DNA from: Catelliglobosispora koreensis DSM 44566
GTDB lineage: Bacteria; Actinomycetota; Actinomycetes; Mycobacteriales; Micromonosporaceae
DNA length: 64,000 nucleotides
NCBI RefSeq assembly: GCF_000379685.1
Contig: NZ_KB903252.1
Span: 206 to 64,205 of the forward strand
Direction: 5' to 3'
The notes beneath the pieces were generated by a model. It saw only the letters and a program-made list of their open reading frames with translations, made no database searches and was not told the DNA's origin. Made by a program: the position numbers and the translations under genes. Shown one piece after another: positions 1-64,000 of this stretch. Position 1 is the stretch's first letter. Each line of letters begins with the position of its first letter.

Positions 1-1
1 C

Positions 2-163
2 CTAAACAACAGCGTCCTCATCTGCGGCTTCCACCACCGACTCCTACACCACAACGAATGGCACGTCACCATCACCAACAACGGCCACCCCGAATTCACC
101 CCACCGGCATGGCCCGACCCCAGCCAAACCCCACAACGCAACCTCTACCACCGAAGAACGTGA
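2..163 (+). CDS. HNH endonuclease (DUF222 type), C-terminal fragment
   Basis: The open frame enters from the left edge and ends with TGA at 161-163, giving the last 53 residues. It reads CGFHHRLLHH, then NEWHV, NGHPEF, PAWPDP and TPQRN. This is the usual end of actinobacterial DUF222/HNH endonuclease proteins, with the CxxHHxxxH part of the HNH site and a PPxWxDPxxxPxRN tail. The DUF222 domain and the first half of the nuclease would lie outside the window. These genes are multicopy in actinobacteria and are often treated as mobile. No terminator is seen before the convergent globin gene. Confidence 0.8.
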   Translation, partial: LNNSVLICGFHHRLLHHNEWHVTITNNGHPEFTPPAWPDPSQTPQRNLYHRRT

Positions 164-186
164 TCATTGCCTCGCGCGCACCACGG

Positions 187-636
187 TTATGCGGTCTGGA
201 GTCCGTCCCACGACCAGTGTGGAATAGCTAGCCTGTCTGGAACGTCATCTTCGGAATCGGGATAACGCCCCATGGTTTCCGTTGTGGCCCAAGCGAAGTA
301 GTCGTAGAGCACCTGCCGCAGCGGTTCCTGCGTTAGCCCGACATCCTCCAATGCCTGCTCAAAGCAGTTGATCGCCCTCTGATCCATGTCGTCGTCCTGC
401 CCGTTGCCGCTGTGCATCCGGACGACCGAGGTCTCATCTCCGTACTTGGCTGTGTATTCAGCGGGTCCACCGAGCGCCTCTGCCAGATATGCCGCGAGCC
501 GTTCAGTGTGCTCCGGATCAAACCCTTGGCTGAACGCGTGACTGACCACCGGATCGTCCATCACTCGTTCATGCCATGCCTCCGCCAGGCGAGTCAAACC
601 GTCCTTGCCGCCCGCCGCTTCATACACGCTCTTCAT
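187..636 (-). CDS. Truncated haemoglobin-like (group II) protein
   Basis: This 149-residue protein has the short globin pattern YEAAGGKDGLTRLAEAWHERV near its start, an early H/Y-rich helix E region (EYTAKYGDET), and a C-terminal PHWSWDGL segment. The Trp near the end is typical of group II (GlbO-type) globins. Family members bind haem and handle O2, NO or peroxide in the cytoplasm. The proximal His cannot be fixed with certainty from reading alone, and the central part is more acidic than usual (GQDDDMDQR). It may therefore be a divergent globin. It is read singly and is followed on the same strand by the fragment-bearing left edge. Confidence 0.75.
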   Translation of the reverse strand: MKSVYEAAGGKDGLTRLAEAWHERVMDDPVVSHAFSQGFDPEHTERLAAYLAEALGGPAEYTAKYGDETSVVRMHSGNGQDDDMDQRAINCFEQALEDVGLTQEPLRQVLYDYFAWATTETMGRYPDSEDDVPDRLAIPHWSWDGLQTA

Positions 637-654
637 TGCCTCAGCATGCCAGAT

Positions 655-688
655 GCCCGGCTGGGCTGTGAGTTCAGCCCAGCCGGGC
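655..688. terminator. Strong hairpin between globin and FN3 genes
   Basis: A perfect 13-bp inverted repeat (655-667 with 676-688) encloses an 8-nt loop. It lies just past the stop of the minus-strand fibronectin gene and just before the globin start. No T-run follows in either direction, so it is a stem-only terminator or a structured 5' leader of the globin mRNA. Confidence 0.6.
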
Positions 689-701
689 GCGCGGCAGACT
701 A

Positions 702-1721
702 CTAGACGCAGCTAGTTGTCCAGCTGTTGACGATGGTGAACGAATTGCTTGGGGCGCTTGCGTTGCCTGCGGGGTCTACGGCCACGAGAGTGACGACGTT
801 GACACCGGGGACTTCGGTGTAGGCGATGGCGTTGAAGCCGCCGGTGAACACCTCGTTGATGACTCCGTTGACGCGCACTTCGTACTCGATGGAGTTTTGC
901 GGGGTGTTGCTGTCGGTCGATGGGGTCCACCACAGCCAGATTTCTTCGGGGCAAGCCCCGGTGCCGCCGTCGTGCAGGCGGGTGATCACGGGCGTGGTGG
1001 GGCCGGCTGTGTCGGAGGACGCGTCGGTGGTGACGGTGACCGTGTTGCTGAGGGCGGATATGTTGCCGCCGCCGTCTATGGCACGGACCGCGATGGTGTA
1101 GGTCGTAGCTGGATCGAGCTGGCGAACCCACACCTTGTGCGGTGACGTTATCGGGAGTCCCTGCGGTCGGGTGTCGTCCACGTTGGGGTTCACGACGCCG
1201 TTGACAAGGACCTCGTAACGCAAGGGGCCGAAGTCATCGGTGGAGTTGACCCAGGTGATGAGCACCTTTGAGGCGGTGACACCGTCTACGGGAAAGCCGT
1301 GGAGGCTGTCCGTTAAGGCGAGGTTGGCGGGCGCGCCTGGGGCCACGACGTCGGGTTGTGTCGTGACGTTGAGGATGTTGCTGGGCAACGACCAGTTCAT
1401 GCCGTCCCACGCCTGAACGCGGAAGGCGTACGTGGTGCCCGGGTGCAGGTTGTTGTAGGTGGCGGTGGTGCCCGGGTGATTCACGTAGATCACTGACAGT
1501 CCGGGTGCCCAGACGCCATAGAACACGACCTGACGGTTGTCTGTGGACGTGTTCCACGCGAGGCTCACGCTTGTCTGCGTCACGTTGGTGGTGCGCAGAT
1601 TACCAGGGATGGTCGGTGGCTGCGTGTCACGCGGCGGTACCGGCGGTTTCGCCACTGCCTGGCTAGCCGAAACCAGTACTAATAGGGTCGCCGCAGCAAC
1701 GACTTTGACGGAGAGAGGCAT
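702..1721 (-). CDS. Secreted protein with three fibronectin type III domains
   Basis: This 339-residue protein starts with a Sec-type signal peptide (MPLSVKVVAAATLLVLVSAS, cleavage after AVAK or nearby) and a Pro-rich linker. Three FN3 modules follow at about 35-125, 130-235 and 240-335. The repeated features are DTQPPTIPGNL or similar starts, the SVSLAWN / KVLITWV tryptophan strand, and TTYAFRVQAWD / TTYTIAVRAID strands. Such modules usually link or present catalytic or binding domains on actinobacterial exoenzymes, but no catalytic domain is attached here. It is probably an extracellular adhesion or binding protein of unknown ligand. The last module contains a Cys pair (GACPEE and the terminal SCV). 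Confidence 0.85.
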   Translation of the reverse strand: MPLSVKVVAAATLLVLVSASQAVAKPPVPPRDTQPPTIPGNLRTTNVTQTSVSLAWNTSTDNRQVVFYGVWAPGLSVIYVNHPGTTATYNNLHPGTTYAFRVQAWDGMNWSLPSNILNVTTQPDVVAPGAPANLALTDSLHGFPVDGVTASKVLITWVNSTDDFGPLRYEVLVNGVVNPNVDDTRPQGLPITSPHKVWVRQLDPATTYTIAVRAIDGGGNISALSNTVTVTTDASSDTAGPTTPVITRLHDGGTGACPEEIWLWWTPSTDSNTPQNSIEYEVRVNGVINEVFTGGFNAIAYTEVPGVNVVTLVAVDPAGNASAPSNSFTIVNSWTTSCV

Positions 1722-1753
1722 GTTCTACGGCACGCACATCGAGCACTGTCGGT

Positions 1754-2893
1754 TCACGACGGCAGCGCGTTAACTTCATGTTCGATTCGGTCTAGCTCGG
1801 CTAGCGCTTCTGACGCGTCGGGCAGTGCGACGTGAGTGTTGATGAGCACGTCCACGAGAGCCGAGACGAAGACGCCCGCGAGACGGTCTCCGTGTCTGGC
1901 ATTGAGACTGTCCAAAGTGGCCAGGATCTGAGCAAGGATCCGGGCACGCCTGGGCCATCCGGTGGAGGGCGGCAGCCGATACTCCTCGGCTAAGGCCGCG
2001 GCTTTCGTGACGAAGGAACGAGGAAACAAAGGCATTGCCTTCGTGATCTCGCGGTTTACGGCACTGCCCAGGCCGTGTGCGACCTGTTCTGCGGCCTCCT
2101 CCGACGGCGAGGGTAGATAGAGCGAAAGCCAACGGGACGCCAGTGGCCGCAGGTAATTCGTTTCCCATTGCCGCACATCGTCGTCATATGCCATCAGCAC
2201 ACCGGCTCGTGTGCCGGTTACCAGGTTCAGGTCGCCGGCAACCCATTGGTGCAGCATCTCCGGAGCCTCGCGGAGATAGGCGGTGATTTCCTGGCGCGCC
2301 TCGTCCTCGGCCAGGCTCAACTGCGCTTGCCATGCGAGCTGCGGTTCAGCGGGGCGAGCAAGGCTGGACGCCCGCAAGCGCGAGACGATCTCACGCAAAC
2401 GTGCCGCGCCGGCTGTGCCAGCGGCTAGGGCCTCCAGGGCTTCGACGTTGCCCAGGTCGCGGGCGGCTTCCTCAATCCGGGCCATGAGGCGGCGCAGCTC
2501 AGATCCGGGGCTGGCAGGTGTGGCCAGGCGCAGGCGCAGGCTTGTCACGAACTTGGCCGAGGGTAGGCCGCCGCCGGTCACGTCTTCATAGTCCAGGTCG
2601 TGCACGATGATCGGCCGCCGGCAGGGAGCAAGCAGCAGCGGGAGGATCGGCTTGGCGAGTTCGTCGGCGAAACTGATTTCGCGCCGAACCCATTTCGATC
2701 CGGCAGAGGCTGGCGTGAGCACAGGCACGAACGCGGAGCACTGTGAAATCTGAGTTTCCAGGACTTCGGCGAAGCGATCGCCGGTGGCGATGGCATCGTC
2801 AACCCATACGACCAAGTCATGGCCGCGCAGGAACAGCACCAGCTCTCTGACGTAGTCCGCGTCCTGGCGGCTGTAGCTGATGAAGACGCTCAC
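1754..2893 (-). CDS. TIR-domain protein
   Basis: This 379-residue protein opens with a clear TIR domain over about residues 1-130: FISYSRQDADY (box 1), the VVWVDD strand, GDRF, SAFVPVLTPA, and SKWVRREISFA holding the conserved Glu found in NAD-consuming TIR enzymes. The remaining 250 residues are mostly helical and match no domain I recognise. TIR proteins in bacteria often cleave NAD+ in defence or signal through their partner domains. No partner sensor is adjacent, so a defence role is only a possibility. Start: GTG at 2893, with a TAGAGT hexamer 6 nt upstream (2900-2905) and no Shine-Dalgarno, so the mRNA is probably leaderless. Confidence 0.82.
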   Translation of the reverse strand: MSVFISYSRQDADYVRELVLFLRGHDLVVWVDDAIATGDRFAEVLETQISQCSAFVPVLTPASAGSKWVRREISFADELAKPILPLLLAPCRRPIIVHDLDYEDVTGGGLPSAKFVTSLRLRLATPASPGSELRRLMARIEEAARDLGNVEALEALAAGTAGAARLREIVSRLRASSLARPAEPQLAWQAQLSLAEDEARQEITAYLREAPEMLHQWVAGDLNLVTGTRAGVLMAYDDDVRQWETNYLRPLASRWLSLYLPSPSEEAAEQVAHGLGSAVNREITKAMPLFPRSFVTKAAALAEEYRLPPSTGWPRRARILAQILATLDSLNARHGDRLAGVFVSALVDVLINTHVALPDASEALAELDRIEHEVNALPS

Positions 2894-2919
2894 GCCAGCA
2901 CTCTACTTTGGACGAAATA

Positions 2920-2949
2920 TCCGCCGCCGGCCAAAGAGCCAGCGGCGGA
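2920..2949. terminator. Hairpin after the ABC importer operon
   Basis: An 8-bp perfect inverted repeat (TCCGCCGC at 2920-2927, GCGGCGGA at 2942-2949) lies directly past the ATPase stop codon. It is the only stem between this operon and the TIR gene. There is no T-run. Confidence 0.5.
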
Positions 2950-2956
2950 ACACCAC

Positions 2957-3727
2957 CTAATGACTCGCGTTTGAGCCCAGCAAAGATCGAATCTCACTGG
3001 CCAGCTGATCAAAGTGTGGGTCGGACATGATCTGCGCGTAGTGCCGTTCCTTGGGCAGATTCACGTCGAAGGTGCGGATGATGCGGCCTGGGCGCGGGCT
3101 CATCACCTCTACCCGCGTGCCGAGGAAGACGGCCTCGGCGATCGAGTGGGTAACGAGCATGATCGTGGTGCCGGTTTCGCGCCAGATGCGGTTGAGTTCT
3201 TCGTTCAGGCCTTCACGCGTTAGGGCGTCGAGGGCACCGAACGGTTCGTCCATCAGCAACACCCGTGGCGAGTGCAGCAGCGCACGGCACAACGCCACGC
3301 GTTGCTGCATGCCACCGGAAAGCTCGTGGGGCAAAGCGTCTTCGAAGCCGGTGAGTCCCGTGAGCTCGATCAGATCACGGGCGCGGCGTGTGGCCGCGGC
3401 ACGATCCATCTTGCGGATTTCGGCTTGCAGCATGATGTTTTTCAGCACGCCGCGCCATTCGAGCAGCGCGGCGCGCTGAAAGACGAACCCGATTTCCTTC
3501 TGCGGGCCAGAAACCGCTTGGCCCATCAGGGAAACCGTGCCGCTGGTCGGTTTGACCAGGCCCGCGACGATCTTCAGTAGCGTGGACTTGCCACAGCCAG
3601 ACGGGCCAACGATCGTGACGAGTTCACCGGGCTCAACGGAAATGGTGACATCAGTGACCGCCACGACCGCCGACCGCTTGGACTGAAACCGGACGACCAG
3701 GTCATTGACCTCAACGGCAGTGCTCAT
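2957..3727 (-). CDS. ABC importer ATPase (SsuB/TauB/ThiZ-like)
   Basis: This 256-residue nucleotide-binding subunit has Walker A GPSGCGKST at about 40, the Q-loop FQRAALLEW, signature LSGGMQQRV, Walker B VLLMDEPFGALD and switch His in VTHSIAEA. The order and spacing are those of the nitrate/sulfonate/taurine and pyrimidine-precursor importer ATPases. It starts 6 nt after the substrate-binding protein gene and closes a three-gene operon (permease, binding protein, ATPase). It would power uptake through the 4726-5505 permease at the inner face of the membrane. Confidence 0.92.
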   Translation of the reverse strand: MSTAVEVNDLVVRFQSKRSAVVAVTDVTISVEPGELVTIVGPSGCGKSTLLKIVAGLVKPTSGTVSLMGQAVSGPQKEIGFVFQRAALLEWRGVLKNIMLQAEIRKMDRAAATRRARDLIELTGLTGFEDALPHELSGGMQQRVALCRALLHSPRVLLMDEPFGALDALTREGLNEELNRIWRETGTTIMLVTHSIAEAVFLGTRVEVMSPRPGRIIRTFDVNLPKERHYAQIMSDPHFDQLASEIRSLLGSNASH

Positions 3728-3733
3728 GCTTGG

Positions 3734-4714
3734 TTACCCTTTACCCGCGTAGCTGCTGTCCCAGTATTTCGCTGGCGCACCAGCGTCTTTCAGCTCGGCG
3801 TACTGCGACATCAAACCGATGGTTTCCGTCCACTTGGCTTCGGTGTTCACGCCAGGGCTGCCTTGCAATAGTGGTACGGCGAGCGTGAGTTGCTTGACGA
3901 GCACGTTCTTCGGCGGCTCTTGCTCGGCCAAGGCGACCATCGCGTCAGCGGCGGCGTCGATGTTCTTGGACGCCTCTGCCCACGACTTCTGTGTGGCCCG
4001 GACGAATGCCTTCACCATCTCGGGGTCCTTCGCCAGCGTGGCGTCGTTGACCACGAGACCGGTGCCGAGCATGTTCATGCCGTGGTCGGCGAAAAGCAGG
4101 TAACTGACCTTCTTGCCGGTCGTGTTCTCGATCGTTGGTGCCTGGTCGTGGAAGAAGCCCATGATGGCGTCCACTTTGCCTTCGGTGAGCGCGGCGATCT
4201 TTCCGGCCGCGTCCACGTTCACGACCCGGACGTCGCTTGGCTGCATGCCATTGGCTTTCAGCCAGGCGGGGAATGTCGCGTACATAGCGTCTCCCGGAGT
4301 ACCCCCAACGGTTTTGCCTTTGAGGTCTTCGGGTTTGGTGATGCCTTTGTCGGCAAGGAACTCGATAGAAGCCGGGCCCTTCTGCAGGAACACGCCCAGG
4401 CTCTTGACCTTCATGCCTGACGCGATGCCTTTGAGCAGAGGCGGCGTGTCGGCCCAGCCGAAGTCGGTTTGGCTCTGTGCCACAGCTTGGATCGTCTTGC
4501 CCGACCCACCGCCGGGCTGAATCTTCAGGTCGATTCCCTCGTCTGAGAAGAAACCCTTCTGCAGCCCGTAGTAAAACGGGGCATGCTCACCATAGGGCAC
4601 CCAGTTGAGGGTCAGCGTAACGCTCTTCTTTTCGCCTGGCGCGGTTGGTTCGGCGGTGTCACCGCAAGCGGCGAGCGACCCCAATACCAAGGCGAGAGCT
4701 AGTATCCGTCGCAC
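3734..4714 (-). CDS. ABC importer substrate-binding lipoprotein (NMT1/THI5-like)
   Basis: The mature protein is anchored at the lipobox LAAC (Cys about residue 17). It then has the type II binding-protein pattern of the NMT1/THI5 and SsuA group: LNWVPYGEHAPFYYGLQKGFF, PGGGSGKTIQAVA, PEDLKGKTVGGTPGDA. This group captures pyrimidine precursors, sulfonates, taurine, riboflavin or similar small acids. The exact ligand cannot be read from sequence. I prefer GTG at 4714, because GGAG lies 5 nt before it and the signal peptide then begins MRRILALAL. A GTG two codons upstream (4720) is possible. The gene lies 11 nt after the permease gene. Confidence 0.88.
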   Translation of the reverse strand: MRRILALALVLGSLAACGDTAEPTAPGEKKSVTLTLNWVPYGEHAPFYYGLQKGFFSDEGIDLKIQPGGGSGKTIQAVAQSQTDFGWADTPPLLKGIASGMKVKSLGVFLQKGPASIEFLADKGITKPEDLKGKTVGGTPGDAMYATFPAWLKANGMQPSDVRVVNVDAAGKIAALTEGKVDAIMGFFHDQAPTIENTTGKKVSYLLFADHGMNMLGTGLVVNDATLAKDPEMVKAFVRATQKSWAEASKNIDAAADAMVALAEQEPPKNVLVKQLTLAVPLLQGSPGVNTEAKWTETIGLMSQYAELKDAGAPAKYWDSSYAGKG

Positions 4715-4725
4715 ATTCACTCCAT

Positions 4726-5505
4726 TTAGGACGTCGTGAGAGGAACCCCGGAACGCCTGCTGGCATGCCAGGGAATGAGCAGTGCCTCGGCCACCTCCAC
4801 GAGGATGAACAAGACGATGCCAATCGCCGACATAAGAAATAGGTCCGCGAAAAGCATTGGTGCATCGAGGTTTCCGTTGGCGACCAGAAGGACGTAACCG
4901 AGTCCTTCGGTGGCGCCGACGAATTCACCCACGACCGCGCCGACTACGGCGAGGGTGACCGCGACCTTGAGCCCAGCCATCAGATGTGGCAAGGCATTCG
5001 GGAAGCGAATTTTGCGGAAGGTTTGCCAGGGGCTGGCTCCCATCGTTGACGACAGGTCCAGCAGCTCCGGATCGGTTGACCGCAGCCCCGCGACACCTGA
5101 GATGACGACGGGGAAGAAAGCGATCAGCACGGCCAGAATGATTTTTGGCGTGAGCCCGAATCCGAACCACACGATCAGCAGCGGTGCGATCGCTATCTTC
5201 GGAATCACCTGAGCGAAAAGCACAATCGGGTAAAGCGCCTTCTCCATCGTGCGGGAGTAGGCGATGAGCACCGCTGTGCCGAGCCCGATGAGCCCCGCGA
5301 GGACGAAACCGACGACGGTTTCCCACAGCGTGACCAGACTATTGCGCATCAGGAAATCCCATTGCCCGGTCATGGTTTCCCAGACCTGGGAAGGCGTGGG
5401 GACGAGATAGTTGGGCACGTATTCCTGGGCGGCGACGAACCACCACCCCGCGAACACGATGGCCAGCACCAGGACGGGCCGCCACCAAGCCTCAAGTTTC
5501 TTCAT
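4726..5505 (-). CDS. ABC importer permease (SsuC/ThiX-like)
   Basis: This 259-residue polytopic protein (about 6 segments) has the binding-protein-dependent permease EAA loop at about residues 145-175 (GASPWQTFRKIRFPNALPHL), the docking site for the ATPase. It is the first gene of the importer operon. Upstream is a clear promoter, TTGTCA (5600-5605) and TACTGT (5577-5582) with a 17-nt spacer on the minus strand. A LacI-type operator at 5559-5572 would cover the transcription start, so uptake is predicted to be repressed by the nearby LacI protein. Confidence 0.9.
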   Translation of the reverse strand: MKKLEAWWRPVLVLAIVFAGWWFVAAQEYVPNYLVPTPSQVWETMTGQWDFLMRNSLVTLWETVVGFVLAGLIGLGTAVLIAYSRTMEKALYPIVLFAQVIPKIAIAPLLIVWFGFGLTPKIILAVLIAFFPVVISGVAGLRSTDPELLDLSSTMGASPWQTFRKIRFPNALPHLMAGLKVAVTLAVVGAVVGEFVGATEGLGYVLLVANGNLDAPMLFADLFLMSAIGIVLFILVEVAEALLIPWHASRRSGVPLTTS

Positions 5506-5558
5506 TGGACAATCACCGCGTTGATCCTCCAGAACGTACTGAACGTGAGATCGACCGA

Positions 5559-5572
5559 GGCAAGCGCTTTCC
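5559..5572. promoter_or_regulatory. LacI-type operator, ABC importer promoter
   Basis: GGCAAGCGCTTTCC is a near-palindrome centred on CG. It begins 4 bp downstream of the TACTGT -10 hexamer on the minus strand, so it should span +1. It matches the other three operator-like sites of this locus (6761, 11271, 11360), and the CG-centred palindrome is the usual LacI-family form. Confidence 0.72.
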
Positions 5573-5576
5573 CGGC

Positions 5577-5605
5577 ACAGTAGGGCGTGCTGACTGCCAT
5601 GACAA
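5577..5605 (-). promoter_or_regulatory. Promoter of the ABC importer operon
   Basis: Minus-strand TTGTCA (5600-5605), 17-nt spacer, TACTGT (5577-5582). The long leader to the ATG at 5505 contains the operator at 5559-5572. Confidence 0.6.
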
Positions 5606-5608
5606 GAC

Positions 5609-6400
5609 CTAATTGGAAACAGACAGGAAACGATCTATCAAGTACGTGTTCAGAAGGCCACACATGCCGCGGCGATTCGTCTCCGTAGGCTCTAGCAGCT
5701 CAAACACGTCAGCTTCGGAAAGATGTGGTGCCCGGCCAGCAGCAAGGTCGTCTATGTGGCTTCCCGTCGCCCGAGCAGCCCGAAGCGCGCCCTGCTGCCA
5801 ACGATCACGCCACACGTCGATCTGTGGGGCGACCAGTTTCACCGCGGCCGCGTGGAACTGGCGCAGCGGTGCGAAGTCACCGTCCACTGCGGAATCACGC
5901 AAGCGCTCGAAACCCTGCACGGCTAATTCCCGGCGCACCAACGCTGGCGCGAGATAGTCATCGAGCGGGCACGCTCCCACAGCAGAACCCGTGCCTGGCA
6001 ACTGATCGCGCTCGGCCTGCCCCTCCGGGCCCGGCCAGCGCCCAAGCGTGGCCGGAGGCAGGGCAGCTGCCTTGGCGTAAGCTTCGGTTGTGGCCAAGTG
6101 CTCCGGTGGGAAGGTCAGCACAGCGTCACCGGCTTCGGGTAGGCCGCTGTTTTGCATGAGCACGACCAGTTTCAGCTCGCCCTCGTTGACGAGGCGGTGG
6201 ATCGTGCCCGGTGGGAACCACACCACTGCTCCGGTTTGGAGCGGCGTTTCCTGGTACCCCCTGAGAGTTAGGGTTTGCACCATGCCAGAGCCGGAGATGA
6301 CCACATAGGCCTCGGTGCACGCCAGATGCATATGCGGCGAACCACTTGCGGGATAGACGGTCAGGTGTGACAGGCCAACGCCGCCCGGAAGATCACTCAT
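5609..6400 (-). CDS. Cupin-domain protein with C-terminal helical region
   Basis: Residues about 1-105 form a cupin barrel: the first motif includes GSPHMHLACTEAYVVISGSG with metal-type His/Glu ligands, and the second is WFPPGTIHRLVNEG. The remaining 150 residues are helical and of unknown function. I chose the ATG at 6400 because it overlaps the TGA of the upstream cupin gene by 8 nt, indicating translational coupling. A start at 6436 would lie deep inside that gene. A metal-dependent isomerase, dioxygenase or sensor role is possible. The substrate is likely shared with the importer encoded downstream. Confidence 0.8.
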   Translation of the reverse strand: MSDLPGGVGLSHLTVYPASGSPHMHLACTEAYVVISGSGMVQTLTLRGYQETPLQTGAVVWFPPGTIHRLVNEGELKLVVLMQNSGLPEAGDAVLTFPPEHLATTEAYAKAAALPPATLGRWPGPEGQAERDQLPGTGSAVGACPLDDYLAPALVRRELAVQGFERLRDSAVDGDFAPLRQFHAAAVKLVAPQIDVWRDRWQQGALRAARATGSHIDDLAAGRAPHLSEADVFELLEPTETNRRGMCGLLNTYLIDRFLSVSN

Positions 6401-6737
6401 CGAAATACTCGTCTGCGTCGTTAGCTGCCGGAACACAAATGATCAGCGCCTCCAGCTCGCCGATCGCGCGGTGGCGGCAACCCGGCTTGATGAGGAACGC
6501 CGACTTGGGTTTAGCGGGGTGCCGCACACCATCGAGCTCGATTTCACCCTCACCGGCGAGGATGACATAGATCTCGGTCGTAACTTTGTGATAGTGCGTC
6601 ACCGCTTTGTCCACATGCAGCAGATGCACACTGGCTACGCCGCCGGATTCTTCGACGAAGGCGCGCCTGGTCACCCCGCATGAGCATCGCTTGGGCTCGA
6701 TCTGTTCGAGCTGGGTGACGGCAGAGAGGCCGGTCAT
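6393..6737 (-). CDS. Small single-domain cupin
   Basis: This 114-residue single cupin has motif 1 THYHKVTTEIYVILAGEGE (two His and Glu) and motif 2 FLIKPGCRHRAIGE (His). The start at 6737 is set by GGAGG about 9 nt upstream; longer frames run into the regulator's promoter. It heads a two-gene cupin unit that is divergent from the LacI regulator, with a LacI-type site between them. N-terminal Cys-x-Cys (RCSCGV) is unusual for the fold and might bind metal or be incidental. Confidence 0.82.
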   Translation of the reverse strand: MTGLSAVTQLEQIEPKRCSCGVTRRAFVEESGGVASVHLLHVDKAVTHYHKVTTEIYVILAGEGEIELDGVRHPAKPKSAFLIKPGCRHRAIGELEALIICVPAANDADEYFDE

Positions 6738-6741
6738 TTTC

Positions 6742-6816
6742 GGTGCCCTCCAAGATGGACGGAAAGGGCTTTCCCTTAGATACTCAGACGCTAGCAGCGA
6801 TGAAGGGGAGGGCACC
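6742..6816. promoter_or_regulatory. Divergent cupin/lacI control region with LacI-type operator
   Basis: The operator-like palindrome GGAAAGGGCTTTCC lies at 6761-6774, the third member of the site family and the only one with GG instead of CG at its centre. It is flanked by a 10-bp perfect inverted repeat (GGTGCCCTCC 6742-6751, GGAGGGCACC 6807-6816). Each arm of that repeat contains the Shine-Dalgarno of one of the divergent genes. On the minus strand TATCTA (about 6776-6781) could be the -10 of the cupin unit. The layout suggests autoregulation of lacI. Confidence 0.65.
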
Positions 6817-7830
6817 ATGGCAACGCTTGCCGATGTCGCTAAGAAGGCGCGGGTGTCCCCAGCGACCGCGTCGCGCATCATCAGTGGCAGCAATAAGCGT
6901 GTGACCGATCAGCTGCGGGCACGCGTGCTCGCGGCGGTCGAGGAGCTGCAATATGTGCCTAACGCCAACGCACAATCGCTGGCGCGCATGCAGCGCAGCG
7001 CGATCGGCGTGATCGTGCATGACGTGTCTGACCCCTACTTCGCCGAAATAACCCGTGGACTGCAACGGATCGCGACCGAGAACGGGCGTTTGGTCATCAT
7101 CTGCAACAGTTATCGCGACCCTGAGCGGGAGCTTGAATATGTCGAGCTGCTCCGGGCACACCAAGCTGCGGCCATCATCCTGGCCGGATCGGGTTATCAC
7201 GACAACCAGTTCGCCAAGTCGCTGAGCCAGAAACTGGACGTTTACGAGCGCTCCGGCGGCCGGGTGACCGTGATCGGCCGCCATCAGCACGCCACCGACG
7301 CCGTCATGCCCGCCAACGAATCCGGCGGCTACCTGGCCGCGTCAGAGCTGTTTCGCCTGGGGCACAAGCACGTCGGTGTGATCGCCGGACCGAAGGCGCT
7401 GACGACCACCACAGACCGGCTAGCGGGCCTTCGCCGCGCGGCGAAGGACTCTGGGCGCCGTCTGATGAGGACGGTCTACGCCGAGTTCGACCGCGACAGC
7501 GGCGCCGAGGCTGCTGCTGAGTTGATGGACAGTTATCCCAACCTCACCGCCATCGCGGCGCTCAATGACTCGATGGCCATCGGTGCCATGGCATTGCTGC
7601 GCCAGCGCGGGATCAGCGTCCCGCAACGAGTCAGTGTCATCGGCTTTGATGACATGCCCATCGCCCGCGACGTCACACCCGCACTGACAACGATTCGTTT
7701 GCCCCTGTCCGACATCGGGGCGACGGCCATGAAGCTCGCCCTGGAGAGCGGTCAGCGTGACCGTCCACCGCGGATCGTCGAAATCAGTTGTGAGGTGGTG
7801 CGGCGCGAAAGCACCGCACCACCCGCTTAA
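6817..7830 (+). CDS. LacI-family transcriptional regulator
   Basis: This 337-residue protein has an N-terminal LacI helix-turn-helix (TLADVAKKARVSPATASRIISG, with the hinge helix region ANAQSLARMQ at 45-60), then a periplasmic-binding-protein-like ligand domain (IGVIVHDVSDPYFAEI, GFDDMPIARDVTPALTTI). Start at ATG 6817, with AAGGGGAGG just upstream. Four related palindromes at the promoters of its neighbours suggest it controls the ABC importer, the cupins, itself, the big secreted protein and the NCS1-like permease. A sugar or nucleoside-like inducer is plausible from the family; the ligand is unknown. Confidence 0.93.
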   Translation: MATLADVAKKARVSPATASRIISGSNKRVTDQLRARVLAAVEELQYVPNANAQSLARMQRSAIGVIVHDVSDPYFAEITRGLQRIATENGRLVIICNSYRDPERELEYVELLRAHQAAAIILAGSGYHDNQFAKSLSQKLDVYERSGGRVTVIGRHQHATDAVMPANESGGYLAASELFRLGHKHVGVIAGPKALTTTTDRLAGLRRAAKDSGRRLMRTVYAEFDRDSGAEAAAELMDSYPNLTAIAALNDSMAIGAMALLRQRGISVPQRVSVIGFDDMPIARDVTPALTTIRLPLSDIGATAMKLALESGQRDRPPRIVEISCEVVRRESTAPPA

Positions 7831-10800
7831 GTGACCGTCACGGTAACGTTCACCGATTGGGTAGCTCCTGCGCTATCGGTGACCGTCAACCGTGCTGTGT
7901 AGGTTCCCTTGCGGGGATAGGAATGCGACGTCGTCAGACTGTGCACGACAGCGGTGTTATCACCGAAGTTCCATTCCTGGTCCACGATCGTGCGCCCCGG
8001 TGGCGCGGTGACCGTGCCGGTGAAGTTCACCGTCAACGGCGCCACTCCGGTGACCGGAGTTCCCGAAGCGCTAAGCACCGCACCACTTTCCGCCTTGACC
8101 CCACGCCCGTTGAAGCGCAGCCAGTCAAGAGACAAGATATCGGGGGTACCAGTATGGCCTGCCTTGACGAAAACGAGATACAGGGTGAAGGTTCCGCCCG
8201 GGTTCGTGAGACTCACCGTCGGTGAGATGACGTTGTCCCATCCGCCCGTCACCGGGATTGTCGCCTTGCCCAGCAACGTGCCCGTCGGTGATCCGGCCCT
8301 GAACTCGATGTCGCCGCCCGTTCCGCCGGACGTGACGCCAACGGTCACGGTTGGAATGTTGGACAGGTTGACCGGGCCGTAGTTTATCCAGTCTCCGTTG
8401 TCCACTTCGCCAATGCGCTTGCCCGCCTGGGCGGTGGGCCGCGTGAGCACCGTGATCCCGCTGGAACCGTCATAGTGTTCGGCTTCTTTGCTCTTGGTCT
8501 GCAGTTCGATCTGCACAGAACCAATCAGCGGGGGTACGCCTCCCGTCGCGCCCGCGTCCGTATATTGCGCACTGATCAGGGTGTAGAGGTTCTGCCCCGG
8601 CCCGTGTCCGTCTCCGGCGTTGGCGTCGGTGAGCAAAGTCCCGCTGCAGCCGGTGTAGTTGTCCATCGGATGCGCGTGACTGTCGTGGCCGAGCAACGTC
8701 TGCACGACCACCCGTGAGCAATCGATCGTGGTGTCTTCAGGATCCGTGACCGTGACCGTGTAAGGAATCTGGTCACCGAAATCGAAGAATCCACCGTTCG
8801 GGATGTTGAGCGTCACCGCCGGCCGGGTGTTGCCGACCGTGATATCCCGCGTGGTGACGGCACTGCCGACGCTGTTCGACACGTTGAGCCGGGCCGTGAA
8901 TCGCCCGCGGGTGGAATAGGTGTAGGACGGGTTCGCCGCGGTCGAGTCAACGGTTCCGTTGCCGTCGAAGTCCCACGCATAGCTAACACCCGGAGTCGTG
9001 CCAGCGCTGGAGAAATTGACCGTCAGCGGAGACGGCCCGTTATCGCGGCTGACCGTCATCGCGGCCACGGGTGGCACGCCGTTGGCGACGTAATCGATGC
9101 GATAGATGCCCGCCCCATCGTTGGTGCCGCCGCGTCCACTGCCCGTCCCGGCGCCAAAGTCGATGGCATAGAGCGAACCGTCCGGGCCGAACTCGGCTTC
9201 GATGGGCTGAATCCACGACATGCCCGCGAGAATGCCGTTGATGGACTGCAGTGAGCCGACAGTCGTCGCACCGAAGCGCGGATCGTTGAACGTCTGCGCC
9301 GTCTTGTGAATCGACAGCGTCTTCCACCACTTGCGGGTCAGTTCGTAGACGATCCACTTGCCTTCATAGTATTCAGGGAACTTCGACAGACGGGTGTTAG
9401 CCGGGTCGTAGTCGTAGACCGGGCCACTCATTGGCCCTCCCCCGCCGGTGCCCAGCTCGGGGAACTGAGTTGAAGCCGAATAGGCATACCAGACAAGAGC
9501 CGAGCGTGCTGCCGGCAGAGTCGTGAGACCGGTGTTGTTGGGCGAGTTGTTCACCGGTGCCGCGCAGTTGAACTTCGGGCCCGACGTCGAGGTCGCGAAG
9601 TTGTAGTCATTGAACGCGATGTTGTTGCCAATGCAATAGGGCCAGCCATAGTTGCCCGCGCTGGTGATGCGGTTGAACTCGACCGTGCCTTCCGGGCCAC
9701 GGTTCGGGTTGGCTGCCGTGGCATCAGGGCCGTAGTCAGCAACTAGAAGCGCGTTGGTGATGGGGTCGACACTGATGCGGAACGGATTGCGCATGCCCAT
9801 GGCGTAGATTTCGGGGCGGGTCTTCGCCGTGCCAGGAGCGAAAAGGTTTCCCGAAGGGACGCTATAGGTGCCATCGGTGTTCGGGCGGATCCGCAACACC
9901 TTGCCGCGCAGGTCGTTGGTGTTGCCAGCCGTCATCTGAGCGTCAAAGGCCCTGCGCCCGGCCCGCTCGTCGATCGGCGTGAAACCGCTGGACTCAAAGG
10001 GATCGGTGTTGTCACCAATCGCCGCGTAGAGATTGCCGGCCTTGTCCATGGTGAGCGATCCGCCCATGTGCGAATTCGCCCTGGCTTCGCCACGCAACGT
10101 CGGGATGGCCAGCAGCCGCTTCTCAGAACTCAGCGCGATAGTCGAACCCGACACGGTGAAACGTGACAGGTTCAGTTGATTTAACGTCTTGTCCGACCAA
10201 AGCAGATAGAGCCAGTTATTGGTCGCGAAGTTGTTGTCGAGCGTCAAGCCGAGCAACCCGTCGGACTGACTCGTTTGCTCTGGGGTGTAAGCGAAATCGA
10301 TGAGTGTCGTGACCGCGAGTGTCGTCTGGTTGATGACTTTGACCGCTCCCGTGCGCTGAATGTAGAACACGCGGCGGTCCGGAGCGACGGCCAGTTCGAA
10401 CGGGTCAGCCAAGTCCTGCGACACGAGTGGCACCCGCTGGAAGTTGCCTGTTTTCGTTGCGCTGCAATCACCCGCGACGGCTCCTGCCGCCCACTCGATA
10501 CCGTAACGCAGGTGCTCCAGGAAGAACGGCTCGCTGAACGACGAACTGCTGTGCCCACCCGCGGTGAACCAGGAGCGGCCGCCGTCATACTTCTGGCACC
10601 ACGAGTACGCGTGGTCAACGCCCTCGTCCAAGCCGTTGATGCCATCGCGCACTTTGATCTGCGCGAGTGTGTGCACGCGCCCGGTCGGGTTGGTTTTCCA
10701 GTTGTACCATTCTTCACTGCGCTCCCACAGCTCAGGAAGGTTGCGGGTGGACGGGTGCGCCCGGTCGAGCACCTTGATGCGGCCCGGGAACACGCCGCCC

Positions 10801-11243
10801 GTCGAGGAGAAGTCGGGGTGGAAGTCGAAAATCGTGCCAACCAGGCCGTCGTACCAGGCCCAGTCCCGTTCGCTGGCCGACGCCGCGTGCAGGCCCGCCC
10901 AGCCTCCCCCGCCGCGGATGAAGTTCTGCAGCGCGACCCGTTGCGAGGCGTTGAGCAGATCGCCGCTCGTGGGCAGAGAGTTGGTGTTGTTGAAGACCAG
11001 CACGTCGAAACGCGCCAGGTTGGCGTCAGTGAACGCGCCAGCGTCCACAGTGGCCTCGACCTCGAAGTTGTTCGCGGCACCCATTTGCTGGATCGCCGCG
11101 ATGCCGGCCGGGATCGAGTCGTGATAGAAGTTGGTGACCTTGGAAAAGACCAGCACCCGGAACCGTGGTGCCGCCTGGGCGGGAACCGCCGTCGTTACGG
11201 AGACGAACACCACCGCGGCGAGGGCAAGCAGAAGCCGTTTCAT
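7827..11243 (-). CDS. Secreted ThuA / sugar dehydrogenase / PKD / CBM6 protein
   Basis: This 1138-residue exported protein has, in order: signal peptide (1-24); a ThuA-like domain (about 28-250; GWAGLHAASASERDW, FDFHPDF); a six-bladed glucose/sorbosone dehydrogenase propeller (about 270-720; FELAVAPDRRVFY, GLLGLTLDNNF, HMGGSLTMD, MRNPFRISVDP, GWPYCIGNN); a PKD domain (about 730-815; YAWDFDGNGTVDS); a spacer; a CBM6-like domain (about 925-1045; KEAEHYDGSSGI, IGEVDNGDWINYG); and a second PKD domain (about 1055-1138; EWNFGDN). It probably binds and oxidises or otherwise processes sugars or glycosides outside the cell. The PQQ or other cofactor dependence of the propeller is not proven. The gene stop overlaps the lacI stop (convergent). 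Confidence 0.88.
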   Translation of the reverse strand: MKRLLLALAAVVFVSVTTAVPAQAAPRFRVLVFSKVTNFYHDSIPAGIAAIQQMGAANNFEVEATVDAGAFTDANLARFDVLVFNNTNSLPTSGDLLNASQRVALQNFIRGGGGWAGLHAASASERDWAWYDGLVGTIFDFHPDFSSTGGVFPGRIKVLDRAHPSTRNLPELWERSEEWYNWKTNPTGRVHTLAQIKVRDGINGLDEGVDHAYSWCQKYDGGRSWFTAGGHSSSSFSEPFFLEHLRYGIEWAAGAVAGDCSATKTGNFQRVPLVSQDLADPFELAVAPDRRVFYIQRTGAVKVINQTTLAVTTLIDFAYTPEQTSQSDGLLGLTLDNNFATNNWLYLLWSDKTLNQLNLSRFTVSGSTIALSSEKRLLAIPTLRGEARANSHMGGSLTMDKAGNLYAAIGDNTDPFESSGFTPIDERAGRRAFDAQMTAGNTNDLRGKVLRIRPNTDGTYSVPSGNLFAPGTAKTRPEIYAMGMRNPFRISVDPITNALLVADYGPDATAANPNRGPEGTVEFNRITSAGNYGWPYCIGNNIAFNDYNFATSTSGPKFNCAAPVNNSPNNTGLTTLPAARSALVWYAYSASTQFPELGTGGGGPMSGPVYDYDPANTRLSKFPEYYEGKWIVYELTRKWWKTLSIHKTAQTFNDPRFGATTVGSLQSINGILAGMSWIQPIEAEFGPDGSLYAIDFGAGTGSGRGGTNDGAGIYRIDYVANGVPPVAAMTVSRDNGPSPLTVNFSSAGTTPGVSYAWDFDGNGTVDSTAANPSYTYSTRGRFTARLNVSNSVGSAVTTRDITVGNTRPAVTLNIPNGGFFDFGDQIPYTVTVTDPEDTTIDCSRVVVQTLLGHDSHAHPMDNYTGCSGTLLTDANAGDGHGPGQNLYTLISAQYTDAGATGGVPPLIGSVQIELQTKSKEAEHYDGSSGITVLTRPTAQAGKRIGEVDNGDWINYGPVNLSNIPTVTVGVTSGGTGGDIEFRAGSPTGTLLGKATIPVTGGWDNVISPTVSLTNPGGTFTLYLVFVKAGHTGTPDILSLDWLRFNGRGVKAESGAVLSASGTPVTGVAPLTVNFTGTVTAPPGRTIVDQEWNFGDNTAVVHSLTTSHSYPRKGTYTARLTVTDSAGATQSVNVTVTVT

Positions 11244-11270
11244 GCTTCACTCCTCAGTGAGCGTGAGTTG

Positions 11271-11284
11271 AGAAAGCGCTTTCC
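11271..11284. promoter_or_regulatory. LacI-type operator, large secreted protein promoter
   Basis: AGAAAGCGCTTTCC (perfect core GAAAGCGCTTTC). It lies about 18 bp downstream of the minus-strand -10 hexamer at 11302-11307, within the untranslated leader of the 11243 start. Confidence 0.72.
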
Positions 11285-11301
11285 GTTCGCCGACTGGAAG
11301 C

Positions 11302-11352
11302 ATGATAGATAGATCAATCTAGCCTTGTCAATGATCGACGTAATGCTATGGT
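11302..11352. promoter_or_regulatory. Back-to-back divergent promoters sharing the -35 box
   Basis: Minus strand: TTGACA (11326-11331), 18-nt spacer, TATCAT (11302-11307), firing toward the secreted protein. Plus strand: TTGTCA (11325-11330), 16-nt spacer, TATGGT (11347-11352), firing toward the permease. The two -35 boxes occupy the same seven bases. Each promoter has its own operator just downstream. Confidence 0.65.
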
Positions 11353-11359
11353 CCACTTT

Positions 11360-11373
11360 GGAAAGCGTTTGCC
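11360..11373. promoter_or_regulatory. LacI-type operator, NCS1-like permease promoter
   Basis: GGAAAGCGTTTGCC starts 8 bp after the TATGGT -10 hexamer, so it should overlap +1. It lies before the GTG start at 11393. The right half is less symmetric than the other sites (5 of 7 paired positions). Confidence 0.68.
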
Positions 11374-11392
11374 CACTCCCCGGGAGGATGCC

Positions 11393-12577
11393 GTGCGCTG
11401 GACCTCTGCCGCAGGCGCCTGGCTCGGCCTCGGTGCCGCGCCCGCTGCCCTGATCCTTGGCGCAGCCATGGCACACCGCCACGGCGGAGCGATCCCGCTC
11501 CTCGCTGTCGCTGGCGGCACCGCCCTAATGGCTTTGCTCCTGTTTGGACAGGGTTCGCTCGGCCTACGCGCCCCGCACGGCGAGGACGCCGCCCTTACCG
11601 AGCTCGCTCCGCGCTACTTGCCGCCTTGGGTGGTGGCTCCGCTGGGCGCCATCCTCTCCGTCGCGATGATCGGCTGGAACGGCTTCAACGTCGGACTCGG
11701 AGGCGCGTCCCTAGCCAAAGTCAGCGGACTGCCCGGACCGTTCGCCGCCCTAACGCTCGCCGCGGTCGTCCTCGCCGCCTCGTTCCTCCCGCCAAAGTGG
11801 AACAACCGGATCGCCGTCGCCACCACACTTGCGGCGCTGGCACTGGTCGCCATCTGCGTGCTTCAGCTACCGCCGCCGGCATCGCCTGTATCGCGTTCAG
11901 TTTCCTGGCTTTCAGCCGGTGACGTCGTGGCGATGGGCGGTTACATCTCCGTGTTCGCGTTGCGTGCGCCTGACTTTAGCCGTGGGCTATCGTCGCGCTT
12001 GGATCTGGCCAAATGCGTTGCGCTGCTTGTCCTTCCGGCCGCTGTCGTCATCGCCGCCGGGGCGGGCGTGTGGCTGCGTACCGGCTCGACTGACGTCGTT
12101 TCGGCTCTCGCCGGAGTCGCCTTATACGGCAACGTTTTCGTGACGGCTGCCGTGTTCGCACCCGCGTTGACGACAACGTTTTCCGGCGCGCTCGCTCTGC
12201 GGTCCGTGTGGCCACAGTTGTCTACTCGCGCTGGCATGCTGATCGTTGCCGTGCCCGGTGCGGTGCTCGCCGCTTTCCGCTTCGACCGTGCCTTGATCCA
12301 GTGGCTGACCCTGCTCGCGGCCACCTTGCCACCGCTGATCATCCCGATGGCTGTAGAGGGCTGGCGACGCCGCCGGGGCCACCCGCACCGCAAGATTCCC
12401 ATGTGGACCTGGCTGCCCGCCGGCCTTCTCGCGACAGCACTTACCCTCGCTGGCTCCCCGTCTGGACCCATGCTCGGGATCGCCACCGCCGCCCTGGCAA
12501 CCCTCGCGTGGCAAACCGCCCACCGCGCCCCAGCCCGTCCCCAACCGGGCCCGGCGCCCACACCCACTCCCCGTTAA
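11393..12577 (+). CDS. NCS1-like (cytosine/purine permease-type) transporter
   Basis: This 394-residue protein has about 12 hydrophobic segments. The block LSVAMIGWNGFNVGLGGASL at about 85-105 resembles the Trp-Asn-rich core of NCS1 nucleobase and vitamin symporters, as does VAMGGYISVFALRAPDFSR near 190. The start is GTG 11393, with GGGAGG 5 nt upstream; an ATG at 11348 would place the operator inside the gene. The C-terminus is Pro-rich and cytoplasmic. It is likely part of the LacI regulon, so it could import the base or product freed by the secreted enzyme. Substrate unknown. Confidence 0.78.
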   Translation: MRWTSAAGAWLGLGAAPAALILGAAMAHRHGGAIPLLAVAGGTALMALLLFGQGSLGLRAPHGEDAALTELAPRYLPPWVVAPLGAILSVAMIGWNGFNVGLGGASLAKVSGLPGPFAALTLAAVVLAASFLPPKWNNRIAVATTLAALALVAICVLQLPPPASPVSRSVSWLSAGDVVAMGGYISVFALRAPDFSRGLSSRLDLAKCVALLVLPAAVVIAAGAGVWLRTGSTDVVSALAGVALYGNVFVTAAVFAPALTTTFSGALALRSVWPQLSTRAGMLIVAVPGAVLAAFRFDRALIQWLTLLAATLPPLIIPMAVEGWRRRRGHPHRKIPMWTWLPAGLLATALTLAGSPSGPMLGIATAALATLAWQTAHRAPARPQPGPAPTPTPR

Positions 12578-12766
12578 CCCCCGCCACCCCGCCATCCCCC
12601 CTGCCGCCCCGCTCGCTTCCTCGCCGCTCGCGCTTGACCCTCGTCGCGCCGCCTGACCGCCACTCGCGCGGCTCGTGCCGCTCCTCATCGGTGCACGCGT
12701 CCTCGCCACTTACTGCCGCATCCAATGCGCTAAAGGCCGGGTGAATTCGGCTGTGAATCTTGAGGC

Positions 12767-12832
12767 GTGATCCACAGCCCGATTCAGGTGATCGAATGGC
12801 CTGTTGATCACCCTTTTCGGGACGTGGATCAC
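12767..12832. repeat. 66-bp nested palindromic element, copy 1
   Basis: Outer arms are GTGATCCAC and GTGGATCAC; here the outer pairing extends to 19 bp perfect (12757-12775 with 12824-12842). Inner arms GGTGATC and GATCACC pair within 12787-12812. Length and internal spacing are identical to the other four copies. Confidence 0.8.
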
Positions 12833-12974
12833 GCCTCAAGATCGGGAAACCCGCGATCACCCATTCGCGGAACTATCGGTGCAAGACCGCCTACGCAACG
12901 AAGCTGCTGCGTCAGGAAGGCCGAAGAGTCCGATCACGACACCCTCCACCAAGTCTTGATCGACATCCAAAAGC

Positions 12975-13040
12975 GTGATCCACAGCCCGGCAGACGTGAT
13001 CAACAGGCCATTTGATCACGTCCCAAGGGATGTGGATCAC
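12975..13040. repeat. 66-bp nested palindromic element, copy 2
   Basis: Outer arms of 10 bp (12975-12984, 13031-13040) and inner arms of 10 bp (GACGTGATCA 12993-13002, TGATCACGTC 13013-13022), all perfect. The inner arms begin at offset 18 and end at offset 47, as in every copy. Confidence 0.8.
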
Positions 13041-13372
13041 AAGTAAGGCGGCCGAAGGGAGCAGGCGGGGCGGCGGAAGGAAAGGGGGCGCAAGGGAGCG
13101 GGCAGGCGACGGAAGGTGCCAGGAAGCGCGCAACGAAGGAAGCGTGCAGGGCCGGGTAGCAAAGGGCGAGTGGGAAGGGCCGGGTAAGCGGCGAAGCAGG
13201 CGAGGCACGGAGGGGGCGGGCGGCGAAGCGGCGGGGTGGGGTGGTCATCGGAAGCGGGAAAGGCGCGGAAGGGCAGAACGGGAGGGAGGTGGGAGGGAGA
13301 GCGGATGAGTGGGTGGTAAATGGGTTGCGGATGGCTGGGCTTCCTGGTCTGCTCACCGAGGACTGTCCACAG

Positions 13373-13447
13373 ATGCGAGGAGAACACCGATGCGCCAAGC
13401 GTTCATGTCACCACGGAAGGGTATTGACTCCTATTCAAAGGACATGA
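13373..13447 (+). CDS. Possible leader peptide of the ribosomal protection gene
   Basis: A 24-codon frame (starts MRGEHRCAK, ends TPIQRT) stops 3 nt before the TTG start of the next gene. GAGG lies 10 nt before its ATG. Ribosomal protection genes are known to use leader peptides. Here there is no visible attenuator stem, so this may be chance. Confidence 0.2.
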   Translation: MRGEHRCAKRSCHHGRVLTPIQRT

Positions 13448-13450
13448 CGT

Positions 13451-15292
13451 TTGGAACGCACGCTCAATCTGGGGATTTTGGCGCATGTCGACGCAGGTAA
13501 GACGAGCCTGACGGAACGGCTGCTCTTCAACGCCGGCGTTATCCGGGAGATCGGTAGCGTCGATGCTGGCAACACCCAGACCGATTCTCTTGCGCTGGAA
13601 CGACAGCGTGGCATCACGATCAAGGCTGCCGTCGCCACGTTTCACATCAAGGACACGACAGTCAACCTGATCGATACCCCCGGGCACCCGGACTTTATCG
13701 CCGAGGTGGAGCGGGTCCTCACCGTGCTCGATGGCGCGGTGCTTGTCATTTCGGCGGTTGAAGGAGTTCAGGCCCAGACACGCATTCTGATGCGCACGCT
13801 GAAAAGGCTGAACATCCCCACGCTTATCTTCATCAATAAGATCGACCGCGCTGGAGCGGACGTCAGCGGGACGCTCAAAGCCATCAAAGAACGCCTCACG
13901 CCCGACGTCGCCACCACGCAAAACCAGGAAGAACTCCTCAACGTATTGTCCTATCACGACGATCAGCTAACGAAAAACTACCTCAGCGGACAGCCGCTAG
14001 ACATCAGCCAAAGCCTTGCCACGCTGACGAAGCAAGCGAGAATCCATCCCGTATACACCGGTTCAGCGATCACGGGCGAAGGTATCACCGAGCTCGAAGA
14101 AGCCATCGCTACGTTGCTGCCAGCCGAAGCAGGCGATCCAGGCGCACCAGCCCAAGGCACCGTGTTCAAAGTGGAGCGGGGCCAAAATGGCGAAAAGATC
14201 GCCTACGTCAGGATGTTCGCAGGCACGATCAGGGTCAGGGACCGGCTTGGTGACTTCGGCAAGGTGACCCGCATGAGTCCGGATGGTCTCAGCGCGGGGC
14301 AGATCGGAAAGCTCTGGGGCCTAAGCGGAATCAGGATCGGCGACTCGATCGGGATGCCCAAAGCTCAACAGCGGCACCATTTCGCCCCGCCAACGCTCGA
14401 AACGGTCATCCAGGCCAGCGACAGCAATGCGTTGCACACGGCCATGACACAGCTCGCTGAGCAGGACCCGCTGATCAATCTGCGCCAGGACGGCGACCAG
14501 CTGTCCGTCTCGCTTTACGGCGAGGTCCAGAAGGAGGTCATTCAAGCGACTCTTGCTTGCGACTTCGGCGTCGACGTGACATTCCGCGAAACCACCACCA
14601 TTTGCCAAGAACATTTGGTGGGTACTGGCGAAGCACTCGAACTGATCTACAAGGACCCGAATCCGTTCCTCGCCACGGTTGGGCTGCGCGTCGAGCCTTC
14701 CAAGAAGCACCACGGCATCCACGTGAAGCTGGACGTCCCAGTAGAGCACATGCCGCTGTTCCTCTTCCGCACCACCGACGAGTTCCGGCTGGCGCTTGAG
14801 GAGACGGTCCGCGAGACACTAGCGCAGGGGCTTTACGGCTGGCAGGTCAGCGATTGCCTGGTAACCCTCACTCACAGCGGTTATCAGTCACCGGGAACCA
14901 CACCCGGCGACTACCGCAAACTGGTTCCGCTGGTATTGATGGCGGCCCTGCGGCAGGCCGGCACCACGGTCGGTGAGCCGGTGCACCACTTCCGGCTCGA
15001 CGGCCCGTCGGACTTGCTGGGCCCTGCGTTGCGTGCACTGGCCCAGCTAAACGCCGTGCCGCAGACGCCGGTGCTCACCAAGACAACCTACGTCGTCGAA
15101 GGTGAGATCTCCGCCGGGCTGATACACCAGCTCCAGCAACGGGTGCCAGGCCTGACGCGTGGCGAAGGAGTCCTGGAGAGCCAGTTCAGCCGCTATCGGA
15201 AAGTGCACGGAACGCCACCGGTGCGGGCCAGAACGGATCACAATCCGCTCAACCGCAAGGAATATCTCATGCACCTATCGAGAAGGTCGTGA
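13451..15292 (+). CDS. TetM/Otr(A)-like ribosomal protection GTPase
   Basis: This 613-residue EF-G-like translational GTPase has G1 AHVDAGKT, switch region LERQRGIT, G3 DTPGH and G4 NKID. The opening LNLGILAHVDAGKTSLTERLL is shared with Otr(A) and Tet(M) rather than with EF-G. Domain IV-V motifs (VGLRVEPSKKHHG, YQSPGTTPGDYRKL) also fit. Such proteins dislodge tetracycline-type drugs from the ribosome. Start: TTG 13451, with AAAGGA 8 nt upstream; no in-frame ATG or GTG precedes. It stands alone, with no biosynthetic genes near it, so resistance is inferred by family only. It is slightly shorter than the usual 640 residues. Confidence 0.85.
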   Translation: MERTLNLGILAHVDAGKTSLTERLLFNAGVIREIGSVDAGNTQTDSLALERQRGITIKAAVATFHIKDTTVNLIDTPGHPDFIAEVERVLTVLDGAVLVISAVEGVQAQTRILMRTLKRLNIPTLIFINKIDRAGADVSGTLKAIKERLTPDVATTQNQEELLNVLSYHDDQLTKNYLSGQPLDISQSLATLTKQARIHPVYTGSAITGEGITELEEAIATLLPAEAGDPGAPAQGTVFKVERGQNGEKIAYVRMFAGTIRVRDRLGDFGKVTRMSPDGLSAGQIGKLWGLSGIRIGDSIGMPKAQQRHHFAPPTLETVIQASDSNALHTAMTQLAEQDPLINLRQDGDQLSVSLYGEVQKEVIQATLACDFGVDVTFRETTTICQEHLVGTGEALELIYKDPNPFLATVGLRVEPSKKHHGIHVKLDVPVEHMPLFLFRTTDEFRLALEETVRETLAQGLYGWQVSDCLVTLTHSGYQSPGTTPGDYRKLVPLVLMAALRQAGTTVGEPVHHFRLDGPSDLLGPALRALAQLNAVPQTPVLTKTTYVVEGEISAGLIHQLQQRVPGLTRGEGVLESQFSRYRKVHGTPPVRARTDHNPLNRKEYLMHLSRRS

Positions 15293-15385
15293 CGGTCTTG
15301 ACAGCGGTGAATGTTTGGGCCAAGGTCTGATAACTGGCAGCGGCGGCGCGCGCCACCCCAAGCCCCATCCACGAAGGGCCGCCCG

Positions 15386-17389
15386 ATGTCGCACGCACTT
15401 TCCCGCCGCCAAGTCATCAAACTCGGTGGTGCCACACTCGTTCTCGCTGGTGCTCCGGCAGCCGCGTTCGCCGCGGCCATCGTCCAGGCCGACATTGTCG
15501 TTTATGGAGCGACGTCGGCCGGGATCGTGGCCGCGGTCCAGGCTCGCCGGATGGGCCGCACCGCGGTCGTCATCGAGCCAGGCAGTCACGTGGGCGGCCT
15601 GACGACGGGTGGCCTTGGCGCCACCGACAGCGGCACGAAGGAGTCGATCGGCGGGATCGCCGGTGAGTTCTATCGCCGGGTGCACGCGAAGTATGCCGGA
15701 ACCCCGGTCACGCCAACGTCTCCCGGCCGGTTCACCTTCGAGCCACATGTCGCCCGGGCTGTCTTTGATGATTTGATCGCCGAGGCCGCAGTACCCCTCT
15801 ATTTTGGAATGCGCCTCAGTCAGGTGCTGCGCAACGGGCAGACCATCACCGAGATTGTCACGGAAAATGGCCAGGTTTTCCGCGCGCCCATGTTCATCGA
15901 CGCCAGCTATGAAGGCGATTTGATGGACCGGGCGGGGGTCAGCTGGACCGCTGGCCGGGAAAGCAATGCGGCCTATGGCGAAACCATCAACGGCGTGCAG
16001 CTGCGCGACAAGCATCAGTTCACGCTGCCGGTGTCGCCTTATCGGGTGGCCGGTGACCCGGCATCGGGTCTGCTGCCCGGGATTTCGGCGACGGTCGCTC
16101 CCAACGGCACCGCCGACAGCCGCATCCAGGCCTACAACTTCCGGATGTGCCTGACCCAGGCGACCAGCAAGATCCCGTTCCCGCAGCCAAGTGGCTACAA
16201 CGCGGCCGACTATGAACTTCTGTTGCGCTACATCCAAGCCGGCTACAACGGACCGTTTTTCACGACTCACAGCGTGGGCGGCGGAAAGACCGACTCTAAC
16301 AACAACGGCGCCTTCTCGACCGACCACATTGGAGCGAATTACTCCTATCCCACGGCCAGTTATGCCACCCGTGACGTGATCGCCGCCGAGCACCGCCGCT
16401 ATCAGCAGGGCCTGATGTGGTTCCTGGCCAACGACTCCCGGCTTCCGGCCACGATTCGCGCGAACACGGCGTCGTGGGGCCTGGCCGCTGACGAATTCAC
16501 CTCCACCGGCGGCTGGCCACCGCAGCTGTACATCCGCGAAGCACGGCGCATGGTGTCGGCCTACGTGATGGCCGAACGCGATTGCCGCGGCACGGTCAAA
16601 GCCGCCGATCCGGTTGGCCTGGCTAGCTACACGATGGATTCGCATAACTGTCAGCGTGTGGTGGTCAACGGGCTGGTCAAGAATGAAGGCGACGTGCAGA
16701 TCGGTGTGCCGGGGCCCTATCCGATCAGTTACCGGTCGATCGTTCCGTCGGGCAACCAGTGCACGAATCTTCTTGTGCCCGTTTGCCTTTCGGCCAGTCA
16801 CATCGCCTACGGCTCGATCCGGATGGAGCCGGTGTTCATGATCCTGGCGCAGTCAGCGGCCACCGCCGCGATTCTTGCAACCGCCCAGGGGGTACCAGTC
16901 CAGCAGCTCAGCTATGCCACGCTTGCCGCGCGCTTGCGTCAAGACGGGCAGATTTTGCAGTGGCCGCCAGTGAATCCGGGCGAGGTCATCCTCGACAACG
17001 CCGCGGCAGCCGGCGTTACCCGGGCCGGCACCTGGATGCGCAGCACCTCGATCGCCGGCTTCTACGGCCCCGACTATGAGCACGACAACAACACGGCCAA
17101 AGGTGTTAACCGGCTGCGGTTCACGCCTTCACTGCCCGCCGCTGGAAGCTACACCGTTTACTTGCGGTGGACAGCACACGCCAACCGGGCAACCAATGTT
17201 CCGGTCGACATCGTTCACAGTGGGGGCATCACGAACCGTACCGTCAATCAGCAGAGCAATGGCGGTCAGTGGGTTTCCGTTGGCACCTATACGTTCACGG
17301 GCGGGACAGCGGGCAGCGTGTTAGTCCGCACCGAGAACACCAACGGTTTCGTGGTCGCCGACGCGGTCAGATTCGTTCCCAGTCCTTAG
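15386..17389 (+). CDS. Tat-exported FAD-dependent oxidoreductase with golvesin-like C-terminus
   Basis: The N-terminus is a twin-arginine signal (SRRQVIKLGGATLVLAGAPA). Then comes a Rossmann FAD site with a GxTSxG turn (ADIVVYGATSAGIVAAVQAR) and VIEPGSHVGGLTTGGLG, as in the FAD-dependent oxidoreductases of PF12831 type. The last 130 residues (about 540-667) form a golvesin/CBM-like beta domain (TWMRSTSIAGFYGPDY, VVADAVRFVP). Secreted, probably acting on polysaccharide or glycoside-derived compounds. Start at ATG 15386, with GAAGG about 8 nt upstream; the open frame upstream is not supported. Its stop overlaps the stop of the convergent gene by 4 nt. Confidence 0.85.
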   Translation: MSHALSRRQVIKLGGATLVLAGAPAAAFAAAIVQADIVVYGATSAGIVAAVQARRMGRTAVVIEPGSHVGGLTTGGLGATDSGTKESIGGIAGEFYRRVHAKYAGTPVTPTSPGRFTFEPHVARAVFDDLIAEAAVPLYFGMRLSQVLRNGQTITEIVTENGQVFRAPMFIDASYEGDLMDRAGVSWTAGRESNAAYGETINGVQLRDKHQFTLPVSPYRVAGDPASGLLPGISATVAPNGTADSRIQAYNFRMCLTQATSKIPFPQPSGYNAADYELLLRYIQAGYNGPFFTTHSVGGGKTDSNNNGAFSTDHIGANYSYPTASYATRDVIAAEHRRYQQGLMWFLANDSRLPATIRANTASWGLAADEFTSTGGWPPQLYIREARRMVSAYVMAERDCRGTVKAADPVGLASYTMDSHNCQRVVVNGLVKNEGDVQIGVPGPYPISYRSIVPSGNQCTNLLVPVCLSASHIAYGSIRMEPVFMILAQSAATAAILATAQGVPVQQLSYATLAARLRQDGQILQWPPVNPGEVILDNAAAAGVTRAGTWMRSTSIAGFYGPDYEHDNNTAKGVNRLRFTPSLPAAGSYTVYLRWTAHANRATNVPVDIVHSGGITNRTVNQQSNGGQWVSVGTYTFTGGTAGSVLVRTENTNGFVVADAVRFVPSP

Positions 17390-18426
17390 TAGACAGACAA
17401 GTGCACGTGGTTGGTGTGGTCGCCGGCCGGCGCGTCGCCACAGTTGGACCCGGCCGAGTTGTAGCGGTGCCAGCCCGTGCTCACTTGCCAGATCTGGCAG
17501 TACCAAACGACATACATCACGCCCAGGGCCTTGGCGTTCTTCACGTAGAAGGCAGCGAGCCGGTCGCCGTAGTTCTTGTTGTCCCCACCGGCCGATCTGT
17601 TCTCGAAACCGCCTGGGAACGCGGCGAAGTCACAGGCACGGCCCTTCGGGTGCTCGTATTTGTCACCGGGGCGGTAACACGAGACGTACCAGCCGAATCC
17701 GGCTCGCTTGGCTTCGCTAAGTGAGTGCAGCGTGCGTGGAGTGATGCACCCCGAAGTCGTTGGATCGTCCAGTGAACACGACTCACTCGGCCAGCTGCCA
17801 TCGGAGTTGCGTGGCGCGGCCGCCGCGATGGGCACGCCAGACATGTCGACCTGGCTGCGCGTCGTGCTGGCCGCCGCGAGCGCCTTCTCGGCCGCCTGCT
17901 TGCGCTTGGCCATCTCGTCGCGTGCGGCTCGCTGCGTGGTCACCTCCGCGTCGATGCCCGCTTTAGCTTCTGCCGCACGGGCTTTGGCGTTGGCGAGATC
18001 GTCGAGTTTCGCCAGGTCAGAGCGGCTCACCTTGTCGAGTGCCTGCGCTCTGCCGAGGAAGTCTTCGGTGCTGGTCGCCTGCAGCAGCATGCTGACGGGC
18101 GTGATGCGCCCCGTTCGGTAGGCCTCAGCCGCGTAGGACGCGACCCGGCCCTTAACCCGCACGATGTCGGTCTCCGCGGTGGCCAGCTGCTTTTCGAGGT
18201 CAGCCTGCTTGGCGACGGAAACTTCGAGGTCGGCTTCGGCTTTGATGAAACCTTCGGCCGCTGCCGCAAGGTTGGCTCGCAAGGTGGTGAAGTTAGGGGT
18301 GCCACCTTCGTTGGGGTTGGGCTCGGCCACAGCCGGGCCCGTCACCGCCACGAGTGCGGCGGTGATCGCGATCAGAGTCACAACCGGCGTGTACCACCGG
18401 CGCCGGGGGAACGCCGTAGCTCTCAC
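17386..18426 (-). CDS. Exported coiled-coil protein with ARB_07466-like C-terminal domain
   Basis: This 346-residue protein has a signal/anchor at about 12-36, a long Ala/Glu/Lys coiled coil (40-200) of the kind seen in cell-wall hydrolase regulators (RipA/CwlO N-termini), and a C-terminal domain. That domain has GCITPRTLHSLSEAKRAG, YRPGD, RACDFA and a terminal DHTNHVHLSVY, and its His/Asp set resembles the metal site of the D,D-peptidase/extensin-like fold. A role in cell-wall remodelling is likely; enzymatic activity is unproven. Confidence 0.75.
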   Translation of the reverse strand: MRATAFPRRRWYTPVVTLIAITAALVAVTGPAVAEPNPNEGGTPNFTTLRANLAAAAEGFIKAEADLEVSVAKQADLEKQLATAETDIVRVKGRVASYAAEAYRTGRITPVSMLLQATSTEDFLGRAQALDKVSRSDLAKLDDLANAKARAAEAKAGIDAEVTTQRAARDEMAKRKQAAEKALAAASTTRSQVDMSGVPIAAAAPRNSDGSWPSESCSLDDPTTSGCITPRTLHSLSEAKRAGFGWYVSCYRPGDKYEHPKGRACDFAAFPGGFENRSAGGDNKNYGDRLAAFYVKNAKALGVMYVVWYCQIWQVSTGWHRYNSAGSNCGDAPAGDHTNHVHLSVY

Positions 18427-18515
18427 GCTGGCCGACGCTACCCCACGTTTCCACGAGCCTCCACCTGTGCGGAGCCCAAAACCGCCGTGATCACGTCCTT
18501 AACCAGGCACAACAC

Positions 18516-19118
18516 TCAGCTAAACAACACTTCGAAGACGGCTTTCGGTGCAGCGAACCAGTCACGCACCGTGTTGCGGGTCTGGCGGGCCGCGGTGCAT
18601 TCGTGACAGGTGGCGAAGACACCTTTGGCGTCAAGGCCGGCGGACCGGCAGAGGGCGAGCGCACGGTAGAGGTGAAACGGTTGCGTGACAAGCAATACGT
18701 CGTGCAAACCGAACTTGTCCCGGGCTCGGGTGCAGGTCTGGAAGCTGTCCAATCCCGACGGATCAACCAGGATGGCTTCACGCGGAACTCCACGGTCGGC
18801 CAAGTAGCCCGACATGGTGGCCGTCTCGTTGCCGGAGGCTCCGTTCGCGTCACCGGAGACGAGGATGCGTGGTGCCTTACCGTCGCGGAAAAGCCGCAAC
18901 GCGACCTCGAGACGGTTGCGCAACACGGGATACGGATACCGCACACCCGGGCTGACCTGCGTTCCGAACACCACGATGACGTCGGCTTTCGGCGCGTCAG
19001 CCGCCTCGAATGTGTGCCCGGCCGAGACGATCCGCGTCCACAGGACGCTCGCGGCCACGATCGCCAGCATGATCGCCGCCGCGACATAACCGGTTCTCCG
19101 CACGGTCCGCCAGCGCAT
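18516..19118 (-). CDS. SanA/YdcF-like membrane protein (DUF218)
   Basis: 200 residues with one N-terminal membrane segment (8-28), then a DUF218 domain: KADVIVVFGTQV, YPYPVLRNRLEVALRLF, RILVSGDANG, the acidic NETATMSGYL, and LLVTQPFHLYRAL near the end. SanA-type proteins affect envelope permeability and vancomycin tolerance. It is encoded divergently from the HTH-Clp_N protein and shares its upstream region, so the tandem operators there may touch its promoter too. Confidence 0.82.
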   Translation of the reverse strand: MRWRTVRRTGYVAAAIMLAIVAASVLWTRIVSAGHTFEAADAPKADVIVVFGTQVSPGVRYPYPVLRNRLEVALRLFRDGKAPRILVSGDANGASGNETATMSGYLADRGVPREAILVDPSGLDSFQTCTRARDKFGLHDVLLVTQPFHLYRALALCRSAGLDAKGVFATCHECTAARQTRNTVRDWFAAPKAVFEVLFS

Positions 19119-19155
19119 GACCGCAGGCTAGCCAACCGGAGCCGGAAAAACTGAC

Positions 19156-19203
19156 CGTCAACCCCGGGTTGACGATGGCGGAATCGTCAACCTATGGTTG
19201 ACG
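19156..19203 (+). promoter_or_regulatory. Leaderless promoter with two tandem 19-bp operators
   Basis: CGTCAACC-N3-GGTTGACG occurs twice, at 19156-19174 and 19185-19203, 29 bp apart. TTGACG (19169-19174) and TATGGT (19193-19198), with an 18-nt spacer, form the promoter. The first operator covers the -35 and the second covers the -10. Seven bases after TATGGT comes the ATG at 19206. Confidence 0.75.
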
Positions 19204-19205
19204 CC

Positions 19206-19907
19206 ATGACACTCGATGAACTTATCCAAGAGGTCAAGCGGCGTCATCCCGACGGAGATCCGCTCGCCTATCTCTCCGACGCGGTGCAAGTTGCCGAACA
19301 CCTCGGGGATCTGGCCGATCACCTCGTCGGGCACTTCGTTGACCAGGCAAGGCGGTCCGGTGCGTCGTGGACGGTCATCGGGCAGAGCATGGGCGTCACC
19401 AAGCAGGCCGCACAGAAGCGGTTTGTGGCGGGCGAGACGAACCTGGAGCGCTTTACCGACCGGGCCAAGGTCGTCGTGCTCAAAGCCCAGAACGAAGCAC
19501 GCAACCTCGGGCACGAAGAGGTCACCAGTTTGCACTTGCTCACGGGACTGATGGCGGAGTGGGAAGGCCTTGCGGGACAAGCGATCGAGGCCACGGGGGT
19601 CACCAAGAAGACAGTGAGCGACGCGGTATCGGCTTCACTGCCACAAAGTGGCGAACCCAAGCTCTATCACCTGCCATACAGCAACGGGCTGAAGAAAGTC
19701 TACGAGCTGACCGTCCGGGAAGCGTTGCGTCTTGGGCACAATTATGTTGGCACGGAACACATCTTGCTCGCGCTGCTGGAGGCGTCAGAGGAGCAGGGAG
19801 CGATCATCCTGACGCATCTCGGCGTCACCAAACAAGCTATTGAGGACTGGACAACGCAGGCTATTGAGGCGATGCGGCAAAGTCGATCAGCCGCTCCACC
19901 GAGTTGA
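19206..19907 (+). CDS. HTH plus Clp N-domain regulator-like protein
   Basis: 233 residues. The N-terminal third holds a helix-turn-helix (SWTVIGQSMGVTKQAAQKRF, about 58-78 of the preprotein). The rest has Clp/ClpC N-terminal repeats (TDRAKVVVLKAQNEARNLGHEEVTSLHLLTGL, then LTVREALRLGHNYVGTEHILLALL). Clp N domains bind substrates or adaptors and are rarely fused to a DNA-binding helix. The tandem operators over its own promoter make self-regulation likely. I chose ATG 19206 because it sits 7 nt after a -10 hexamer (leaderless); ATG 19194 would lie inside the operator. Confidence 0.82.
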   Translation: MTLDELIQEVKRRHPDGDPLAYLSDAVQVAEHLGDLADHLVGHFVDQARRSGASWTVIGQSMGVTKQAAQKRFVAGETNLERFTDRAKVVVLKAQNEARNLGHEEVTSLHLLTGLMAEWEGLAGQAIEATGVTKKTVSDAVSASLPQSGEPKLYHLPYSNGLKKVYELTVREALRLGHNYVGTEHILLALLEASEEQGAIILTHLGVTKQAIEDWTTQAIEAMRQSRSAAPPS

Positions 19908-20619
19908 CCAGCGGCGTTTCCACATCGTGGTAACTGTCCACTCGCGACAGCAACCGCGGCCAGAACTCACGGGGATCTGCGACACCAAGGGCCGCGCAGA
20001 TCCCCTCTTTCCACGGGCGGCCACGCGGGATCACCGGCCATTCCCGCAATCCGAGACGAGCCGGCTTGACAGCCTGCCAAACGTCAACATAGGGGTGGCC
20101 CGCGATGAGCACATGCTCACTATCCACTGTGGACGCCAGGCGTGCTTCTTTGGTCCCCGCCACCAGATGGTCGAGCAAAATGCCAAGCCGGCGATCAGGC
20201 CCAGGATCGAAAGCCAGCACCGCTTCGCGCAGCTCGTCAGCACCGTGCAAGGGTTGCACCACAATGGCTTCGGCCCGCAGGTCGTGTCCCCAAATCTTCT
20301 CGATCAGCTCGGCGTCGTGAATTCCCTCGACCCAGATTCGGCTGGCTTTCGCGACCTGCGCACGCGATGACGGCGCGGCGATCGATCCGGAAGCAGTGCG
20401 CTGCAACTGGCGGGTAACAACAGGTTTAACGAGCGTAACGACTTGCCCGTCAAGCAAGAACGCGGCTGGTGTTAAGGGAAAGTGGCGAAGCTTGCCGAAC
20501 CTGTCTTCCAACGTTACGGCACCTTGCTCGAAACCCGCTACCGCACCGCAGAATCCGCTTTCCGCGCACTCCACGACAAGGCCCATTTCGGCTTCTATCA
20601 CGGGAATCTTGTAACGCAT
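19861..20619 (-). CDS. DUF3097 family protein
   Basis: 252 residues. Recognised by GLVVECAESGFCGAV, VTLEDRFGKLRHFPL, then the DUF3097 core RIWVEGIHDAELIEKIWGHDLR, GILLDHLVAGTKEARL and GHPYVDVWQAVKP. The core looks toprim-like, but the function is unknown. Start: ATG 20619 has TATCCT 6 nt upstream (leaderless pattern). An earlier ATG at 20670 (17 codons more) overlaps the start codon of the divergent gene. The family often has about 15 extra N-terminal residues, so that start is not excluded. The C-terminus overlaps the end of the convergent HTH-Clp_N gene. Confidence 0.82.
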   Translation of the reverse strand: MRYKIPVIEAEMGLVVECAESGFCGAVAGFEQGAVTLEDRFGKLRHFPLTPAAFLLDGQVVTLVKPVVTRQLQRTASGSIAAPSSRAQVAKASRIWVEGIHDAELIEKIWGHDLRAEAIVVQPLHGADELREAVLAFDPGPDRRLGILLDHLVAGTKEARLASTVDSEHVLIAGHPYVDVWQAVKPARLGLREWPVIPRGRPWKEGICAALGVADPREFWPRLLSRVDSYHDVETPLVNSVERLIDFAASPQ

Positions 20620-20668
20620 CGCCGTAGGATAGGCGACAAGTGGTTGCGCGGCACGTACTCTTGCTGGC

Positions 20669-21451
20669 ATGTCCCCCACAGCGCACGCGGTGACCCTGAC
20701 CGCGCGCAGGTCGGCCCGGCTGGTGAGCTGGGCAAGGGCTTGGCGCGCCGGGCAGGTGTCGTTCGACGAAGCTGTCGACGCGCTAACCGCTGCCGAGCCG
20801 GAACAGCATGTCGAAGGCCTTCCCGGCACCTGGCGCGAGACCGAATTGCGGAAAGCCCTGCCCAGCCTGGCCAAACTCCACCCCGACGAGATCCGTCTCG
20901 TGCTGCCCGTGCCAGGCGATCCGCGTGGTCTTCCCGGCCCCGGCCCGTTCACCGAACGGGCCCTCCTGTCCGGTGAAGCCGTCGTCGCCAGCCGCCTGGG
21001 CTTCGTCCCAGAAGAGCGTGTGCACACGTCTGGATCGGGCGACACGTTCACGACTGTCCAATGGCATGCGTTCGAGCTGCCACAGGCGCCTCACGGCGTA
21101 CCCCCGGCGGTGAATGAAGCCGACGGTGCTCTCAGCCTGGCACTGGCTGAAGCCACCGCGGCCCTGGTTCGCCTTGATGTGGCGCAGTGGCGGCCTGAGC
21201 TGGCCGGGGCGCTGCAAGCGATCCGCAAGCCCACGGCGGAAAGCGATCTGCCCGCTGGATTCGCGCCCCGGGCCCGCCGGCTTTACGCGCGGGCGTGCGT
21301 GCTTGACCGCGTGCTGTCGCTGGCCAATCAGGCCGCGCCCGGCGGAGCGCTCAACACACTGGAGATGCGCCAGCGTGAAGAAGCCCTCCGTCCACTCGCG
21401 ACGGCGTGCCGTGAGGCGATCGTCGCGGCCTGCAACTCGCCGCTCGAATAA
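20669..21451 (+). CDS. Conserved hypothetical protein
   Basis: 260 residues, soluble, Ala/Arg/Leu-rich, no signal peptide and no domain that I recognise. Features are TARRSARLVSWARAWRAGQVSFDEAVDAL at the start, ELRKALPSLAKLHP, LPVPGDPRGLPGPGPFTE in the middle and VLSLANQAAPGG near the end. It may be specific to actinobacteria. Start ATG 20669 has a TACTCT hexamer 7 nt upstream. It is divergent from the DUF3097 gene with about 50 bp between starts, and is followed closely by the convergent phosphatase. Confidence 0.7.
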   Translation: MSPTAHAVTLTARRSARLVSWARAWRAGQVSFDEAVDALTAAEPEQHVEGLPGTWRETELRKALPSLAKLHPDEIRLVLPVPGDPRGLPGPGPFTERALLSGEAVVASRLGFVPEERVHTSGSGDTFTTVQWHAFELPQAPHGVPPAVNEADGALSLALAEATAALVRLDVAQWRPELAGALQAIRKPTAESDLPAGFAPRARRLYARACVLDRVLSLANQAAPGGALNTLEMRQREEALRPLATACREAIVAACNSPLE

Positions 21452-21454
21452 CGG

Positions 21455-22228
21455 CTAGACCTCGTCGAGAAGATCCGCCACCGACGAGATCACCCGGGAC
21501 GGGCGATAGGGGAAGCGTTCCACGTCGGCCTTGGTCGCGATTCCGGTGAGCACCAAGATGGTGTGCAGGCCCGCTTCCAGTCCACACAGGACATCCGTGT
21601 CCATGCGGTCGCCGATCATGGCCGCGGTGCGCGAGTGCGCGCCGATGCGGTCCAGCGCCGAGCGCATCATCATCGGATTGGGCTTGCCAACAAAATACGG
21701 TTCGATGCCCGTGGCCTTGGTAATCATCGCCGCGACAGAGCCGGCCGCAGGCAGCAGACCCTCGTTTGATGGGCCGGTCACGTCAGGGTTCGTGCAGATG
21801 AAACGGGCTCCCTTGGAGATGAGCCGGATCGCCGTCGTGATCGCTTCGAAGCTGTAGTTGCGGGTCTCCCCCAGCACGACATAGTCAGGATCGAAGTCCG
21901 TCATGATGTAGCCAGCGCCGTGCAATGCCGTGGTCAGGCCGGCTTCACCAATGACGTAAGCACTTCCGCCGGGGCGCTGATCGGCCAGGAACTGCGCGGT
22001 CGCGAGCGCCGAGGTCCAGATCGCTGTTTCCGGCAGGTCAAAGCCGATCCGCGTCAGTCGCGCGTGCAAGTCGCGCGGTGTGTAGATCGAGTTGTTCGTC
22101 AGGACCAGAAACGGTTTGCCGGTCGCCCGCAGCCGGTTGATGAACTCGGGCGCGCCAGGAACCGGCACTCCCTCGTGCATGAGCACACCGTCCATATCGG
22201 TCAGCCATGCTTCGATTTGCCTGGTCAT
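21455..22228 (-). CDS. HAD-IIA phosphatase (NagD-like)
   Basis: 257 residues. Motif I AWLTDMDGVLMH, motif II VLTNN, a C2-type cap, motif III GKPN and motif IV MIGDRMDTDVLCGLEAG mark the HAD-IIA group (NagD, phosphoglycolate-like phosphatases). It dephosphorylates small sugar phosphates or nucleotides. Start at 22228: GAGGAG lies 11 nt upstream, and the ATG overlaps the hemH stop as ATGA, so the gene is translationally coupled to the haem gene. Confidence 0.9.
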   Translation of the reverse strand: MTRQIEAWLTDMDGVLMHEGVPVPGAPEFINRLRATGKPFLVLTNNSIYTPRDLHARLTRIGFDLPETAIWTSALATAQFLADQRPGGSAYVIGEAGLTTALHGAGYIMTDFDPDYVVLGETRNYSFEAITTAIRLISKGARFICTNPDVTGPSNEGLLPAAGSVAAMITKATGIEPYFVGKPNPMMMRSALDRIGAHSRTAAMIGDRMDTDVLCGLEAGLHTILVLTGIATKADVERFPYRPSRVISSVADLLDEV

Positions 22229-23259
22229 TGCGCGACCACTCCTCTGCGAGCCGGCGCCGGGCAGCATTGGCTGGCGCAAAAATCCCAATGATCGAGGGTA
22301 CCCAGCTGACGCCGCCCCGCATCAGTCGGCTGGACCCGTTCCTGCACCAGCTCGCGCACCATCGTGACGAACCTCGCATCCGTGCCTGGAGTCTTCGCCC
22401 GCGCGAACCCCATGCCCAGCTGGCGGGCCGTCGCCGCGGCTTCCTCGTCGAGATCCCAAATGACTTCCAGGTGGTCGGACACGAACCCGATCGGGCACAC
22501 CACCACCTGCGCGACACCTTCCTTGGCCAGCTGGTTCAAGTGGTCGTTGATGTCGGGCTCCAGCCACGGCGTGCCCGGGGCGCCCGAGCGGCTCTGCCAC
22601 ACCAGATCCCAGTCCACATGCGACATCGCCCTGCTCGCGACCAGCCCCGCGGTTTCGGTCAGCTGCCGGGAGTAGCGGTGGTTGTGGTCCGGTCCGCTCG
22701 AGGAGTCCATGGATTGCGGAATGGAGTGTGCCGTGAACACGAGCCGGGTGGGGGCGTCGGGGTCCAGGGTGCGGAAAGCCGTGCGAACAGCGTCAGCGAA
22801 CGGCTCCACAAAGCCCGGGTGATCGTGGAAGTGCCGCAGTTTGTGCACGACCGGGGCACCTTCGCCGACGGCCCGCCGCGCACGGTCGAGGTCTTCCCAA
22901 TACTGCCGGCACGAGGAGTACGAGCCATACGCGCTCGTGGCGAACGCCAGTGCCCGCTGCACACCGTGATCACGCATCTGCGCCAGGGTGTCTTCCACCA
23001 TCGGCTTCCAGTTGCGGTTGCCCCAGTAGACGGGCAGCTCCAGGCCGTGGGCGACGAAGTCGGCGCGAATGGCCGTGACCAGCTCACGACACTGCTGGTT
23101 GATGGGTGACACCCCGCCGAAGCGCATGTAATGCTCGGCCACTTCGGCCAGCCGCTCCGGCGGGACACCTCGTCCTCTGGTCACGTTCCGCAAGAACGGG
23201 AGCACCTCATCGGGGTGCTCCGGCCCGCCAAAAGAAAGCAGCAGGAACGCGTCATACAT
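22225..23259 (-). CDS. hemH: Ferrochelatase (coproporphyrin type)
   Basis: 344 residues. Inserts iron into coproporphyrin III or protoporphyrin. It has LLLSFGGPE at the start, the chelatase core RALAFATSAYGSYSSCRQY, TAHSIPQSM and a C-terminal Cys-rich WDFCASQCCPAP. Together with an upstream Cys this is the usual [2Fe-2S] site of actinobacterial enzymes. The start MYDAFLLLSF at 23259 is preferred; a GTG at 23277 would overlap inhA by 8 nt. Encoded 10 nt after inhA, as in mycobacteria. Confidence 0.93.
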   Translation of the reverse strand: MYDAFLLLSFGGPEHPDEVLPFLRNVTRGRGVPPERLAEVAEHYMRFGGVSPINQQCRELVTAIRADFVAHGLELPVYWGNRNWKPMVEDTLAQMRDHGVQRALAFATSAYGSYSSCRQYWEDLDRARRAVGEGAPVVHKLRHFHDHPGFVEPFADAVRTAFRTLDPDAPTRLVFTAHSIPQSMDSSSGPDHNHRYSRQLTETAGLVASRAMSHVDWDLVWQSRSGAPGTPWLEPDINDHLNQLAKEGVAQVVVCPIGFVSDHLEVIWDLDEEAAATARQLGMGFARAKTPGTDARFVTMVRELVQERVQPTDAGRRQLGTLDHWDFCASQCCPAPARRGVVAQ

Positions 23260-23269
23260 AGTTGCCAGA

Positions 23270-24034
23270 CTACGCACCTACGGCGTGGTAGCCCCCGTCG
23301 ACGTGAATGATCTCGCCGGTCGTCGCCGGGAACCAGGACGACAGCAGGGCGACTACGGCTTTAGCGGTCGGCTCAGTGTCCGTGAGCGCCCAGCCGAGCG
23401 GGGCGCGTTCCACCCACGACTCCTCGAACTTCTCGAAACCGGGGATCGACTTGGCTGCCATGGTGCGCAGCGGGCCGGCCGAAACGAGGTTGCTGCGAAT
23501 GCCCTTGGGGCCCAGGTAACGAGCGAGATAGCGCGACGTCGACTCGAGGCCCGCCTTCGCCACACCCATCCAGTCATAAACAGGCCAGGCGATGCTCGCG
23601 TCGAAAGTCAGCCCGACGATCGAGCCGCCCTTCTCCATGAGCGGCAGCGTGGCCATGGCCAGCGCCTTGTAGGAGTAGGTCGACGCCTGAACCGCCTTCG
23701 AAACGTCCTCCCACGGTGCGTCAAGGAAACCGCCGCCGAGCACGGACTGCGGCCCGAACGCGATCGCGTGCACGACACCGTCAAGCGAGTCGAACCCGAC
23801 ACCGCGCACCCGGTCGGCCAGCGAGCCAAGCTGCTCGGGGTTCGTGGCGTCGAGTTCGAGGACAGCGGCTTCCTGCGGCAGGCGCTTGGCGATCCGTTCC
23901 ACTAACGACATTCGCGGGAAGCCGGTCAGCACGACCTTCGCGCCTTGCTCCTGCGCGAGCTTCGCGACGTTGAACGCGATCGACTGCTCTGTGATCACGC
24001 CTGTGACCAGGACGCTCTTACCTTCTAACAGCAC
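23270..24034 (-). CDS. inhA: Enoyl-ACP reductase (NADH)
   Basis: 254 residues. FabI/InhA pattern: LLEGKSVLVTGVITEQSIAF at the nucleotide site, the Tyr-x6-Lys pair in YDWMGVAKAGLES, RTMAAKSIPGF, and GEIIHVDGGYHAVGA at the end. It reduces the trans-2 double bond in the last step of FAS II elongation and would be the isoniazid/triclosan target type. GTG start at 24034, with AGGAG 6 nt before it; the longer frame overlaps fabG. Second gene of fabG-inhA-hemH. Confidence 0.95.
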   Translation of the reverse strand: MLLEGKSVLVTGVITEQSIAFNVAKLAQEQGAKVVLTGFPRMSLVERIAKRLPQEAAVLELDATNPEQLGSLADRVRGVGFDSLDGVVHAIAFGPQSVLGGGFLDAPWEDVSKAVQASTYSYKALAMATLPLMEKGGSIVGLTFDASIAWPVYDWMGVAKAGLESTSRYLARYLGPKGIRSNLVSAGPLRTMAAKSIPGFEKFEESWVERAPLGWALTDTEPTAKAVVALLSSWFPATTGEIIHVDGGYHAVGA

Positions 24035-24059
24035 TTTTTCTCCTGTAAGCGTTCGGTTT

Positions 24060-24892
<833 letters not shown>

Positions 24893-24947
24893 GCCGGCGC
24901 CACCTTGGTAACCGGGCGTAGTTGTGGATATGCCCGAACAGGCGAAG

Positions 24948-24975
24948 TGGACACTAGAGTCCGGTAAGGTAACAT
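24948..24975 (+). promoter_or_regulatory. Candidate promoter of the small-protein unit
   Basis: TGGACA (24948-24953), 16-nt spacer, TAACAT (24970-24975), placed about 40 nt upstream of the hairpin-masked short ORF. Confidence 0.4.
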
Positions 24976-25002
24976 CCAACAGGTTTCAGCCAACCCGGCC
25001 CA

Positions 25003-25038
25003 AGGAGGTGAGTCGCTATGCGAGATAGCGATCCTCCT
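25003..25038 (+). promoter_or_regulatory. RNA hairpin masking a Shine-Dalgarno and start codon
   Basis: The short ORF has a perfect Shine-Dalgarno (AAGGAGGTGA, 25002-25011) and ATG at 25018. AGGAGG (25003-25008) pairs with CCTCCT (25033-25038), and TCGCTAT (25013-25019) pairs with ATAGCGA (25025-25031). There is a 5-nt loop and a small bulge. Thirteen base pairs thus cover both the ribosome site and the first two bases of ATG. Confidence 0.65.
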
Positions 25039-25071
25039 AGTCATGGCCGGGCATCTAGTCCGCTGCGCTGA
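25018..25071 (+). CDS. 17-codon short ORF in a structured leader
   Basis: MRDSDPPSHGRASSPLR, preceded 6 nt upstream by a full-consensus Shine-Dalgarno that is buried in a stem. It sits 138 nt before a 27-codon membrane protein. It may be a leader peptide whose translation opens the stem, or a structural RNA that only looks coding. No homologue is recognised. Confidence 0.35.
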   Translation: MRDSDPPSHGRASSPLR

Positions 25072-25209
25072 GTAACCGTTTCTTGGCGACAGCCGCCTGG
25101 TCGTGACTTCAAGTGTGCGAAGTCGGTGCGTCTTCTTCTGACACGCGCCACCCTGCCTATTTCCGCCCGTAGCGGCGGTGTCTGACAGAACGCCACTGGA
25201 GTGTGTGCC

Positions 25210-25293
25210 ATGAACCGTTACGTTGCCCCCTTGGGCTTCACCCTCGCGGCCACCTGGGTCGTCGCGATCTTCATGCTCGTCAGCACGCGCTGA
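25210..25293 (+). CDS. 27-residue membrane protein
   Basis: MNRYVAPLGFTLAATW followed by VVAIFMLVSTR: a single transmembrane helix with a short polar N-terminus and an Arg tail. GGAG lies 9 nt upstream. It is convergent with the VWA gene and opposite to fabG. Small actinobacterial single-helix proteins of this size are often missed in annotation. Function unknown. Confidence 0.6.
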   Translation: MNRYVAPLGFTLAATWVVAIFMLVSTR

Positions 25294-25303
25294 GGAGCCA
25301 GCT

Positions 25304-25333
25304 ATGCCTTCACATAGACAGCGAACCGTTTGA
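25304..25333 (+). CDS. Possible 9-codon micro-ORF
   Basis: ATG at 25304, with GAGGAG 6 nt upstream, 11 nt after the small membrane protein stop. It encodes MPSHRQRTV and ends inside the terminator palindrome. Coding status uncertain. Confidence 0.2.
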   Translation: MPSHRQRTV

Positions 25334-25364
25334 TCCACATCCACTAGCCGGTGTGGATCAAACG
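25327..25364. terminator. Bidirectional terminator-like palindrome
   Basis: Perfect 13-bp arms (25327-25339, 25352-25364) with a 12-nt loop. It contains the stop codon of the VWA gene on one strand and ends the small-protein unit on the other. Its arms share TGATCCACA / TGTGGATCA with the 66-bp repeats but lack the inner palindrome. Confidence 0.6.
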
Positions 25365-26293
25365 ATTCGTGGGGTCCAAAGCAGACTGAACACGCCGGAT
25401 AGCAACGTCAGCAGCAGTGCCGCCGCCGCGAACCAGGCTGTCAGCTCGACTGGCACAAGGCGCTTGCCCAGTGACGATCCCATGTCTTTGTAGACCTGCT
25501 TGAGTTCATCAGCGGTCGCCGCCTCGTAGAAGAACCCGCCCGTCGTCTCGGCCAGTCCGGCGAGGGCCATCCGGTCCACCGGCACCCGCTGCATCTGCCC
25601 GGCGATGTCGACCACTCCCTCATCCGTCCCAAAGGCGACGGTCGACACCGGCACGCCGGCCTCCGACGCGGCCGCCGCCGCTTCCTCAACCTCACGGCCA
25701 TAGGTGCGGTATCCGTCTGACAGCAACAGAATCCGTGCTGGCACACCGTCTTCCACGGCTCTGATCGCGTCGAGTGACGTGAACACCGCTTCCCCGGTCG
25801 CGGTCGCCTCCTGGAGCTCCAGCGTGTCGAGGGCGTCCAGCACCGCCTGCCGGTCCGACCCGGGCGACACCAAGACCTGAGCAGTCCGTGCGAAGGTCAC
25901 CAGACCGAGGTTGTACTTGGCGGGCAGCTCAGCGACAAACTGTTTAGCCGCCAGCTGCGCCGCCTCGATGCGGCTCGGCGCGACGTCAGCCGCCTGCATC
26001 GACAGTGACACGTCGATAGCGAGCACGACGGTCGCCTGCTCCAGCTGCCGTTCCATGTCCACAGCGGGCTTGGCGAGACTGAACACGAGCGAGACGAGCC
26101 CGGTCAGGAACACTCCCGCGGCAAGGTAACGCCGCCAGCCAATTCCCTTTGGTACCAAGCTTTTCAGCAGCTCCACATTGGAGAAACGGACCGCTGTCTT
26201 GAGTCTGGTCCGCTGACGCCACGCATAGCCTGCGGCCAGTCCCGCGACGGGCACCAGCGCGGCCAGCCACTGCGGCTCAAGAAATCGCATCAT
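25358..26293 (-). CDS. VWA-domain membrane protein (BatA/Rv1481-like)
   Basis: 311 residues. Two N-terminal membrane segments (LVPVAGLAAGYAW; YLAAGVFLTGLVSLVF), a VWA domain with MIDAS DVSLSMQ at about 95, and TFARTAQVLVSPGSD. The C-terminal membrane helix is at 280-305. It works with the DUF58 and MoxR proteins encoded just upstream in a chaperone-like assembly. Starts 4 nt before the DUF58 stop. Confidence 0.9.
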   Translation of the reverse strand: MMRFLEPQWLAALVPVAGLAAGYAWRQRTRLKTAVRFSNVELLKSLVPKGIGWRRYLAAGVFLTGLVSLVFSLAKPAVDMERQLEQATVVLAIDVSLSMQAADVAPSRIEAAQLAAKQFVAELPAKYNLGLVTFARTAQVLVSPGSDRQAVLDALDTLELQEATATGEAVFTSLDAIRAVEDGVPARILLLSDGYRTYGREVEEAAAAASEAGVPVSTVAFGTDEGVVDIAGQMQRVPVDRMALAGLAETTGGFFYEAATADELKQVYKDMGSSLGKRLVPVELTAWFAAAALLLTLLSGVFSLLWTPRIV

Positions 26294-27141
26294 CTTTGCC
26301 TCCGCCGGTGCCGTTGCGCGGCAACGAATTTCACCATGCTGGCCAGCCAGTCCCCATCCGTGCCAAGCCTCAGGTGCCGTGCGCCCGACCCCCGAATACG
26401 TTCCGCGATAGCCGCTCGCTGCGCGCGGGCAGCCACGGCATAACGCTCACGCAACGAGGGGGTCGTCTGGACACAATGGACGCTCCCCGTCTCGGGATCG
26501 ACAAGTTCCAGCACCCCAACGTCAGGCAGGTCTAGCTCACGCGGGTCGGTCAGCTCGATCGCGAGCACGTCGTGGCGGGCCGATAGCTTGCGCAGCGGGC
26601 GTTCCCAGTCCTGGTCAAGAAAGTCCGAGATGACAACGGCAAGACCGCGCCTGCGCGGCGGGCGGTTCAGCGCGTCCACGAGAACCGCCAGCTCCGGAAA
26701 CGGTCCGTCATAACCCGCGGCCGTCTTCAAGATGCGCAACGATGCACCGCGCCCTCCCCTGGCCGGAACGCACGACGAACCGATCACGGCGCCCACCCTG
26801 TTCCCGCCACGGATCGTCAGTTGCGTCATCGCTGACACCGCGATCAGCGCGAGGTCCCGCTTGAGCATCTTCGCGGTGCCAAAAGCCAGACTGGGCGACA
26901 GATCCACGGCTAGCCAGGTCTCCAGTTCCCGGTCGGCGACGGTCAGGCGCACATGTGGCACGGTCGTGCGTGCCGTGACCGGCCAGTCCATCCGGCGCAC
27001 GTCGTCTCCGGGCACGTAGGCACGCGACTCCCCCGCCTCACTGCCCGGCCCGGGAAGCAACCCGAGGTAGTCCCCTTGCAAGAGTCCGTCAAGCCGCCGG
27101 GAAACCTTGAGCTGCAACCGGTTTAGGACTGCGGAAGTCAT
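26290..27141 (-). CDS. DUF58 protein
   Basis: 283 residues. DUF58 pattern: GLLPGPGSEAGESRAYVPGDDVRRMDWPVTART, with basic residues for folding partners, and AVVISDFLDQDWERPL of the VWA-like core near 175. Part of the MoxR-DUF58-VWA module. It overlaps its neighbours by 4 nt at each end, indicating a tight operon. Confidence 0.93.
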   Translation of the reverse strand: MTSAVLNRLQLKVSRRLDGLLQGDYLGLLPGPGSEAGESRAYVPGDDVRRMDWPVTARTTVPHVRLTVADRELETWLAVDLSPSLAFGTAKMLKRDLALIAVSAMTQLTIRGGNRVGAVIGSSCVPARGGRGASLRILKTAAGYDGPFPELAVLVDALNRPPRRRGLAVVISDFLDQDWERPLRKLSARHDVLAIELTDPRELDLPDVGVLELVDPETGSVHCVQTTPSLRERYAVAARAQRAAIAERIRGSGARHLRLGTDGDWLASMVKFVAAQRHRRRQR

Positions 27142-28142
27142 GATTGCTGGCGGGGAGTGACCGCGGGCAGCGGGACTTCGGCGAGGATGCGTTCGACGAT
27201 GGCGTCCGGGGCGATGTCGTCGGCGAGCGCGTCGTAGCTCAGGACGAGCCGGTGCCGCAGCACATCGGGCGCGATGTCGAGGACGTCTTGCGGCAGCGCG
27301 TAATCGCGGCCGCGCAACAACGCTAGTGCTCTAGTCGCGCGCACGAGACCGAGCGACGCCCGTGGGCTAGCGCCGTATTGGATCAGCGGGGCCACATCGG
27401 CCAGGCCGTTTTCCGCCGGCTCCCGTGTCGCCAGCACCACCCGCACCGCGTAGTCGACGAGAGCGTTGTGCACGAACACGTTGTCGGCGCGTTGCTGCAG
27501 CGCCGCGAGCTCGGGCGAAGTCAGGACCGGGGTGGCGCGCGGTGCCGAACTTCCCATCCGGTATACGATTTCTCGTTCTTCACTGCTTGTTGGGTACCCA
27601 ACGAGCACTTTCAAAAGAAAGCGATCGCGCTGGGCTTCCGGCAAGGGATAGACGCCCTCCTGCTCGATCGGGTTCTGGGTCGCCATCACCAGGAACGGGT
27701 CGGGCAGCGGGTGGGTGCGCCCACCGAGCGATACCTGCCGCTCGGCCATCACCTCAAGCAGCGCCGACTGCACTTTCGCCGGGGCGCGGTTGATCTCATC
27801 GGCGAGCAGGAAGTTGACGAAGACCGGGCCGAGCTCGACATCAAATTGACCATCCCTGTACAGACGCGTTCCGACGATGTCCGACGGCACGAGATCGGGC
27901 GTGAACTGGATGCGGGCGAACGATCCCCCCGAAACCTCAGCGACCGTTTGCACGGCAAGGGTTTTCGCGACTCCCGGCACACCTTCCAAAAGGCAGTGCC
28001 CTCTGGCGAGCAGCGCGGTGAACATCCGCTCCACCAACCGGTCCTGGCCGACGATGACCTTCTTCGTCTCGAAGATCGCCTTTTCGAGCACTGTCGCGTC
28101 AGCCGCCGGTGCGGGCAGGGGGTTTTCCGCGAGAGTGGTCAT
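27138..28142 (-). CDS. moxR: MoxR-type AAA+ ATPase
   Basis: 334 residues. Walker A EGVPGVAKT, Walker B LADEINRAP, sensor 1 MATQNP and the arginine finger in LPEAQRDRF. MoxR ATPases act as metal-insertion or folding chaperones with VWA partners. I chose ATG 28142, which has GGAGG 6 nt before it, over a GTG 24 nt upstream with no ribosome site. First gene of the moxR-DUF58-VWA operon. Confidence 0.93.
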   Translation of the reverse strand: MTTLAENPLPAPAADATVLEKAIFETKKVIVGQDRLVERMFTALLARGHCLLEGVPGVAKTLAVQTVAEVSGGSFARIQFTPDLVPSDIVGTRLYRDGQFDVELGPVFVNFLLADEINRAPAKVQSALLEVMAERQVSLGGRTHPLPDPFLVMATQNPIEQEGVYPLPEAQRDRFLLKVLVGYPTSSEEREIVYRMGSSAPRATPVLTSPELAALQQRADNVFVHNALVDYAVRVVLATREPAENGLADVAPLIQYGASPRASLGLVRATRALALLRGRDYALPQDVLDIAPDVLRHRLVLSYDALADDIAPDAIVERILAEVPLPAVTPRQQS

Positions 28143-28254
28143 CAAGTCCTCCAGAACGTCCTCCACAGCGGACAGTTGATAACCAGCCTCGCATAGTACG
28201 TCCTGAAATGAGGCGATTCGCTCCAGTCGCTACTCTCAGAAATGGATCAGTTAC

Positions 28255-28396
28255 ACAAAATCAGCCAAACGGAGGGGCTCACCCCCCTTTCGTTTCCGGC
28301 GGACCCGTGGTTAATATTTCCGCGTTGCCGGGCGGCTTCCCCCGTGGCCGCCCGGCACGCCACACCTTTACCGAGCCGGCCGGCTCGGTTTTTTGT
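28255..28396 (+). ncRNA. Candidate structured small RNA with intrinsic terminator
   Basis: Between moxR and the next plus-strand gene lie three stems in a row: 28267-28295 with a run of six C in the loop region, 28326-28357 (11-bp perfect arms, C-rich loop), and the terminator at 28370-28394. No supported CDS precedes this terminator on the plus strand. The C-rich loops recall the actinobacterial 6C RNA, but I cannot confirm that family. The 5' end is a guess. Confidence 0.4.
28370..28394 (+). terminator. Rho-independent terminator
   Basis: ACCGAGCC / GGCTCGGT stem, 4-nt loop GGCC, then TTTTTT. One of the few classic hairpin-plus-T terminators in the window. It faces plus and ends no known gene. 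Confidence 0.85.
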
Positions 28397-28414
28397 TGCC
28401 CTAGGCTGACCGTC

Positions 28415-28600
28415 GTGGATCCGATCTGTTCGAGCAAGGGCTGCCGCAACGACGCGACCTGGGAACTGCACTGGAACAACCCCAAGCTGCACACCCCGGA
28501 GCGGCGCAAGATCTGGCTGGCCTGCGACGAGCACCGCGCGAGCCTTTCAGCATTTCTTGAGGCGCGGGGGTTCCTGCGCGAGACGGTCGCGCGGACCTGA
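28415..28600 (+). CDS. Small Cys-rich conserved protein (often mislabelled acetone carboxylase)
   Basis: 61 residues. PICSSKGCRNDATWELHWNNP, PERRKIWLACDEH with a Cys/His set (CxxxxC...CxxH) that could bind zinc, then FLEARGFLRE. Widespread in actinobacteria and placed near the PH-domain genes; function unknown. GTG 28415, with TAGGCT 7 nt upstream: leaderless. Confidence 0.75.
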   Translation: MDPICSSKGCRNDATWELHWNNPKLHTPERRKIWLACDEHRASLSAFLEARGFLRETVART

Positions 28601-28618
28601 TCCTCTACAGTCGAGGTT

Positions 28619-29122
28619 GTGGATTCACCTTCGCTCAGCGCGCTCGACCCGTGGCCACAAACCGTCCAATGGCGGCCTGTCTCCTCCCGGCTTATCGCCT
28701 CTGAGCTGACCCAGCGAGCAATTTGGCTCGTGATCCTGCTCGGGGTGGCATTAACGACCTGGTTGATCTGGGAATCGTGGTGGTCACTAGCGGCCGGTGC
28801 CGCGGTTCTGGTACTCAACATCATCGGCGCTGTCGTCGATGTGCGGGCGGTCCGCGCCTACGGCTACGCCGAACGCGAGCGTGACCTGCTCGTCCGCCAC
28901 GGCCGGATGATCAGGCGGCTGTCCATCGTTCCTTACGCCCGCATGCAGTTCGTCGACGTGACAGCTGGACCGCTTGAGCGGGCCTTCGGCATCGCCACGG
29001 TCCGCCTGCACACCGCCGCGGCCGCCAGCGACGCCACGATCCCGGGCCTGGAACCAGCCGAGGCGACCCGCTTGCGTGACCGCCTCGCCGCCCTAGGCGA
29101 CGACATCGGCGAGGGCCTATGA
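28619..29122 (+). CDS. PH-like domain membrane protein (YdbS-like)
   Basis: 167 residues. Two membrane helices at about 33-70, then a bacterial PH (DUF304) domain with DLLVRHGRMIRRLSIVPYARMQFVDV. YdbS/YdbT-type proteins are membrane-bound with unclear roles, and some defend against bacteriocins. GTG start at 28619, with TACAGT 7 nt upstream. Overlaps the next gene by 4 nt. Confidence 0.85.
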   Translation: MDSPSLSALDPWPQTVQWRPVSSRLIASELTQRAIWLVILLGVALTTWLIWESWWSLAAGAAVLVLNIIGAVVDVRAVRAYGYAERERDLLVRHGRMIRRLSIVPYARMQFVDVTAGPLERAFGIATVRLHTAAAASDATIPGLEPAEATRLRDRLAALGDDIGEGL

Positions 29123-30714
29123 CCACCGAACCCCCGCCGGCACCGGGCACCCCGTCGGCTGAGGACGCCCCACCCACCTCCAGCACGCAGCCGCCAAACG
29201 CGGGAAGCCCGTCAGCTCCGGGCACCCCGTCAGCCTCCGGCACAAGCCCAGCGACGGCGACCGGCGCGCGGCTACCGGCTTCCAGCGAACAGCCGTCCAC
29301 TTCGGAGCCAGCGGCCTTCAGCCCGCCGTCCTCGGCAAGTGGCGCAACTGCGGCTGGTGCGGTTCCGGGAACGCTTGCCACGCAAGGTCCGGGCGGCACT
29401 GGGCCTGGCGGGGAGGTGCCGGCGAATGGGGCGGGCCGGCAACGGCTGCACCCGATCAGCCCTGTCCTCAAAGGACTCCGGCTGCTGATCCTGGCTGTCG
29501 TCGCCATGTCGTGGCGCACGCTGGAACAGCTCGACTTTGGCCGCTGGCTGCTGCTCGTGGCCGGGTTGATGGTCGTGCTGCTGGCCTACTCGGCTGTGGC
29601 GTGGCGCTTCACGGGATATGAGGTCGCGCGGCGCGAGTTGCGGATCTACGAAGGCGTGCTGTCGCGGCGCGTGCGCACGGTGCCGTTGGAGCGATTGCAG
29701 GCGATCGAAGTCGTGCAGCCGTTTCAGGCCAAGCCATTCGGGCTCGCTGAGCTGAAACTGGACGTCGCGGGGACGCAGAAGGCCGAGGCGCCCTTGGCTT
29801 ACCTTCCGCTGGCGCAAGCCCGGGCGCTAAGAGCGCAGCTGCTAGCCCTGTCCGCCGGGGCCGGCGGCGCCACGCAGGCTCCAGAGGAGCCGGCGGCCGA
29901 GCCGGTGCTTCGCGTGGACAACAACGATGTCGTGATCAGCCAGCTGCTGACGCCTCCGGTGCTGCTCACGCCGATCGCGGTGCTCTACATCGTCGGCCAG
30001 CTGGTCTTCAACGAGGACTTCAGCTTCTTCTCCATCGCCTCGATGATCACTGCGGCCGCGGCCACTATCTTCACGCCGATCATGCGGACGCTGAACTTCT
30101 GGGACTTCCGCCTCGGGCGTACGCCTGACGGCAAGTTGCGTATCAAGCATGGCCTGCTCACGACACGGAGCCAGACGGTACCCATTCGCCGCATTCAATC
30201 GGTCACGGTGACCTGGCCGTTCCTGTGGCGCCTCAAGGGCTGGCTGCGCGTGACGATGGCGGTCGCTGGGCAGAGTTCGTCCGCTGAAGAAGGCCGCAAA
30301 GCCGAAACGGACCGCCTGCTGCCCGTCGCCACGCTGGCTCAAGCGCACGAGATCGTTCCGCTAGCGGTGCCTGGCGCCGACCCTTCGAACCTTCCTTTCA
30401 CGACGGTGGTGCCCCGCGCCAAGTGGATCGCCCCGTTCCGCTCCCGCGTCCTGGCCGCTGGCCTGACCGAGCACGTGTTCGGCAGTGTCGACGGCCGGGT
30501 GACCCGCACCCTGACGATGGTTCCCTACGAACGCATCCAGAGCATCCGCATCACGCAGGGACCTCTGCAACGGCGGCTTGGCCTGGCGACCGTGCACGCC
30601 GATGTCGCGGGCGGAACCCCGGTCAGTGCTCCACACCGGACGCTCGAACAGGCCTATGCCTGGGTCGACGAACTCGAACGCCGCACCTTCACCGCTCGTT
30701 CGGCGGCAAGCTAG
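29119..30714 (+). CDS. PH-like domain membrane protein (YdbT-like), long
   Basis: 531 residues. N-terminal 100 residues are Pro/Ala/Ser/Gly-rich and disordered. Three DUF304 PH repeats then follow at about 165-250, 305-410 and 440-525 (RIYEGVLSRRVRTVPLERLQAIEV; IKHGLLTTRSQTVPIRRIQSV; RTLTMVPYERIQSIRI), with paired membrane helices between them. Works with the 28619 protein; the ATGA overlap suggests coupled synthesis. Confidence 0.88.
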   Translation: MTTEPPPAPGTPSAEDAPPTSSTQPPNAGSPSAPGTPSASGTSPATATGARLPASSEQPSTSEPAAFSPPSSASGATAAGAVPGTLATQGPGGTGPGGEVPANGAGRQRLHPISPVLKGLRLLILAVVAMSWRTLEQLDFGRWLLLVAGLMVVLLAYSAVAWRFTGYEVARRELRIYEGVLSRRVRTVPLERLQAIEVVQPFQAKPFGLAELKLDVAGTQKAEAPLAYLPLAQARALRAQLLALSAGAGGATQAPEEPAAEPVLRVDNNDVVISQLLTPPVLLTPIAVLYIVGQLVFNEDFSFFSIASMITAAAATIFTPIMRTLNFWDFRLGRTPDGKLRIKHGLLTTRSQTVPIRRIQSVTVTWPFLWRLKGWLRVTMAVAGQSSSAEEGRKAETDRLLPVATLAQAHEIVPLAVPGADPSNLPFTTVVPRAKWIAPFRSRVLAAGLTEHVFGSVDGRVTRTLTMVPYERIQSIRITQGPLQRRLGLATVHADVAGGTPVSAPHRTLEQAYAWVDELERRTFTARSAAS

Positions 30715-30715
30715 A

Positions 30716-30760
30716 GCGGCTCCGGTCCAGCCAGGCAGGAAGAGGTTGGACCGGAGCCGC
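30716..30760. terminator. Hairpin after the PH-domain operon
   Basis: 14-bp perfect arms (30716-30729, 30747-30760) with a 17-nt loop, 2 nt after the YdbT-like stop. No T-run. Confidence 0.7.
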
Positions 30761-30922
30761 GGCTACCCCCGAGCGCCTGCGTATCCCCCGTGGTGCGGGC
30801 GGTCGGATAGGCTGGCCGGCTGGCAGAGCCGTATTACGAATGTCGCGGCACAAGCCCTGTTCGGCAAGGCATCCGGACAACCTCGAACACTTCCGAACAG
30901 CCGCTCCATTAGGCTGAATGGC

Positions 30923-31303
30923 ATGACTTCACCGCTCGCCCCGGGCCTGACCGCCACCGTCGCGCTAGCCGTGACCAGCGCCGACACCGCGATCGAGCTA
31001 GGCTCAGGCGACGTTCCCGTGCTGGCGACACCACGCGTGGTCGCGCTCACCGAGGAGGCGACGGTCGCCGCCATCGCTCCCGCGTTGCAGGATGGCCAGA
31101 CGAGCGTCGGGACGCGCGTCGAGCTGGACCACAAAGCGGCGACCCCGGTCGGGCGCACCGTCCTGGCGACCGCGACCCTGACCGAAGCCGACGGCCGCAA
31201 GCTGACCTTCGAGGTCAGTCTCACCGACGGTGAAACCCTTGCCGCCCAAGGTGTCGTGCACAGGGTCGTCGTCGACCGGCAGAAGTTCCTGGACCGGCTA
31301 TGA
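30923..31303 (+). CDS. Hotdog thioesterase (FlK-like)
   Basis: 126 residues. PGLTATVALAVTSADTAIELGSG, VPVLATPRVVALTEEAT and VELDHKAATPVGRTVLATATL are typical of the fluoroacetyl-CoA thioesterase-like group, with the Thr/Glu/His set present (ATPR, LTEEA, LDHKAATPVG). Hydrolyses an acyl-CoA of unknown chain. ATG 30923 has TAGGCT 7 nt upstream. Coupled to the following hydrolase gene by an ATGA overlap. Confidence 0.85.
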   Translation: MTSPLAPGLTATVALAVTSADTAIELGSGDVPVLATPRVVALTEEATVAAIAPALQDGQTSVGTRVELDHKAATPVGRTVLATATLTEADGRKLTFEVSLTDGETLAAQGVVHRVVVDRQKFLDRL

Positions 31304-32088
31304 CCGCCTTCAGCGAGATCGCCGATGGGGTGTACGTGCTCGCGCACCCGCAGTTCAACATCAATGTCACTCTGATCACGGGCACGGAAGCGGCACTGCT
31401 CGTGGACACACTGTCCACTCCGGAACAAGCGGCCGATCTGCTGGCCGAAGTCCGCGACATCACGTCGGCTCCGCTTTCCGTTGTCAATACGCACTTTCAC
31501 TTCGACCACACCTTTGGCAACGCGACCATGCCTGCCACGGCGATCTGGGGACACCCATCCTGCGCCACCGAGTTGACCGATCGTGGTGAGCACTGGCGGC
31601 TCAAGTGGGAGGCCGAATACGGCATCGATCTCGGAGGCGTCGTGATCCGCCCGCCGGATCGGCTCGTGCGCACGGCACAGGTGCTGGATTTGGGCGGCCG
31701 CGACGTGACGCTCAGCTATCACGGGCGTGGCCACACAGCGGGCGACCTGGTCGTCCGCACGGGCAACGTGCTCATCACCGGCGACCTCACGGAGCAGGAC
31801 GCCCCACCGTCTTTTGAGGACGCCTACCCGCTGGACTGGCCGGACACTCTCGCCGCGCTGCTTTCCTTCTGCACCAACGAGACCGTCGTCGTGCCCGGCC
31901 ACGGTTCCGTGAGCGATAGGGAGTTCGTCAAGCGACAGCACGACGACCTGACCCGGCTCGACTGGCTCATCCGCGAAGGGCACGCCGACGGCGCCCCGGT
32001 TGCCCGGATCGCCGCCGCCGCGCCGTTCGCTTCGGAGATCGCTGTTAGGCGAGGGTTTGCTCAGCTGGACGGTTCACTGGCGGTTTAG
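31300..32088 (+). CDS. MBL-fold metallo-hydrolase
   Basis: 262 residues. Zinc site THFHFDHTFGN (HxHxDH form), GRGHTAGD, GDLTEQDA with the bridging Asp, and VPGHG. Related to glyoxalase II-like and quinone-lactonase hydrolases. Probably cleaves a thioester or lactone, in line with the coupled thioesterase gene. It overlaps the convergent asnB gene by 44 nt, so both ends are coding on both strands. Confidence 0.88.
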   Translation: MTAFSEIADGVYVLAHPQFNINVTLITGTEAALLVDTLSTPEQAADLLAEVRDITSAPLSVVNTHFHFDHTFGNATMPATAIWGHPSCATELTDRGEHWRLKWEAEYGIDLGGVVIRPPDRLVRTAQVLDLGGRDVTLSYHGRGHTAGDLVVRTGNVLITGDLTEQDAPPSFEDAYPLDWPDTLAALLSFCTNETVVVPGHGSVSDREFVKRQHDDLTRLDWLIREGHADGAPVARIAAAAPFASEIAVRRGFAQLDGSLAV

Positions 32089-33988
32089 TGAGCAAGGCTG
32101 AGGCGTTGCGGGTGATGCCTGGGTCGAGCGTCTTCGTGACGAAGATCGCGTGCCACACGCAAAACACCAGCACGGTCCAGATCTTGCGGGAGTTGTCGGC
32201 ACGGCCAGCCTTGTGATCGCGCAGCAACTCGTCCACATAGGACAGATCGAGCAGGTCACCGGCACCCGAGTTGTGCAGGATGTCGCGTGCCCACTGGTAC
32301 ATCTCCCCCGCCAGCCACACCCGCGTCGGCACCGGGAACCCGAGTTTGGGCCGGTTCACGATCGCTGGCGGAACGACCTGTGCCATCGCCTGGCGCATCG
32401 CCCACTTGGTCGTGCGTGAACCCGGCGGCACCTTCAGCGCCTGCGGCAGTTTCGACGCCACCGCCCACACCTCACGGTCGAGGAACGGCACGCGCAGTTC
32501 AAGCGAGTGCGCCATCGACATGCGGTCGGCCTTGACGAGAATGTCCCCGCGCAGCCACGTGCTCATGTCGACGTATTGCATCTTCGTCACGTCATCGAGA
32601 CCGTCAGCCGCGGCCTCGGCGTAGTAGGGGCGGGTGATGTCGGTGTAGCGCGCTCCACCGGAGTTGCGCTTGAGCAGACGGCGGATCTCGTCATCGGCGG
32701 CGAAGATGCGCGCGTTGCCGCTGAACCGCTCCTCGATCGGGGTGGTTCCCCGTTCCAGGAACGACTTACCTCGTACACCCTGGGGAATGGCTTTTGAAAC
32801 GGCTCTTAAACCCCGCTGCATCGGGCTCGGCAGTCGCGTGAGCATGGCCAGGGACAACGGCTCGCGGTAGATCAGATAGCCACCGAAGAACTCGTCGGCG
32901 CCTTCGCCACTGAGCACCACCGTCACGTGCTCTGCCGCCGTCTTGGCGACGTAATAGAGCGGAACCAGCGAGGGGTCCGCGACCGGATCGTCAAGGTGCC
33001 AGACGATGCGGGGCAGGGCTTCCATCATGTCGTACGCGTTGATTTTCGTCGGGATCGTCGTGACGCCCAGGTGGCGGGCTGATTCCTGCGCGATATCGAT
33101 CTCGGAGTAACCGTCCACATCGAACCCGACCGTGAACGTCAGGATGTCCGGGTTGAACTCACGGGCCAGCGCGACAACGGAAGTTGAGTCGATCCCGCTG
33201 GACAGGAAAGCACCGACGGGCACGTCAGAGCGCATGTGCATCTTGACGCTCTCGCGCAGTGTTTCCTTGATCTCGTGGAAGATCCGCTGGTGGTCTTCCA
33301 TCGGGGTCGGGTGGAAGATCGGCCGGAAGTAGCGCCGGATCGCCATCGTGCCACCGGGTTCCCAGGTGAGGGACTCACCGGCGCCGATGCGCTTGATTCC
33401 ACTGTGGAGGGTCGCCGGTTCCGGAACGTATTGGAACGTCAGCAGGTGCGACAGCTGCACCGGGTCGATTTCGCCGTCGCAGAAAGGCAGCAGTGCCTTC
33501 TTCTCGCTGGCGAGGAACAGACCGTCAGCAGTCTGCAGGTAGTGCATGGGCTTGATACCGAAGTGATCCCGCGCCCCGAAAGCCCTCCGCTGCTGCCGGT
33601 CCCAGATCACGAACGCGAACATGCCCCGCAGGCGATCCAGAACGGCCTCGCCCCAGTGGTGGAATCCGGCGACAACAACCTCACCGTCGCCGTTGGTAGC
33701 GAACTCCGCGCCGAAGTCGCGGATCAACTCCTCTCTTAATTCGAGATAGTTGTATATTTCGCCATTAAACGTGAGCAGGTATCTGTCCAGGTAAGGCAAG
33801 GGTTCCTTGGATAAATCGACGTCAATGATCGACAGCCGCTTGTGCGCGAAGACGACATCCTCATCGACAACTTGGACCCCGGTGTCATCCGGACCCCGAT
33901 GATGCAGCTGCTCAAGGGCTTCCGCAATCCTCGCCGGAAAGCCGCCAACCGTCCCAGTACTACTGAAAAACGCTAAGATGCCGCACAC
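32045..33988 (-). CDS. asnB: Asparagine synthetase (glutamine-hydrolysing)
   Basis: 647 residues. After removal of Met, Cys2 is the glutaminase nucleophile (MCGILAFFS). RLSIIDVD, FNGEIYNY and GDGEVV form the N-terminal Ntn domain. The synthetase half has VGAFLSSGIDST (PP-loop) and LSGEGADEFFGGY. Amidates aspartate with ATP. GTG start at 33988, with GGGAGG 10 nt upstream. 60 bp separates it from the divergent aminopeptidase gene. Confidence 0.94.
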   Translation of the reverse strand: MCGILAFFSSTGTVGGFPARIAEALEQLHHRGPDDTGVQVVDEDVVFAHKRLSIIDVDLSKEPLPYLDRYLLTFNGEIYNYLELREELIRDFGAEFATNGDGEVVVAGFHHWGEAVLDRLRGMFAFVIWDRQQRRAFGARDHFGIKPMHYLQTADGLFLASEKKALLPFCDGEIDPVQLSHLLTFQYVPEPATLHSGIKRIGAGESLTWEPGGTMAIRRYFRPIFHPTPMEDHQRIFHEIKETLRESVKMHMRSDVPVGAFLSSGIDSTSVVALAREFNPDILTFTVGFDVDGYSEIDIAQESARHLGVTTIPTKINAYDMMEALPRIVWHLDDPVADPSLVPLYYVAKTAAEHVTVVLSGEGADEFFGGYLIYREPLSLAMLTRLPSPMQRGLRAVSKAIPQGVRGKSFLERGTTPIEERFSGNARIFAADDEIRRLLKRNSGGARYTDITRPYYAEAAADGLDDVTKMQYVDMSTWLRGDILVKADRMSMAHSLELRVPFLDREVWAVASKLPQALKVPPGSRTTKWAMRQAMAQVVPPAIVNRPKLGFPVPTRVWLAGEMYQWARDILHNSGAGDLLDLSYVDELLRDHKAGRADNSRKIWTVLVFCVWHAIFVTKTLDPGITRNASALLTKPPVNRPAEQTLA

Positions 33989-34048
33989 TGGCCCATCCTC
34001 CCACAAATAACGCCGCAGTAAGCTCTTTCTTAAAACGGTGGAGGAGTC

Positions 34049-35509
34049 ATGGCGGTTGCAAGTCAGCCGGGACAAAATTCCGGCAGTGAGGGAACTGAGT
34101 CACACGACCCGGCCTACCCGGCCAAGTTCCTAGAGTTCATGCGCACTGGGTGGCGCGATACCGAGCTTGCGGTAACGCTCGCACCCGAGGCGTCCAACTA
34201 CGCTCAGCGGCGGGCCGCGGTGGCTGCCGCGTTCCCGGGCGAAACCCTGATCATCCCGAGTGGTCATGAAATGGTGCGGGCCAACGACACCGCCTTTCCT
34301 TTCCGCCCGGGCAGCGACTTCGTCTACCTGACCGGCGAGCACGAACCCGAAAGTGTGCTGGTCCTGCGCCCCGGCGGCGCGGCCACGCTCTACATGCGGC
34401 CGCGCTCCCCGCGTGACACTGACGAGTTCTTCAAGGACCGGGTCTACGGCGAGCTGTGGATCGGCCGCCGGCACACGCTCAAGGAGAAATCTGCTGAGCT
34501 GGGCATCGAGTGCGCGCACCTCGACGAGCTGTGGGCCATCCTCGATGACCTTGCCCCAGCTAGGGCCCGGGTCCTGCGTGGCTTCGACAAGCGCGTCGAC
34601 CAGGCGGTCCGCCAGGTCACGGCGGAGCGCGATGACGAACTGGCCGCGGTGATCTCGGAACTCAAGCTCGTCAAGGACGCGTGGGAAATCGCCCAGCTCC
34701 AGGACGCGATTGACGCCACGGTGCGCGGCTTCGAGGACGTCGCGCGAATCCTGCCCGCCGACCGGGCTGTTTCAGAACGGCTCGTCGAAGGCATCTTCGG
34801 TTTGCGCGCACGGCACGACGGCAATGGCGTGGGCTACAGCTCCATCGTTGGCGCCGGATCGCACGCGGCCATCCTGCACTGGATCCGCAACGACGGCCAG
34901 ATCACCCCGGGCGACCTGCTCCTGGCCGACATGGGCGTTGAGGGACGCAATCTCTACACCGCCGACGTCACCCGCACCCTGCCGGTTTCCGGCCGTTTCA
35001 CCAAAGCTCAGCGCGATATTTATGACATCGTGTACGCCTCGCAGGAGGCCGGAATGGACTACATCAAACCGGGCGTCAAGTTCCTTGATGTGCACCAGGT
35101 TTGCATGCGTGTCCTGGCCGAAGGCCTGCACGGCCTTGGCATCCTGCCGGTCAGCGTGGACGAAGCCATGGAGAAGGACTCCGTCCTTTACCGGCGGTGG
35201 ACCTTGCACGGCTTCGGGCACATGCTCGGCATCGATGTTCACGACTGCGCTGGCGCCCGCCCGGAGAAATACCGCGACGGCACCCTCGAAGAGGGCTATG
35301 TCCTGACCAACGAGCCCGGGCTCTACTTCCAGCCCGAGGATGAACTGGTCCCGGCGGAGCTGCGCGGCGTCGGCGTTCGCATCGAGGACGACGTCCTTGT
35401 GACCGCTGACGGCTGCAAGATCCTGTCAGACGGCTTGCCCCGTAAGGCAGACGATGTCGAGACCTGGCTTGGCACTCAGCGTTCGCTCGGTCTCCGCTTG
35501 CCCGGCTGA
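34049..35509 (+). CDS. pepP: Xaa-Pro aminopeptidase (PepP-like)
   Basis: 486 residues. N-terminal domain about 30-200, then the pita-bread fold with two-metal ligands: LLADMGVEG (Asp), YTADVTRT (Asp), GFGHMLGIDVHD (His), TNEPGLYF (Glu) and GVRIEDDVL (Glu). Removes N-terminal residues before proline. The first 35 residues are a disordered extension. Ends just before a strong stem. Confidence 0.93.
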   Translation: MAVASQPGQNSGSEGTESHDPAYPAKFLEFMRTGWRDTELAVTLAPEASNYAQRRAAVAAAFPGETLIIPSGHEMVRANDTAFPFRPGSDFVYLTGEHEPESVLVLRPGGAATLYMRPRSPRDTDEFFKDRVYGELWIGRRHTLKEKSAELGIECAHLDELWAILDDLAPARARVLRGFDKRVDQAVRQVTAERDDELAAVISELKLVKDAWEIAQLQDAIDATVRGFEDVARILPADRAVSERLVEGIFGLRARHDGNGVGYSSIVGAGSHAAILHWIRNDGQITPGDLLLADMGVEGRNLYTADVTRTLPVSGRFTKAQRDIYDIVYASQEAGMDYIKPGVKFLDVHQVCMRVLAEGLHGLGILPVSVDEAMEKDSVLYRRWTLHGFGHMLGIDVHDCAGARPEKYRDGTLEEGYVLTNEPGLYFQPEDELVPAELRGVGVRIEDDVLVTADGCKILSDGLPRKADDVETWLGTQRSLGLRLPG

Positions 35510-35520
35510 CCGTTAGCGCC

Positions 35521-35556
35521 AAAGGCCCGCGCCCGGTTCGCCCGGTGCGGGCCTTT
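35521..35556. terminator. Terminator hairpin after the aminopeptidase
   Basis: AAAGGCCCGC (35521-35530) pairs perfectly with GCGGGCCTTT (35547-35556). The TTT at the end and AAA at the start make it suitable in both directions, serving pepP and the convergent LLM gene. Confidence 0.8.
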
Positions 35557-35625
35557 GCGTCTTCCGCTTTGCGCGCAGCGTTAACTGCTTCGCGGGACGC
35601 CTTTGCTCTGCTTACATAGAGGCAC

Positions 35626-36492
35626 TCAGCTGATCTCGCGGGTCGGCAGGCCGATGAGGTGAGCGACCTCCGCGAGAGCGGCGATGTGGGAGTCCACACC
35701 CACCGCTCCAAAGCCCATGGTGTTGACCGTGACGTGAGTGGCACCGGCGAGGCCCCAATTCGTGACCGCCTCCGCGGCCGCTTCGGCGCCCCGGGTCACG
35801 CCCACGCGGCCTTCCATGCCAAGGGTTTTAGGATCACGGCCAGCTGCTTCGAGCACCTCTTTGGCGTGACTGAGCTTGGGCCCCGGCTGATAGGGCGGGA
35901 ACCATCCGTCGGCGATTTTGGCGATGCGTTTGAGAGCCGGTTCGGAACCTCCGCCAATCCACACCGGAATCGGGCGCTGCACCGGAAGCGGCGCCAGTCC
36001 CGCACCGGTCACCTGTTCGTATCGTCCCGTGAACGTGACAGTCCGCTGCGTCCAGAGCTGGCGCATCAACTCGACTTGCTCCGTCAGGCGCCTGCCGCGG
36101 TTGGTGAAATCCTTGCCCAGCGCGTCATATTCCACCTTGTTCCAGCCGAGCCCCACGCCGAGCCGGAAGTTCCCGCCCGTGAGAATGTCGACTTGCGCGG
36201 CTTGCTTGGCCAGCAGGGCTGTCTGCCGCTGCGGTGCCACGATCACGCTCGTGACCAGCTCCAGTCCCGTGATCGCGGCCAAGTATCCAAACAGGACAAA
36301 CGGTTCGTGGAACGTGCTGTCCACGTCATAGGGCCCGTCCCAGCCGGGATGATGCTCTGGATCAGCGCCGAGCACGTGATCGTAGGCGAGGATGTGCTGG
36401 TAGCCCAGCTCCTCAGCAGCCGCCGCGTAGGCGCGGATGACCACGGGATCGGCGCCGATTTCCGTCTGCGGGAACACCACTCCAACCTGCAC
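35626..36492 (-). CDS. LLM-class F420-dependent oxidoreductase
   Basis: 288 residues. Luciferase-like fold: VQVGVVFPQTEIGADPVVIRAYAAAAEELGY, DILTGGNFRLGVGLGWNKVEYDALG, PIPVWIGGGSEPALKRIAKIADGW. The last two are typical of F420-dependent members. GTG at 36492 is supported by TACCGT 6 nt upstream (36499-36504), a leaderless pattern. Frames going further upstream enter the 66-bp repeat. Substrate unknown. Confidence 0.88.
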   Translation of the reverse strand: MQVGVVFPQTEIGADPVVIRAYAAAAEELGYQHILAYDHVLGADPEHHPGWDGPYDVDSTFHEPFVLFGYLAAITGLELVTSVIVAPQRQTALLAKQAAQVDILTGGNFRLGVGLGWNKVEYDALGKDFTNRGRRLTEQVELMRQLWTQRTVTFTGRYEQVTGAGLAPLPVQRPIPVWIGGGSEPALKRIAKIADGWFPPYQPGPKLSHAKEVLEAAGRDPKTLGMEGRVGVTRGAEAAAEAVTNWGLAGATHVTVNTMGFGAVGVDSHIAALAEVAHLIGLPTREIS

Positions 36493-36565
36493 ACGCCCAC
36501 GGTACTGGCCGGGCAGCGCCCCGGGTTGGACGGTGTTGACTTGGTGTTGATCCACATCCCTATCC

Positions 36566-36631
36566 GTGATCCACATCCGCTGGGACGTGATCGAAAGGCG
36601 ATTTGATCACGTCGGGCGGGATGTGGATCAC
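36566..36631. repeat. 66-bp nested palindromic element, copy 3
   Basis: Outer arms of 13 bp (GTGATCCACATCC 36566-36578, complement 36619-36631) and inner arms of 9 bp (GACGTGATC 36584-36592, GATCACGTC 36605-36613). A further half-motif TTGATCCACATCC begins at 36548. It lies upstream of the LLM gene promoter. Confidence 0.8.
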
Positions 36632-36649
36632 TTGGAGTCCAATGTGGAC

Positions 36650-36830
36650 ACCGGCCGGCGGGCAGCGCCCGGCGGGCGGACACCGGCGGGCAGCGGGCAG
36701 CGCCCGGCGGGCGGGCGGGCGGGCAGCGCCCGGCGGGCGGACGGACGGACACCGGCGGGCGGACGGACGGACACCGGCGGGCGGACGGACGGACACCGGC
36801 GGGCGGGCGGACACCGGCGGACAGTGCCCG
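36650..36830. repeat. G-rich tandem repeat tract
   Basis: Three perfect 22-bp units lie at 36732-36753, 36754-36775 and 36776-36797 (each begins GGCGGGCGGACGG and ends CACC). Degenerate GGCGGGCGG and CAGCGCCC blocks flank them. Open frames across it are composition artefacts. It follows repeat copy 3 and resembles the purine-rich tracts near the other copies. Confidence 0.7.
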
Positions 36831-36856
36831 GCCGCCTAGCGCCAGAGCATAGGAGA

Positions 36857-36893
36857 CGGGGCTAACCGGTGCCGCGACAGCAGGTTAGCCCCG
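36857..36893. terminator. Terminator hairpin of the collagen-like gene
   Basis: CGGGGCTAACC (36857-36867) pairs perfectly with GGTTAGCCCCG (36883-36893), 15-nt loop. Located 15 nt past the stop of the minus-strand gene. No T-run. Confidence 0.7.
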
Positions 36894-36907
36894 AGATGGA
36901 GGAACGA

Positions 36908-37264
36908 TCAGCCGCCAGGAGGAAGGGGCGGGAGTGGTAGTTCCGGCAACCCGGGGACCGGGAGGCCAGGAACAGGCAGGCTGGGCACGGGCAAGCCGGG
37001 CACCGGAAGACTGGGGACGACCGGCGGCAGGCTGGGCACGCCGGGCAGTCCAGGAACACCTGGCAGCCCCGGCACACCAGGGAGTTCAGGCAGGCCCGGA
37101 ACCCCTGGCACGCCAGGCAATCCGGGAACTCCAGGCAGTCCGGGAACCCCTGGTGCGCCTGGAACACCTGGCAGCTCAGGCAGCGGCAAGCCGCCGAAGA
37201 TTAGGTCAAGCACTGTTCCGAGCAGGTCACCGACAAGGCCTAGTAAGCCACCGAGCAGGTCCAC
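36908..37264 (-). CDS. Short collagen-like Gly-Leu-Pro-Gly-Val-Pro protein
   Basis: 118 residues. Residues 1-25 are hydrophobic ([20 protein letters not shown]). The rest is a run of GLP, GVP and ELP triplets, such as [13 protein letters not shown], ending in PLPPLPPGG. The triplet period is collagen-like, but with Leu/Val-Pro and no charged residues. The GTG at 37264 has a GGAGGTGA Shine-Dalgarno 5 nt upstream. A GTG three codons earlier overlaps that site. No signal cleavage site is clear. Surface or extracellular role is likely, but unproven. Confidence 0.65.
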
Positions 37265-37361
37265 GGAACTCACCTCCGGGAAGGGGTCGCGGGGGATTGC
37301 GACACTATCCCGATGCTATGAGTCTTAAGTCCGTTTTGTCCATGCCCTGATAAGTGAACGA

Positions 37362-38321
37362 TCAGAGAACGTCGTGCCCCGGGTGCGGTTCTGCTGGGAT
37401 AACACCCAGCCGGCCGGCCTGGAAGTCCTCGTAAGCCTGCACAAGTTCCGCGCGCGTGTTCATGACGAACGGGCCATAGGCCATGACGGGCTCACGGATC
37501 GGCTGACCGCCCAGGATGAGCACGTCAATCGGCTCCTTCGCCGACGCCTGAACCGTGATCACGTCACCGGTGCCGAACATGGCTAGCTGTCCCAGCCGGA
37601 CGTCCACCTTGCGTGGCCCCACGGTGCCGCTGCCGGCGAGCGTGTAAACGAGAGCGTTGAAGCCGGGGTTCCAAGGCAGCCGCAACTGCGCACCGGGCGA
37701 CAAAGTCGCGTGCACCAAGGCGATTGGCGTGTGTGTAACGCCCGGACCTTCAAAGCCCGCAACGTCACCGGCGATCACGCGCAACAGTGCCCCACCGTCC
37801 GGAGAGGACAGTAGCGAGACCTGGCCCGCCCGGATGTCCTGGTAGCGCGGGTCGGTCATCTTCAGGCGAGCGGGCAGGTTCACCCAGATCTGGAAGCCAT
37901 GGAAGAGCCCGCCCGACATGACCAGCTCCTCCGGCGGAGCCTCGATGTGCAGCAGGCCGCTGCCAGCGGTCATCCATTGCGTGTCGCCGTTGGTGATCAG
38001 CCCACCGCCGCCATTGGAGTCCTGATGACGGAAAGTCCCGTCGATCAGGTAGGTCACGGTTTCGAACCCACGGTGCGGGTGCCATGGCGTGCCCTTGGGC
38101 TCGCCCGGCGCGTAGTCAACTTCGCCCATCTGGTCCATGTGAATGAACGGGTCCAGATCACGCAGGTCCACCCCGGCGAACGCCCGCCGGACAGGGAAAC
38201 CTTCGCCCTCGAAACCCGTGGGTGCGGTCGTCACGGACGTGACGGCGCGATCACGCGCGGCCTCCCCTGGCTCAGGCAGACGCGGCAGGATCAGCGGGTT
38301 GTCCACGGTTACTGCTGGCAT
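37362..38321 (-). CDS. Pirin-family protein
   Basis: 319 residues. Bicupin pirin pattern: HPHRGFETVTYLIDG (two His and Glu), GDTQWMTAGSGLLHIE, and the second C-terminal barrel GQLAMFGTGDVITV. Pirins bind Fe and can act as quercetin dioxygenases. ATG 38321 is 7 nt from the TATAGT hexamer (38329-38334), so the mRNA is likely leaderless. The promoter contains the palindrome at 38335-38348. Confidence 0.9.
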   Translation of the reverse strand: MPAVTVDNPLILPRLPEPGEAARDRAVTSVTTAPTGFEGEGFPVRRAFAGVDLRDLDPFIHMDQMGEVDYAPGEPKGTPWHPHRGFETVTYLIDGTFRHQDSNGGGGLITNGDTQWMTAGSGLLHIEAPPEELVMSGGLFHGFQIWVNLPARLKMTDPRYQDIRAGQVSLLSSPDGGALLRVIAGDVAGFEGPGVTHTPIALVHATLSPGAQLRLPWNPGFNALVYTLAGSGTVGPRKVDVRLGQLAMFGTGDVITVQASAKEPIDVLILGGQPIREPVMAYGPFVMNTRAELVQAYEDFQAGRLGVIPAEPHPGHDVL

Positions 38322-38334
38322 ACGGCCTACTATA

Positions 38335-38348
38335 GTTGAAGATTCAAC
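38335..38348. promoter_or_regulatory. Palindromic operator over the pirin promoter
   Basis: GTTGAAGATTCAAC, perfect 14 bp, directly upstream of the minus-strand -10 hexamer TATAGT and over the stop codon of the VOC gene. Sites of this form are common for MarR-type regulators, but none is encoded here. Confidence 0.55.
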
Positions 38349-38694
38349 ATTCCACAAACTCTATGCGGTTGCCATGGCAATCATTCGTGTGAAACCGGCG
38401 CATACCGATCTCGTCATTTGCCCAAACTACTGGATATCCAGCGGTTTCCAGGCGGGAAGCCAGGGAATCCAAGTCGGGACGGCCCAGGGCGGGATGAGCC
38501 TTGCGAGCCGGGCGGAAGTCTTCCTCGACGCCTAGGTGCAGCTCACTTCCGTACTCATCGGTGAACCAGCACCCGCCACGAACGGCAAGGACGGGCGGCT
38601 TGGGTTTTTCCGTCATTCCGAGAACACCGACGTAGAACTCGCGAAGTGCATCCTCGGTCCCGGCCGGGCAGGCAATCTGTACGTGGTGCAACAT
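38344..38694 (-). CDS. VOC (glyoxalase-like) protein
   Basis: 116 residues. beta-alpha-beta-beta-beta modules: HHVQIACPAGTEDALREFYVGVLGMTE, ELHLGVEEDF, and RFHTNDCHGNRIEFVE with the metal-type Glu at the end. Members include glyoxalases, dioxygenases and fosfomycin-resistance enzymes. ATG 38694 without an obvious Shine-Dalgarno. The gene runs 22 nt before pirin and may be co-transcribed. Confidence 0.85.
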   Translation of the reverse strand: MLHHVQIACPAGTEDALREFYVGVLGMTEKPKPPVLAVRGGCWFTDEYGSELHLGVEEDFRPARKAHPALGRPDLDSLASRLETAGYPVVWANDEIGMRRFHTNDCHGNRIEFVEC

Positions 38695-38731
38695 GTGGGA
38701 AGTCTGTCATGCAGGTTGCGATTTTAACAAG

Positions 38732-38743
38732 ACGGACGTACGG
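38732..38743. promoter_or_regulatory. AcnR-like site upstream of acnA
   Basis: ACGGACGTACGG, 36 bp before the acnA start, shares 10 of 12 bases with the perfect palindrome CCGTACGTACGG in front of the acnR gene (45163-45174). Its position is that of a repressor site. Confidence 0.5.
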
Positions 38744-38779
38744 TTTAGAAAAATCGGGCAACAGCGTTAGGAGTAGGCC

Positions 38780-41488
38780 GTGGCGAGCCTCGACACCTTC
38801 GGTGCCAAGAGCCAGCTCAGCGTCGGTGACGCGAGTTACGAGATCTTTGAGGTCTCCAAAGTGGAGGGGCACGACCGGCTCCCCTTCAGCTTGAAGATCC
38901 TGCTGGAAAACCTTTTGCGCACCGAGGACGGTGCGAACATTACGGCTGATCACATTCGCGCCCTCGGATCGTGGGATCCCAAGGCGGAGCCAAGCGTTGA
39001 GATTCAGTTCACGCCGGCCCGTGTGCTCATGCAGGACTTCACCGGTGTGCCTTGCGTCGTTGACCTGGCCACCATGCGTGAAGCCGTGCGGGACCTGGGC
39101 GGAGATCCGTCCAAAGTGAACCCGCTCGCGCCTGCTGAGCTCGTGATCGACCACTCCGTGATCGCGGACGTGTTCGGCCGCCCCGACGCCTTCGAGCGCA
39201 ACGTTGAGATCGAATACGGCCGCAACCAGGAGCGCTATCAGTTCCTGCGCTGGGGTCAGACCGCCTTCAACGAGTTCAAGGTCGTGCCGCCGGGCACCGG
39301 CATCGTGCACCAGGTCAACATCGAGCACCTCGCTCGCGTGATCATGCCGCGCGACGGCCAGGCCTACCCCGACACGGTCGTGGGAACGGACTCGCACACC
39401 ACCATGGTCAATGGCTTGGGCGTACTCGGCTGGGGTGTCGGTGGCATCGAGGCCGAAGCCGCGATGCTCGGACAGCCCGTCAGCATGCTGATCCCCAAAG
39501 TGGTCGGCTTCAAGCTGCACGGCGAACTGCCCCCCGGCGCGACCGCGACCGACCTCGTGCTGACCATCACCGAGCAGTTGCGTAAGCACGGTGTGGTGGG
39601 CAAGTTCGTCGAGTTCTACGGCACGGGTGTCCCCAGCGTCGCCCTGGCAAACCGGGCCACGATCGGCAACATGAGCCCTGAGTTCGGCTCGACTTGCGCG
39701 ATCTTCCCGATCGACCAGGAAACCATCACCTACCTCAAGCTCACGGGACGTAGTGAAGCGCAGCTAGCCCTGGTCGAGGCTTACGCCAAGCAGCAGGGCC
39801 TGTGGCATGACCCGTCGGTGGAAGCGTCCTATTCGGAATACCTCGAGCTGGACCTGTCCACGGTGGTGCCGAGCATCGCCGGGCCTAAGCGCCCACAAGA
39901 CCGGGTTTCGCTGACCGATGCCAAGACCGCCTTCCGCGCCTCGCTCCCTGACTACGTCAAGGACGATGGCGTGGACGAGTCTGGGCTGGAAAGCTTCCCC
40001 GCCTCGGACTCACCAACGCACACGGAGATGCGGGCGACCAACCCGACCCCGGTCACCGCGCCGGATGGGACGGTTTACCACCTCGATCACGGTGCCGTGG
40101 TGATCGCCTCGATCACGAGCTGCACCAACACTTCCAACCCGCAGGTCATGATCGGTGCGGCCCTGCTCGCCAAGAAGGCCGTCGAACGCGGCCTGACCGC
40201 GAAGCCGTGGGTCAAGACGACACTCGCCCCAGGGTCCAAAGTGGTCACCGATTACTACGCGCGGGCCGGGCTCACGCCGTACCTCGAAAAATTGGGTTTC
40301 CATCTTGTCGGTTATGGCTGCGTGACCTGCATCGGAAACTCGGGCCCGCTCAACGACGAGATCAGTACCGCGATCAACCAGAACGACCTCGCGGTGGTGT
40401 CTGTCCTGAGTGGAAACCGCAACTTCGAAGGCCGCATTCAGCCTGACGTCAAGATGAACTACCTGGCGTCGCCCCCGCTGGTCGTCGCCTACGCGATCGC
40501 CGGCACGATGGACCTCGACCTGACCCGTGAACCGCTGGGCGTTGACCCGAACGGCAACGCGGTCTACCTCGGCGACATCTGGCCGACGCCGCAGGAGATC
40601 CAGGAAACCATCAACGGTGCGGTGAACGCCGAAATGTTCGCCAAGGGCTACGTTGACGTGTTCGCGGGCGACGACCGGTGGAAGAACCTGTCGACGCCGA
40701 CCGGCAACACGTTCGCGTGGGATACCTCGTCGACATATGTGCGCAAGCCCCCGTACTTCGAGGGCATGGCCCCGCAACCGGCACCGGTCACCGACATTCA
40801 CGTCGCGCGGGTGCTGGCCAAGCTTGGTGACTCGGTCACGACCGACCACATCTCGCCGGCTGGCTCGATCAAGGCGGACTCCCCCGCTGGGCGTTACCTC
40901 ACCGATCACGGCATCGACCGCAAGGACTTCAACTCCTACGGTTCCCGCCGGGGTAACCACGAGGTGATGATCCGCGGCACCTTCGCCAACATCCGGCTGC
41001 GCAATCAGCTGGTGCCGGGGGTGGAAGGCGGCTTCACGCGCAACCACCTCACCGGGGCGCAAGAGTCCATTTACGACGCTTCACAGGCCTACCAAGCCGC
41101 AGGGGTACCACTGGTGATCCTCGCTGGCAAGGAATACGGCTCTGGTTCGTCACGGGACTGGGCCGCCAAGGGAACGGCATTGCTTGGTGTGAAGGCCGTC
41201 ATCGCCGAGTCCTACGAACGGATCCACCGCTCTAACCTGATCGGCATGGGCGTGCTGCCGCTGCAATACCCGGCTGGGCAGACCGCCGATTCGCTTGGCC
41301 TGACTGGCTCGGAGACGTTTGAGATCACCGGCGTCACCGCGCTCAACGATGGCCAGACGCCACGCACGGTGCGGGTCAAGGCCGACAACGTGGAGTTCGA
41401 CGCGGTTGTGCGCATCGACACTCCCGGTGAGGCTGACTACTACCGCCACGGCGGCATCCTGCACTACGTGCTGCGCAAGATGGTCTAA
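38780..41488 (+). CDS. acnA: Aconitate hydratase
   Basis: 902 residues, full length. The [4Fe-4S] cysteines lie in [10 protein letters not shown] and [35 protein letters not shown] and the C-terminal swivel domain [16 protein letters not shown] complete the fold. Interconverts citrate and isocitrate in the TCA cycle. GTG 38780 with AGGAG upstream. Followed by a terminator. Expected to be controlled by the AcnR protein encoded 3.7 kb downstream. Confidence 0.96.
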
Positions 41489-41503
41489 TTACGACAGTAG
41501 GAC

Positions 41504-41533
41504 GAGGGGGCTGGTTATCCGGCCCCCTCTTTC
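41504..41533 (+). terminator. acnA terminator
   Basis: GAGGGGGC (41504-41511) pairs with GCCCCCTC (41522-41529), followed by TTTC. Located 15 nt past the acnA stop. Confidence 0.75.
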
Positions 41534-41536
41534 GTC

Positions 41537-41968
41537 TTAGTCCAGCATCCACTCACGCACGAGCGCACCGAACGGGGTCATCTGCACAGCGACGACGGCA
41601 CCCATCATGACGGTGCTCACGAGCAGCATCCGGTGCATGCGGCCCGACTTCGCCTGCGCGATCAGCAAAGGAATCGCGGCGAGAAGCAACAGGGCGCCCG
41701 GCAACAGTCCGAAAAGGACAGTCAGCAACACCGGCAGGTGAAGAATCTGGCCCGCACCATCGCCTAGAGGCAGAACGTCCTTGGGGTCGCGCATGTCGCC
41801 GCCACTAGCGAAGGGCCAGAAGCCAAGGCCGCCATAGTCAGCGGCCGCCAGAAGCAACAGGACGAGGGCCCAGAGATAGATGCCCCAGAGCAGCGTCTGC
41901 AAGACGGTCAGGACCCGCGCCATGGACGCGGTATCGGTCCTGACCGCCAGCGAAGTGGCCTCAGTCAT
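41537..41968 (-). CDS. Small polytopic membrane protein
   Basis: 143 residues with three strong membrane segments (TLLWGIYLWALVLLLLAA; LLTVLFGLLPGALLLLAAIPLL; MLLVSTVMMGAVVAVQM). A short acidic loop GGDMRDPKDVLPLGDG lies between the first two. No domain recognised. ATG 41968, 5 nt upstream of the RIO-kinase stop, in the same direction. Confidence 0.6.
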   Translation of the reverse strand: MTEATSLAVRTDTASMARVLTVLQTLLWGIYLWALVLLLLAAADYGGLGFWPFASGGDMRDPKDVLPLGDGAGQILHLPVLLTVLFGLLPGALLLLAAIPLLIAQAKSGRMHRMLLVSTVMMGAVVAVQMTPFGALVREWMLD

Positions 41969-41972
41969 GGGG

Positions 41973-42875
41973 TTACCGTACCCCAGCCTCCGCCAGTAGT
42001 TCTGCCGTGATCGATGCCTCGTCGAGGCCTTCGATGCCCCGCGCGGCGAACCACGTCACAACGTTGTGCACGTCCCGCTCGAGGAACCGCTTGCCCTGTG
42101 GATTCGCCACAAGGTCAACGATTTGCGGCAGGTCGATAATCATCAGCCGTCCCTCGTGGACGAGGATGTTGTAGGGCGACAGGTCGCCGTGGGTGTAGCC
42201 AGCCCGTGCCATGACGGTCAGCGCTAGCAACATTTGTTCCCACAGGTCGTGCAGCTCAGCATCCGTCCCGCGAACGTTGGCCAGGCGCGGCGCGGCCGTG
42301 CCGTCGGGTGTGCCGAGGTATTCCATAAGGACTTCCGTGCCCAGGATTTGCACCGGGTACGGAACGAACGGCTTGACGCCGAGCTGCTCGCAGATGTTCC
42401 ACAAATGGCACAGGGCACCAAATTCGGCGACCGCCCACTGCCCCGCGATGGCTTCCTTGCCAAACGCGCTGCGGCTTGCCATCGCCCGGTTGACGCGGGA
42501 TTCCTTGACCCGCCGGCCTTCCAGGTAACCAGAGTCGCGGTGGAACATGCGGTGATCGTGGCTGCGATACCGCTTCGCCACGAGCATGCAGCTGCGATTT
42601 GTCCCCGGAATCGCGCGGGTAACCAAGCAGGCGTCGGCTTCTTTGCCGGTTTTCAGCACGCCATGCTCAGTGTCGACCGCGGCAAGATCGGTGACGAGCC
42701 ACTCCGGGTAAGGCACCGGACCGCGCTCGGTTGGGCTGGATAGATCCCATGTGGACCAACGGTCGCCGTGTTCAGGCTTATCCGGTGTCTCGTCCCACTC
42801 GGGATCTTCAGAGAAGTATTTTTCGTAGGTTGTGTCTAGATCGTCGTCATCGAAACGACGGGATTGCTTACGCAA
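41973..42875 (-). CDS. RIO1-like Ser/Thr protein kinase
   Basis: 300 residues. Catalytic loop HGDLSPYNIL and metal loop LMIIDLPQIVD, with LKTGKEADACLVT for the phosphate-binding strand and ALTVMARAGYTHGDLS. These are the signatures of the RIO1 kinase group, which in bacteria has unknown targets. N-terminus is acidic and disordered (DDDDLDTTYEKYFSEDP). TTG start at 42875, with GGAG 7 nt before it. Confidence 0.88.
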   Translation of the reverse strand: MRKQSRRFDDDDLDTTYEKYFSEDPEWDETPDKPEHGDRWSTWDLSSPTERGPVPYPEWLVTDLAAVDTEHGVLKTGKEADACLVTRAIPGTNRSCMLVAKRYRSHDHRMFHRDSGYLEGRRVKESRVNRAMASRSAFGKEAIAGQWAVAEFGALCHLWNICEQLGVKPFVPYPVQILGTEVLMEYLGTPDGTAAPRLANVRGTDAELHDLWEQMLLALTVMARAGYTHGDLSPYNILVHEGRLMIIDLPQIVDLVANPQGKRFLERDVHNVVTWFAARGIEGLDEASITAELLAEAGVR

Positions 42876-43009
42876 CTTTGGGCTCCATTGAGAGAAGAAA
42901 GAAGAAGATTCGAGACCGGGGTGCAGCGCACAACAACGACAGTCATCACAGGAATCAGCTCCTTCCTCTTCGCCAGAGCGAACACAACGCTGGTTAGCCT
43001 AACAAACGA

Positions 43010-43675
43010 TCAGCGCATGCGGTACTGCGGATCCGCGGCGAGAACCTCGGCGACCGCTTGGATCGCGCCGTCTGCCACGCGAGTTGGCCCAAAACGTGGC
43101 TCAACCCACCTTCTGCCCCGGTGGATCCACACGCTCGGGATGCCGATCGTCGTGGCCCCACCGATATCGGCTTCCGGGCCATCGCCGATCATCCATGCAC
43201 CGCGCAGCCGCATGCGCACCCGCTCCGCCGCGATCTCGAATATCCGCGGGTTCGGCTTGCGGCAGTCAACCTCTTGCGAGATCACCCAGTCGGCCACGAA
43301 CCGGTCCAGGCCGGTGTGGCGGATCTTCGCCTCCTGCTGGCGGGTTTCACCGTTGGTAACGATCACGGGAACCCAGCCAGCGTCGGCGGCGATCCGCAGC
43401 GCGGCACCGACCATGGGATCGAACTTCGTGCTCGCGATCTGCCCTTCGTGTAACTCGTCAACAATGTCGACTACAGAGGTGCGTAGCCGGTACCTCTCCT
43501 TGATCGCATCGGCCAGATCCCAGCGGGAAGTCATGCCATCGGCATCGGCATCCACCAGCCAGTCCAAGTCATAGGCCGGTGCACCGAGATCTGCGAGGAA
43601 CAGGGCACCCCAGGCCCGGAACGCGGCGTCCCGGTCCACGAGGGTGTTATCTAGGTCCAGCAGCAACAGGGGCAC
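43010..43675 (-). CDS. HAD-superfamily hydrolase
   Basis: 221 residues. Motif I LLLDLDNTLVDRD, motif II VTNG, motif III Lys in CRKPNPRIF, and motif IV WMIGDGPEADIGGA. A C1-type cap lies at about 18-95. Phosphatase of unknown small substrate. GTG start at 43675. The 134-bp gap to the RIO kinase gene holds no feature that I could identify. Confidence 0.88.
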   Translation of the reverse strand: MPLLLLDLDNTLVDRDAAFRAWGALFLADLGAPAYDLDWLVDADADGMTSRWDLADAIKERYRLRTSVVDIVDELHEGQIASTKFDPMVGAALRIAADAGWVPVIVTNGETRQQEAKIRHTGLDRFVADWVISQEVDCRKPNPRIFEIAAERVRMRLRGAWMIGDGPEADIGGATTIGIPSVWIHRGRRWVEPRFGPTRVADGAIQAVAEVLAADPQYRMR

Positions 43676-43738
43676 GCGGGCACGATACGTGACTCAAGAC
43701 ACGCTGGTGAAGCCCCCACCGGCCCAGAACATGAAACT

Positions 43739-44992
43739 TCACATGAGATCAGCGTCCATTCCCACGATGTCTCTGCTGCGAGCAGCCTTGATCTGGTCCC
43801 GGGCCCATTGATCCGAGGGCCTGAAGCCGAATTGCTGATGCGCCCAGTCGCGAACTTGACCCGGCATGACCGGTTCGCCCATGGCGAGCGCCTCGGCGAT
43901 CATCCGCTGTGTTTCGTCGCGCCGGTTGTCCCACAGCGGGTGTTTTCCCATCGGCTCACGGCCGTTCTGGAGCGGGAAAATCGACTCGAGTTCGGCGCGC
44001 TGCACCGGATCGAGCACCGGCTGCGAGCCCGTGGGCGTGCGCAGGGCGTCGGCGTGGTTCTGATCCGGGTCGCGCAGCGCCGGAGGCTGAGCGTGCTGCG
44101 GTGATTGCTGCTGTGGCACGGAAGGGTAAGGCCGGTGCGCGACCTCGGGACGCCGGCCAGCGGTGGCCTTGGCGCGCCTGACTTCCGCTTTCGCGTGCAC
44201 CTCAACGAGTTTGGCCTGCTGCTCCTCGCGGACGCGCAGCGCACCGTCGAGACGGCGCTGGCGCTTGGCGTCACGGACCGCTTCGAGATGGTCGAGTGCG
44301 TTGCGAACGCTCGGCCTGATGCCCTCGTCTGGCGGGTGCACGATCCACGCACGCCGCGCGGCGAAGGTCGACATGGGTGCGTAAACCCAGCGCTGGCCAA
44401 AACGCGGGTAACGCGTCTTGAGCGCGACTTCGTCGTCGTAACCGGCCATGAACTGATCGAGCAGCTCGTGGAACATCGCCATGCCAGCCATGGAAAGGAA
44501 CGCCAAGTAGGCACCGGCCCAAATCGAATACTCGTCGCGGCCGTGCACGAAGTTGAGCACCGCCGACATCGTCGCGGCGGCGAACACGATCTTGTAGGCG
44601 CGGCCAGGGTGCCTGCCGCGCTTGACGGCCACGAAGGCCCAAGCTCCAAAAGAGACGCTGATGCCGTCGAGGCTCAGCGGAACAAGCATGTTAGTCCAGT
44701 GATTCCAGCCCATCACATCCTTGGCGAAGCCGGTGAGGCCGATGAAGGACACGCCCATAACGGCGAGCCACACCAGCAAGGACGGGATCAGGGCAGCAAG
44801 GAAAAGGGCGGTGTCTTTGACTTTCTCCTTGCGGCTGGCGAAAGCCTCGGGATGTGCCAAGCGGTGCCCACGGCGTTTGCCCGCCGCACGGGCCAGCGGC
44901 ACGCCGATCACCAGGGAGACGCTCAAGATGGCCACCACTAGCACCATCACCCAGGTCGGTACGTTGGTCGCTGTCAAATCGGACAGGTCCAC
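43739..44992 (-). CDS. DUF2637 membrane protein
   Basis: 417 residues. An N-terminal membrane helix (VMVLVVAILSVSLVIGV) is followed by the DUF2637 region with about four membrane segments at 60-180 (LFLAALIPSLLVWLAVMGVSF; NMLVPLSLDGISVSFGAWAF; EYSIWAGAYLAFLSMAGMAMF). A long charged, Gln/Pro-rich cytoplasmic tail follows. DUF2637 (SpdB-like) proteins occur on conjugative plasmids and in chromosomes of actinobacteria. Here it shows no plasmid context. Confidence 0.82.
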   Translation of the reverse strand: MDLSDLTATNVPTWVMVLVVAILSVSLVIGVPLARAAGKRRGHRLAHPEAFASRKEKVKDTALFLAALIPSLLVWLAVMGVSFIGLTGFAKDVMGWNHWTNMLVPLSLDGISVSFGAWAFVAVKRGRHPGRAYKIVFAAATMSAVLNFVHGRDEYSIWAGAYLAFLSMAGMAMFHELLDQFMAGYDDEVALKTRYPRFGQRWVYAPMSTFAARRAWIVHPPDEGIRPSVRNALDHLEAVRDAKRQRRLDGALRVREEQQAKLVEVHAKAEVRRAKATAGRRPEVAHRPYPSVPQQQSPQHAQPPALRDPDQNHADALRTPTGSQPVLDPVQRAELESIFPLQNGREPMGKHPLWDNRRDETQRMIAEALAMGEPVMPGQVRDWAHQQFGFRPSDQWARDQIKAARSRDIVGMDADLM

Positions 44993-45058
44993 TGTGCATC
45001 CTTCCTATACGTGACGCCGAGGGATTCTTCCATGCGCGGATGACATTGCGCGCGCGGC

Positions 45059-45074
45059 CACACGTACACGTGTG
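45059..45074. promoter_or_regulatory. Inverted repeat upstream of the DUF2637 gene
   Basis: CACACGT and ACGTGTG are separated by two bases, about 66 bp before the DUF2637 start and 137 bp before acnR. Possible operator; unassigned. Confidence 0.3.
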
Positions 45075-45161
45075 CCATCCCGTGTTTGTGCCGGTCACGG
45101 TGTGCATTCACTCGCTGGCCTAGGCCGGCCTCGTCGACCTGGCACACCGCGTCGGGTCCAT

Positions 45162-45175
45162 TCCGTACGTACGGA
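45162..45175. promoter_or_regulatory. AcnR-like operator upstream of acnR
   Basis: TCCGTACGTACGGA, a perfect 14-bp palindrome, 35 bp before the acnR start. It resembles the acnA-side site at 38732-38743, consistent with autoregulation. Confidence 0.55.
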
Positions 45176-45210
45176 TTGCACAGCCTCCCCTGACCTGGGA
45201 AGATCAGCAC

Positions 45211-45783
45211 GTGCCCAGGGTCAGCCAGGATCAGCTCGACGCCCGCCGCCAGGAGATCCTTGCCGCGGCCAGAGCCTGCTTCGCGCAATACGGCTACGAG
45301 GGCGCCACTGTCCGCCGTCTCGAAGAGGCCACCGGCCTGTCCCGTGGGGCGATCTTTCACCACTTCCGTGACAAAGAGTCACTGTTCCTCGCGGTCGCCG
45401 AGGACGACGCGGTCGAGATGACGGCCACGGTCGCCGAGCACGGCCTGGTGCAAGTGATGCGCGATCTGCTGGCTAGGGCGTCTGATCCGGACTCGGCGGG
45501 CTGGCTTGGTACCCAATTGGAAGTCGCCCGGAGATTGCGCACCGACCCAGATTTCGCCCAGCGATGGGCCGCACACGACGCGGCCATTTCTGGCGCGACC
45601 CAGCAACGGCTGCAGCGGCAGTCGAGCGCCGGAACCTTGCGCGATGATGTCCCGCTTGAAGTGCTGACCCATTTCCTTGAGCTGGCCTACGACGGCCTGG
45701 TCAAGCGGCTGGCCATGGGCGGCGACGCGGGCGAGCTCGGCCCGGTGCTCGACCTCATCGAGGAGACGGTCCGGCGCCGCTAG
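45211..45783 (+). CDS. acnR: TetR-family regulator (AcnR-like)
   Basis: 190 residues. N-terminal HTH (LAAARACFAQYGYEGATVRRLEEATGLSRGAIFHHFRDKESLF) and a C-terminal helical ligand domain. It matches AcnR, the aconitase repressor of corynebacteria and mycobacteria, in its opening PRVSQDQLDARRQEIL. GTG start at 45211. It is 3.7 kb from acnA, separated by four minus-strand genes, but both share a CGTACGG-type site. Confidence 0.88.
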   Translation: MPRVSQDQLDARRQEILAAARACFAQYGYEGATVRRLEEATGLSRGAIFHHFRDKESLFLAVAEDDAVEMTATVAEHGLVQVMRDLLARASDPDSAGWLGTQLEVARRLRTDPDFAQRWAAHDAAISGATQQRLQRQSSAGTLRDDVPLEVLTHFLELAYDGLVKRLAMGGDAGELGPVLDLIEETVRRR

Positions 45784-45807
45784 CGCGTCTCCGTTACCCT
45801 GCCGGGC

Positions 45808-45912
45808 ATGGGATCCGTCAAACCCTGGCACTTGATTTTGCTGATGTGCCTGTGCGTTTCCGTCACCGCGATGATCGCCGCCGTGATGGTCGTCGTCATG
45901 CGGAAGAAATGA
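45808..45912 (+). CDS. 34-residue membrane protein
   Basis: MGSVKPWHLILLMCLCV, then a hydrophobic stretch VTAMIAAVMVVVM and RKK. One membrane helix with a positive C-terminal tail. TACCCT (45795-45800) lies 7 nt before ATG, so the mRNA is likely leaderless. It runs 6 nt before the TIGR04222 gene and is probably the first gene of the DUF692 operon. Function unknown. Confidence 0.6.
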   Translation: MGSVKPWHLILLMCLCVSVTAMIAAVMVVVMRKK

Positions 45913-45918
45913 GGCGTC

Positions 45919-46815
45919 ATGCCAGACACCTGGGGCATTTCTGGGCCGCTATTCCTGGCGTTCTATATCACCACCGTCGTGGTGGTGCTGCTGTTCACGC
46001 TTAGCCACCGGCGGCGGATCTTCAAAGGTGACAAGCCTGGCGCCCAGACCGATCTGCCACCAGCCCAGCTCGGCTTCCTGCGCGACGGCCCGGTGCGGGC
46101 GATCCAGACCTCTCTGACCTGGCTGCGCCGAAACGAGGCGATCTCGATTGGCGAACTCGGCCGGTTCAGCCGCCGCGGTGGCGCCCCGGTAGGTGCGTCC
46201 GATGTGGACAGTGCGGTCCTGATGGCCGTGGGCTCAGACCGGACTGTCATACAGATCCAGCGCGATACCGGCGTGCGCGCGGCGCTGGAGCGTGTGCAAC
46301 GCGACCTCGAAAACCGCGGGCTGCTGCTGACCCAAGACGACCGTGAGTCAGCCCGCAAGGGCGTCTGGGTCTTGTTGCTGCTGCTCGGCTTGGGCACCTG
46401 GCGCTTCATCGCCGGCGTCAGCAACGACAAACCGGTGCTCTACCTTTTCCTGACGCTGACGGCACTGGCTGTCATCACCATCGTCATGCTGGCGCACCGG
46501 CCCCGGCTGACCCGCGCGGGACACGAGCTTATCGCGGCGAAAACCCGGGAATTTGAGCACTTGAAGCCCTCCTACCGGCCGTCGTGGAACACCTACGATC
46601 CAGCGATGACCGCTGTGGCCGTGGGGCTGTTTGGCACCGCGCTGCTGTGGGAGGCCGATCCCCTGCTGGCCGCGCACACCGCCGCGATCAACCAGCGTGC
46701 CGTGGCCGCGAGTTCGAGCACCACGGGATGCAGCGTGGGCGGAGATTCCGGCGGCAGCGGTGGCGGAGACGGTGGCGGCGGCGGAGGGTGCGGCGGCGGA
46801 GGCTGCGGCGGATGA
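45919..46815 (+). CDS. TIGR04222-type membrane protein with Gly/Cys-rich C-terminal tail
   Basis: 298 residues. Membrane helix near the start (LFLAFYITTVVVVLLFTL), then a soluble domain about 30-150. A membrane pair follows (GVWVLLLLLGLGTWRFIAGV; LYLFLTLTALAVITIVML), with another cytosolic region. The last 35 residues contain CSVGGDSGGSGGGDGGGGG and then CGGGGCGG, with three cysteines. This is the TIGR04222 architecture, which is often encoded beside DUF692 enzymes. The tail looks like a modification substrate. The stop overlaps the DUF692 start as ATGA. Confidence 0.82.
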   Translation: MPDTWGISGPLFLAFYITTVVVVLLFTLSHRRRIFKGDKPGAQTDLPPAQLGFLRDGPVRAIQTSLTWLRRNEAISIGELGRFSRRGGAPVGASDVDSAVLMAVGSDRTVIQIQRDTGVRAALERVQRDLENRGLLLTQDDRESARKGVWVLLLLLGLGTWRFIAGVSNDKPVLYLFLTLTALAVITIVMLAHRPRLTRAGHELIAAKTREFEHLKPSYRPSWNTYDPAMTAVAVGLFGTALLWEADPLLAAHTAAINQRAVAASSSTTGCSVGGDSGGSGGGDGGGGGGCGGGGCGG

Positions 46816-47627
46816 GCAGCCCGCTGGCAGGACGGGGCACCGGCATCGGCTGGCGGCCCGAAATCGCTGGCGTTGCCGCGGATCTGCCCGGCCTGCGGTT
46901 CACCGAGGTGATCGCGGAATCGCTGCATAGCGGTGTGCCGCCGGCTCTTTCGGCGCTTGCGGAGCGTGGGGTCGCGGTCGTGCCGCACGGCGTGAAACTG
47001 TCGCTGGGCGGCACCGATGAGCCCGATCCGGGACGCGTCAGCCACTTGGCCTGGTGTGCCGAGGTTCTCGGCGCTCCGCTGATCAGTGAGCACATCGCTT
47101 TCGTGCGAGCGGGCGGGCTAGAGGCGGGGCATCTGCTGCCTGTCCCCCGCACACGGGAGCAGGCTGATGTGATCGTCCGCAATGTCTTGCGTGTCAAGGA
47201 ATCCGTGTCCGTGCCGATCGCCCTTGAGCCGATCGCGGCCCTGTTCAGCTGGCCCGGCGATGAGCTGACCGAGGCAGAGTTCCTCACCGACATTCTCGAC
47301 CGTACGGGTGCTTGGCTGTTGCTCGACGTGGCCAACTGCTACGCCAACGCCCTCAACCGCGGCGAAGATCCACTGTCCAGTGTGGAGCGACTGCCGCTGG
47401 AGCGGATCGCCTACATGCACGTGGCGGGTGGGCGGAGCGCGGATGGCTATTACCACGACACGCATACCGATCCTGTCCCGCGCGAAGTGCTTGACCTGCT
47501 TAAGGCGATCCCTGGTGCACCGCCGGCCCTGCTGGAGCGCGACGGAGCCTACCCGGCCGCCGAGGTACTGAAGTCCGAATTGGACGCCATCTCACACGCC
47601 TGCGGCCACCCCGTGATCACCTCATGA
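46812..47627 (+). CDS. DUF692 / MNIO-family oxidative peptide-modifying enzyme
   Basis: 271 residues. TIM-barrel DUF692 pattern: GIGWRPEIAG, ISEHIAFVRA (His), ALEPIAALFSW (Glu), LLLDVANCYANALNRG (Asp/Asn), YMHVAGGR and a metal His in YHDTHTDPVP. MNIO enzymes (MbnB, TglH, BufB group) use two or three iron ions to oxidise cysteine residues of a precursor peptide to oxazolone, thio-oxazole or related groups. The coupled upstream gene gives a Cys-rich tail as probable substrate. Confidence 0.88.
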   Translation: MSSPLAGRGTGIGWRPEIAGVAADLPGLRFTEVIAESLHSGVPPALSALAERGVAVVPHGVKLSLGGTDEPDPGRVSHLAWCAEVLGAPLISEHIAFVRAGGLEAGHLLPVPRTREQADVIVRNVLRVKESVSVPIALEPIAALFSWPGDELTEAEFLTDILDRTGAWLLLDVANCYANALNRGEDPLSSVERLPLERIAYMHVAGGRSADGYYHDTHTDPVPREVLDLLKAIPGAPPALLERDGAYPAAEVLKSELDAISHACGHPVITS

Positions 47628-48064
47628 CGCTCGCGGAACGGCAGGCCGCTCTCGTACGAGCCCTTGTGACGGGCGCGGAGATCCCGCCCGGCTTCGCAGC
47701 ACCCGCGTTAACGGCCACCAGAAGCGCGCTGATGCGCAAACGCGGCGCGGAGGTGGCCCAGGTGTGGCCGCGTCTAGCGGAAAGCCACAACGGACGATGG
47801 CTGGAGGCATTCGGCGCGTGGGCCGGTCAACGGGCGCCACTGGGTTCGTTGCGCGACGGGTGGGACTTCGCCCGCGACCATCCGCCACAGACCGCGCAAG
47901 CACGCCTCGAACTCGCGTTACGCGAGGCCACGTTCGCCTACGACGGGACAACCGCACCACGGCGGCGAAAGCTGCCAGTGGTGCGGCTAGTCCGAGCGCA
48001 CCGCCGTCTCGCAGCCGTCATTCAAGCCGGCGGGCGCTGCAGGGTGATTGGCTCAGTGTTCTGA
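47624..48064 (+). CDS. DUF692 partner protein (HvfC/DUF2063-like)
   Basis: 146 residues. TLAERQAALVRALVTGAEIPPGF, ATRSALMRKRGAEVAQVWPRL, GSLRDGWDFARDHP, LELALREATFAYDG and APRRRKLP. It resembles the small partner proteins that bind precursor peptides and deliver them to DUF692 enzymes. Starts by an ATGA overlap and closes the four-gene unit. The end overlaps a convergent small gene by 12 nt. Confidence 0.75.
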   Translation: MTLAERQAALVRALVTGAEIPPGFAAPALTATRSALMRKRGAEVAQVWPRLAESHNGRWLEAFGAWAGQRAPLGSLRDGWDFARDHPPQTAQARLELALREATFAYDGTTAPRRRKLPVVRLVRAHRRLAAVIQAGGRCRVIGSVF

Positions 48065-48217
48065 CCCGGAAAACGGCTGCGGCGGCTCGGTCGTCTCTCT
48101 GGGATCGTGCTCGGCACCGCCCTTGCTGGTGTCCTCCCGGCGGCGGGCGCGGTCGCGCTCGGCTATCTCCTGCAGGTGCCTGGTTGCTTCCTCGGCTGCC
48201 TCGTCGCGTTTGGTCAT
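48053..48217 (-). CDS. Small charged protein
   Basis: 54 residues: TKRDEAAEEATRHLQEIAE, then RDRARRREDTSKGG, and an acidic, Pro-rich end. Hydrophilic and helical at the N-terminus. ATG 48217 lies 6 nt after TATGCC. Coding is plausible; no family recognised. Confidence 0.45.
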   Translation of the reverse strand: MTKRDEAAEEATRHLQEIAERDRARRREDTSKGGAEHDPRETTEPPQPFSGSEH

Positions 48218-48246
48218 GATTCGGGCATACCCACGCGCGGAACAGG

Positions 48247-50325
48247 TCAAACGGCTTGCGCCGTGAGGATGCACGCCTCGCTGTCGGCCGCCGCCATAAA
48301 CCGCTCCACGAGGGCGCCCGGGCCGCCGTCAAGCGCATGGCGCTGCATCTCCTTCAGCAACGGGCCCATCGGGTTGCGCTGCGAGCGATAGCCAGATGCG
48401 ATGCCATCGGTGAATAGGATCAGCAAATCACCTGGTACCCAATCGAGCTCTTCTGATTCGAAATCAGACTCGGTCAGGCCGAGCAGAACACCCCGGGGCG
48501 GGGTGAGCTGGTTGGCCTTGCCACTGCGCACGAGCACCGGGGCGAGGTGACCGGCCTGGGCCCACGTGAGCGTGCCGCGATCGGGCGAGAACCGCGCGAT
48601 AACCATGCTCGCCATCGGCGCCTTCGGATCGAGCAGCAGTTCCGTGTTGAGGGCGGCCAGGATCTCGGCTGGCTCGGCACCATCGCGGGCCATGACACGC
48701 GCTGGGTACATCAAGCGCGTCATCGTCGCCGCAGCCATGAGCCCGCTGCCGATGATGTCGCCGACGCACATCAGCACACTGCCGTCGGGATCGGCGATCG
48801 CGTCGAGGAAATCCGCTTGCACGCGTTCATGTTCCGGCGGCACCCAGTGCACCCCGCGCACATGCAAGCCGGGCACCTCCAAGTCCAAAGTGGACGCTGG
48901 GTACCACATCTCGCGCATCTGGCGGGTCAGCTCACGCTCGGTCGCGACCCGCAAGCGCTGCCCGGCAAGCGCCGCTTCGGTGCGCCGCAACGTTTCCTCG
49001 GCGACCTTCTCCTCGGTGATGTCGGTGGCGACCGCCTGGATGAGGTGAACCTCGCCCGAATCAATGGCTTTCGACTCGGCGAGCATGCGCAGCCAGTGCA
49101 GCGTGCCGTCGGCGTGCGTTAGCTGAAGCACCACATCGGCTGTCCCCGCGACGGAACGCAATTGCCGCAACTCTTCGCTGTCAACGGGCAGGCGATCCCA
49201 CGCCGACGGGCCTTCGCCCAGATCACGGCCAAACAAGCGGTAGAACCCGGGAGACCAGCTGATTTCACCCGACGCCAGGTCCCACTCGGCGAAGCCAAGG
49301 CTGCCAAGGACTTCCATGCGCGCGACGTATTCGTTTTGCCGTTGCGCCGCATCGAGATGCTGCTGCGACACGAGCAGGTGATCGGCGACCCGGAAAGCCC
49401 TGCGCCGCAACAGCAGCCGCCGCGGGCGGCCCCGGAATAGCACCGTCTCATAGGAAGCGGGCCGCTCGAAGGCGACACCCTTCTCGTATGCCTCGACGTA
49501 TCCGTCGAACACCCCGTTGCTGGCCAGATGTGGCTCCAGATCGAGCAGTCGCGCACCGGTCAAGTCGGCTAGCGACCGTCCAAACAGGGTGGTCACTTCC
49601 TTCGTGGCGTAGTCGACCGTGAAATCCGTGATCTGGCCATTGTCATCGCGTACCGGCGAAAGCAGTTTGCCTTGCCCATAAACCGTGCCGAGGACCTCTC
49701 GCATCCACTGCAACTGATCCCAGGCGATCGCTGGCGGACACCACATCCGGCTGGCAATGCCGCCCACCGCACCGGCGAGCGCGCTCACGGCGGCCTGCTC
49801 ATCGTCGGCCAAGGGTCCCGAAAACGATAGCTGCAGCAGGATCCGGCCGTTAGCGGTCTCCAGTGGATAGACCAACGGGTCAGGACCGGGGTTACCCGCG
49901 GACGCGACGAGGCGCTGCTCCGTGTCATAGACGGCCATGACGGCCACGCCATCGGCGCCCGCTTCAACCAGTCCGTCCTGCCACAGCGTGGCGGCCAGTT
50001 CGGGAAGGGAGACGGTCGATGCCGCGCTGCTGACGGCACGCTGCAGGTGCCGGGCGAAACCAGGTGGCGTGCCGCGTCCGCGACGGGGCGGCGCCGGCAT
50101 TTTGAGCCCGGCGACGATGTCGGCGGCGAGATCGGCGACCGCCACGTTGCGTTTCTGCGACTCCAGCGACATCCGCTTGAACGCCTGCTCCGGGTCGATC
50201 TCGTGCTCGCGTGCCAGGATGCCTTTGGCTTGTTCGATGAGCCCTCTGCTGCGCAGCGCGCGCCGCAGGCCCGCTACTTCCTCTTCCAGCTTGCGAACCC
50301 GGGCGACCCAATCAGCATTCGACAT
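48247..50325 (-). CDS. ANTAR / PAS / PP2C (SpoIIE) phosphatase
   Basis: 692 residues. An N-terminal coiled coil and ANTAR-like RNA-binding domain (LRSRGLIEQAKGILAREHEIDPEQAF, about 5-75) precede a GAF-like region. PAS modules lie at about 215-330 and 340-450. The SpoIIE-type Ser phosphatase has MCVGDIIGSGLM, WAQAGHLAPVL and ILFTDGIASG with the metal Asp residues. ANTAR is usually C-terminal, so the N-terminal position is unusual. Likely regulates an anti-sigma pathway. ATG 50325 overlaps the upstream gene by 14 nt. Confidence 0.85.
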   Translation of the reverse strand: MSNADWVARVRKLEEEVAGLRRALRSRGLIEQAKGILAREHEIDPEQAFKRMSLESQKRNVAVADLAADIVAGLKMPAPPRRGRGTPPGFARHLQRAVSSAASTVSLPELAATLWQDGLVEAGADGVAVMAVYDTEQRLVASAGNPGPDPLVYPLETANGRILLQLSFSGPLADDEQAAVSALAGAVGGIASRMWCPPAIAWDQLQWMREVLGTVYGQGKLLSPVRDDNGQITDFTVDYATKEVTTLFGRSLADLTGARLLDLEPHLASNGVFDGYVEAYEKGVAFERPASYETVLFRGRPRRLLLRRRAFRVADHLLVSQQHLDAAQRQNEYVARMEVLGSLGFAEWDLASGEISWSPGFYRLFGRDLGEGPSAWDRLPVDSEELRQLRSVAGTADVVLQLTHADGTLHWLRMLAESKAIDSGEVHLIQAVATDITEEKVAEETLRRTEAALAGQRLRVATERELTRQMREMWYPASTLDLEVPGLHVRGVHWVPPEHERVQADFLDAIADPDGSVLMCVGDIIGSGLMAAATMTRLMYPARVMARDGAEPAEILAALNTELLLDPKAPMASMVIARFSPDRGTLTWAQAGHLAPVLVRSGKANQLTPPRGVLLGLTESDFESEELDWVPGDLLILFTDGIASGYRSQRNPMGPLLKEMQRHALDGGPGALVERFMAAADSEACILTAQAV

Positions 50326-51025
50326 TGAACACACTGTATGCCTGTTTGATGACCGGGTGAGCGACATTGCGGACCCTTACGCCGCCAGGCGTCATGCCGC
50401 GTTCCGTGCCCGCGTGAGCGTGCCCGTGAATGGCCAGCGTGGCGGGGGCCGCGTCGATCGCCTCACCGAGCAGGTAGGAGCCGAGGAACGGGTAGATCTC
50501 CGGTGGTTCACCCGCGAGAGTGTCCGGCACGGGTGCGTAATGCGTGAGCGCTATGCGGATGTCCGTGTCGAGCCCGGTCAGCGCCTCGCAGAGGGCGTCG
50601 GCGCTCGCTTCGGTCGTGCGCACGAAGGCTTTCATCTCACTCTCGCCGAAAGCACTCGCACACCGGCCCGCGAAACCGCCGCCAAATCCCTTGACGCCAG
50701 CTATCCCGGCCCGCCCGCCCGGGGTATCCACCACGATCGACGCTCCCTCTAGTACCGAAATCTCGCCTTCGGTCAAAGTCTGCACTACGGCATCGGCCTC
50801 GTCGCTGTGGTGGTCGTGGTTGCCCAGCACAGCGATGACGGGAACGCCGATCCCGCTAAATTCCTTCACCACACACCGGGCTTCGGCCACGGTGCCGTGC
50901 CGGGTCAGGTCGCCCGCGAGCAACAGGAAATCGGCCCGGCCAGGTAGCTCCTGCAGCGCAGGGCGGTAACGGCCTAGCAGGTCGGCGTCCATGTGAACAT
51001 CCCCAACCGCGGCTACCCGGATCAT
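50312..51025 (-). CDS. Metallophosphoesterase
   Basis: 237 residues. Calcineurin-like metal motifs: AAVGDVHMD (DxH), LLAGDLTRHG (GDxxxxG), AVLGNHDHHSDE (GNHD), ALTHYAP (H) and AIHGHAHAG (GHxH). Phosphoesterase or nuclease of unknown substrate. It is coupled to the phosphatase gene downstream and to the BON gene upstream, which overlaps it by 4 nt. Confidence 0.92.
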   Translation of the reverse strand: MIRVAAVGDVHMDADLLGRYRPALQELPGRADFLLLAGDLTRHGTVAEARCVVKEFSGIGVPVIAVLGNHDHHSDEADAVVQTLTEGEISVLEGASIVVDTPGGRAGIAGVKGFGGGFAGRCASAFGESEMKAFVRTTEASADALCEALTGLDTDIRIALTHYAPVPDTLAGEPPEIYPFLGSYLLGEAIDAAPATLAIHGHAHAGTERGMTPGGVRVRNVAHPVIKQAYSVFNVEC

Positions 51026-51270
51026 CGCAATTCCTCCGCATCCGATGGTGGCGTTGCCCGCACCACCGTAATGTCGTTCTGCACCTTGGCGTTCGGGAAG
51101 TGGGCGCTGACTCTGCTGGCGACTTTGTCGCGCCGTTCCTCGTTTTCCACGTGTCCCCGCAGGACGACGACACCGTCGCGGCGGACGATGTCAATTCCCT
51201 GCTCCGATAGGTCTTCGGCGAGTTCGCGCTGCGCGGAAGCCTCAGCGTACTCGTCGTGGTCGAGTTTCAT
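51022..51270 (-). CDS. BON-domain protein
   Basis: 82 residues, a single BON domain: LAEDLSEQGIDIVRRDGVVVLRGHVENEERRDKVASR. BON domains bind membrane phospholipid or osmoprotectant ligands. No signal peptide. It is encoded directly after the nucleotidyltransferase gene, with the ATG immediately following that gene's TAG. Confidence 0.82.
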   Translation of the reverse strand: MKLDHDEYAEASAQRELAEDLSEQGIDIVRRDGVVVLRGHVENEERRDKVASRVSAHFPNAKVQNDITVVRATPPSDAEELR

Positions 51271-51837
51271 CTAAGCCTCCACTTTGGACAGCACTTGCAG
51301 CTCTTCTAGCAGGACGAAAAACGCTTTGGCGTAAGGGGACTGACTGGTCTCCGCGCGCACCCGGCCCCAGTCGATCTGCTCGCGCAGGGAACGGGCCACC
51401 GGCAGCGCCTTGGAGAAGTCGCAGTGATGCTGGCTGAACGCGAGCAGCTTATGGATCATCAGCGTGGTCGCCGACAGGACCGGCAGGCGGATGGCGTTGA
51501 CCTGGAGGATCTCGGAGTCACGCAGGATTTCCTCGGTCACGGGGCGGTCGACCGGCCGGAAGATCAAGTCGACGAGCCTGCCCTCATCGTAGACCTTGAC
51601 GAGCCAGTCCTCGGGCGGATGCTCAGGGGTGAAGCCCTGCTCACTGAGCAGTTCAAGGGCACGTTCGGCGTCTTCGTGGCGGATGAGGAAATCGACATCA
51701 TGTTCGCTCGAAGTACCTCCGCGCGCATACACGGCGAAACTTCCCGCCAGAACGAAGGGGATTTGGTTTTGCTTCAGCACGCTCGTCACGCGCTTCATCG
51801 TCAGCAGCAGGTCATCGCGCACATCGGTGTTCGACAT
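51271..51837 (-). CDS. Nucleotidyltransferase-fold protein
   Basis: 188 residues. Pol beta-type NTase: FVLAGSFAVYARGG (GS motif), SSEHDVDFLIR (Asp pair), and KVYDEGRLVDLIFRP (third Asp). A C-terminal helical HEPN-like region follows. Related to AbiEii/MNT-type transferases. No antitoxin-like partner is visible, so a housekeeping role is equally possible. Leads the NTase-BON-phosphoesterase-phosphatase unit. Confidence 0.8.
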   Translation of the reverse strand: MSNTDVRDDLLLTMKRVTSVLKQNQIPFVLAGSFAVYARGGTSSEHDVDFLIRHEDAERALELLSEQGFTPEHPPEDWLVKVYDEGRLVDLIFRPVDRPVTEEILRDSEILQVNAIRLPVLSATTLMIHKLLAFSQHHCDFSKALPVARSLREQIDWGRVRAETSQSPYAKAFFVLLEELQVLSKVEA

Positions 51838-51899
51838 CCCTTTGTCCTACCCCGCTGGAAGCCGTTTAAAGCGCCCGACCAGCGGGAAGTAGCGAGGTT

Positions 51900-52226
51900 A
51901 TGCCACAGAAAGCCTGGAACGCTAAGCGAGAGCGACAATACGAGCACATCAAGGAAGGTGTGCTGGAGCGCGGCGAGTCTGAGGATGTCGCCGAAGAGAT
52001 CGCCGCACGCACGGTGAACAAGGAGCGTGCCCGCGCTGGTGAGGCGAAGGAGTCCAGCCGTCTGTCCAAAGAGGACATCTCCTCGTCGCGCCGTGGTGGC
52101 CTGCGCTCGCACAAGGGCGCGCAGGGCCGCACCCGCGATCAGCTATACGAAGAGGCCAAGGACCGCAACATCAAGGGCCGCTCGTCGATGACCAAGGCGG
52201 AATTGCAGCGCGCCGTCGACAAATAA
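51900..52226 (+). CDS. Small charged protein with Rho-N-like C-terminus
   Basis: 108 residues, very hydrophilic. Starts PQKAWNAKRERQYEHIKEG, followed by VAEEIAARTVNKERAR. The last 30 residues (RTRDQLYEEAKDRNIKGRSSM) form a Rho N-terminal-like SAP helix. In databases similar proteins are called plasmid stabilisation proteins without evidence. Confidence 0.75.
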   Translation: MPQKAWNAKRERQYEHIKEGVLERGESEDVAEEIAARTVNKERARAGEAKESSRLSKEDISSSRRGGLRSHKGAQGRTRDQLYEEAKDRNIKGRSSMTKAELQRAVDK

Positions 52227-52235
52227 GATCGGTGC

Positions 52236-52991
52236 ATGGATCTCGGACTGAGTGGCAAGACGTATGTGCTGACCGGAGCGTCCCGTGGGCTGGGGTTCGC
52301 GACGGCGCAATGCCTGGTCGCCGACGGGGCACGGGTGGTGATTTCCGCGCGTGACCAGGCGCGGGTGGACGCGGCGGTAGACGCCCTAGGTTCTGCCGCG
52401 GTCGGCTTGGCCGCCGATCTCCGAGACCCAGCCACGGCAGCTCGCCTCGCGGAGGCGGCGCACGACACGTTTGGCCGTCTCGACGGTGCATTGCTTTCCG
52501 TTGGCGGCCCGCCCCGCACCACCGCCGCGGGCGCCACTGACGAGCAGTGGCGCGACGCGTTCGAGACCGTCTTCCTTGGAGCGATCCGCGCGGCCCGCAC
52601 CATCGCCGCCCAGCTGCCTTATGGCGGGGCGATCGCCCTGGTCTTGTCATCTTCTGCCAAGGAACCCGTCAAGGGACTCGGCCTATCCAACGGCCTGCGG
52701 CCCGGGCTGGCGGGTGCCGCTAAAGACATGGCTGACGAGCTGGGCCCACGCGGCATCCGGGTGCTGAGCCTGCTGCCGCACCGCATCCTGACCGACCGCA
52801 ACATCGAGCTGTTCGCGGCGACGGGAGACGCGGCCAAGGCCCGTGCGGAGGCCGAAGCGAGCATCCCCTTAGGACGGCTCGGCGACCCGGCCGAGTTTGG
52901 CCGGGTCGCCGCGTTTGCCTTGTCACCGGCGGCTAGCTACCTGACCGGGATCAGCATCCCGGTCGACGGCGGCGCGCTGCGCGGCTGGTAG
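52236..52991 (+). CDS. SDR-fold protein lacking the catalytic Tyr-Lys
   Basis: 251 residues. Nucleotide site TGASRGLGFATAQ, LAADLRDP and LLSVGG. At the catalytic position the usual YxxxK is replaced by LSNGLRPG (Asn in place of Tyr, Arg in place of Lys) after the Ser-rich ALVLSSSAKEP. The C-terminus has ISIPVDGGALRGW. NADPH binding may persist, but classic hydride-transfer catalysis is doubtful. ATG 52236 lies 6 nt after TAAGAT, which overlaps the upstream stop (leaderless). Confidence 0.85.
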   Translation: MDLGLSGKTYVLTGASRGLGFATAQCLVADGARVVISARDQARVDAAVDALGSAAVGLAADLRDPATAARLAEAAHDTFGRLDGALLSVGGPPRTTAAGATDEQWRDAFETVFLGAIRAARTIAAQLPYGGAIALVLSSSAKEPVKGLGLSNGLRPGLAGAAKDMADELGPRGIRVLSLLPHRILTDRNIELFAATGDAAKARAEAEASIPLGRLGDPAEFGRVAAFALSPAASYLTGISIPVDGGALRGW

Positions 52992-52994
52992 AGG

Positions 52995-53492
52995 CTATTT
53001 GTCTTCGATGCCGCAGGCCTGCTTGGCCTTCTCAGACGGGTCAGAGCTGTCGTTGATGATCGTCTGGTAGACAGCCTGCGCCTTGGTCGGGTCAGTGCCA
53101 GCGGCCTTGATGTCGGCGTTGAGCTTCTTGAAAGCGGTCAGCTCGGCGTCGAGTGCCGTCTTGACCGTCGCGTCACCAGCGTCGGCCACGATCGGGCCGA
53201 GCTTGGTTTCATATTCGGCGAACACAGGCGCCGCGGCCACGATGAGCGCCGGGGCCTTGCTCGGGTCGGCTGAAGCAGCCATCAGCTGCGGGGCGAAAGC
53301 CATCGCCTTCGCTTCGAATTCGGTCTGCAATGCCTTGTACGCGTCGCAGGTGGTCTTCTTGTCGGCCAAGGTCTTGGTCTGGGCGGCCGACGGGCTCGTG
53401 CTCGCGCCCGGCGTTTCCTGAACCGGGTCGGCGCAAGCCGAAACAACCGAAAGCGCCAGGCCGAGAGTGGCCACGGCGAGAATGCGTCGCAT
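52995..53492 (-). CDS. Small lipoprotein
   Basis: 165 residues. Lipobox VVSAC after MRRILAVATLGLALS, then an Ala/Thr/Lys-rich helical body with two cysteines (TTCDAYKAL and the terminal QACGIEDK) that may pair. Function unknown. ATG 53492, with AAGGA about 7 nt upstream. Confidence 0.8.
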   Translation of the reverse strand: MRRILAVATLGLALSVVSACADPVQETPGASTSPSAAQTKTLADKKTTCDAYKALQTEFEAKAMAFAPQLMAASADPSKAPALIVAAAPVFAEYETKLGPIVADAGDATVKTALDAELTAFKKLNADIKAAGTDPTKAQAVYQTIINDSSDPSEKAKQACGIEDK

Positions 53493-53570
53493 CGAGGGAT
53501 CCTTCGCTTCAATCGAGGGTTTGAAGTACTCGGGCAGCTTAAACAAGCTCTATGACGTATTTCCCCCGAA

Positions 53571-53586
53571 GGTGGCTCAGGCCACC
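53571..53586. terminator. Short hairpin between lipoprotein and ABC exporter
   Basis: GGTGGC-TCAG-GCCACC. A 6-bp stem just past the exporter stop, without T-run. Confidence 0.4.
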
Positions 53587-53603
53587 GTCATGATGCCGAC
53601 ACG

Positions 53604-55511
53604 TTACCGATTTGCCATCGAAGGGGAATCAGTGATGGCGAACTGAGTCTTGTAAAGGTCCGCATACAGTCCGCCGGCCTCGAGCAGTTGCTCATGCGTT
53701 CCACGCTGGACGATCGTCCCTCCATCCAGGACAAGGATCTGGTCAGCGGCACGGACCGTGGACAGGCGGTGCGCGATCACGAGCGCGGTCCGCCCGGTCA
53801 GTGCCGAGGTCAATGCTTGCTGAACGGCTGCTTCGCTTTCTGAGTCAAGGTGTGCGGTCGCCTCATCCAAGATGACAATCGATGGCGCTTTCAGCAGCAG
53901 GCGCGCGATCGCGATGCGCTGCTTCTCCCCACCGGAGAAGCGGTAACCGCGCTCGCCCACGACAGTGTCCAAACCGTCCGGCAGGGCACGGATCACGTGG
54001 TCGATCTGTGCCCCGCGCAGTGCCTCCCACAGCTCGTCATCGGAAGCGTCAGGCTTGGCATAGCGCAGGTTCTCCGCGATGGTCTCGTGGAACAAGTGCG
54101 CGTCCTGAGTCACCACGCCAATGGTGTCGCGCAAACTCGCCAGCGTCGCCTCGCGCACATCGATGCCACCAACGGTCACGGAACCAGACGTCACGTCGTA
54201 GATCCGGCTCACCAGCATCGAGGTGGTCGACTTGCCCGCACCCGATGGCCCAACCAAGGCGACAAGCTGGCCCGGCTCGACCTTGAACGTGACGCCGCGC
54301 AGCACGGGCTCGGTGACGGTGCGGTCGAGGGTCGCGACATCTTCAAGCGACGCAAGGGAAATCTCCGACGCGGCCGGATAACGGAAGTGGACGTCCTGGA
54401 ACTCCACAGTGGACGCCCCCTTCGGGATGCTCACCGCGTCTGGACGCTCCGCGATCGCGGGAGCCAGATCGAGCACCTCGAACACCCGGTCAAACGACAC
54501 GAGGGCGCCCATGACGTCGATGCGCACATTGGACAGTGCCGTGATCGGACCGTAGAGCGAGGTCAGCAGCATCGCCAGCGCCACCACATCACCGGCGTCA
54601 AGCGAGCCGGACACGGCATACCAGCCGCCCAGGCCATAAACCAGAGCCTGCGCCAGCGCGGCGACAAGCATCATGGCCGCGAAGAAGACACGGGAATACA
54701 TCGCTGACTGAACACCGATGTCACGCACACGGGCGGCCCGCTTAGAGAACCTGCCCGACTCCTCGGACGGATAGCCGAACAGTTTGACCAGTAGCGCCCC
54801 GGCGACCCCGAAGCGTTCCGTCATCGTCGCGTTCATCTTGGCGTTCAGCTCATAGGACTCCTTCGTGATCGCGGCCAGCTGATGCCCGATGCGCCGCGCG
54901 GGAAGGATGAACAATGGCAGCAGGGTCAGCGACAGCAACGTGATCTGCCACGACAGGGTCAGCATCACCGCGGCTGTCAGCACGAGCCGCACGATGTTGC
55001 TGACCACTCCGGACAGCGTCGAAGTGAACGCCCGCTGGGCGCCAAGCACGTCGTTGTTGAGCCGGCTCACCAGCGCGCCGGTCTGCGTGCGCGTGAAGAA
55101 CTGCACCGGCATCCGCTGCACGTGGTCATAGACCTGGGTCCGCAGATCGAAGATGAGACCTTCGCCGATGCGTGCGGAGAACCAACGCTCGACCAGGGAC
55201 AGCCCGGCACTCACCACGGCCAGCCCGGCGATGAACAGTGCCAGCCGGACAACCATCGCTCCCGCGTCAGCGCCGCCGCGGGTAATGGTCCGCACGACGT
55301 CACCGGCGAGCACTGGCGTGACCACGCCGATGATGGCCGACGCCACGATGACGGCCAGGAAGTAGGTGATTTCGCGGCGGTAGGGCTTGGCGAACGCCAG
55401 GATCCTGAGCGCGGTCGCCCGGCCGATTTTGCGGTTCTCAACACTTTGGCCACGACGCATGGAGCGCATAAGCATCTCCATGCCACCGCCGGGTCCCCCA
55501 GGAAAAGTCAC
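53604..55511 (-). CDS. ABC exporter, fused permease and ATPase
   Basis: 635 residues. Six membrane segments (TYFLAVIVASAIIGVVT; VVRLALFIAGLAVVSAGL; IVRLVLTAAVMLTLSW and others), then an ATPase: Walker A GPSGAGKST, Q-loop VTQDAHLF, signature FSGGEKQRI, Walker B VILDEATAHLDSES and switch HRLSTVRAA. Half-transporter that probably exports lipids or drugs as a dimer. N-terminus is a Gly/Met-rich soluble tail. Confidence 0.92.
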   Translation of the reverse strand: MTFPGGPGGGMEMLMRSMRRGQSVENRKIGRATALRILAFAKPYRREITYFLAVIVASAIIGVVTPVLAGDVVRTITRGGADAGAMVVRLALFIAGLAVVSAGLSLVERWFSARIGEGLIFDLRTQVYDHVQRMPVQFFTRTQTGALVSRLNNDVLGAQRAFTSTLSGVVSNIVRLVLTAAVMLTLSWQITLLSLTLLPLFILPARRIGHQLAAITKESYELNAKMNATMTERFGVAGALLVKLFGYPSEESGRFSKRAARVRDIGVQSAMYSRVFFAAMMLVAALAQALVYGLGGWYAVSGSLDAGDVVALAMLLTSLYGPITALSNVRIDVMGALVSFDRVFEVLDLAPAIAERPDAVSIPKGASTVEFQDVHFRYPAASEISLASLEDVATLDRTVTEPVLRGVTFKVEPGQLVALVGPSGAGKSTTSMLVSRIYDVTSGSVTVGGIDVREATLASLRDTIGVVTQDAHLFHETIAENLRYAKPDASDDELWEALRGAQIDHVIRALPDGLDTVVGERGYRFSGGEKQRIAIARLLLKAPSIVILDEATAHLDSESEAAVQQALTSALTGRTALVIAHRLSTVRAADQILVLDGGTIVQRGTHEQLLEAGGLYADLYKTQFAITDSPSMANR

Positions 55512-55559
55512 GGTCCAAACCTAGCGCCGCGCTGTGACAACGCCGCTAGGACTTTGGTC

Positions 55560-56309
55560 CTACTCCCCAAGACCCGCTAGGTCGCGGATGCGGCGCACCT
55601 GCGCCTCCCGCTCGAAGCGCTGCTGATCGTCAAAAGAACGTCCCGCGGCACCGGACAGCAGGGCCTTAATCTCCACGACCGCGTCGCGGTTGCCCGCCAG
55701 GAGCGCCGCGCACAGGTCGGAGACAGCGCCATCAAGGTCAGCCTGCGGCACTACCAGGTTCACCAGACCGATCCGTTCCGCCTCGGCGGCGTTGACCCGG
55801 CGTCCCGTCGCGCACAACTCCAGCGCCCGGCCGTAGCCAACCAGCTCGACAAGGCGCTTGGTTCCAGTCAGGTCGGGCACGAGCCCCAGCGTCACCTCAG
55901 CCATCGAAAATGACACATCTTCTGCGGCGACGCGGAAATCGCACGCGAGCGACAACTGGAATCCAGCGCCGATCGCATGTCCTTGCACCGCAGCGATAGT
56001 CAGCAGATCGGGACGGCGCAACCAGGAGAAACCGGATTGATATGTGCCGATAAGGTCGGCCGCTTCAGCCGGGCTGAGTCCCGCTATTTGGGCAAGCGAT
56101 TCGCCCATCGTCGATCTGTCGAGGCCTGCGGAAAACGAACTACCTGCGCCTTTAAGCACCACGACCCGGGTTTCCCCGGACAACGAGTGTGCGAAATCGC
56201 GCAGGCCTAGCCACATCGCCGGGGTCTGCGCGTTGCGCACCTCCGGCCGGTCCAATGTCACTGTCGCGACAGGACCGTCGATAGAAACACGGAAGCCGGT
56301 CGCGGTCAT
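55560..56309 (-). CDS. Enoyl-CoA hydratase/isomerase family
   Basis: 249 residues. Crotonase fold: VTLDRPEVRNAQT, oxyanion hole segment GSSFSAGLDRSTM, and GHAIGAGFQLSLACDFRVA for the second hole. FSMAEVTLGLVPDLTGTKRLVE carries the catalytic-type Glu. Hydrates or isomerises an enoyl-CoA in fatty acid degradation. ATG at 56309. Confidence 0.9.
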   Translation of the reverse strand: MTATGFRVSIDGPVATVTLDRPEVRNAQTPAMWLGLRDFAHSLSGETRVVVLKGAGSSFSAGLDRSTMGESLAQIAGLSPAEAADLIGTYQSGFSWLRRPDLLTIAAVQGHAIGAGFQLSLACDFRVAAEDVSFSMAEVTLGLVPDLTGTKRLVELVGYGRALELCATGRRVNAAEAERIGLVNLVVPQADLDGAVSDLCAALLAGNRDAVVEIKALLSGAAGRSFDDQQRFEREAQVRRIRDLAGLGE

Positions 56310-56370
56310 CCCCGGCCGGCTTCCTTCAGGCTCGCGCTAGCAAGGGCGCGGCTAGCGCCAGCCATCTGAG

Positions 56371-56598
56371 TCATGCTTTTTTGCGCCGACGGGCGCCGCC
56401 GCGCTGGCGAAGCTGGACACCCGACTCGGTAAGCACTCGGTGGATGAACCCATACGAGCGACCGGTCGAGGCGGCCAGCGCACGGATGCTCTCACCCGAG
56501 GTGTAGCGCTTCACGAGGTCTTTAGCGAGCGTTTGACGTTCGGTGCCGACGATCCGGCGTCCCTTCTCCGTCGTGCTAGCTGTGCCGGTGGCTGCCAT
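56371..56598 (-). CDS. Short conserved helix-turn-helix protein
   Basis: 75 residues. ERQTLAKDLVKRYTSGESIRALAASTGRSYGFIHRVL is a helix-turn-helix of the resolvase C-terminal or Hin type; the tail SGVQLRQRGGARRRKKA is strongly basic. A highly conserved actinobacterial DNA-binding protein of unknown role. ATG 56598, with GAGGG 9 nt upstream. Confidence 0.85.
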   Translation of the reverse strand: MAATGTASTTEKGRRIVGTERQTLAKDLVKRYTSGESIRALAASTGRSYGFIHRVLTESGVQLRQRGGARRRKKA

Positions 56599-56688
56599 CC
56601 TGATTCCCTCACGTCCTAGTGACGATACGGACTTTGCGGTCTCATCTATTAGACCGCCTTCGACGATCATGCGCTAGATATCAATTTC

Positions 56689-58029
56689 ATGCCAACCGAC
56701 ACGCGCGCTCCTGTCGGGTACCCGATAGCGTGTTCCGCCGTGAGGACTCGTGAGCAAAGGGATCTGGCCGGCTGGTTGTTGCTGGTCAGCGTGGGGTTGC
56801 TCGTGACGTGGCTAGCGGTGCGCGGCGGCGCGCGGCTAGGCACCGCGAGTGCGCCATTCCTCGGCAGCTATCGATTTGAAGTTTCACCGCTATCACTGGC
56901 TGCTCCGGCCGTGGCCGTTGCGGTGCTTGCGTTTACCCGGCGCGGGCTCATGGACCGATTGCCGTGGTGGGCCATCTCCGCCGGGTCGGCGCTCGGCCTG
57001 CTGACCTGGTCTGTCGCACTGGCCCTTGTGGACGGAACCGCAGGACTCACGCGTTCACTCACGCCAGATAGCTATCTCGGCGATCTCGATGACGTCGGAG
57101 ACGATCCGATTGGCTATCTGAAATCGTTTACTACTCGCAATGCCGAGCACACGATCGCCACTCGCGGACATCCGCCGGCGCCCGTGCTGTTCCTGTGGTT
57201 GCTGCAGCGCGCCGGAATCACCGAGCACTTCGGCTTCGCGATGGTGGTTACCATCATCGGCGCCATGGCCGCTCCGCTTGTCCTGGCAGCGATCCGCGAC
57301 GCCAGCGGTGAAACGGCCGCACGCCATTTCGCTCCTGTCATCATCCTCGCGCCTTACGCCGTTTGGCTCGCCGTATCCATGGACGCCGTCGTCCTAACCA
57401 TCGCCGCGGCGATGACCGTCGCGGGCCTCAAAGCCACGCGCCACAAAGGCTGGCAGGCCGCGCTCTGGGCCCTCGGGGCCGGTCTCCTGCTCGGCGTCGC
57501 GGCACTTTTCTCCTATGCCGCAGCCTGGCTCGGACTGTCCATTGTGGGCATTTACTTCGCCCGCCGCCGCGCCGCGCTAAACGTCTTCAGCGGCATCGGC
57601 GCTCTGGTGCCCGTCATGGGCGCCTCCCTGCTCGGCTTCACCTGGACCGACGGACTCCTTGCCGCGTATGAGGATTTCGCCACCCACATCGAGCCCGACC
57701 GTTCCGCTTTGTGGTGGGGCCTTATCAGCATGTGCGCCCTCCTCATCGCCGCCGGCCCACCTTTGGTCGCCAGCATCCGCAAGCTACGCAACACTCCCGG
57801 CTGGCCCTTCCTCCTCGGCGGCGCCGCGGCCGTCGTCTTCTCCGTCCTAGCCGGACTCGCCCGCGGCGGCATCGAACACGCTTGGCTGCCTTACTTCCCG
57901 TGGCTAACCATCGCCGTCATCGCCCCCGAAATCCAAGGCGGCGAACCAGCTCCCCCACCCTTGCTCCTCGTCGCCGCCGGAGCTCTCACCGCCATCGTCA
58001 TCGAGGCCGTGCTCCTCACGCCATGGTGA
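56689..58029 (+). CDS. Polytopic membrane protein (GT-C-like)
   Basis: 446 residues and about 11 membrane segments. The loop EHTIATRGHPPAPVLFLWLLQ after the third helix recalls the acidic/HPP loop of lipid-linked glycosyltransferases. GGIEHAWLPYFPWLTIA near the end is conserved in similar proteins. Substrate unknown. ATG at 56689 or GTG at 56740 could be the start; I keep the ATG but it is uncertain. Confidence 0.7.
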   Translation: MPTDTRAPVGYPIACSAVRTREQRDLAGWLLLVSVGLLVTWLAVRGGARLGTASAPFLGSYRFEVSPLSLAAPAVAVAVLAFTRRGLMDRLPWWAISAGSALGLLTWSVALALVDGTAGLTRSLTPDSYLGDLDDVGDDPIGYLKSFTTRNAEHTIATRGHPPAPVLFLWLLQRAGITEHFGFAMVVTIIGAMAAPLVLAAIRDASGETAARHFAPVIILAPYAVWLAVSMDAVVLTIAAAMTVAGLKATRHKGWQAALWALGAGLLLGVAALFSYAAAWLGLSIVGIYFARRRAALNVFSGIGALVPVMGASLLGFTWTDGLLAAYEDFATHIEPDRSALWWGLISMCALLIAAGPPLVASIRKLRNTPGWPFLLGGAAAVVFSVLAGLARGGIEHAWLPYFPWLTIAVIAPEIQGGEPAPPPLLLVAAGALTAIVIEAVLLTPW

Positions 58030-58774
58030 AAACCCTTTAAGAGCCCGCTTTCCGACGCCCGCCGTGGTCCCGGCCGTCCCTCCCGCGAGGCCGCCACCTC
58101 CGCGCGCCCCGGCCTCTTTTCACCCACCCGGCCTGCCTTCGCGCCCCCCTGCGGTCGCACGCCCTAGGTCACGCCCACCGTTTTCACTCACTCGGCCTAC
58201 CCTGCCGCCATCAGCCTTTCGCATGCCCGGGTCACGCCCACCCACCCGCCTGATCTTGCCGCCGTCCCGCTTTCGCTTCGTATCCCGGCCTCGCAACTCG
58301 CTTTGGGTTCCCTTCGCCAGGGCCTCAACGCCGCGCGTTCTCATCCCACCATCGCCCTTTTCCGCCGCCGCGTTCGCTTCGCTCTCCCCCCGCGGCCTCT
58401 TTCCGCATCGCCCTTCCCCCGCAATGCTCGCGCTTCCACGTTTCGCTTGCGCCCGGTCGCCCGCAATGCTCCCGCTTTCCCGTTTCGCCTCCACGTTTTC
58501 GCTTCCGCTGGTCAGTCCTCCCCGTTTCGCTTTTGCCCGCTCCCCGCGATGTTCGCGCGTCCCCGTTTGCCTCCGCCGGCCAAATCCTCCACTGCGTTTC
58601 GCTTGCGCCCGGTCCGGATTCGCTTTCCGTTTTTCCCGGTAATCCGTGGTCACGGTTACACCGTCCATTTCGGACGTTTTACCCTGCCGCCTCAGCGCCG
58701 AGCGTCGCGGTGTCCATATTGGACCGATCGGTGGAAAAGACCATTGGACCGTCTCGGGATGTGAATCTTGAGTC

Positions 58775-58840
58775 GTGATCCACATCCTAAAAGGAGTGAT
58801 CAAATCGCCTGTGGATCACCCTTTTCGGAATCCGGATCAT
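58775..58840. repeat. 66-bp nested palindromic element, copy 4
   Basis: Left arm GTGATCCAC, right arm degenerate (CCGGATCAT); inner arms GTGATC (58796-58801) and GATCAC (58814-58819). Shares GATCACCCTTTTCGG and the upstream TGTGAATCTTGAG with copy 1, so these two form a subfamily. Confidence 0.7.
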
Positions 58841-58867
58841 GCTCAAAGATCATCCTGGCCCCAAACC

Positions 58868-58933
58868 GAGATCCACATCCCACCAGACGTGATCAAATGC
58901 CCTGTCGATCACGTCCCAGTGGCTGTGGATCTC
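58868..58933. repeat. 66-bp nested palindromic element, copy 5
   Basis: Outer arms GAGATCCACA (58868-58877) and TGTGGATCTC (58924-58933), inner arms GACGTGATC (58886-58894) and GATCACGTC (58907-58915). A further half-motif GGCTGTGGATCAAG follows at 58940. The outer pair changed together (GTGATC to GAGATC), so pairing was kept. Confidence 0.8.
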
Positions 58934-59340
58934 ACTCTTGGCTGTGGATCAAGCCCAAGTAGCCCAAGCTGCTCATGCCGCCGAGGCCCATGTCTCCAGC
59001 GACCGCTCACCACATCCTTTCGTCGCAACGGCATACCTCAGGGCCGACATGGCGATGACAGGTGAAGCGGAGTGGGGCATGGAACCCGGAGCACGCGAAG
59101 GCAGCGGGCAGCGCGGGGCCGGGATGCGCCGAGGAAGCCGCCGAGTGGGGCGAGGAGACCCGTGCCGCCGGCGTCACGGGATGCGGATGGCGAGGCTCGG
59201 ACGCGACGCGAAAGCAGGACGGCTCCCCGTGAAGCGGGGTGGGTGAAAGAGGCCGGGGTGCGCGGAGGTGGAGGCCTCGCGGGAGGGACGGTCTGGACCA
59301 CGGCGGGCGTCGGACCAAAGGGGTTGAAGGGGTTGCGGCG

Positions 59341-60939
59341 TCAGGCGAGTTCGACGAGGTCGAGGAGGTCGTCGGACCAGGCGTCCTCGTCACCGTCGGG
59401 CAGAAGGATGGCGCGGTCGGGTTTGAGCGCGGCCACGGCGCCGGGGTCGTGGGTGACGAGGACGATCGCGCCGGGGTAGCGGGCGATGGCGTCGAGGACC
59501 TGTTCGCGGCTGACCGGGTCGAGGTTGTTGGTGGGCTCGTCGAGCAGGAGGACGTTCGCGCCCGAGCAGACGAGGGTCGCGAGGGCGAGACGGGTCTTCT
59601 CGCCGCCGGATAGTACGCCGGCCGGCTTGTCGACGTCGTCGCCACTGAACAGGAAGGCGCCAAGGATGCGGCGCAGCTCGGTGTCGGTCTGTTCAGGGGC
59701 GGCCGAGCGCATGTGGTCGAGGATGGAACGGTCGACCTCGAGCGTTTCGTGCTCCTGGGCGTAGTAGCCGAGGCGCAAGCCGTGACCTGCGTTCACGGAA
59801 CCGGTGTCGGGCGTGAGCAGACCGGCGAGCATGCGCAGCAGGGTGGTCTTGCCCGCACCGTTGAGGCCGAGGATGACGACGCGGGAACCACGGTCCACGG
59901 CAACGTTGACGTCGGTGAAGATTTCGAGGGAACCGTAGGACTTGGACAGTTCCGACGCGGTCAGTGGGGTCTTGCCGCACGCGGCGGGCGTGGGGAAACG
60001 CACTTTGGCGACCCGGTCACTGGCACGCACCTCGTCGAGGCCGGAGAGCATCTTCTCGGCGCGCTTGGCCATGTTCTGCGCCGCGATCGTCTTGGTGGCC
60101 TTGGCCCGCAGTTTGTCGGCCTGTGCCATCAGGGCTCCGGCCTTCTTCTCCGCGTTGGCCCGCTCCCGTTTGCGGCGGCGCTCGTCGGTTTCGCGCTGTT
60201 CGAGGTAGGTCTTCCAGCCGACGTTGTACGTGTCCACAGTGGAACGGTTGGCGTCGAGGTACCAGACCTTGTTGACCACGGCTTCCAGGAGCGAGGCGTC
60301 GTGGGAGATGACGATGAGCCCGCCCTTGTGCCCGGACAGGAACCCGCGTAGCCAGGTGATGGAGTCGGAGTCGAGGTGGTTCGTGGGCTCGTCGAGGAGC
60401 AGGATGCCGCCGCCGTTTTCGCCCGCGTCGCGGAACAGGATGCGGGCTAGTTCGATGCGGCGGCGCTGGCCGCCGGACAGGGTGCCGATGGTTTGCGCGA
60501 GCACACGGTCGGGCAGGCCGAGGTTGGAGCAGATGCGTGCGGCTTCGGCTTCCGCCCCGTACCCGCCGAGCGCGGCGAATTGGTCTTCGAGCTGGCCATA
60601 TTTACGCAGCAGTGCGTCGTCGGTGCCGAGCTGAGGCTCGAGTTCCTTCATCTGCGCGAGGAGCCGGTCGAGCCCGCGGGCGGACAGCACACGGTCAGCG
60701 GCCGTGACATCGAGATCGCCCGTGCGCGGATCCTGCGGGAGATAGCCCACGGCACCCCGGCGGTCGACCTGGCCCGCGTAGGGCGAGCCTTCCCCGGCGA
60801 GCACCTTGAGCGTCGTCGTCTTGCCCGCGCCGTTGCGGCCGACGAGACCGATTCGGTCACCCGGCTGCACGCGCAAGTTCGCACCCTCGAGCAGGATGCG
60901 TGCGCCCGCGCGCAACTCAAGGCCATTGGCCGAAATCAT
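59341..60939 (-). CDS. ABC-F family ATPase
   Basis: 532 residues, two ATPase domains with no membrane segments. Walker A GRNGAGKTT and GLNGAGKTT, signatures LSGGQRRRI and LSGGEKTRL, Walker B ILLLDEPTNHLD and VLLLDEPTNNLD. The linker at about 240-300 is a Lys/Arg-rich coiled coil (TDERRRKRERANAEKKAG). ABC-F proteins act on stalled or drug-bound ribosomes. ATG 60939, with GGAGG 5 nt upstream; a GTG 4 codons earlier is possible. Confidence 0.92.
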   Translation of the reverse strand: MISANGLELRAGARILLEGANLRVQPGDRIGLVGRNGAGKTTTLKVLAGEGSPYAGQVDRRGAVGYLPQDPRTGDLDVTAADRVLSARGLDRLLAQMKELEPQLGTDDALLRKYGQLEDQFAALGGYGAEAEAARICSNLGLPDRVLAQTIGTLSGGQRRRIELARILFRDAGENGGGILLLDEPTNHLDSDSITWLRGFLSGHKGGLIVISHDASLLEAVVNKVWYLDANRSTVDTYNVGWKTYLEQRETDERRRKRERANAEKKAGALMAQADKLRAKATKTIAAQNMAKRAEKMLSGLDEVRASDRVAKVRFPTPAACGKTPLTASELSKSYGSLEIFTDVNVAVDRGSRVVILGLNGAGKTTLLRMLAGLLTPDTGSVNAGHGLRLGYYAQEHETLEVDRSILDHMRSAAPEQTDTELRRILGAFLFSGDDVDKPAGVLSGGEKTRLALATLVCSGANVLLLDEPTNNLDPVSREQVLDAIARYPGAIVLVTHDPGAVAALKPDRAILLPDGDEDAWSDDLLDLVELA

Positions 60940-61029
60940 GACTTCCTCCACCGCGACAGCAAACCGACCAAGCTTACTCGTTGGCGAATCAGGCTAAAAA
61001 TGGTTTAAATCCGGCTTACAGTCATGAAC

Positions 61030-62076
61030 GTGAGCATCAACGAAAATGCCAACGTCGACCCCTCACAGGTCGAGGACATGCGCGGCCAGACAGGTGGCGG
61101 CGGCGGGGGCGGCTTCAACTTCCCCGGCCTGGGTTCCGGCGGGGGTGGTGGCGGAGGCGGCGGAGGCATGGGCGGTCTCGGCGCCGGGGCAGGCTGTCTG
61201 AGTGCTTTCCTGCCGATGTTCAAGAAGAACCCCAAACTTGGCTGCGCGATCGTCATCATCCTCGCGCTATGCATCGGTGGCTTTCTCTGTTTCGGTGGCG
61301 GTGGACAGCTCGGCAACCTGGGCAACGTCGGTGGCCTGGGCGGTGGCGGCACGGCTCCCCAGCCCGGCGACAACACCGACCTGCAAAAGGCATGTGATGT
61401 CAGTAACCCTGAGCGGTTCCAGCGCACCGACTGCCGCAATCTGCTCTACATCAACTCAGTTCAGGCGTACTGGCAGCAGGCCATGCCGCAATACTTCGGC
61501 ACCCCGTATCAGAAGGCGACCACGCGTTACTTCAGCGGCGGCGTGAACACGGCATGTGGCAGTGCCAGCTCCGGCATGGGGCCGTTCTACTGCCCGGGTG
61601 ACAATCACGTCTACATCGACCTGGCCTTCTACGACGAGCTCGCGAGACGGTTTGGGGCTTCGGGGCAGTTCGCTCAGGCTTATGTTCTGGCCCACGAGTA
61701 CGGGCACCACGTGCAGACGCTGCTCGGCACGGAAGCCGAAGTTAGAAGGGCACAGCAGCGCGACCCGGCCAACGCGAACCGTTACTCCGTCGCCATGGAA
61801 CTTCAGGCGGACTGTTTCGCCGGGACCTGGGCCAACGCCGCCTCCCGCACGACGGACGCCACGGGACAGCCTCTTTTCACGAGCATCACGCAAAAGGACA
61901 TCGACGAGGCACTGCAAGCCGCAGCGGCGGTCGGCGACGACACCATCCAAAAGCGAGCGACCGGCACGATCAACGAGTCTGGCTTCACGCACGGATCAGC
62001 CCAGCAGCGGCAGCAATGGTTCAACCAGGGGTTCACGACCGGCGACCCGCGCCAGTGCAACACCTTCGGTTCGTAA
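61030..62076 (+). CDS. YpfJ-like neutral zinc metallopeptidase
   Basis: 348 residues. Acidic start, then Gly-rich linker (GGGGGGGFNFPG and a longer Gly run), one membrane helix (GCAIVIILALCIGGFLC), and the peptidase domain: zinc motif LAHEYGHHVQ, ELQADCFAGTWA with the third ligand Glu, plus YFGTPYQ. Membrane-anchored, with the catalytic part outside. GTG 61030 is 7 nt from TACAGT (61017-61022) and fits leaderless; ATG 61024 is the alternative. Confidence 0.88.
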   Translation: MSINENANVDPSQVEDMRGQTGGGGGGGFNFPGLGSGGGGGGGGGGMGGLGAGAGCLSAFLPMFKKNPKLGCAIVIILALCIGGFLCFGGGGQLGNLGNVGGLGGGGTAPQPGDNTDLQKACDVSNPERFQRTDCRNLLYINSVQAYWQQAMPQYFGTPYQKATTRYFSGGVNTACGSASSGMGPFYCPGDNHVYIDLAFYDELARRFGASGQFAQAYVLAHEYGHHVQTLLGTEAEVRRAQQRDPANANRYSVAMELQADCFAGTWANAASRTTDATGQPLFTSITQKDIDEALQAAAAVGDDTIQKRATGTINESGFTHGSAQQRQQWFNQGFTTGDPRQCNTFGS

Positions 62077-62110
62077 CACTTTTGCAATGTTCCTCACATA
62101 ACGTGGGCCA

Positions 62111-63691
62111 ATGGCGGATCTCTTCGAGGACTACCGCCTTGGCCCGGGCTGGGATGAGATGTTCGCCGAGCCCGCCGTGCCTAGGCCCAGCTACGAGACC
62201 CTTTACGCGACGCTTCAGGCACTGTCCAGTGCGGACTTAGGCCTGCGCTCAGAGGTGCTCCAGCGCGCCTTCCTGGATCAGGGCATCACGTTCGCCCTCA
62301 AAGGTGTGGAACGGCCGTTCCCGCTCGACATCGTGCCGCGGGTCATCACCGCCGCCGAGTGGGCACATGTGGAAGCCGGTGTGGCGCAACGCATCCAGGC
62401 CTTGGAGATGTTCCTCGCCGACGTTTACGGCCCGGCCACCGTGCTCAGTGACGGCATCGTGCCCAGGCGAGTCGTCGTGACCAGTGCCCACTTTCACCGG
62501 GAGGCCGCGGGGATCAACCCGGCCAACGGCGTGCGCATCCACGTCGCTGGCGTCGACCTCATACGCGACGAGCAGGGAGCGTTCCGCGTCCTGGAAGACA
62601 ACGTGCGCACGCCGTCAGGCGTCAGCTATGTCATCGAGAACCGCCGCGCGATCTCGCATGTGCTGCCGGAAGTGCTTGCCTCGACCCGGATCCGGCCGGT
62701 GGACTCCTATCCCGCTCAGTTGCTTGCCGCGCTGCGGGCAGCCGCTCCAGCCGGGGTAAGCGATCCGACGGTCGTCGTGCTGACGCCGGGCGTGCACAAC
62801 TCGGCCTACTTCGAGCACACGCTGCTGGCCCGCGAAATGGGCGTGGAACTCGTCGAAGGCCGCGACCTGCTGTGCGCGGCCAACGAGGTCTCGATGCGCA
62901 CCACCGCCGGTGAGAAGCGGGTCGACGTCATCTACCGCCGCATCGACGACGACTTCCTCGATCCGGTCCACTTTAGAGCTGACTCAATGATCGGCGTCGC
63001 TGGCTTACTCAACGCCGCCCGCTGCGGCAAGGTCACCATCGCCAACGCGGTCGGCAACGGTGTGGCCGACGACAAGCTGCTCTACACCTATGTCCCCGAC
63101 CTGATCCGCTACTACCTGGCGCAGGAGCCGATCCTGCCCAACGTCACCGCCTACCGGCTCGAGGACAACCCTGATGTGCTCGAATACGCCTTGGGCCGCA
63201 TGGATTCGCTCGTGTTCAAACCGGTCGACGGATCGGGCGGGGCAGGCATCGTGATCGGGTCACGGGCCTCGGAAGAGGTACTGGAGAAGTTGCGAGCCCG
63301 GATAACCGTTGACCCACGCGGCTGGATCGCCCAGGAGGAAGTCGCCCTGTCGATGGTGCCGACGCTGATCGGCAACCGGCTGCGCGGCCGTCACGTCGAC
63401 CTGCGCCCGTTCGCCGTCAACGATGGCGTCGCTGTCAAAGTTCTGCCGGGCGGGTTGACCCGCGTCGCGCTGCCTGAAGGCGAACTGGTCGTCAACTCCA
63501 GCCAGGGTGGCGGTTCCAAGGACACCTGGGTGCTCGCCGAAGCGACCGACCCGTCCGAGCCCAGCCCACAACACCCGCGCGGGGCCGCGATTCCACAACC
63601 CAGAAAACCAGACCCTGGCCCTGGTACTGGAGAAGTCGTCGCCCAGCAACAACAACAGCAACAGCAGACCGTCGGGGAGGCGCCATGCTGA
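62111..63691 (+). CDS. Circularly permuted ATP-grasp protein (DUF404/DUF407)
   Basis: 526 residues. Opens ADLFEDYRLGPGWDEMF; core HVAGVDLIRDEQGAFRVLEDN, VFKPVDGSGGAGIVIG and the late WIAQEEVALS. Usually found with alpha-E, transglutaminase-like and proteasome-like genes in a predicted peptide-forming or tagging pathway. Unusual poly-Gln tail (eight consecutive Q near the end). TAACGT lies 6 nt before ATG 62111 (leaderless). Overlaps the next gene by 7 nt. Confidence 0.9.
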   Translation: MADLFEDYRLGPGWDEMFAEPAVPRPSYETLYATLQALSSADLGLRSEVLQRAFLDQGITFALKGVERPFPLDIVPRVITAAEWAHVEAGVAQRIQALEMFLADVYGPATVLSDGIVPRRVVVTSAHFHREAAGINPANGVRIHVAGVDLIRDEQGAFRVLEDNVRTPSGVSYVIENRRAISHVLPEVLASTRIRPVDSYPAQLLAALRAAAPAGVSDPTVVVLTPGVHNSAYFEHTLLAREMGVELVEGRDLLCAANEVSMRTTAGEKRVDVIYRRIDDDFLDPVHFRADSMIGVAGLLNAARCGKVTIANAVGNGVADDKLLYTYVPDLIRYYLAQEPILPNVTAYRLEDNPDVLEYALGRMDSLVFKPVDGSGGAGIVIGSRASEEVLEKLRARITVDPRGWIAQEEVALSMVPTLIGNRLRGRHVDLRPFAVNDGVAVKVLPGGLTRVALPEGELVVNSSQGGGSKDTWVLAEATDPSEPSPQHPRGAAIPQPRKPDPGPGTGEVVAQQQQQQQQTVGEAPC

Positions 63692-64000
63692 GCCGGATAG
63701 CCGAGTCGCTCTACTGGATCGGCCGTTACGCAGAACGCGCTGAGGGAACCGCGCGCATCCTCGATGTGCACGTCCACGGCATGCTTCAGGACCCGTGGGT
63801 CGATCAGGAAGAGGCGTGCCGTTCACTGCTCAAGGTGATGGGCGTGACGACCGATGCCACACAGGTCTCAACGCTGCAAGTGGTCAGCCTGCTCGGACTC
63901 GAGCAGGCCAGCCCGAGCTCGGTGGTCGGAGCGCTCGCGGCCGCACGCGAAAACGCCCGTGGCGCAAGGGAAACCATCTCGACGGAAATGTGGGAGTGTC
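63685..64000 (+). CDS. Alpha-E domain protein (start only)
   Basis: The window cuts this gene after 105 codons. It starts MLSRIAESLYWIGRYAERAEGTARILDV, the usual alpha-E start, and is helical. Coupled to the permuted ATP-grasp gene by overlap. A GGGGAGG Shine-Dalgarno precedes ATG 63685. Confidence 0.88.
   Translation, partial: MLSRIAESLYWIGRYAERAEGTARILDVHVHGMLQDPWVDQEEACRSLLKVMGVTTDATQVSTLQVVSLLGLEQASPSSVVGALAAARENARGARETISTEMWEC

Follow-up and report, generated by a model that had tools for sequence, protein, structure and literature searches.

MNIO (DUF692) enzymes are iron-dependent and modify peptides; the MNIO systems TglHI and MbnBC have short peptides as substrates. In the captophorins and bufferins (FonA, HvfA, Buf1), as presented in the available part of PMC13097082, the precursors are mostly peptides that carry a Sec signal peptide and are accompanied by DUF2063 (type 1) partners, with repeated cysteines that are often followed by glycine. 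Absorbance near 305 nm is given there as the mark of 5-thiooxazoles. For TIGR04222 membrane proteins, the available text of Antoine et al. 2025 (PMC12452194) proposes, without experiment, that the C-terminal tail is an MNIO substrate; it also puts the TIGR04222 proteins without C-proximal cysteines at more than a quarter and includes a model of a 300-residue protein from Micromonospora, a member of the same family as the host studied here. In the literature searched, we found no experimental report of modification of any TIGR04222 protein, so that the statement to this effect in an earlier, sequence-only reading of the present DNA still holds.

The TIGR04222, MNIO and partner genes

We analyzed a window of 64,000 nucleotides from a Micromonosporaceae genome, Catelliglobosispora koreensis DSM 44566, in which the ORF of a TIGR04222 protein is followed by those of an MNIO and a small partner protein (Table 1), with ATGA overlaps at both junctions of this three-gene core. 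A scan of positions 44950-48300 for sigma-70-type promoters gave no match. The three ORFs, as well as that of a 34-residue peptide, lie where the sequence-only reading had placed them, and the three core genes are real.

Table 1. Features of the module and its surroundings in the window
Feature	Coordinates	Strand	Basis
Aconitase (context for AcnR)	38780..41488	+	PF00330, 550.7 bits (cut-off 28.7)
AcnR (aconitase repressor) homologue, directly upstream of the module; a neighbor with a possible role in it	45211..45783	+	PDB sequence match
Membrane peptide, 34 aa, scattered KPWH small-ORF family; outside the conserved module	45808..45912	+	sequence
TIGR04222 membrane protein of 298 aa, whose modification by the MNIO is proposed	45919..46815	+	NCBIfam TIGR04222
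C-terminal tail, residues 247-298, Gly/Ser-rich, Cys-Gly-Gly end	46657..46812	+	sequence
Tail Cys codons	46729-46731, 46789-46791, 46804-46806	+	
MNIO (DUF692) enzyme of 271 aa; ATGA overlap with the stop of the TIGR04222 gene	46812..47627	+	PF05114
PME-type 2-like partner protein of 146 aa; helices followed by three strands at the C-terminus	47624..48064	+	model

The first core protein scores 151.5 bits with the NCBIfam TIGR04222 profile (cut-off 43) and has the low-complexity C-terminus of that family. Its AlphaFold model (pLDDT 87.4) contains helices at residues 9-36, 139-168, 174-192 and 228-246 (with a break at 239), which we read as probable membrane helices, whereas residues 269-298 fall below pLDDT 50. 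As the sequence-only reading had it, the tail holds exactly three cysteines in a glycine run (residues 271, 291 and 296 of 298). The value for lysine plus arginine is 6.4 in residues 193-227, compared with 0.1 for the N-terminus and 1.3 for the tail, and the tail is tentatively predicted to lie outside the membrane, behind the fourth transmembrane helix. Given the balanced charge of loop 37-138 (acidic 10.0, basic 10.6) and the only moderate hydrophobicity of that helix (mean KD 1.41), the tail could instead remain inside. A likeness of the TIGR04222 domain to GOLPH3 (GPP34) ranked first in Foldseek, yet at E 0.12; its Z of 7.6 lies below that of unrelated bundles at 9.2, 1 of 38 members matched at E 0.0021, the hhalign probability was 20, and we do not claim it. 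The N-terminal motif DTWGIxGPxFL is striking in the alignment of TIGR04222 relatives; we rejected it as an MNIO recognition element, because Cys-less copies without an MNIO begin with a similar WGVSGPxFL, and the motif thus marks the protein family and not the modification.

The MNIO matches PF05114 (MbnB_TglH_ChrH) with 236.5 bits against a cut-off of 25, over residues 10-262 of 271. The His/Glu/Asp metal ligands suggested earlier are upheld as candidates: positions H59, H94, E139, D172, N175, H203, D216, H218 and E242, which we take to be iron ligands, are invariant in 22 sequences, and the candidate ligand residues align with the same residues of TglH. A profile built from the MNIO relatives matches the crystal structures 3bww and TglH 8hci_D. 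Among the NCBIfam equivalogs, BufB (156.2 bits, cut-off 310) and HvfB (135.6, cut-off 360) score best, followed by ApyH (97/400), ChrH (57/600) and MbnB (21/325), so that the enzyme stays under the curated cut-off of every equivalog matched. This gives some weight to the alternative that the tail is the substrate of a different chemistry, namely a methanobactin-like oxazolone/thioamide, a TglHI-like carbon excision or a new Cys-Gly-Gly product. The two best-scoring models are, however, both thiooxazole groups, according to the available portions of PMC12452194 and PMC13097082, and we consider this alternative unlikely.

The partner gene directly follows that of the MNIO and its product lacks the DUF2063 signature of PME-type 1 (1 of 25 family members shows it, at E 0.052), which makes it PME-type 2-like. 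No significant match was obtained for the partner in Pfam or NCBIfam or with Foldseek alone (best E 0.6), and a profile of its family found nothing at E 10 among PDB sequences. Its model (pLDDT 94.3) aligned in VIA-align with 8hi7 chain A (TglHI; Z 7.3, 137 residues, 4.0 Å), 3dee (NGO1945; Z 5.5, 108 residues, 4.3 Å) and 7dz9_C (Z 4.7). These rank first to third among the 431 chains aligned and all derive from MNIO-partner complexes or a partner protein; the next unrelated row has 2.9. The modeled fold thus resembles those of NGO1945 and TglI, with a best Z under the level of 8 that the tool calls safe. The missing DUF2063 signature and the resemblance to TglI and MbnC as well as to NGO1945 also fit a chemistry other than thiooxazole formation. 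Fusions of the MNIO with the partner were found in three genomes (G356, G377 and G272).

Tail cysteines and the MNIO in relatives

An MNIO is present in 174 of the 250 genomes sampled from the host family, and operons of this type are common among these soil bacteria. Of 153 non-redundant MNIO loci, 127 encode both TIGR04222 and the partner beside the MNIO, a linkage far beyond chance; a further 7 loci have the partner, and their available sequence begins at the MNIO itself. Within the 127 complete loci, the stop codon lies in NTGA for 103 TIGR04222 genes and 120 MNIO genes.

Tail cysteines follow the enzyme closely. At least two are present in 125 of the 128 non-redundant TIGR04222 proteins encoded directly before an MNIO and in 2 of the 16 whose locus lacks an MNIO (Fisher p 8e-15, relatedness ignored, with controls that are few and include 7 from one clade); both exceptions come from genomes with an MNIO elsewhere (G010, G057). 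The Cys-Gly-Gly (CGG) end is found in 117 of the former and in none of the latter. The terminal Gly-Gly might in part be a by-product of the ATGA overlap (GGA-TGA), but CGG is kept in 20 of the 24 junctions without that constraint. Of the amino acids reachable by one base from the glycine codon GGC, Cys makes up 10.3% of the tail residues, against 0.2% for Arg and 0.6% for Val, which argues for selection on the cysteines. Judging by these sequence patterns, the tail is very probably the substrate of the MNIO.

Of 508 tail cysteines, 428 are followed by Gly and 75 by Ser, and 2 have a Pro within two residues; the commonest spacing between cysteines is 6 (191 of 380). The prevalence of Gly and Ser and the rarity of Pro suit the preferences of the thiooxazole enzyme FonBC reported in the available text of PMC13097082, which speaks against the alternative chemistries named above, whereas the exact CGG C-terminus, unlike EGKCG repeats, speaks for them.

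Tandem TIGR04222 copies were tallied apart: 11 of 13 have at least two cysteines and 8 end in CGG, and several that adjoin the MNIO end in GGGGGS or GGGGGGQ. The tail count left out five rows, namely L157 (frame continues 763 aa) and four truncated by contig ends (L183, two in L211, and L234), and proteins scoring below 50 bits with our TIGR04222 profile, that is, the MNIO-adjacent L207, with 8 cysteines in the tail, and L202/L203, with 6 each, as well as L209 (none, MNIO upstream) and L189 (none). L186, which that profile missed, lacks Cys in the final 60 residues.

The sequence-only reading had looked to relatives that lose the tail cysteines and keep the enzyme as grounds against its idea. 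A few such cases exist: Virgisporangium aurantiacum (L028/L124) retains enzyme and partner with one tail Cys and no Gly run, and in G377 the MNIO-partner fusion lies near a TIGR04222 protein whose tail has no Cys. They are rare in our sample, 3 of 128 adjacent copies having fewer than two, as opposed to the more than a quarter given for TIGR04222 proteins in the available part of PMC12452194. The fusion of G272 has no TIGR04222 match, and at L058/L063 no TIGR04222 lies beside the MNIO, while the same genomes hold a Cys-tailed copy beside a second MNIO.

Such genomes, with a degenerate or missing neighboring tail, fit the idea that the tail stays unmodified and works through thiols, disulfides or direct metal binding, the MNIO acting on another product under shared regulation. 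So do the DUF2207 proteins, whose membrane-associated domain is homologous to that of TIGR04222 (hhalign probability 97.5, 14 sequences, of which the 9 tested against Pfam were all DUF2207) and whose ends are also Gly-rich. Against it stand the tail cysteines, which accompany the MNIO and are mostly missing without it, and the frequent NTGA overlap at the TIGR04222/MNIO junction; we hold an unmodified tail to be quite improbable.

Genes upstream of the core

The regulator upstream of the core matches AcnR (4ac6/4af5) from residue 7 to its last, 190, at 200 bits, the next PDB sequence scoring 45 bits, and acnR occupies this position in 119 of the 153 loci. We did not find this arrangement for a TIGR04222-MNIO module in the literature searched, and the available text of PMC12452194 contained no mention of AcnR, aconitase, TetR or CGG. 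As functional proof, the linkage is weakened by the 12 of 153 loci that have TIGR04222, MNIO and partner without a detected AcnR, for which the upstream sequence is about 5 kb in five (L151, L156, L174, L177 and L181, from Actinomadura and actinobacterial MAGs), about 3 kb in three and under 1.7 kb in four. The position may be simply inherited. If it points anywhere, it is presumably to iron or citrate. The AcnR operator motif of Corynebacterium is CAGNACNNNCGTACTG. With up to two mismatches, this Corynebacterium motif has 5 matches in the window against 4.4 expected, one of them 37-52 bases upstream of the aconitase start and none before acnR or the module, and thus provides no evidence of AcnR control of the module through this operator.

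The 34-residue peptide is encoded by a genuine small ORF, 6 nt upstream of the TIGR04222 start. This position, its two cysteines in the membrane segment and the CC pair of many relatives could make it the substrate in place of the tail. At the MNIO loci examined, however, it was found only in the window and in Catellatospora: relatives with the KPWH pattern occur in 6 of 92 other MNIO-centered stretches, all Catellatospora, and one without the pattern in another Catellatospora locus (L010, G016). Over loci L001-L181, the pattern was counted 14 times, in the window copy, the 6 fetched stretches and 7 Catellatospora loci, the latter sets overlapping. A hydrophobic small ORF lies within 500 nt upstream of 3 of 102 TIGR04222 matches: in the window, in L001, which duplicates it, and in L070, where the GTG ORF is unrelated. 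Other copies of the peptide lie where no MNIO was seen next to them, and inspection of the gene calls by eye around 12 other copies showed no common neighbor. Matches in 46 of 61 genomes at E 1 overstate the family, since many, the TatA of the peptide's own genome included, span residues 1-18 only. We consider the peptide a scarcely credible substrate and reject it as a fourth component; of the four coupled genes proposed earlier, the three joined by ATGA overlaps stand.

Proposed mechanism and comparison with known systems

We favor, as fairly probable, a view of the three core genes as a protein-tailoring module that installs thiooxazoles on the tail and yields an outward-facing, membrane-tethered metal ligand. 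The PME-type 2-like partner would guide the MNIO to the TIGR04222 tail, and the enzyme would oxidize the cysteines of this Gly/Ser-rich segment. The most likely products are 5-thiooxazoles, which would form while the tail is still cytosolic; only afterwards would it follow the fourth transmembrane helix across the membrane. Once complete, the protein would expose a flexible, tethered metal-binding tail on the outside, with copper as the most plausible metal. Taken separately, the thiooxazole product, suggested by analogy with captophorins and bufferins, appears to us evenly balanced against other outcomes, and a role related to copper, of which no hint was seen within the locus, falls somewhat short of that. 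More tentative still is the fuller picture in which Micromonosporaceae make, from the acnR locus, an outward thiooxazole array with a fixed Cys-Gly-Gly end, perhaps responding together with aconitase to iron or citrate status. The membrane-protein tail as MNIO substrate, already put forward in the sequence-only reading, draws good support from the way in which tail cysteines accompany the MNIO, from the conserved CGG terminus, from the fold of the partner and its fusions to the enzyme, and from the predicted topology. It is not new, having been proposed in the available text of Antoine et al. 2025 (PMC12452194).

If the proposal is true, the outcome of MNIO chemistry is a metal ligand permanently anchored in the membrane instead of a secreted peptide; confirmation would extend MNIO targets from peptides to full-size membrane proteins and give an abundant actinobacterial system a function. 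The tail-Cys/MNIO, CGG, small-residue and fusion rules can guide the choice of constructs and indicate which mutants should fail, and the location behind acnR suggests a first hypothesis about how the module is regulated.

Compared with known systems, the locus agrees with the clusters in the available part of PMC12452194 in the TIGR04222 protein, the Cys/Gly/Ser C-terminal tail predicted outside, the adjacent MNIO and, as in some of those clusters, a PME-type 2 partner. With the captophorins and bufferins, as far as the available text of PMC13097082 describes them, it shares an MNIO with a partner, cysteines often followed by glycine and a product bound outside the cytosol, as proposed for the TIGR04222 tail. 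It differs from them in its four-helix membrane protein and type 2-like partner and in the commonest cysteine spacing, 6 as opposed to the FonA repeat of 5; against the precursor features of Sec signal peptide and Buf/EGKCG, the TIGR04222 protein has 298 residues, several long helices and no EGKCG. Like TglHI and MbnBC, it pairs an MNIO with a partner protein that is related to theirs in fold and lacks the DUF2063 signature; unlike in MbnBC, the enzyme is far under the MbnB cut-off. The DUF2207 proteins share the homologous membrane-associated domain and the Gly-rich end, whereas none of the 14 has Cys in the last 45 residues and none of their 14 genomes an MNIO match.

The module and its genomic neighbourhood

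All four open reading frames that the sequence-only reading had placed in the window lie where it put them, and profile searches uphold its assignment of two of the products to TIGR04222 and to the MNIO (DUF692) family. The TIGR04222 membrane protein, the MNIO and a partner protein form a three-gene core with ATGA overlaps at both junctions, and the genome assembly contains a single match each for MNIO and TIGR04222. Among the matches listed, the closest named one to the MNIO by E-value comes from Rhizocola hellebori (Micromonosporaceae; 69% identity).

Genes of the module and its surroundings in the window
Feature	Coordinates	Strand	Evidence
Aconitase, 3.7 kb upstream	38780-41488	+	PF00330
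AcnR homologue (TetR gene), directly upstream of the module	45211-45783	+	200 bits to 4ac6/4af5
34-residue peptide	45808-45912	+	ORF
TIGR04222 protein, 298 residues	45919-46815	+	profile search, 151.5 bits (cut-off 43)
MNIO enzyme, 271 residues	46812-47627	+	PF05114, 236.5 bits (cut-off 25)
Partner protein, 146 residues	47624-48064	+	ORF
Downstream neighbour	48247-50367	-	ANTAR and SpoIIE phosphatase domains

The 34-residue peptide belongs to a family of small ORFs (L105, L109, L115, L117, L130, L132, L147 and L245-L258 among the fetched loci) scattered across Micromonosporaceae genomes. Most comprise 33-38 residues; a KPWH or RPWH motif close to the N-terminus is followed by a single membrane helix that often contains CC, and the end is usually basic. 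The first residues of the KPWH ORFs resemble the N-terminus of TatA from the same genome (L244; PF02416, E 3.5e-17); the rest of TatA is absent.

In a sample of 250 host-family genomes, TIGR04222 was matched in 190 at an E-value threshold of 0.001 (175 exceed the curated cut-off) and MNIO in 174. The loci compared comprise 92 stretches centred on an MNIO and 8 with a lone TIGR04222, all taken from the matches listed, together with the best 80 among 212 named loci and some smaller sets; because the two large sets overlap, counts were made on distinct sequences. TIGR04222, the partner and AcnR all accompany 115 of the 153 distinct MNIO sequences, and another 12 have TIGR04222 and the partner, with AcnR undetected. 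TIGR04222 and AcnR only are found at 2 loci, where both stretches end just past the MNIO; the partner and AcnR without TIGR04222 at 2; the partner alone at 10 (7 stretches starting at the MNIO and 3 of the fusion type); and none of the three, at the thresholds used, at 12, two of which (L202 and L203) do carry TIGR04222 above the curated cut-off. In a phylum-wide draw of 159 genomes, TIGR04222 exceeded the cut-off in six. Five of these also encode an MNIO; the remaining one, G277, has its TIGR04222 matches at a contig end. Upstream of the MNIO in L019, on the minus strand, lies an MNIO of a different class from the same family of genomes, preceded by a 65-residue Cys-rich peptide and followed by a 276-residue protein; these genes probably make up a peptide-modification cluster of their own.

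AcnR is located upstream of the module at 119 of the 153 MNIO loci, and its stop codon lies at most 200 nt from the TIGR04222 domain start in 99 of 117 measured cases. Co-regulation of the module via AcnR is only a hypothesis, since the search for AcnR operators recognised none there and some loci have the module with AcnR undetected. Searching the text of Antoine et al. (PMC12452194) returned no mention of AcnR, aconitase or TetR, and the sole co-occurrence of MNIO and aconitase in the literature search was a word within a reference list.

The partner protein and its fusions

The partner has no significant family match in Pfam or NCBIfam profile searches; its family is conserved, with a mean column identity of 50% across the 42 sequences of alignment A3. 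Its structural model (pLDDT 94.3) yielded nothing significant in Foldseek, where chain C of the MbnABC complex scored best (E 0.6). When 431 chains were re-aligned by structure, 8hi7 chain A of TglHI ranked first (Z 7.3), followed by NGO1945 (3dee, 5.5) and 7dz9_C (4.7), with the fourth at 2.9; we take 8hi7 chain A to be TglI and 7dz9_C to be MbnC. The model thus fits the 'PME-type 2' class of MNIO partners (PMC12452194).

The MNIO and the partner domain share a single open frame in genomes G356, G377 and G272. By locus, the clear single-chain fusions are L207, L239 and L240, and the weak ones L203 and L202. The C-terminus of the second MNIO of G112 (L203) matches the partner weakly over a short stretch (42 residues, 15.3 bits); in G057 (L202), an extension much like it has no reported match. 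The TIGR04222 proteins adjoining these two MNIOs each end GGCGGCGCGG.

Cysteines and topology of the TIGR04222 tail

We compiled 128 distinct TIGR04222 proteins with an MNIO at most 450 nt downstream (the window copy, 81 from the host-family sample, 44 from named loci and 2 others). Their Gly/Ser-rich tails contain 4.0 Cys on average: at least two in 125, exactly one in 3 and zero in none; 117 end in exact Cys-Gly-Gly. The one-Cys cases are L028 (identical to L124, Virgisporangium aurantiacum), L017 (the last tandem copy) and L212 (a contig-edge fragment). Among 16 TIGR04222 proteins without an MNIO in the locus, 2 have at least two tail Cys, one has a single Cys, 13 have zero and none ends in Cys-Gly-Gly (Fisher p 8e-15 for tail Cys, with related sequences and 7 of the 16 controls in one clade). 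L089 and L182, the two unlinked copies rich in Cys, come from genomes that encode an MNIO elsewhere.

Among the single-base neighbours of GGC, Cys accounts for 10.3% of tail residues, Ser for 23%, Asp for 3.6%, Ala for 2.6%, Val for 0.6% and Arg for 0.2%; the share of Cys set against those of Arg and Val argues for selection on the tail. The commonest Cys spacing is six (191 of 380). At six loci (L017, L018, L021, L022, L024, L025), a single MNIO is preceded by a tandem array of two or three TIGR04222 genes. Most of these arrays combine a copy ending in CGG with one ending in GGGGGS or GGGGGGQ, as would be seen after divergence of the copies.

Several genomes fit poorly with the tail as substrate, the proposal of the sequence-only reading. 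Virgisporangium aurantiacum keeps the MNIO and the partner next to a Gly-poor tail with one Cys, and other reading frames show no lost tail; in G377, the TIGR04222 protein encoded 1.6 kb after the MNIO portion of the fusion enzyme has a tail without Cys; and in G272, which likewise encodes a fusion, TIGR04222 was not matched. Overall, the tail is a likely substrate, as judged by comparison with a small control set (n = 16).

In the TIGR04222 model, we read the helices at 9-36, 139-168, 174-192 and 228-246 as membrane helices, the fourth being the weakest (KD 1.41); the C-terminal end is disordered. Across 38 sequences, Lys and Arg average 6.4 in 193-227, versus 1.7 acidic residues, and are few at the N-terminus (0.1) and in the tail (1.3). 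Basic and acidic residues balance in loop 37-138 (10.6 basic, 10.0 acidic). On balance, the positive-inside rule would place the tail outside, as also predicted by Antoine et al. (PMC12452194). By eye, the MNIO and the partner lack an export signal, so that modification would precede tail export.

Comparison with known systems

The TIGR04222 domain is clearly homologous to the C-terminal domain of DUF2207 (hhalign probability 97.5 against 14 DUF2207-type homologues; Pfam assigns DUF2207 in 9 of 9 tested). Its likeness to GOLPH3/GPP34 is weak (E 0.12 as the top-ranked Foldseek hit; hhalign probability 20). The DUF2207-type homologues have Gly-rich ends, but none of the 14 has Cys in the last 45 residues, and no MNIO match was found in their genomes.

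The substrate hypothesis for the tail had already been stated (PMC12452194), and the one other paper found for TIGR04222 mentions a peptide of this type in a Pseudonocardia cluster (PMC5183585); what we add are comparative rules and the genomic address of the module. Among the MNIO papers listed, none visibly reports an experiment on a TIGR04222 protein, in line with the sequence-only reading.

The highest-scoring curated models for the window MNIO are BufB and HvfB, both far below their cut-offs. The related enzyme FonBC forms 5-thiooxazoles and yields a copper-binding product; it favours Cys followed by a small residue and rejects Pro (PMC13097082). Given these likenesses and the context of the tail Cys, the MNIO and the partner might, with about even chances, convert tail Cys to thiooxazoles in the cytosol before export; more tentatively, the modified tail could be displayed outward as a copper ligand. 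The tails match the FonBC preference: Gly or Ser follows 503 of 508 Cys, and just 2 have a Pro no more than two residues away.
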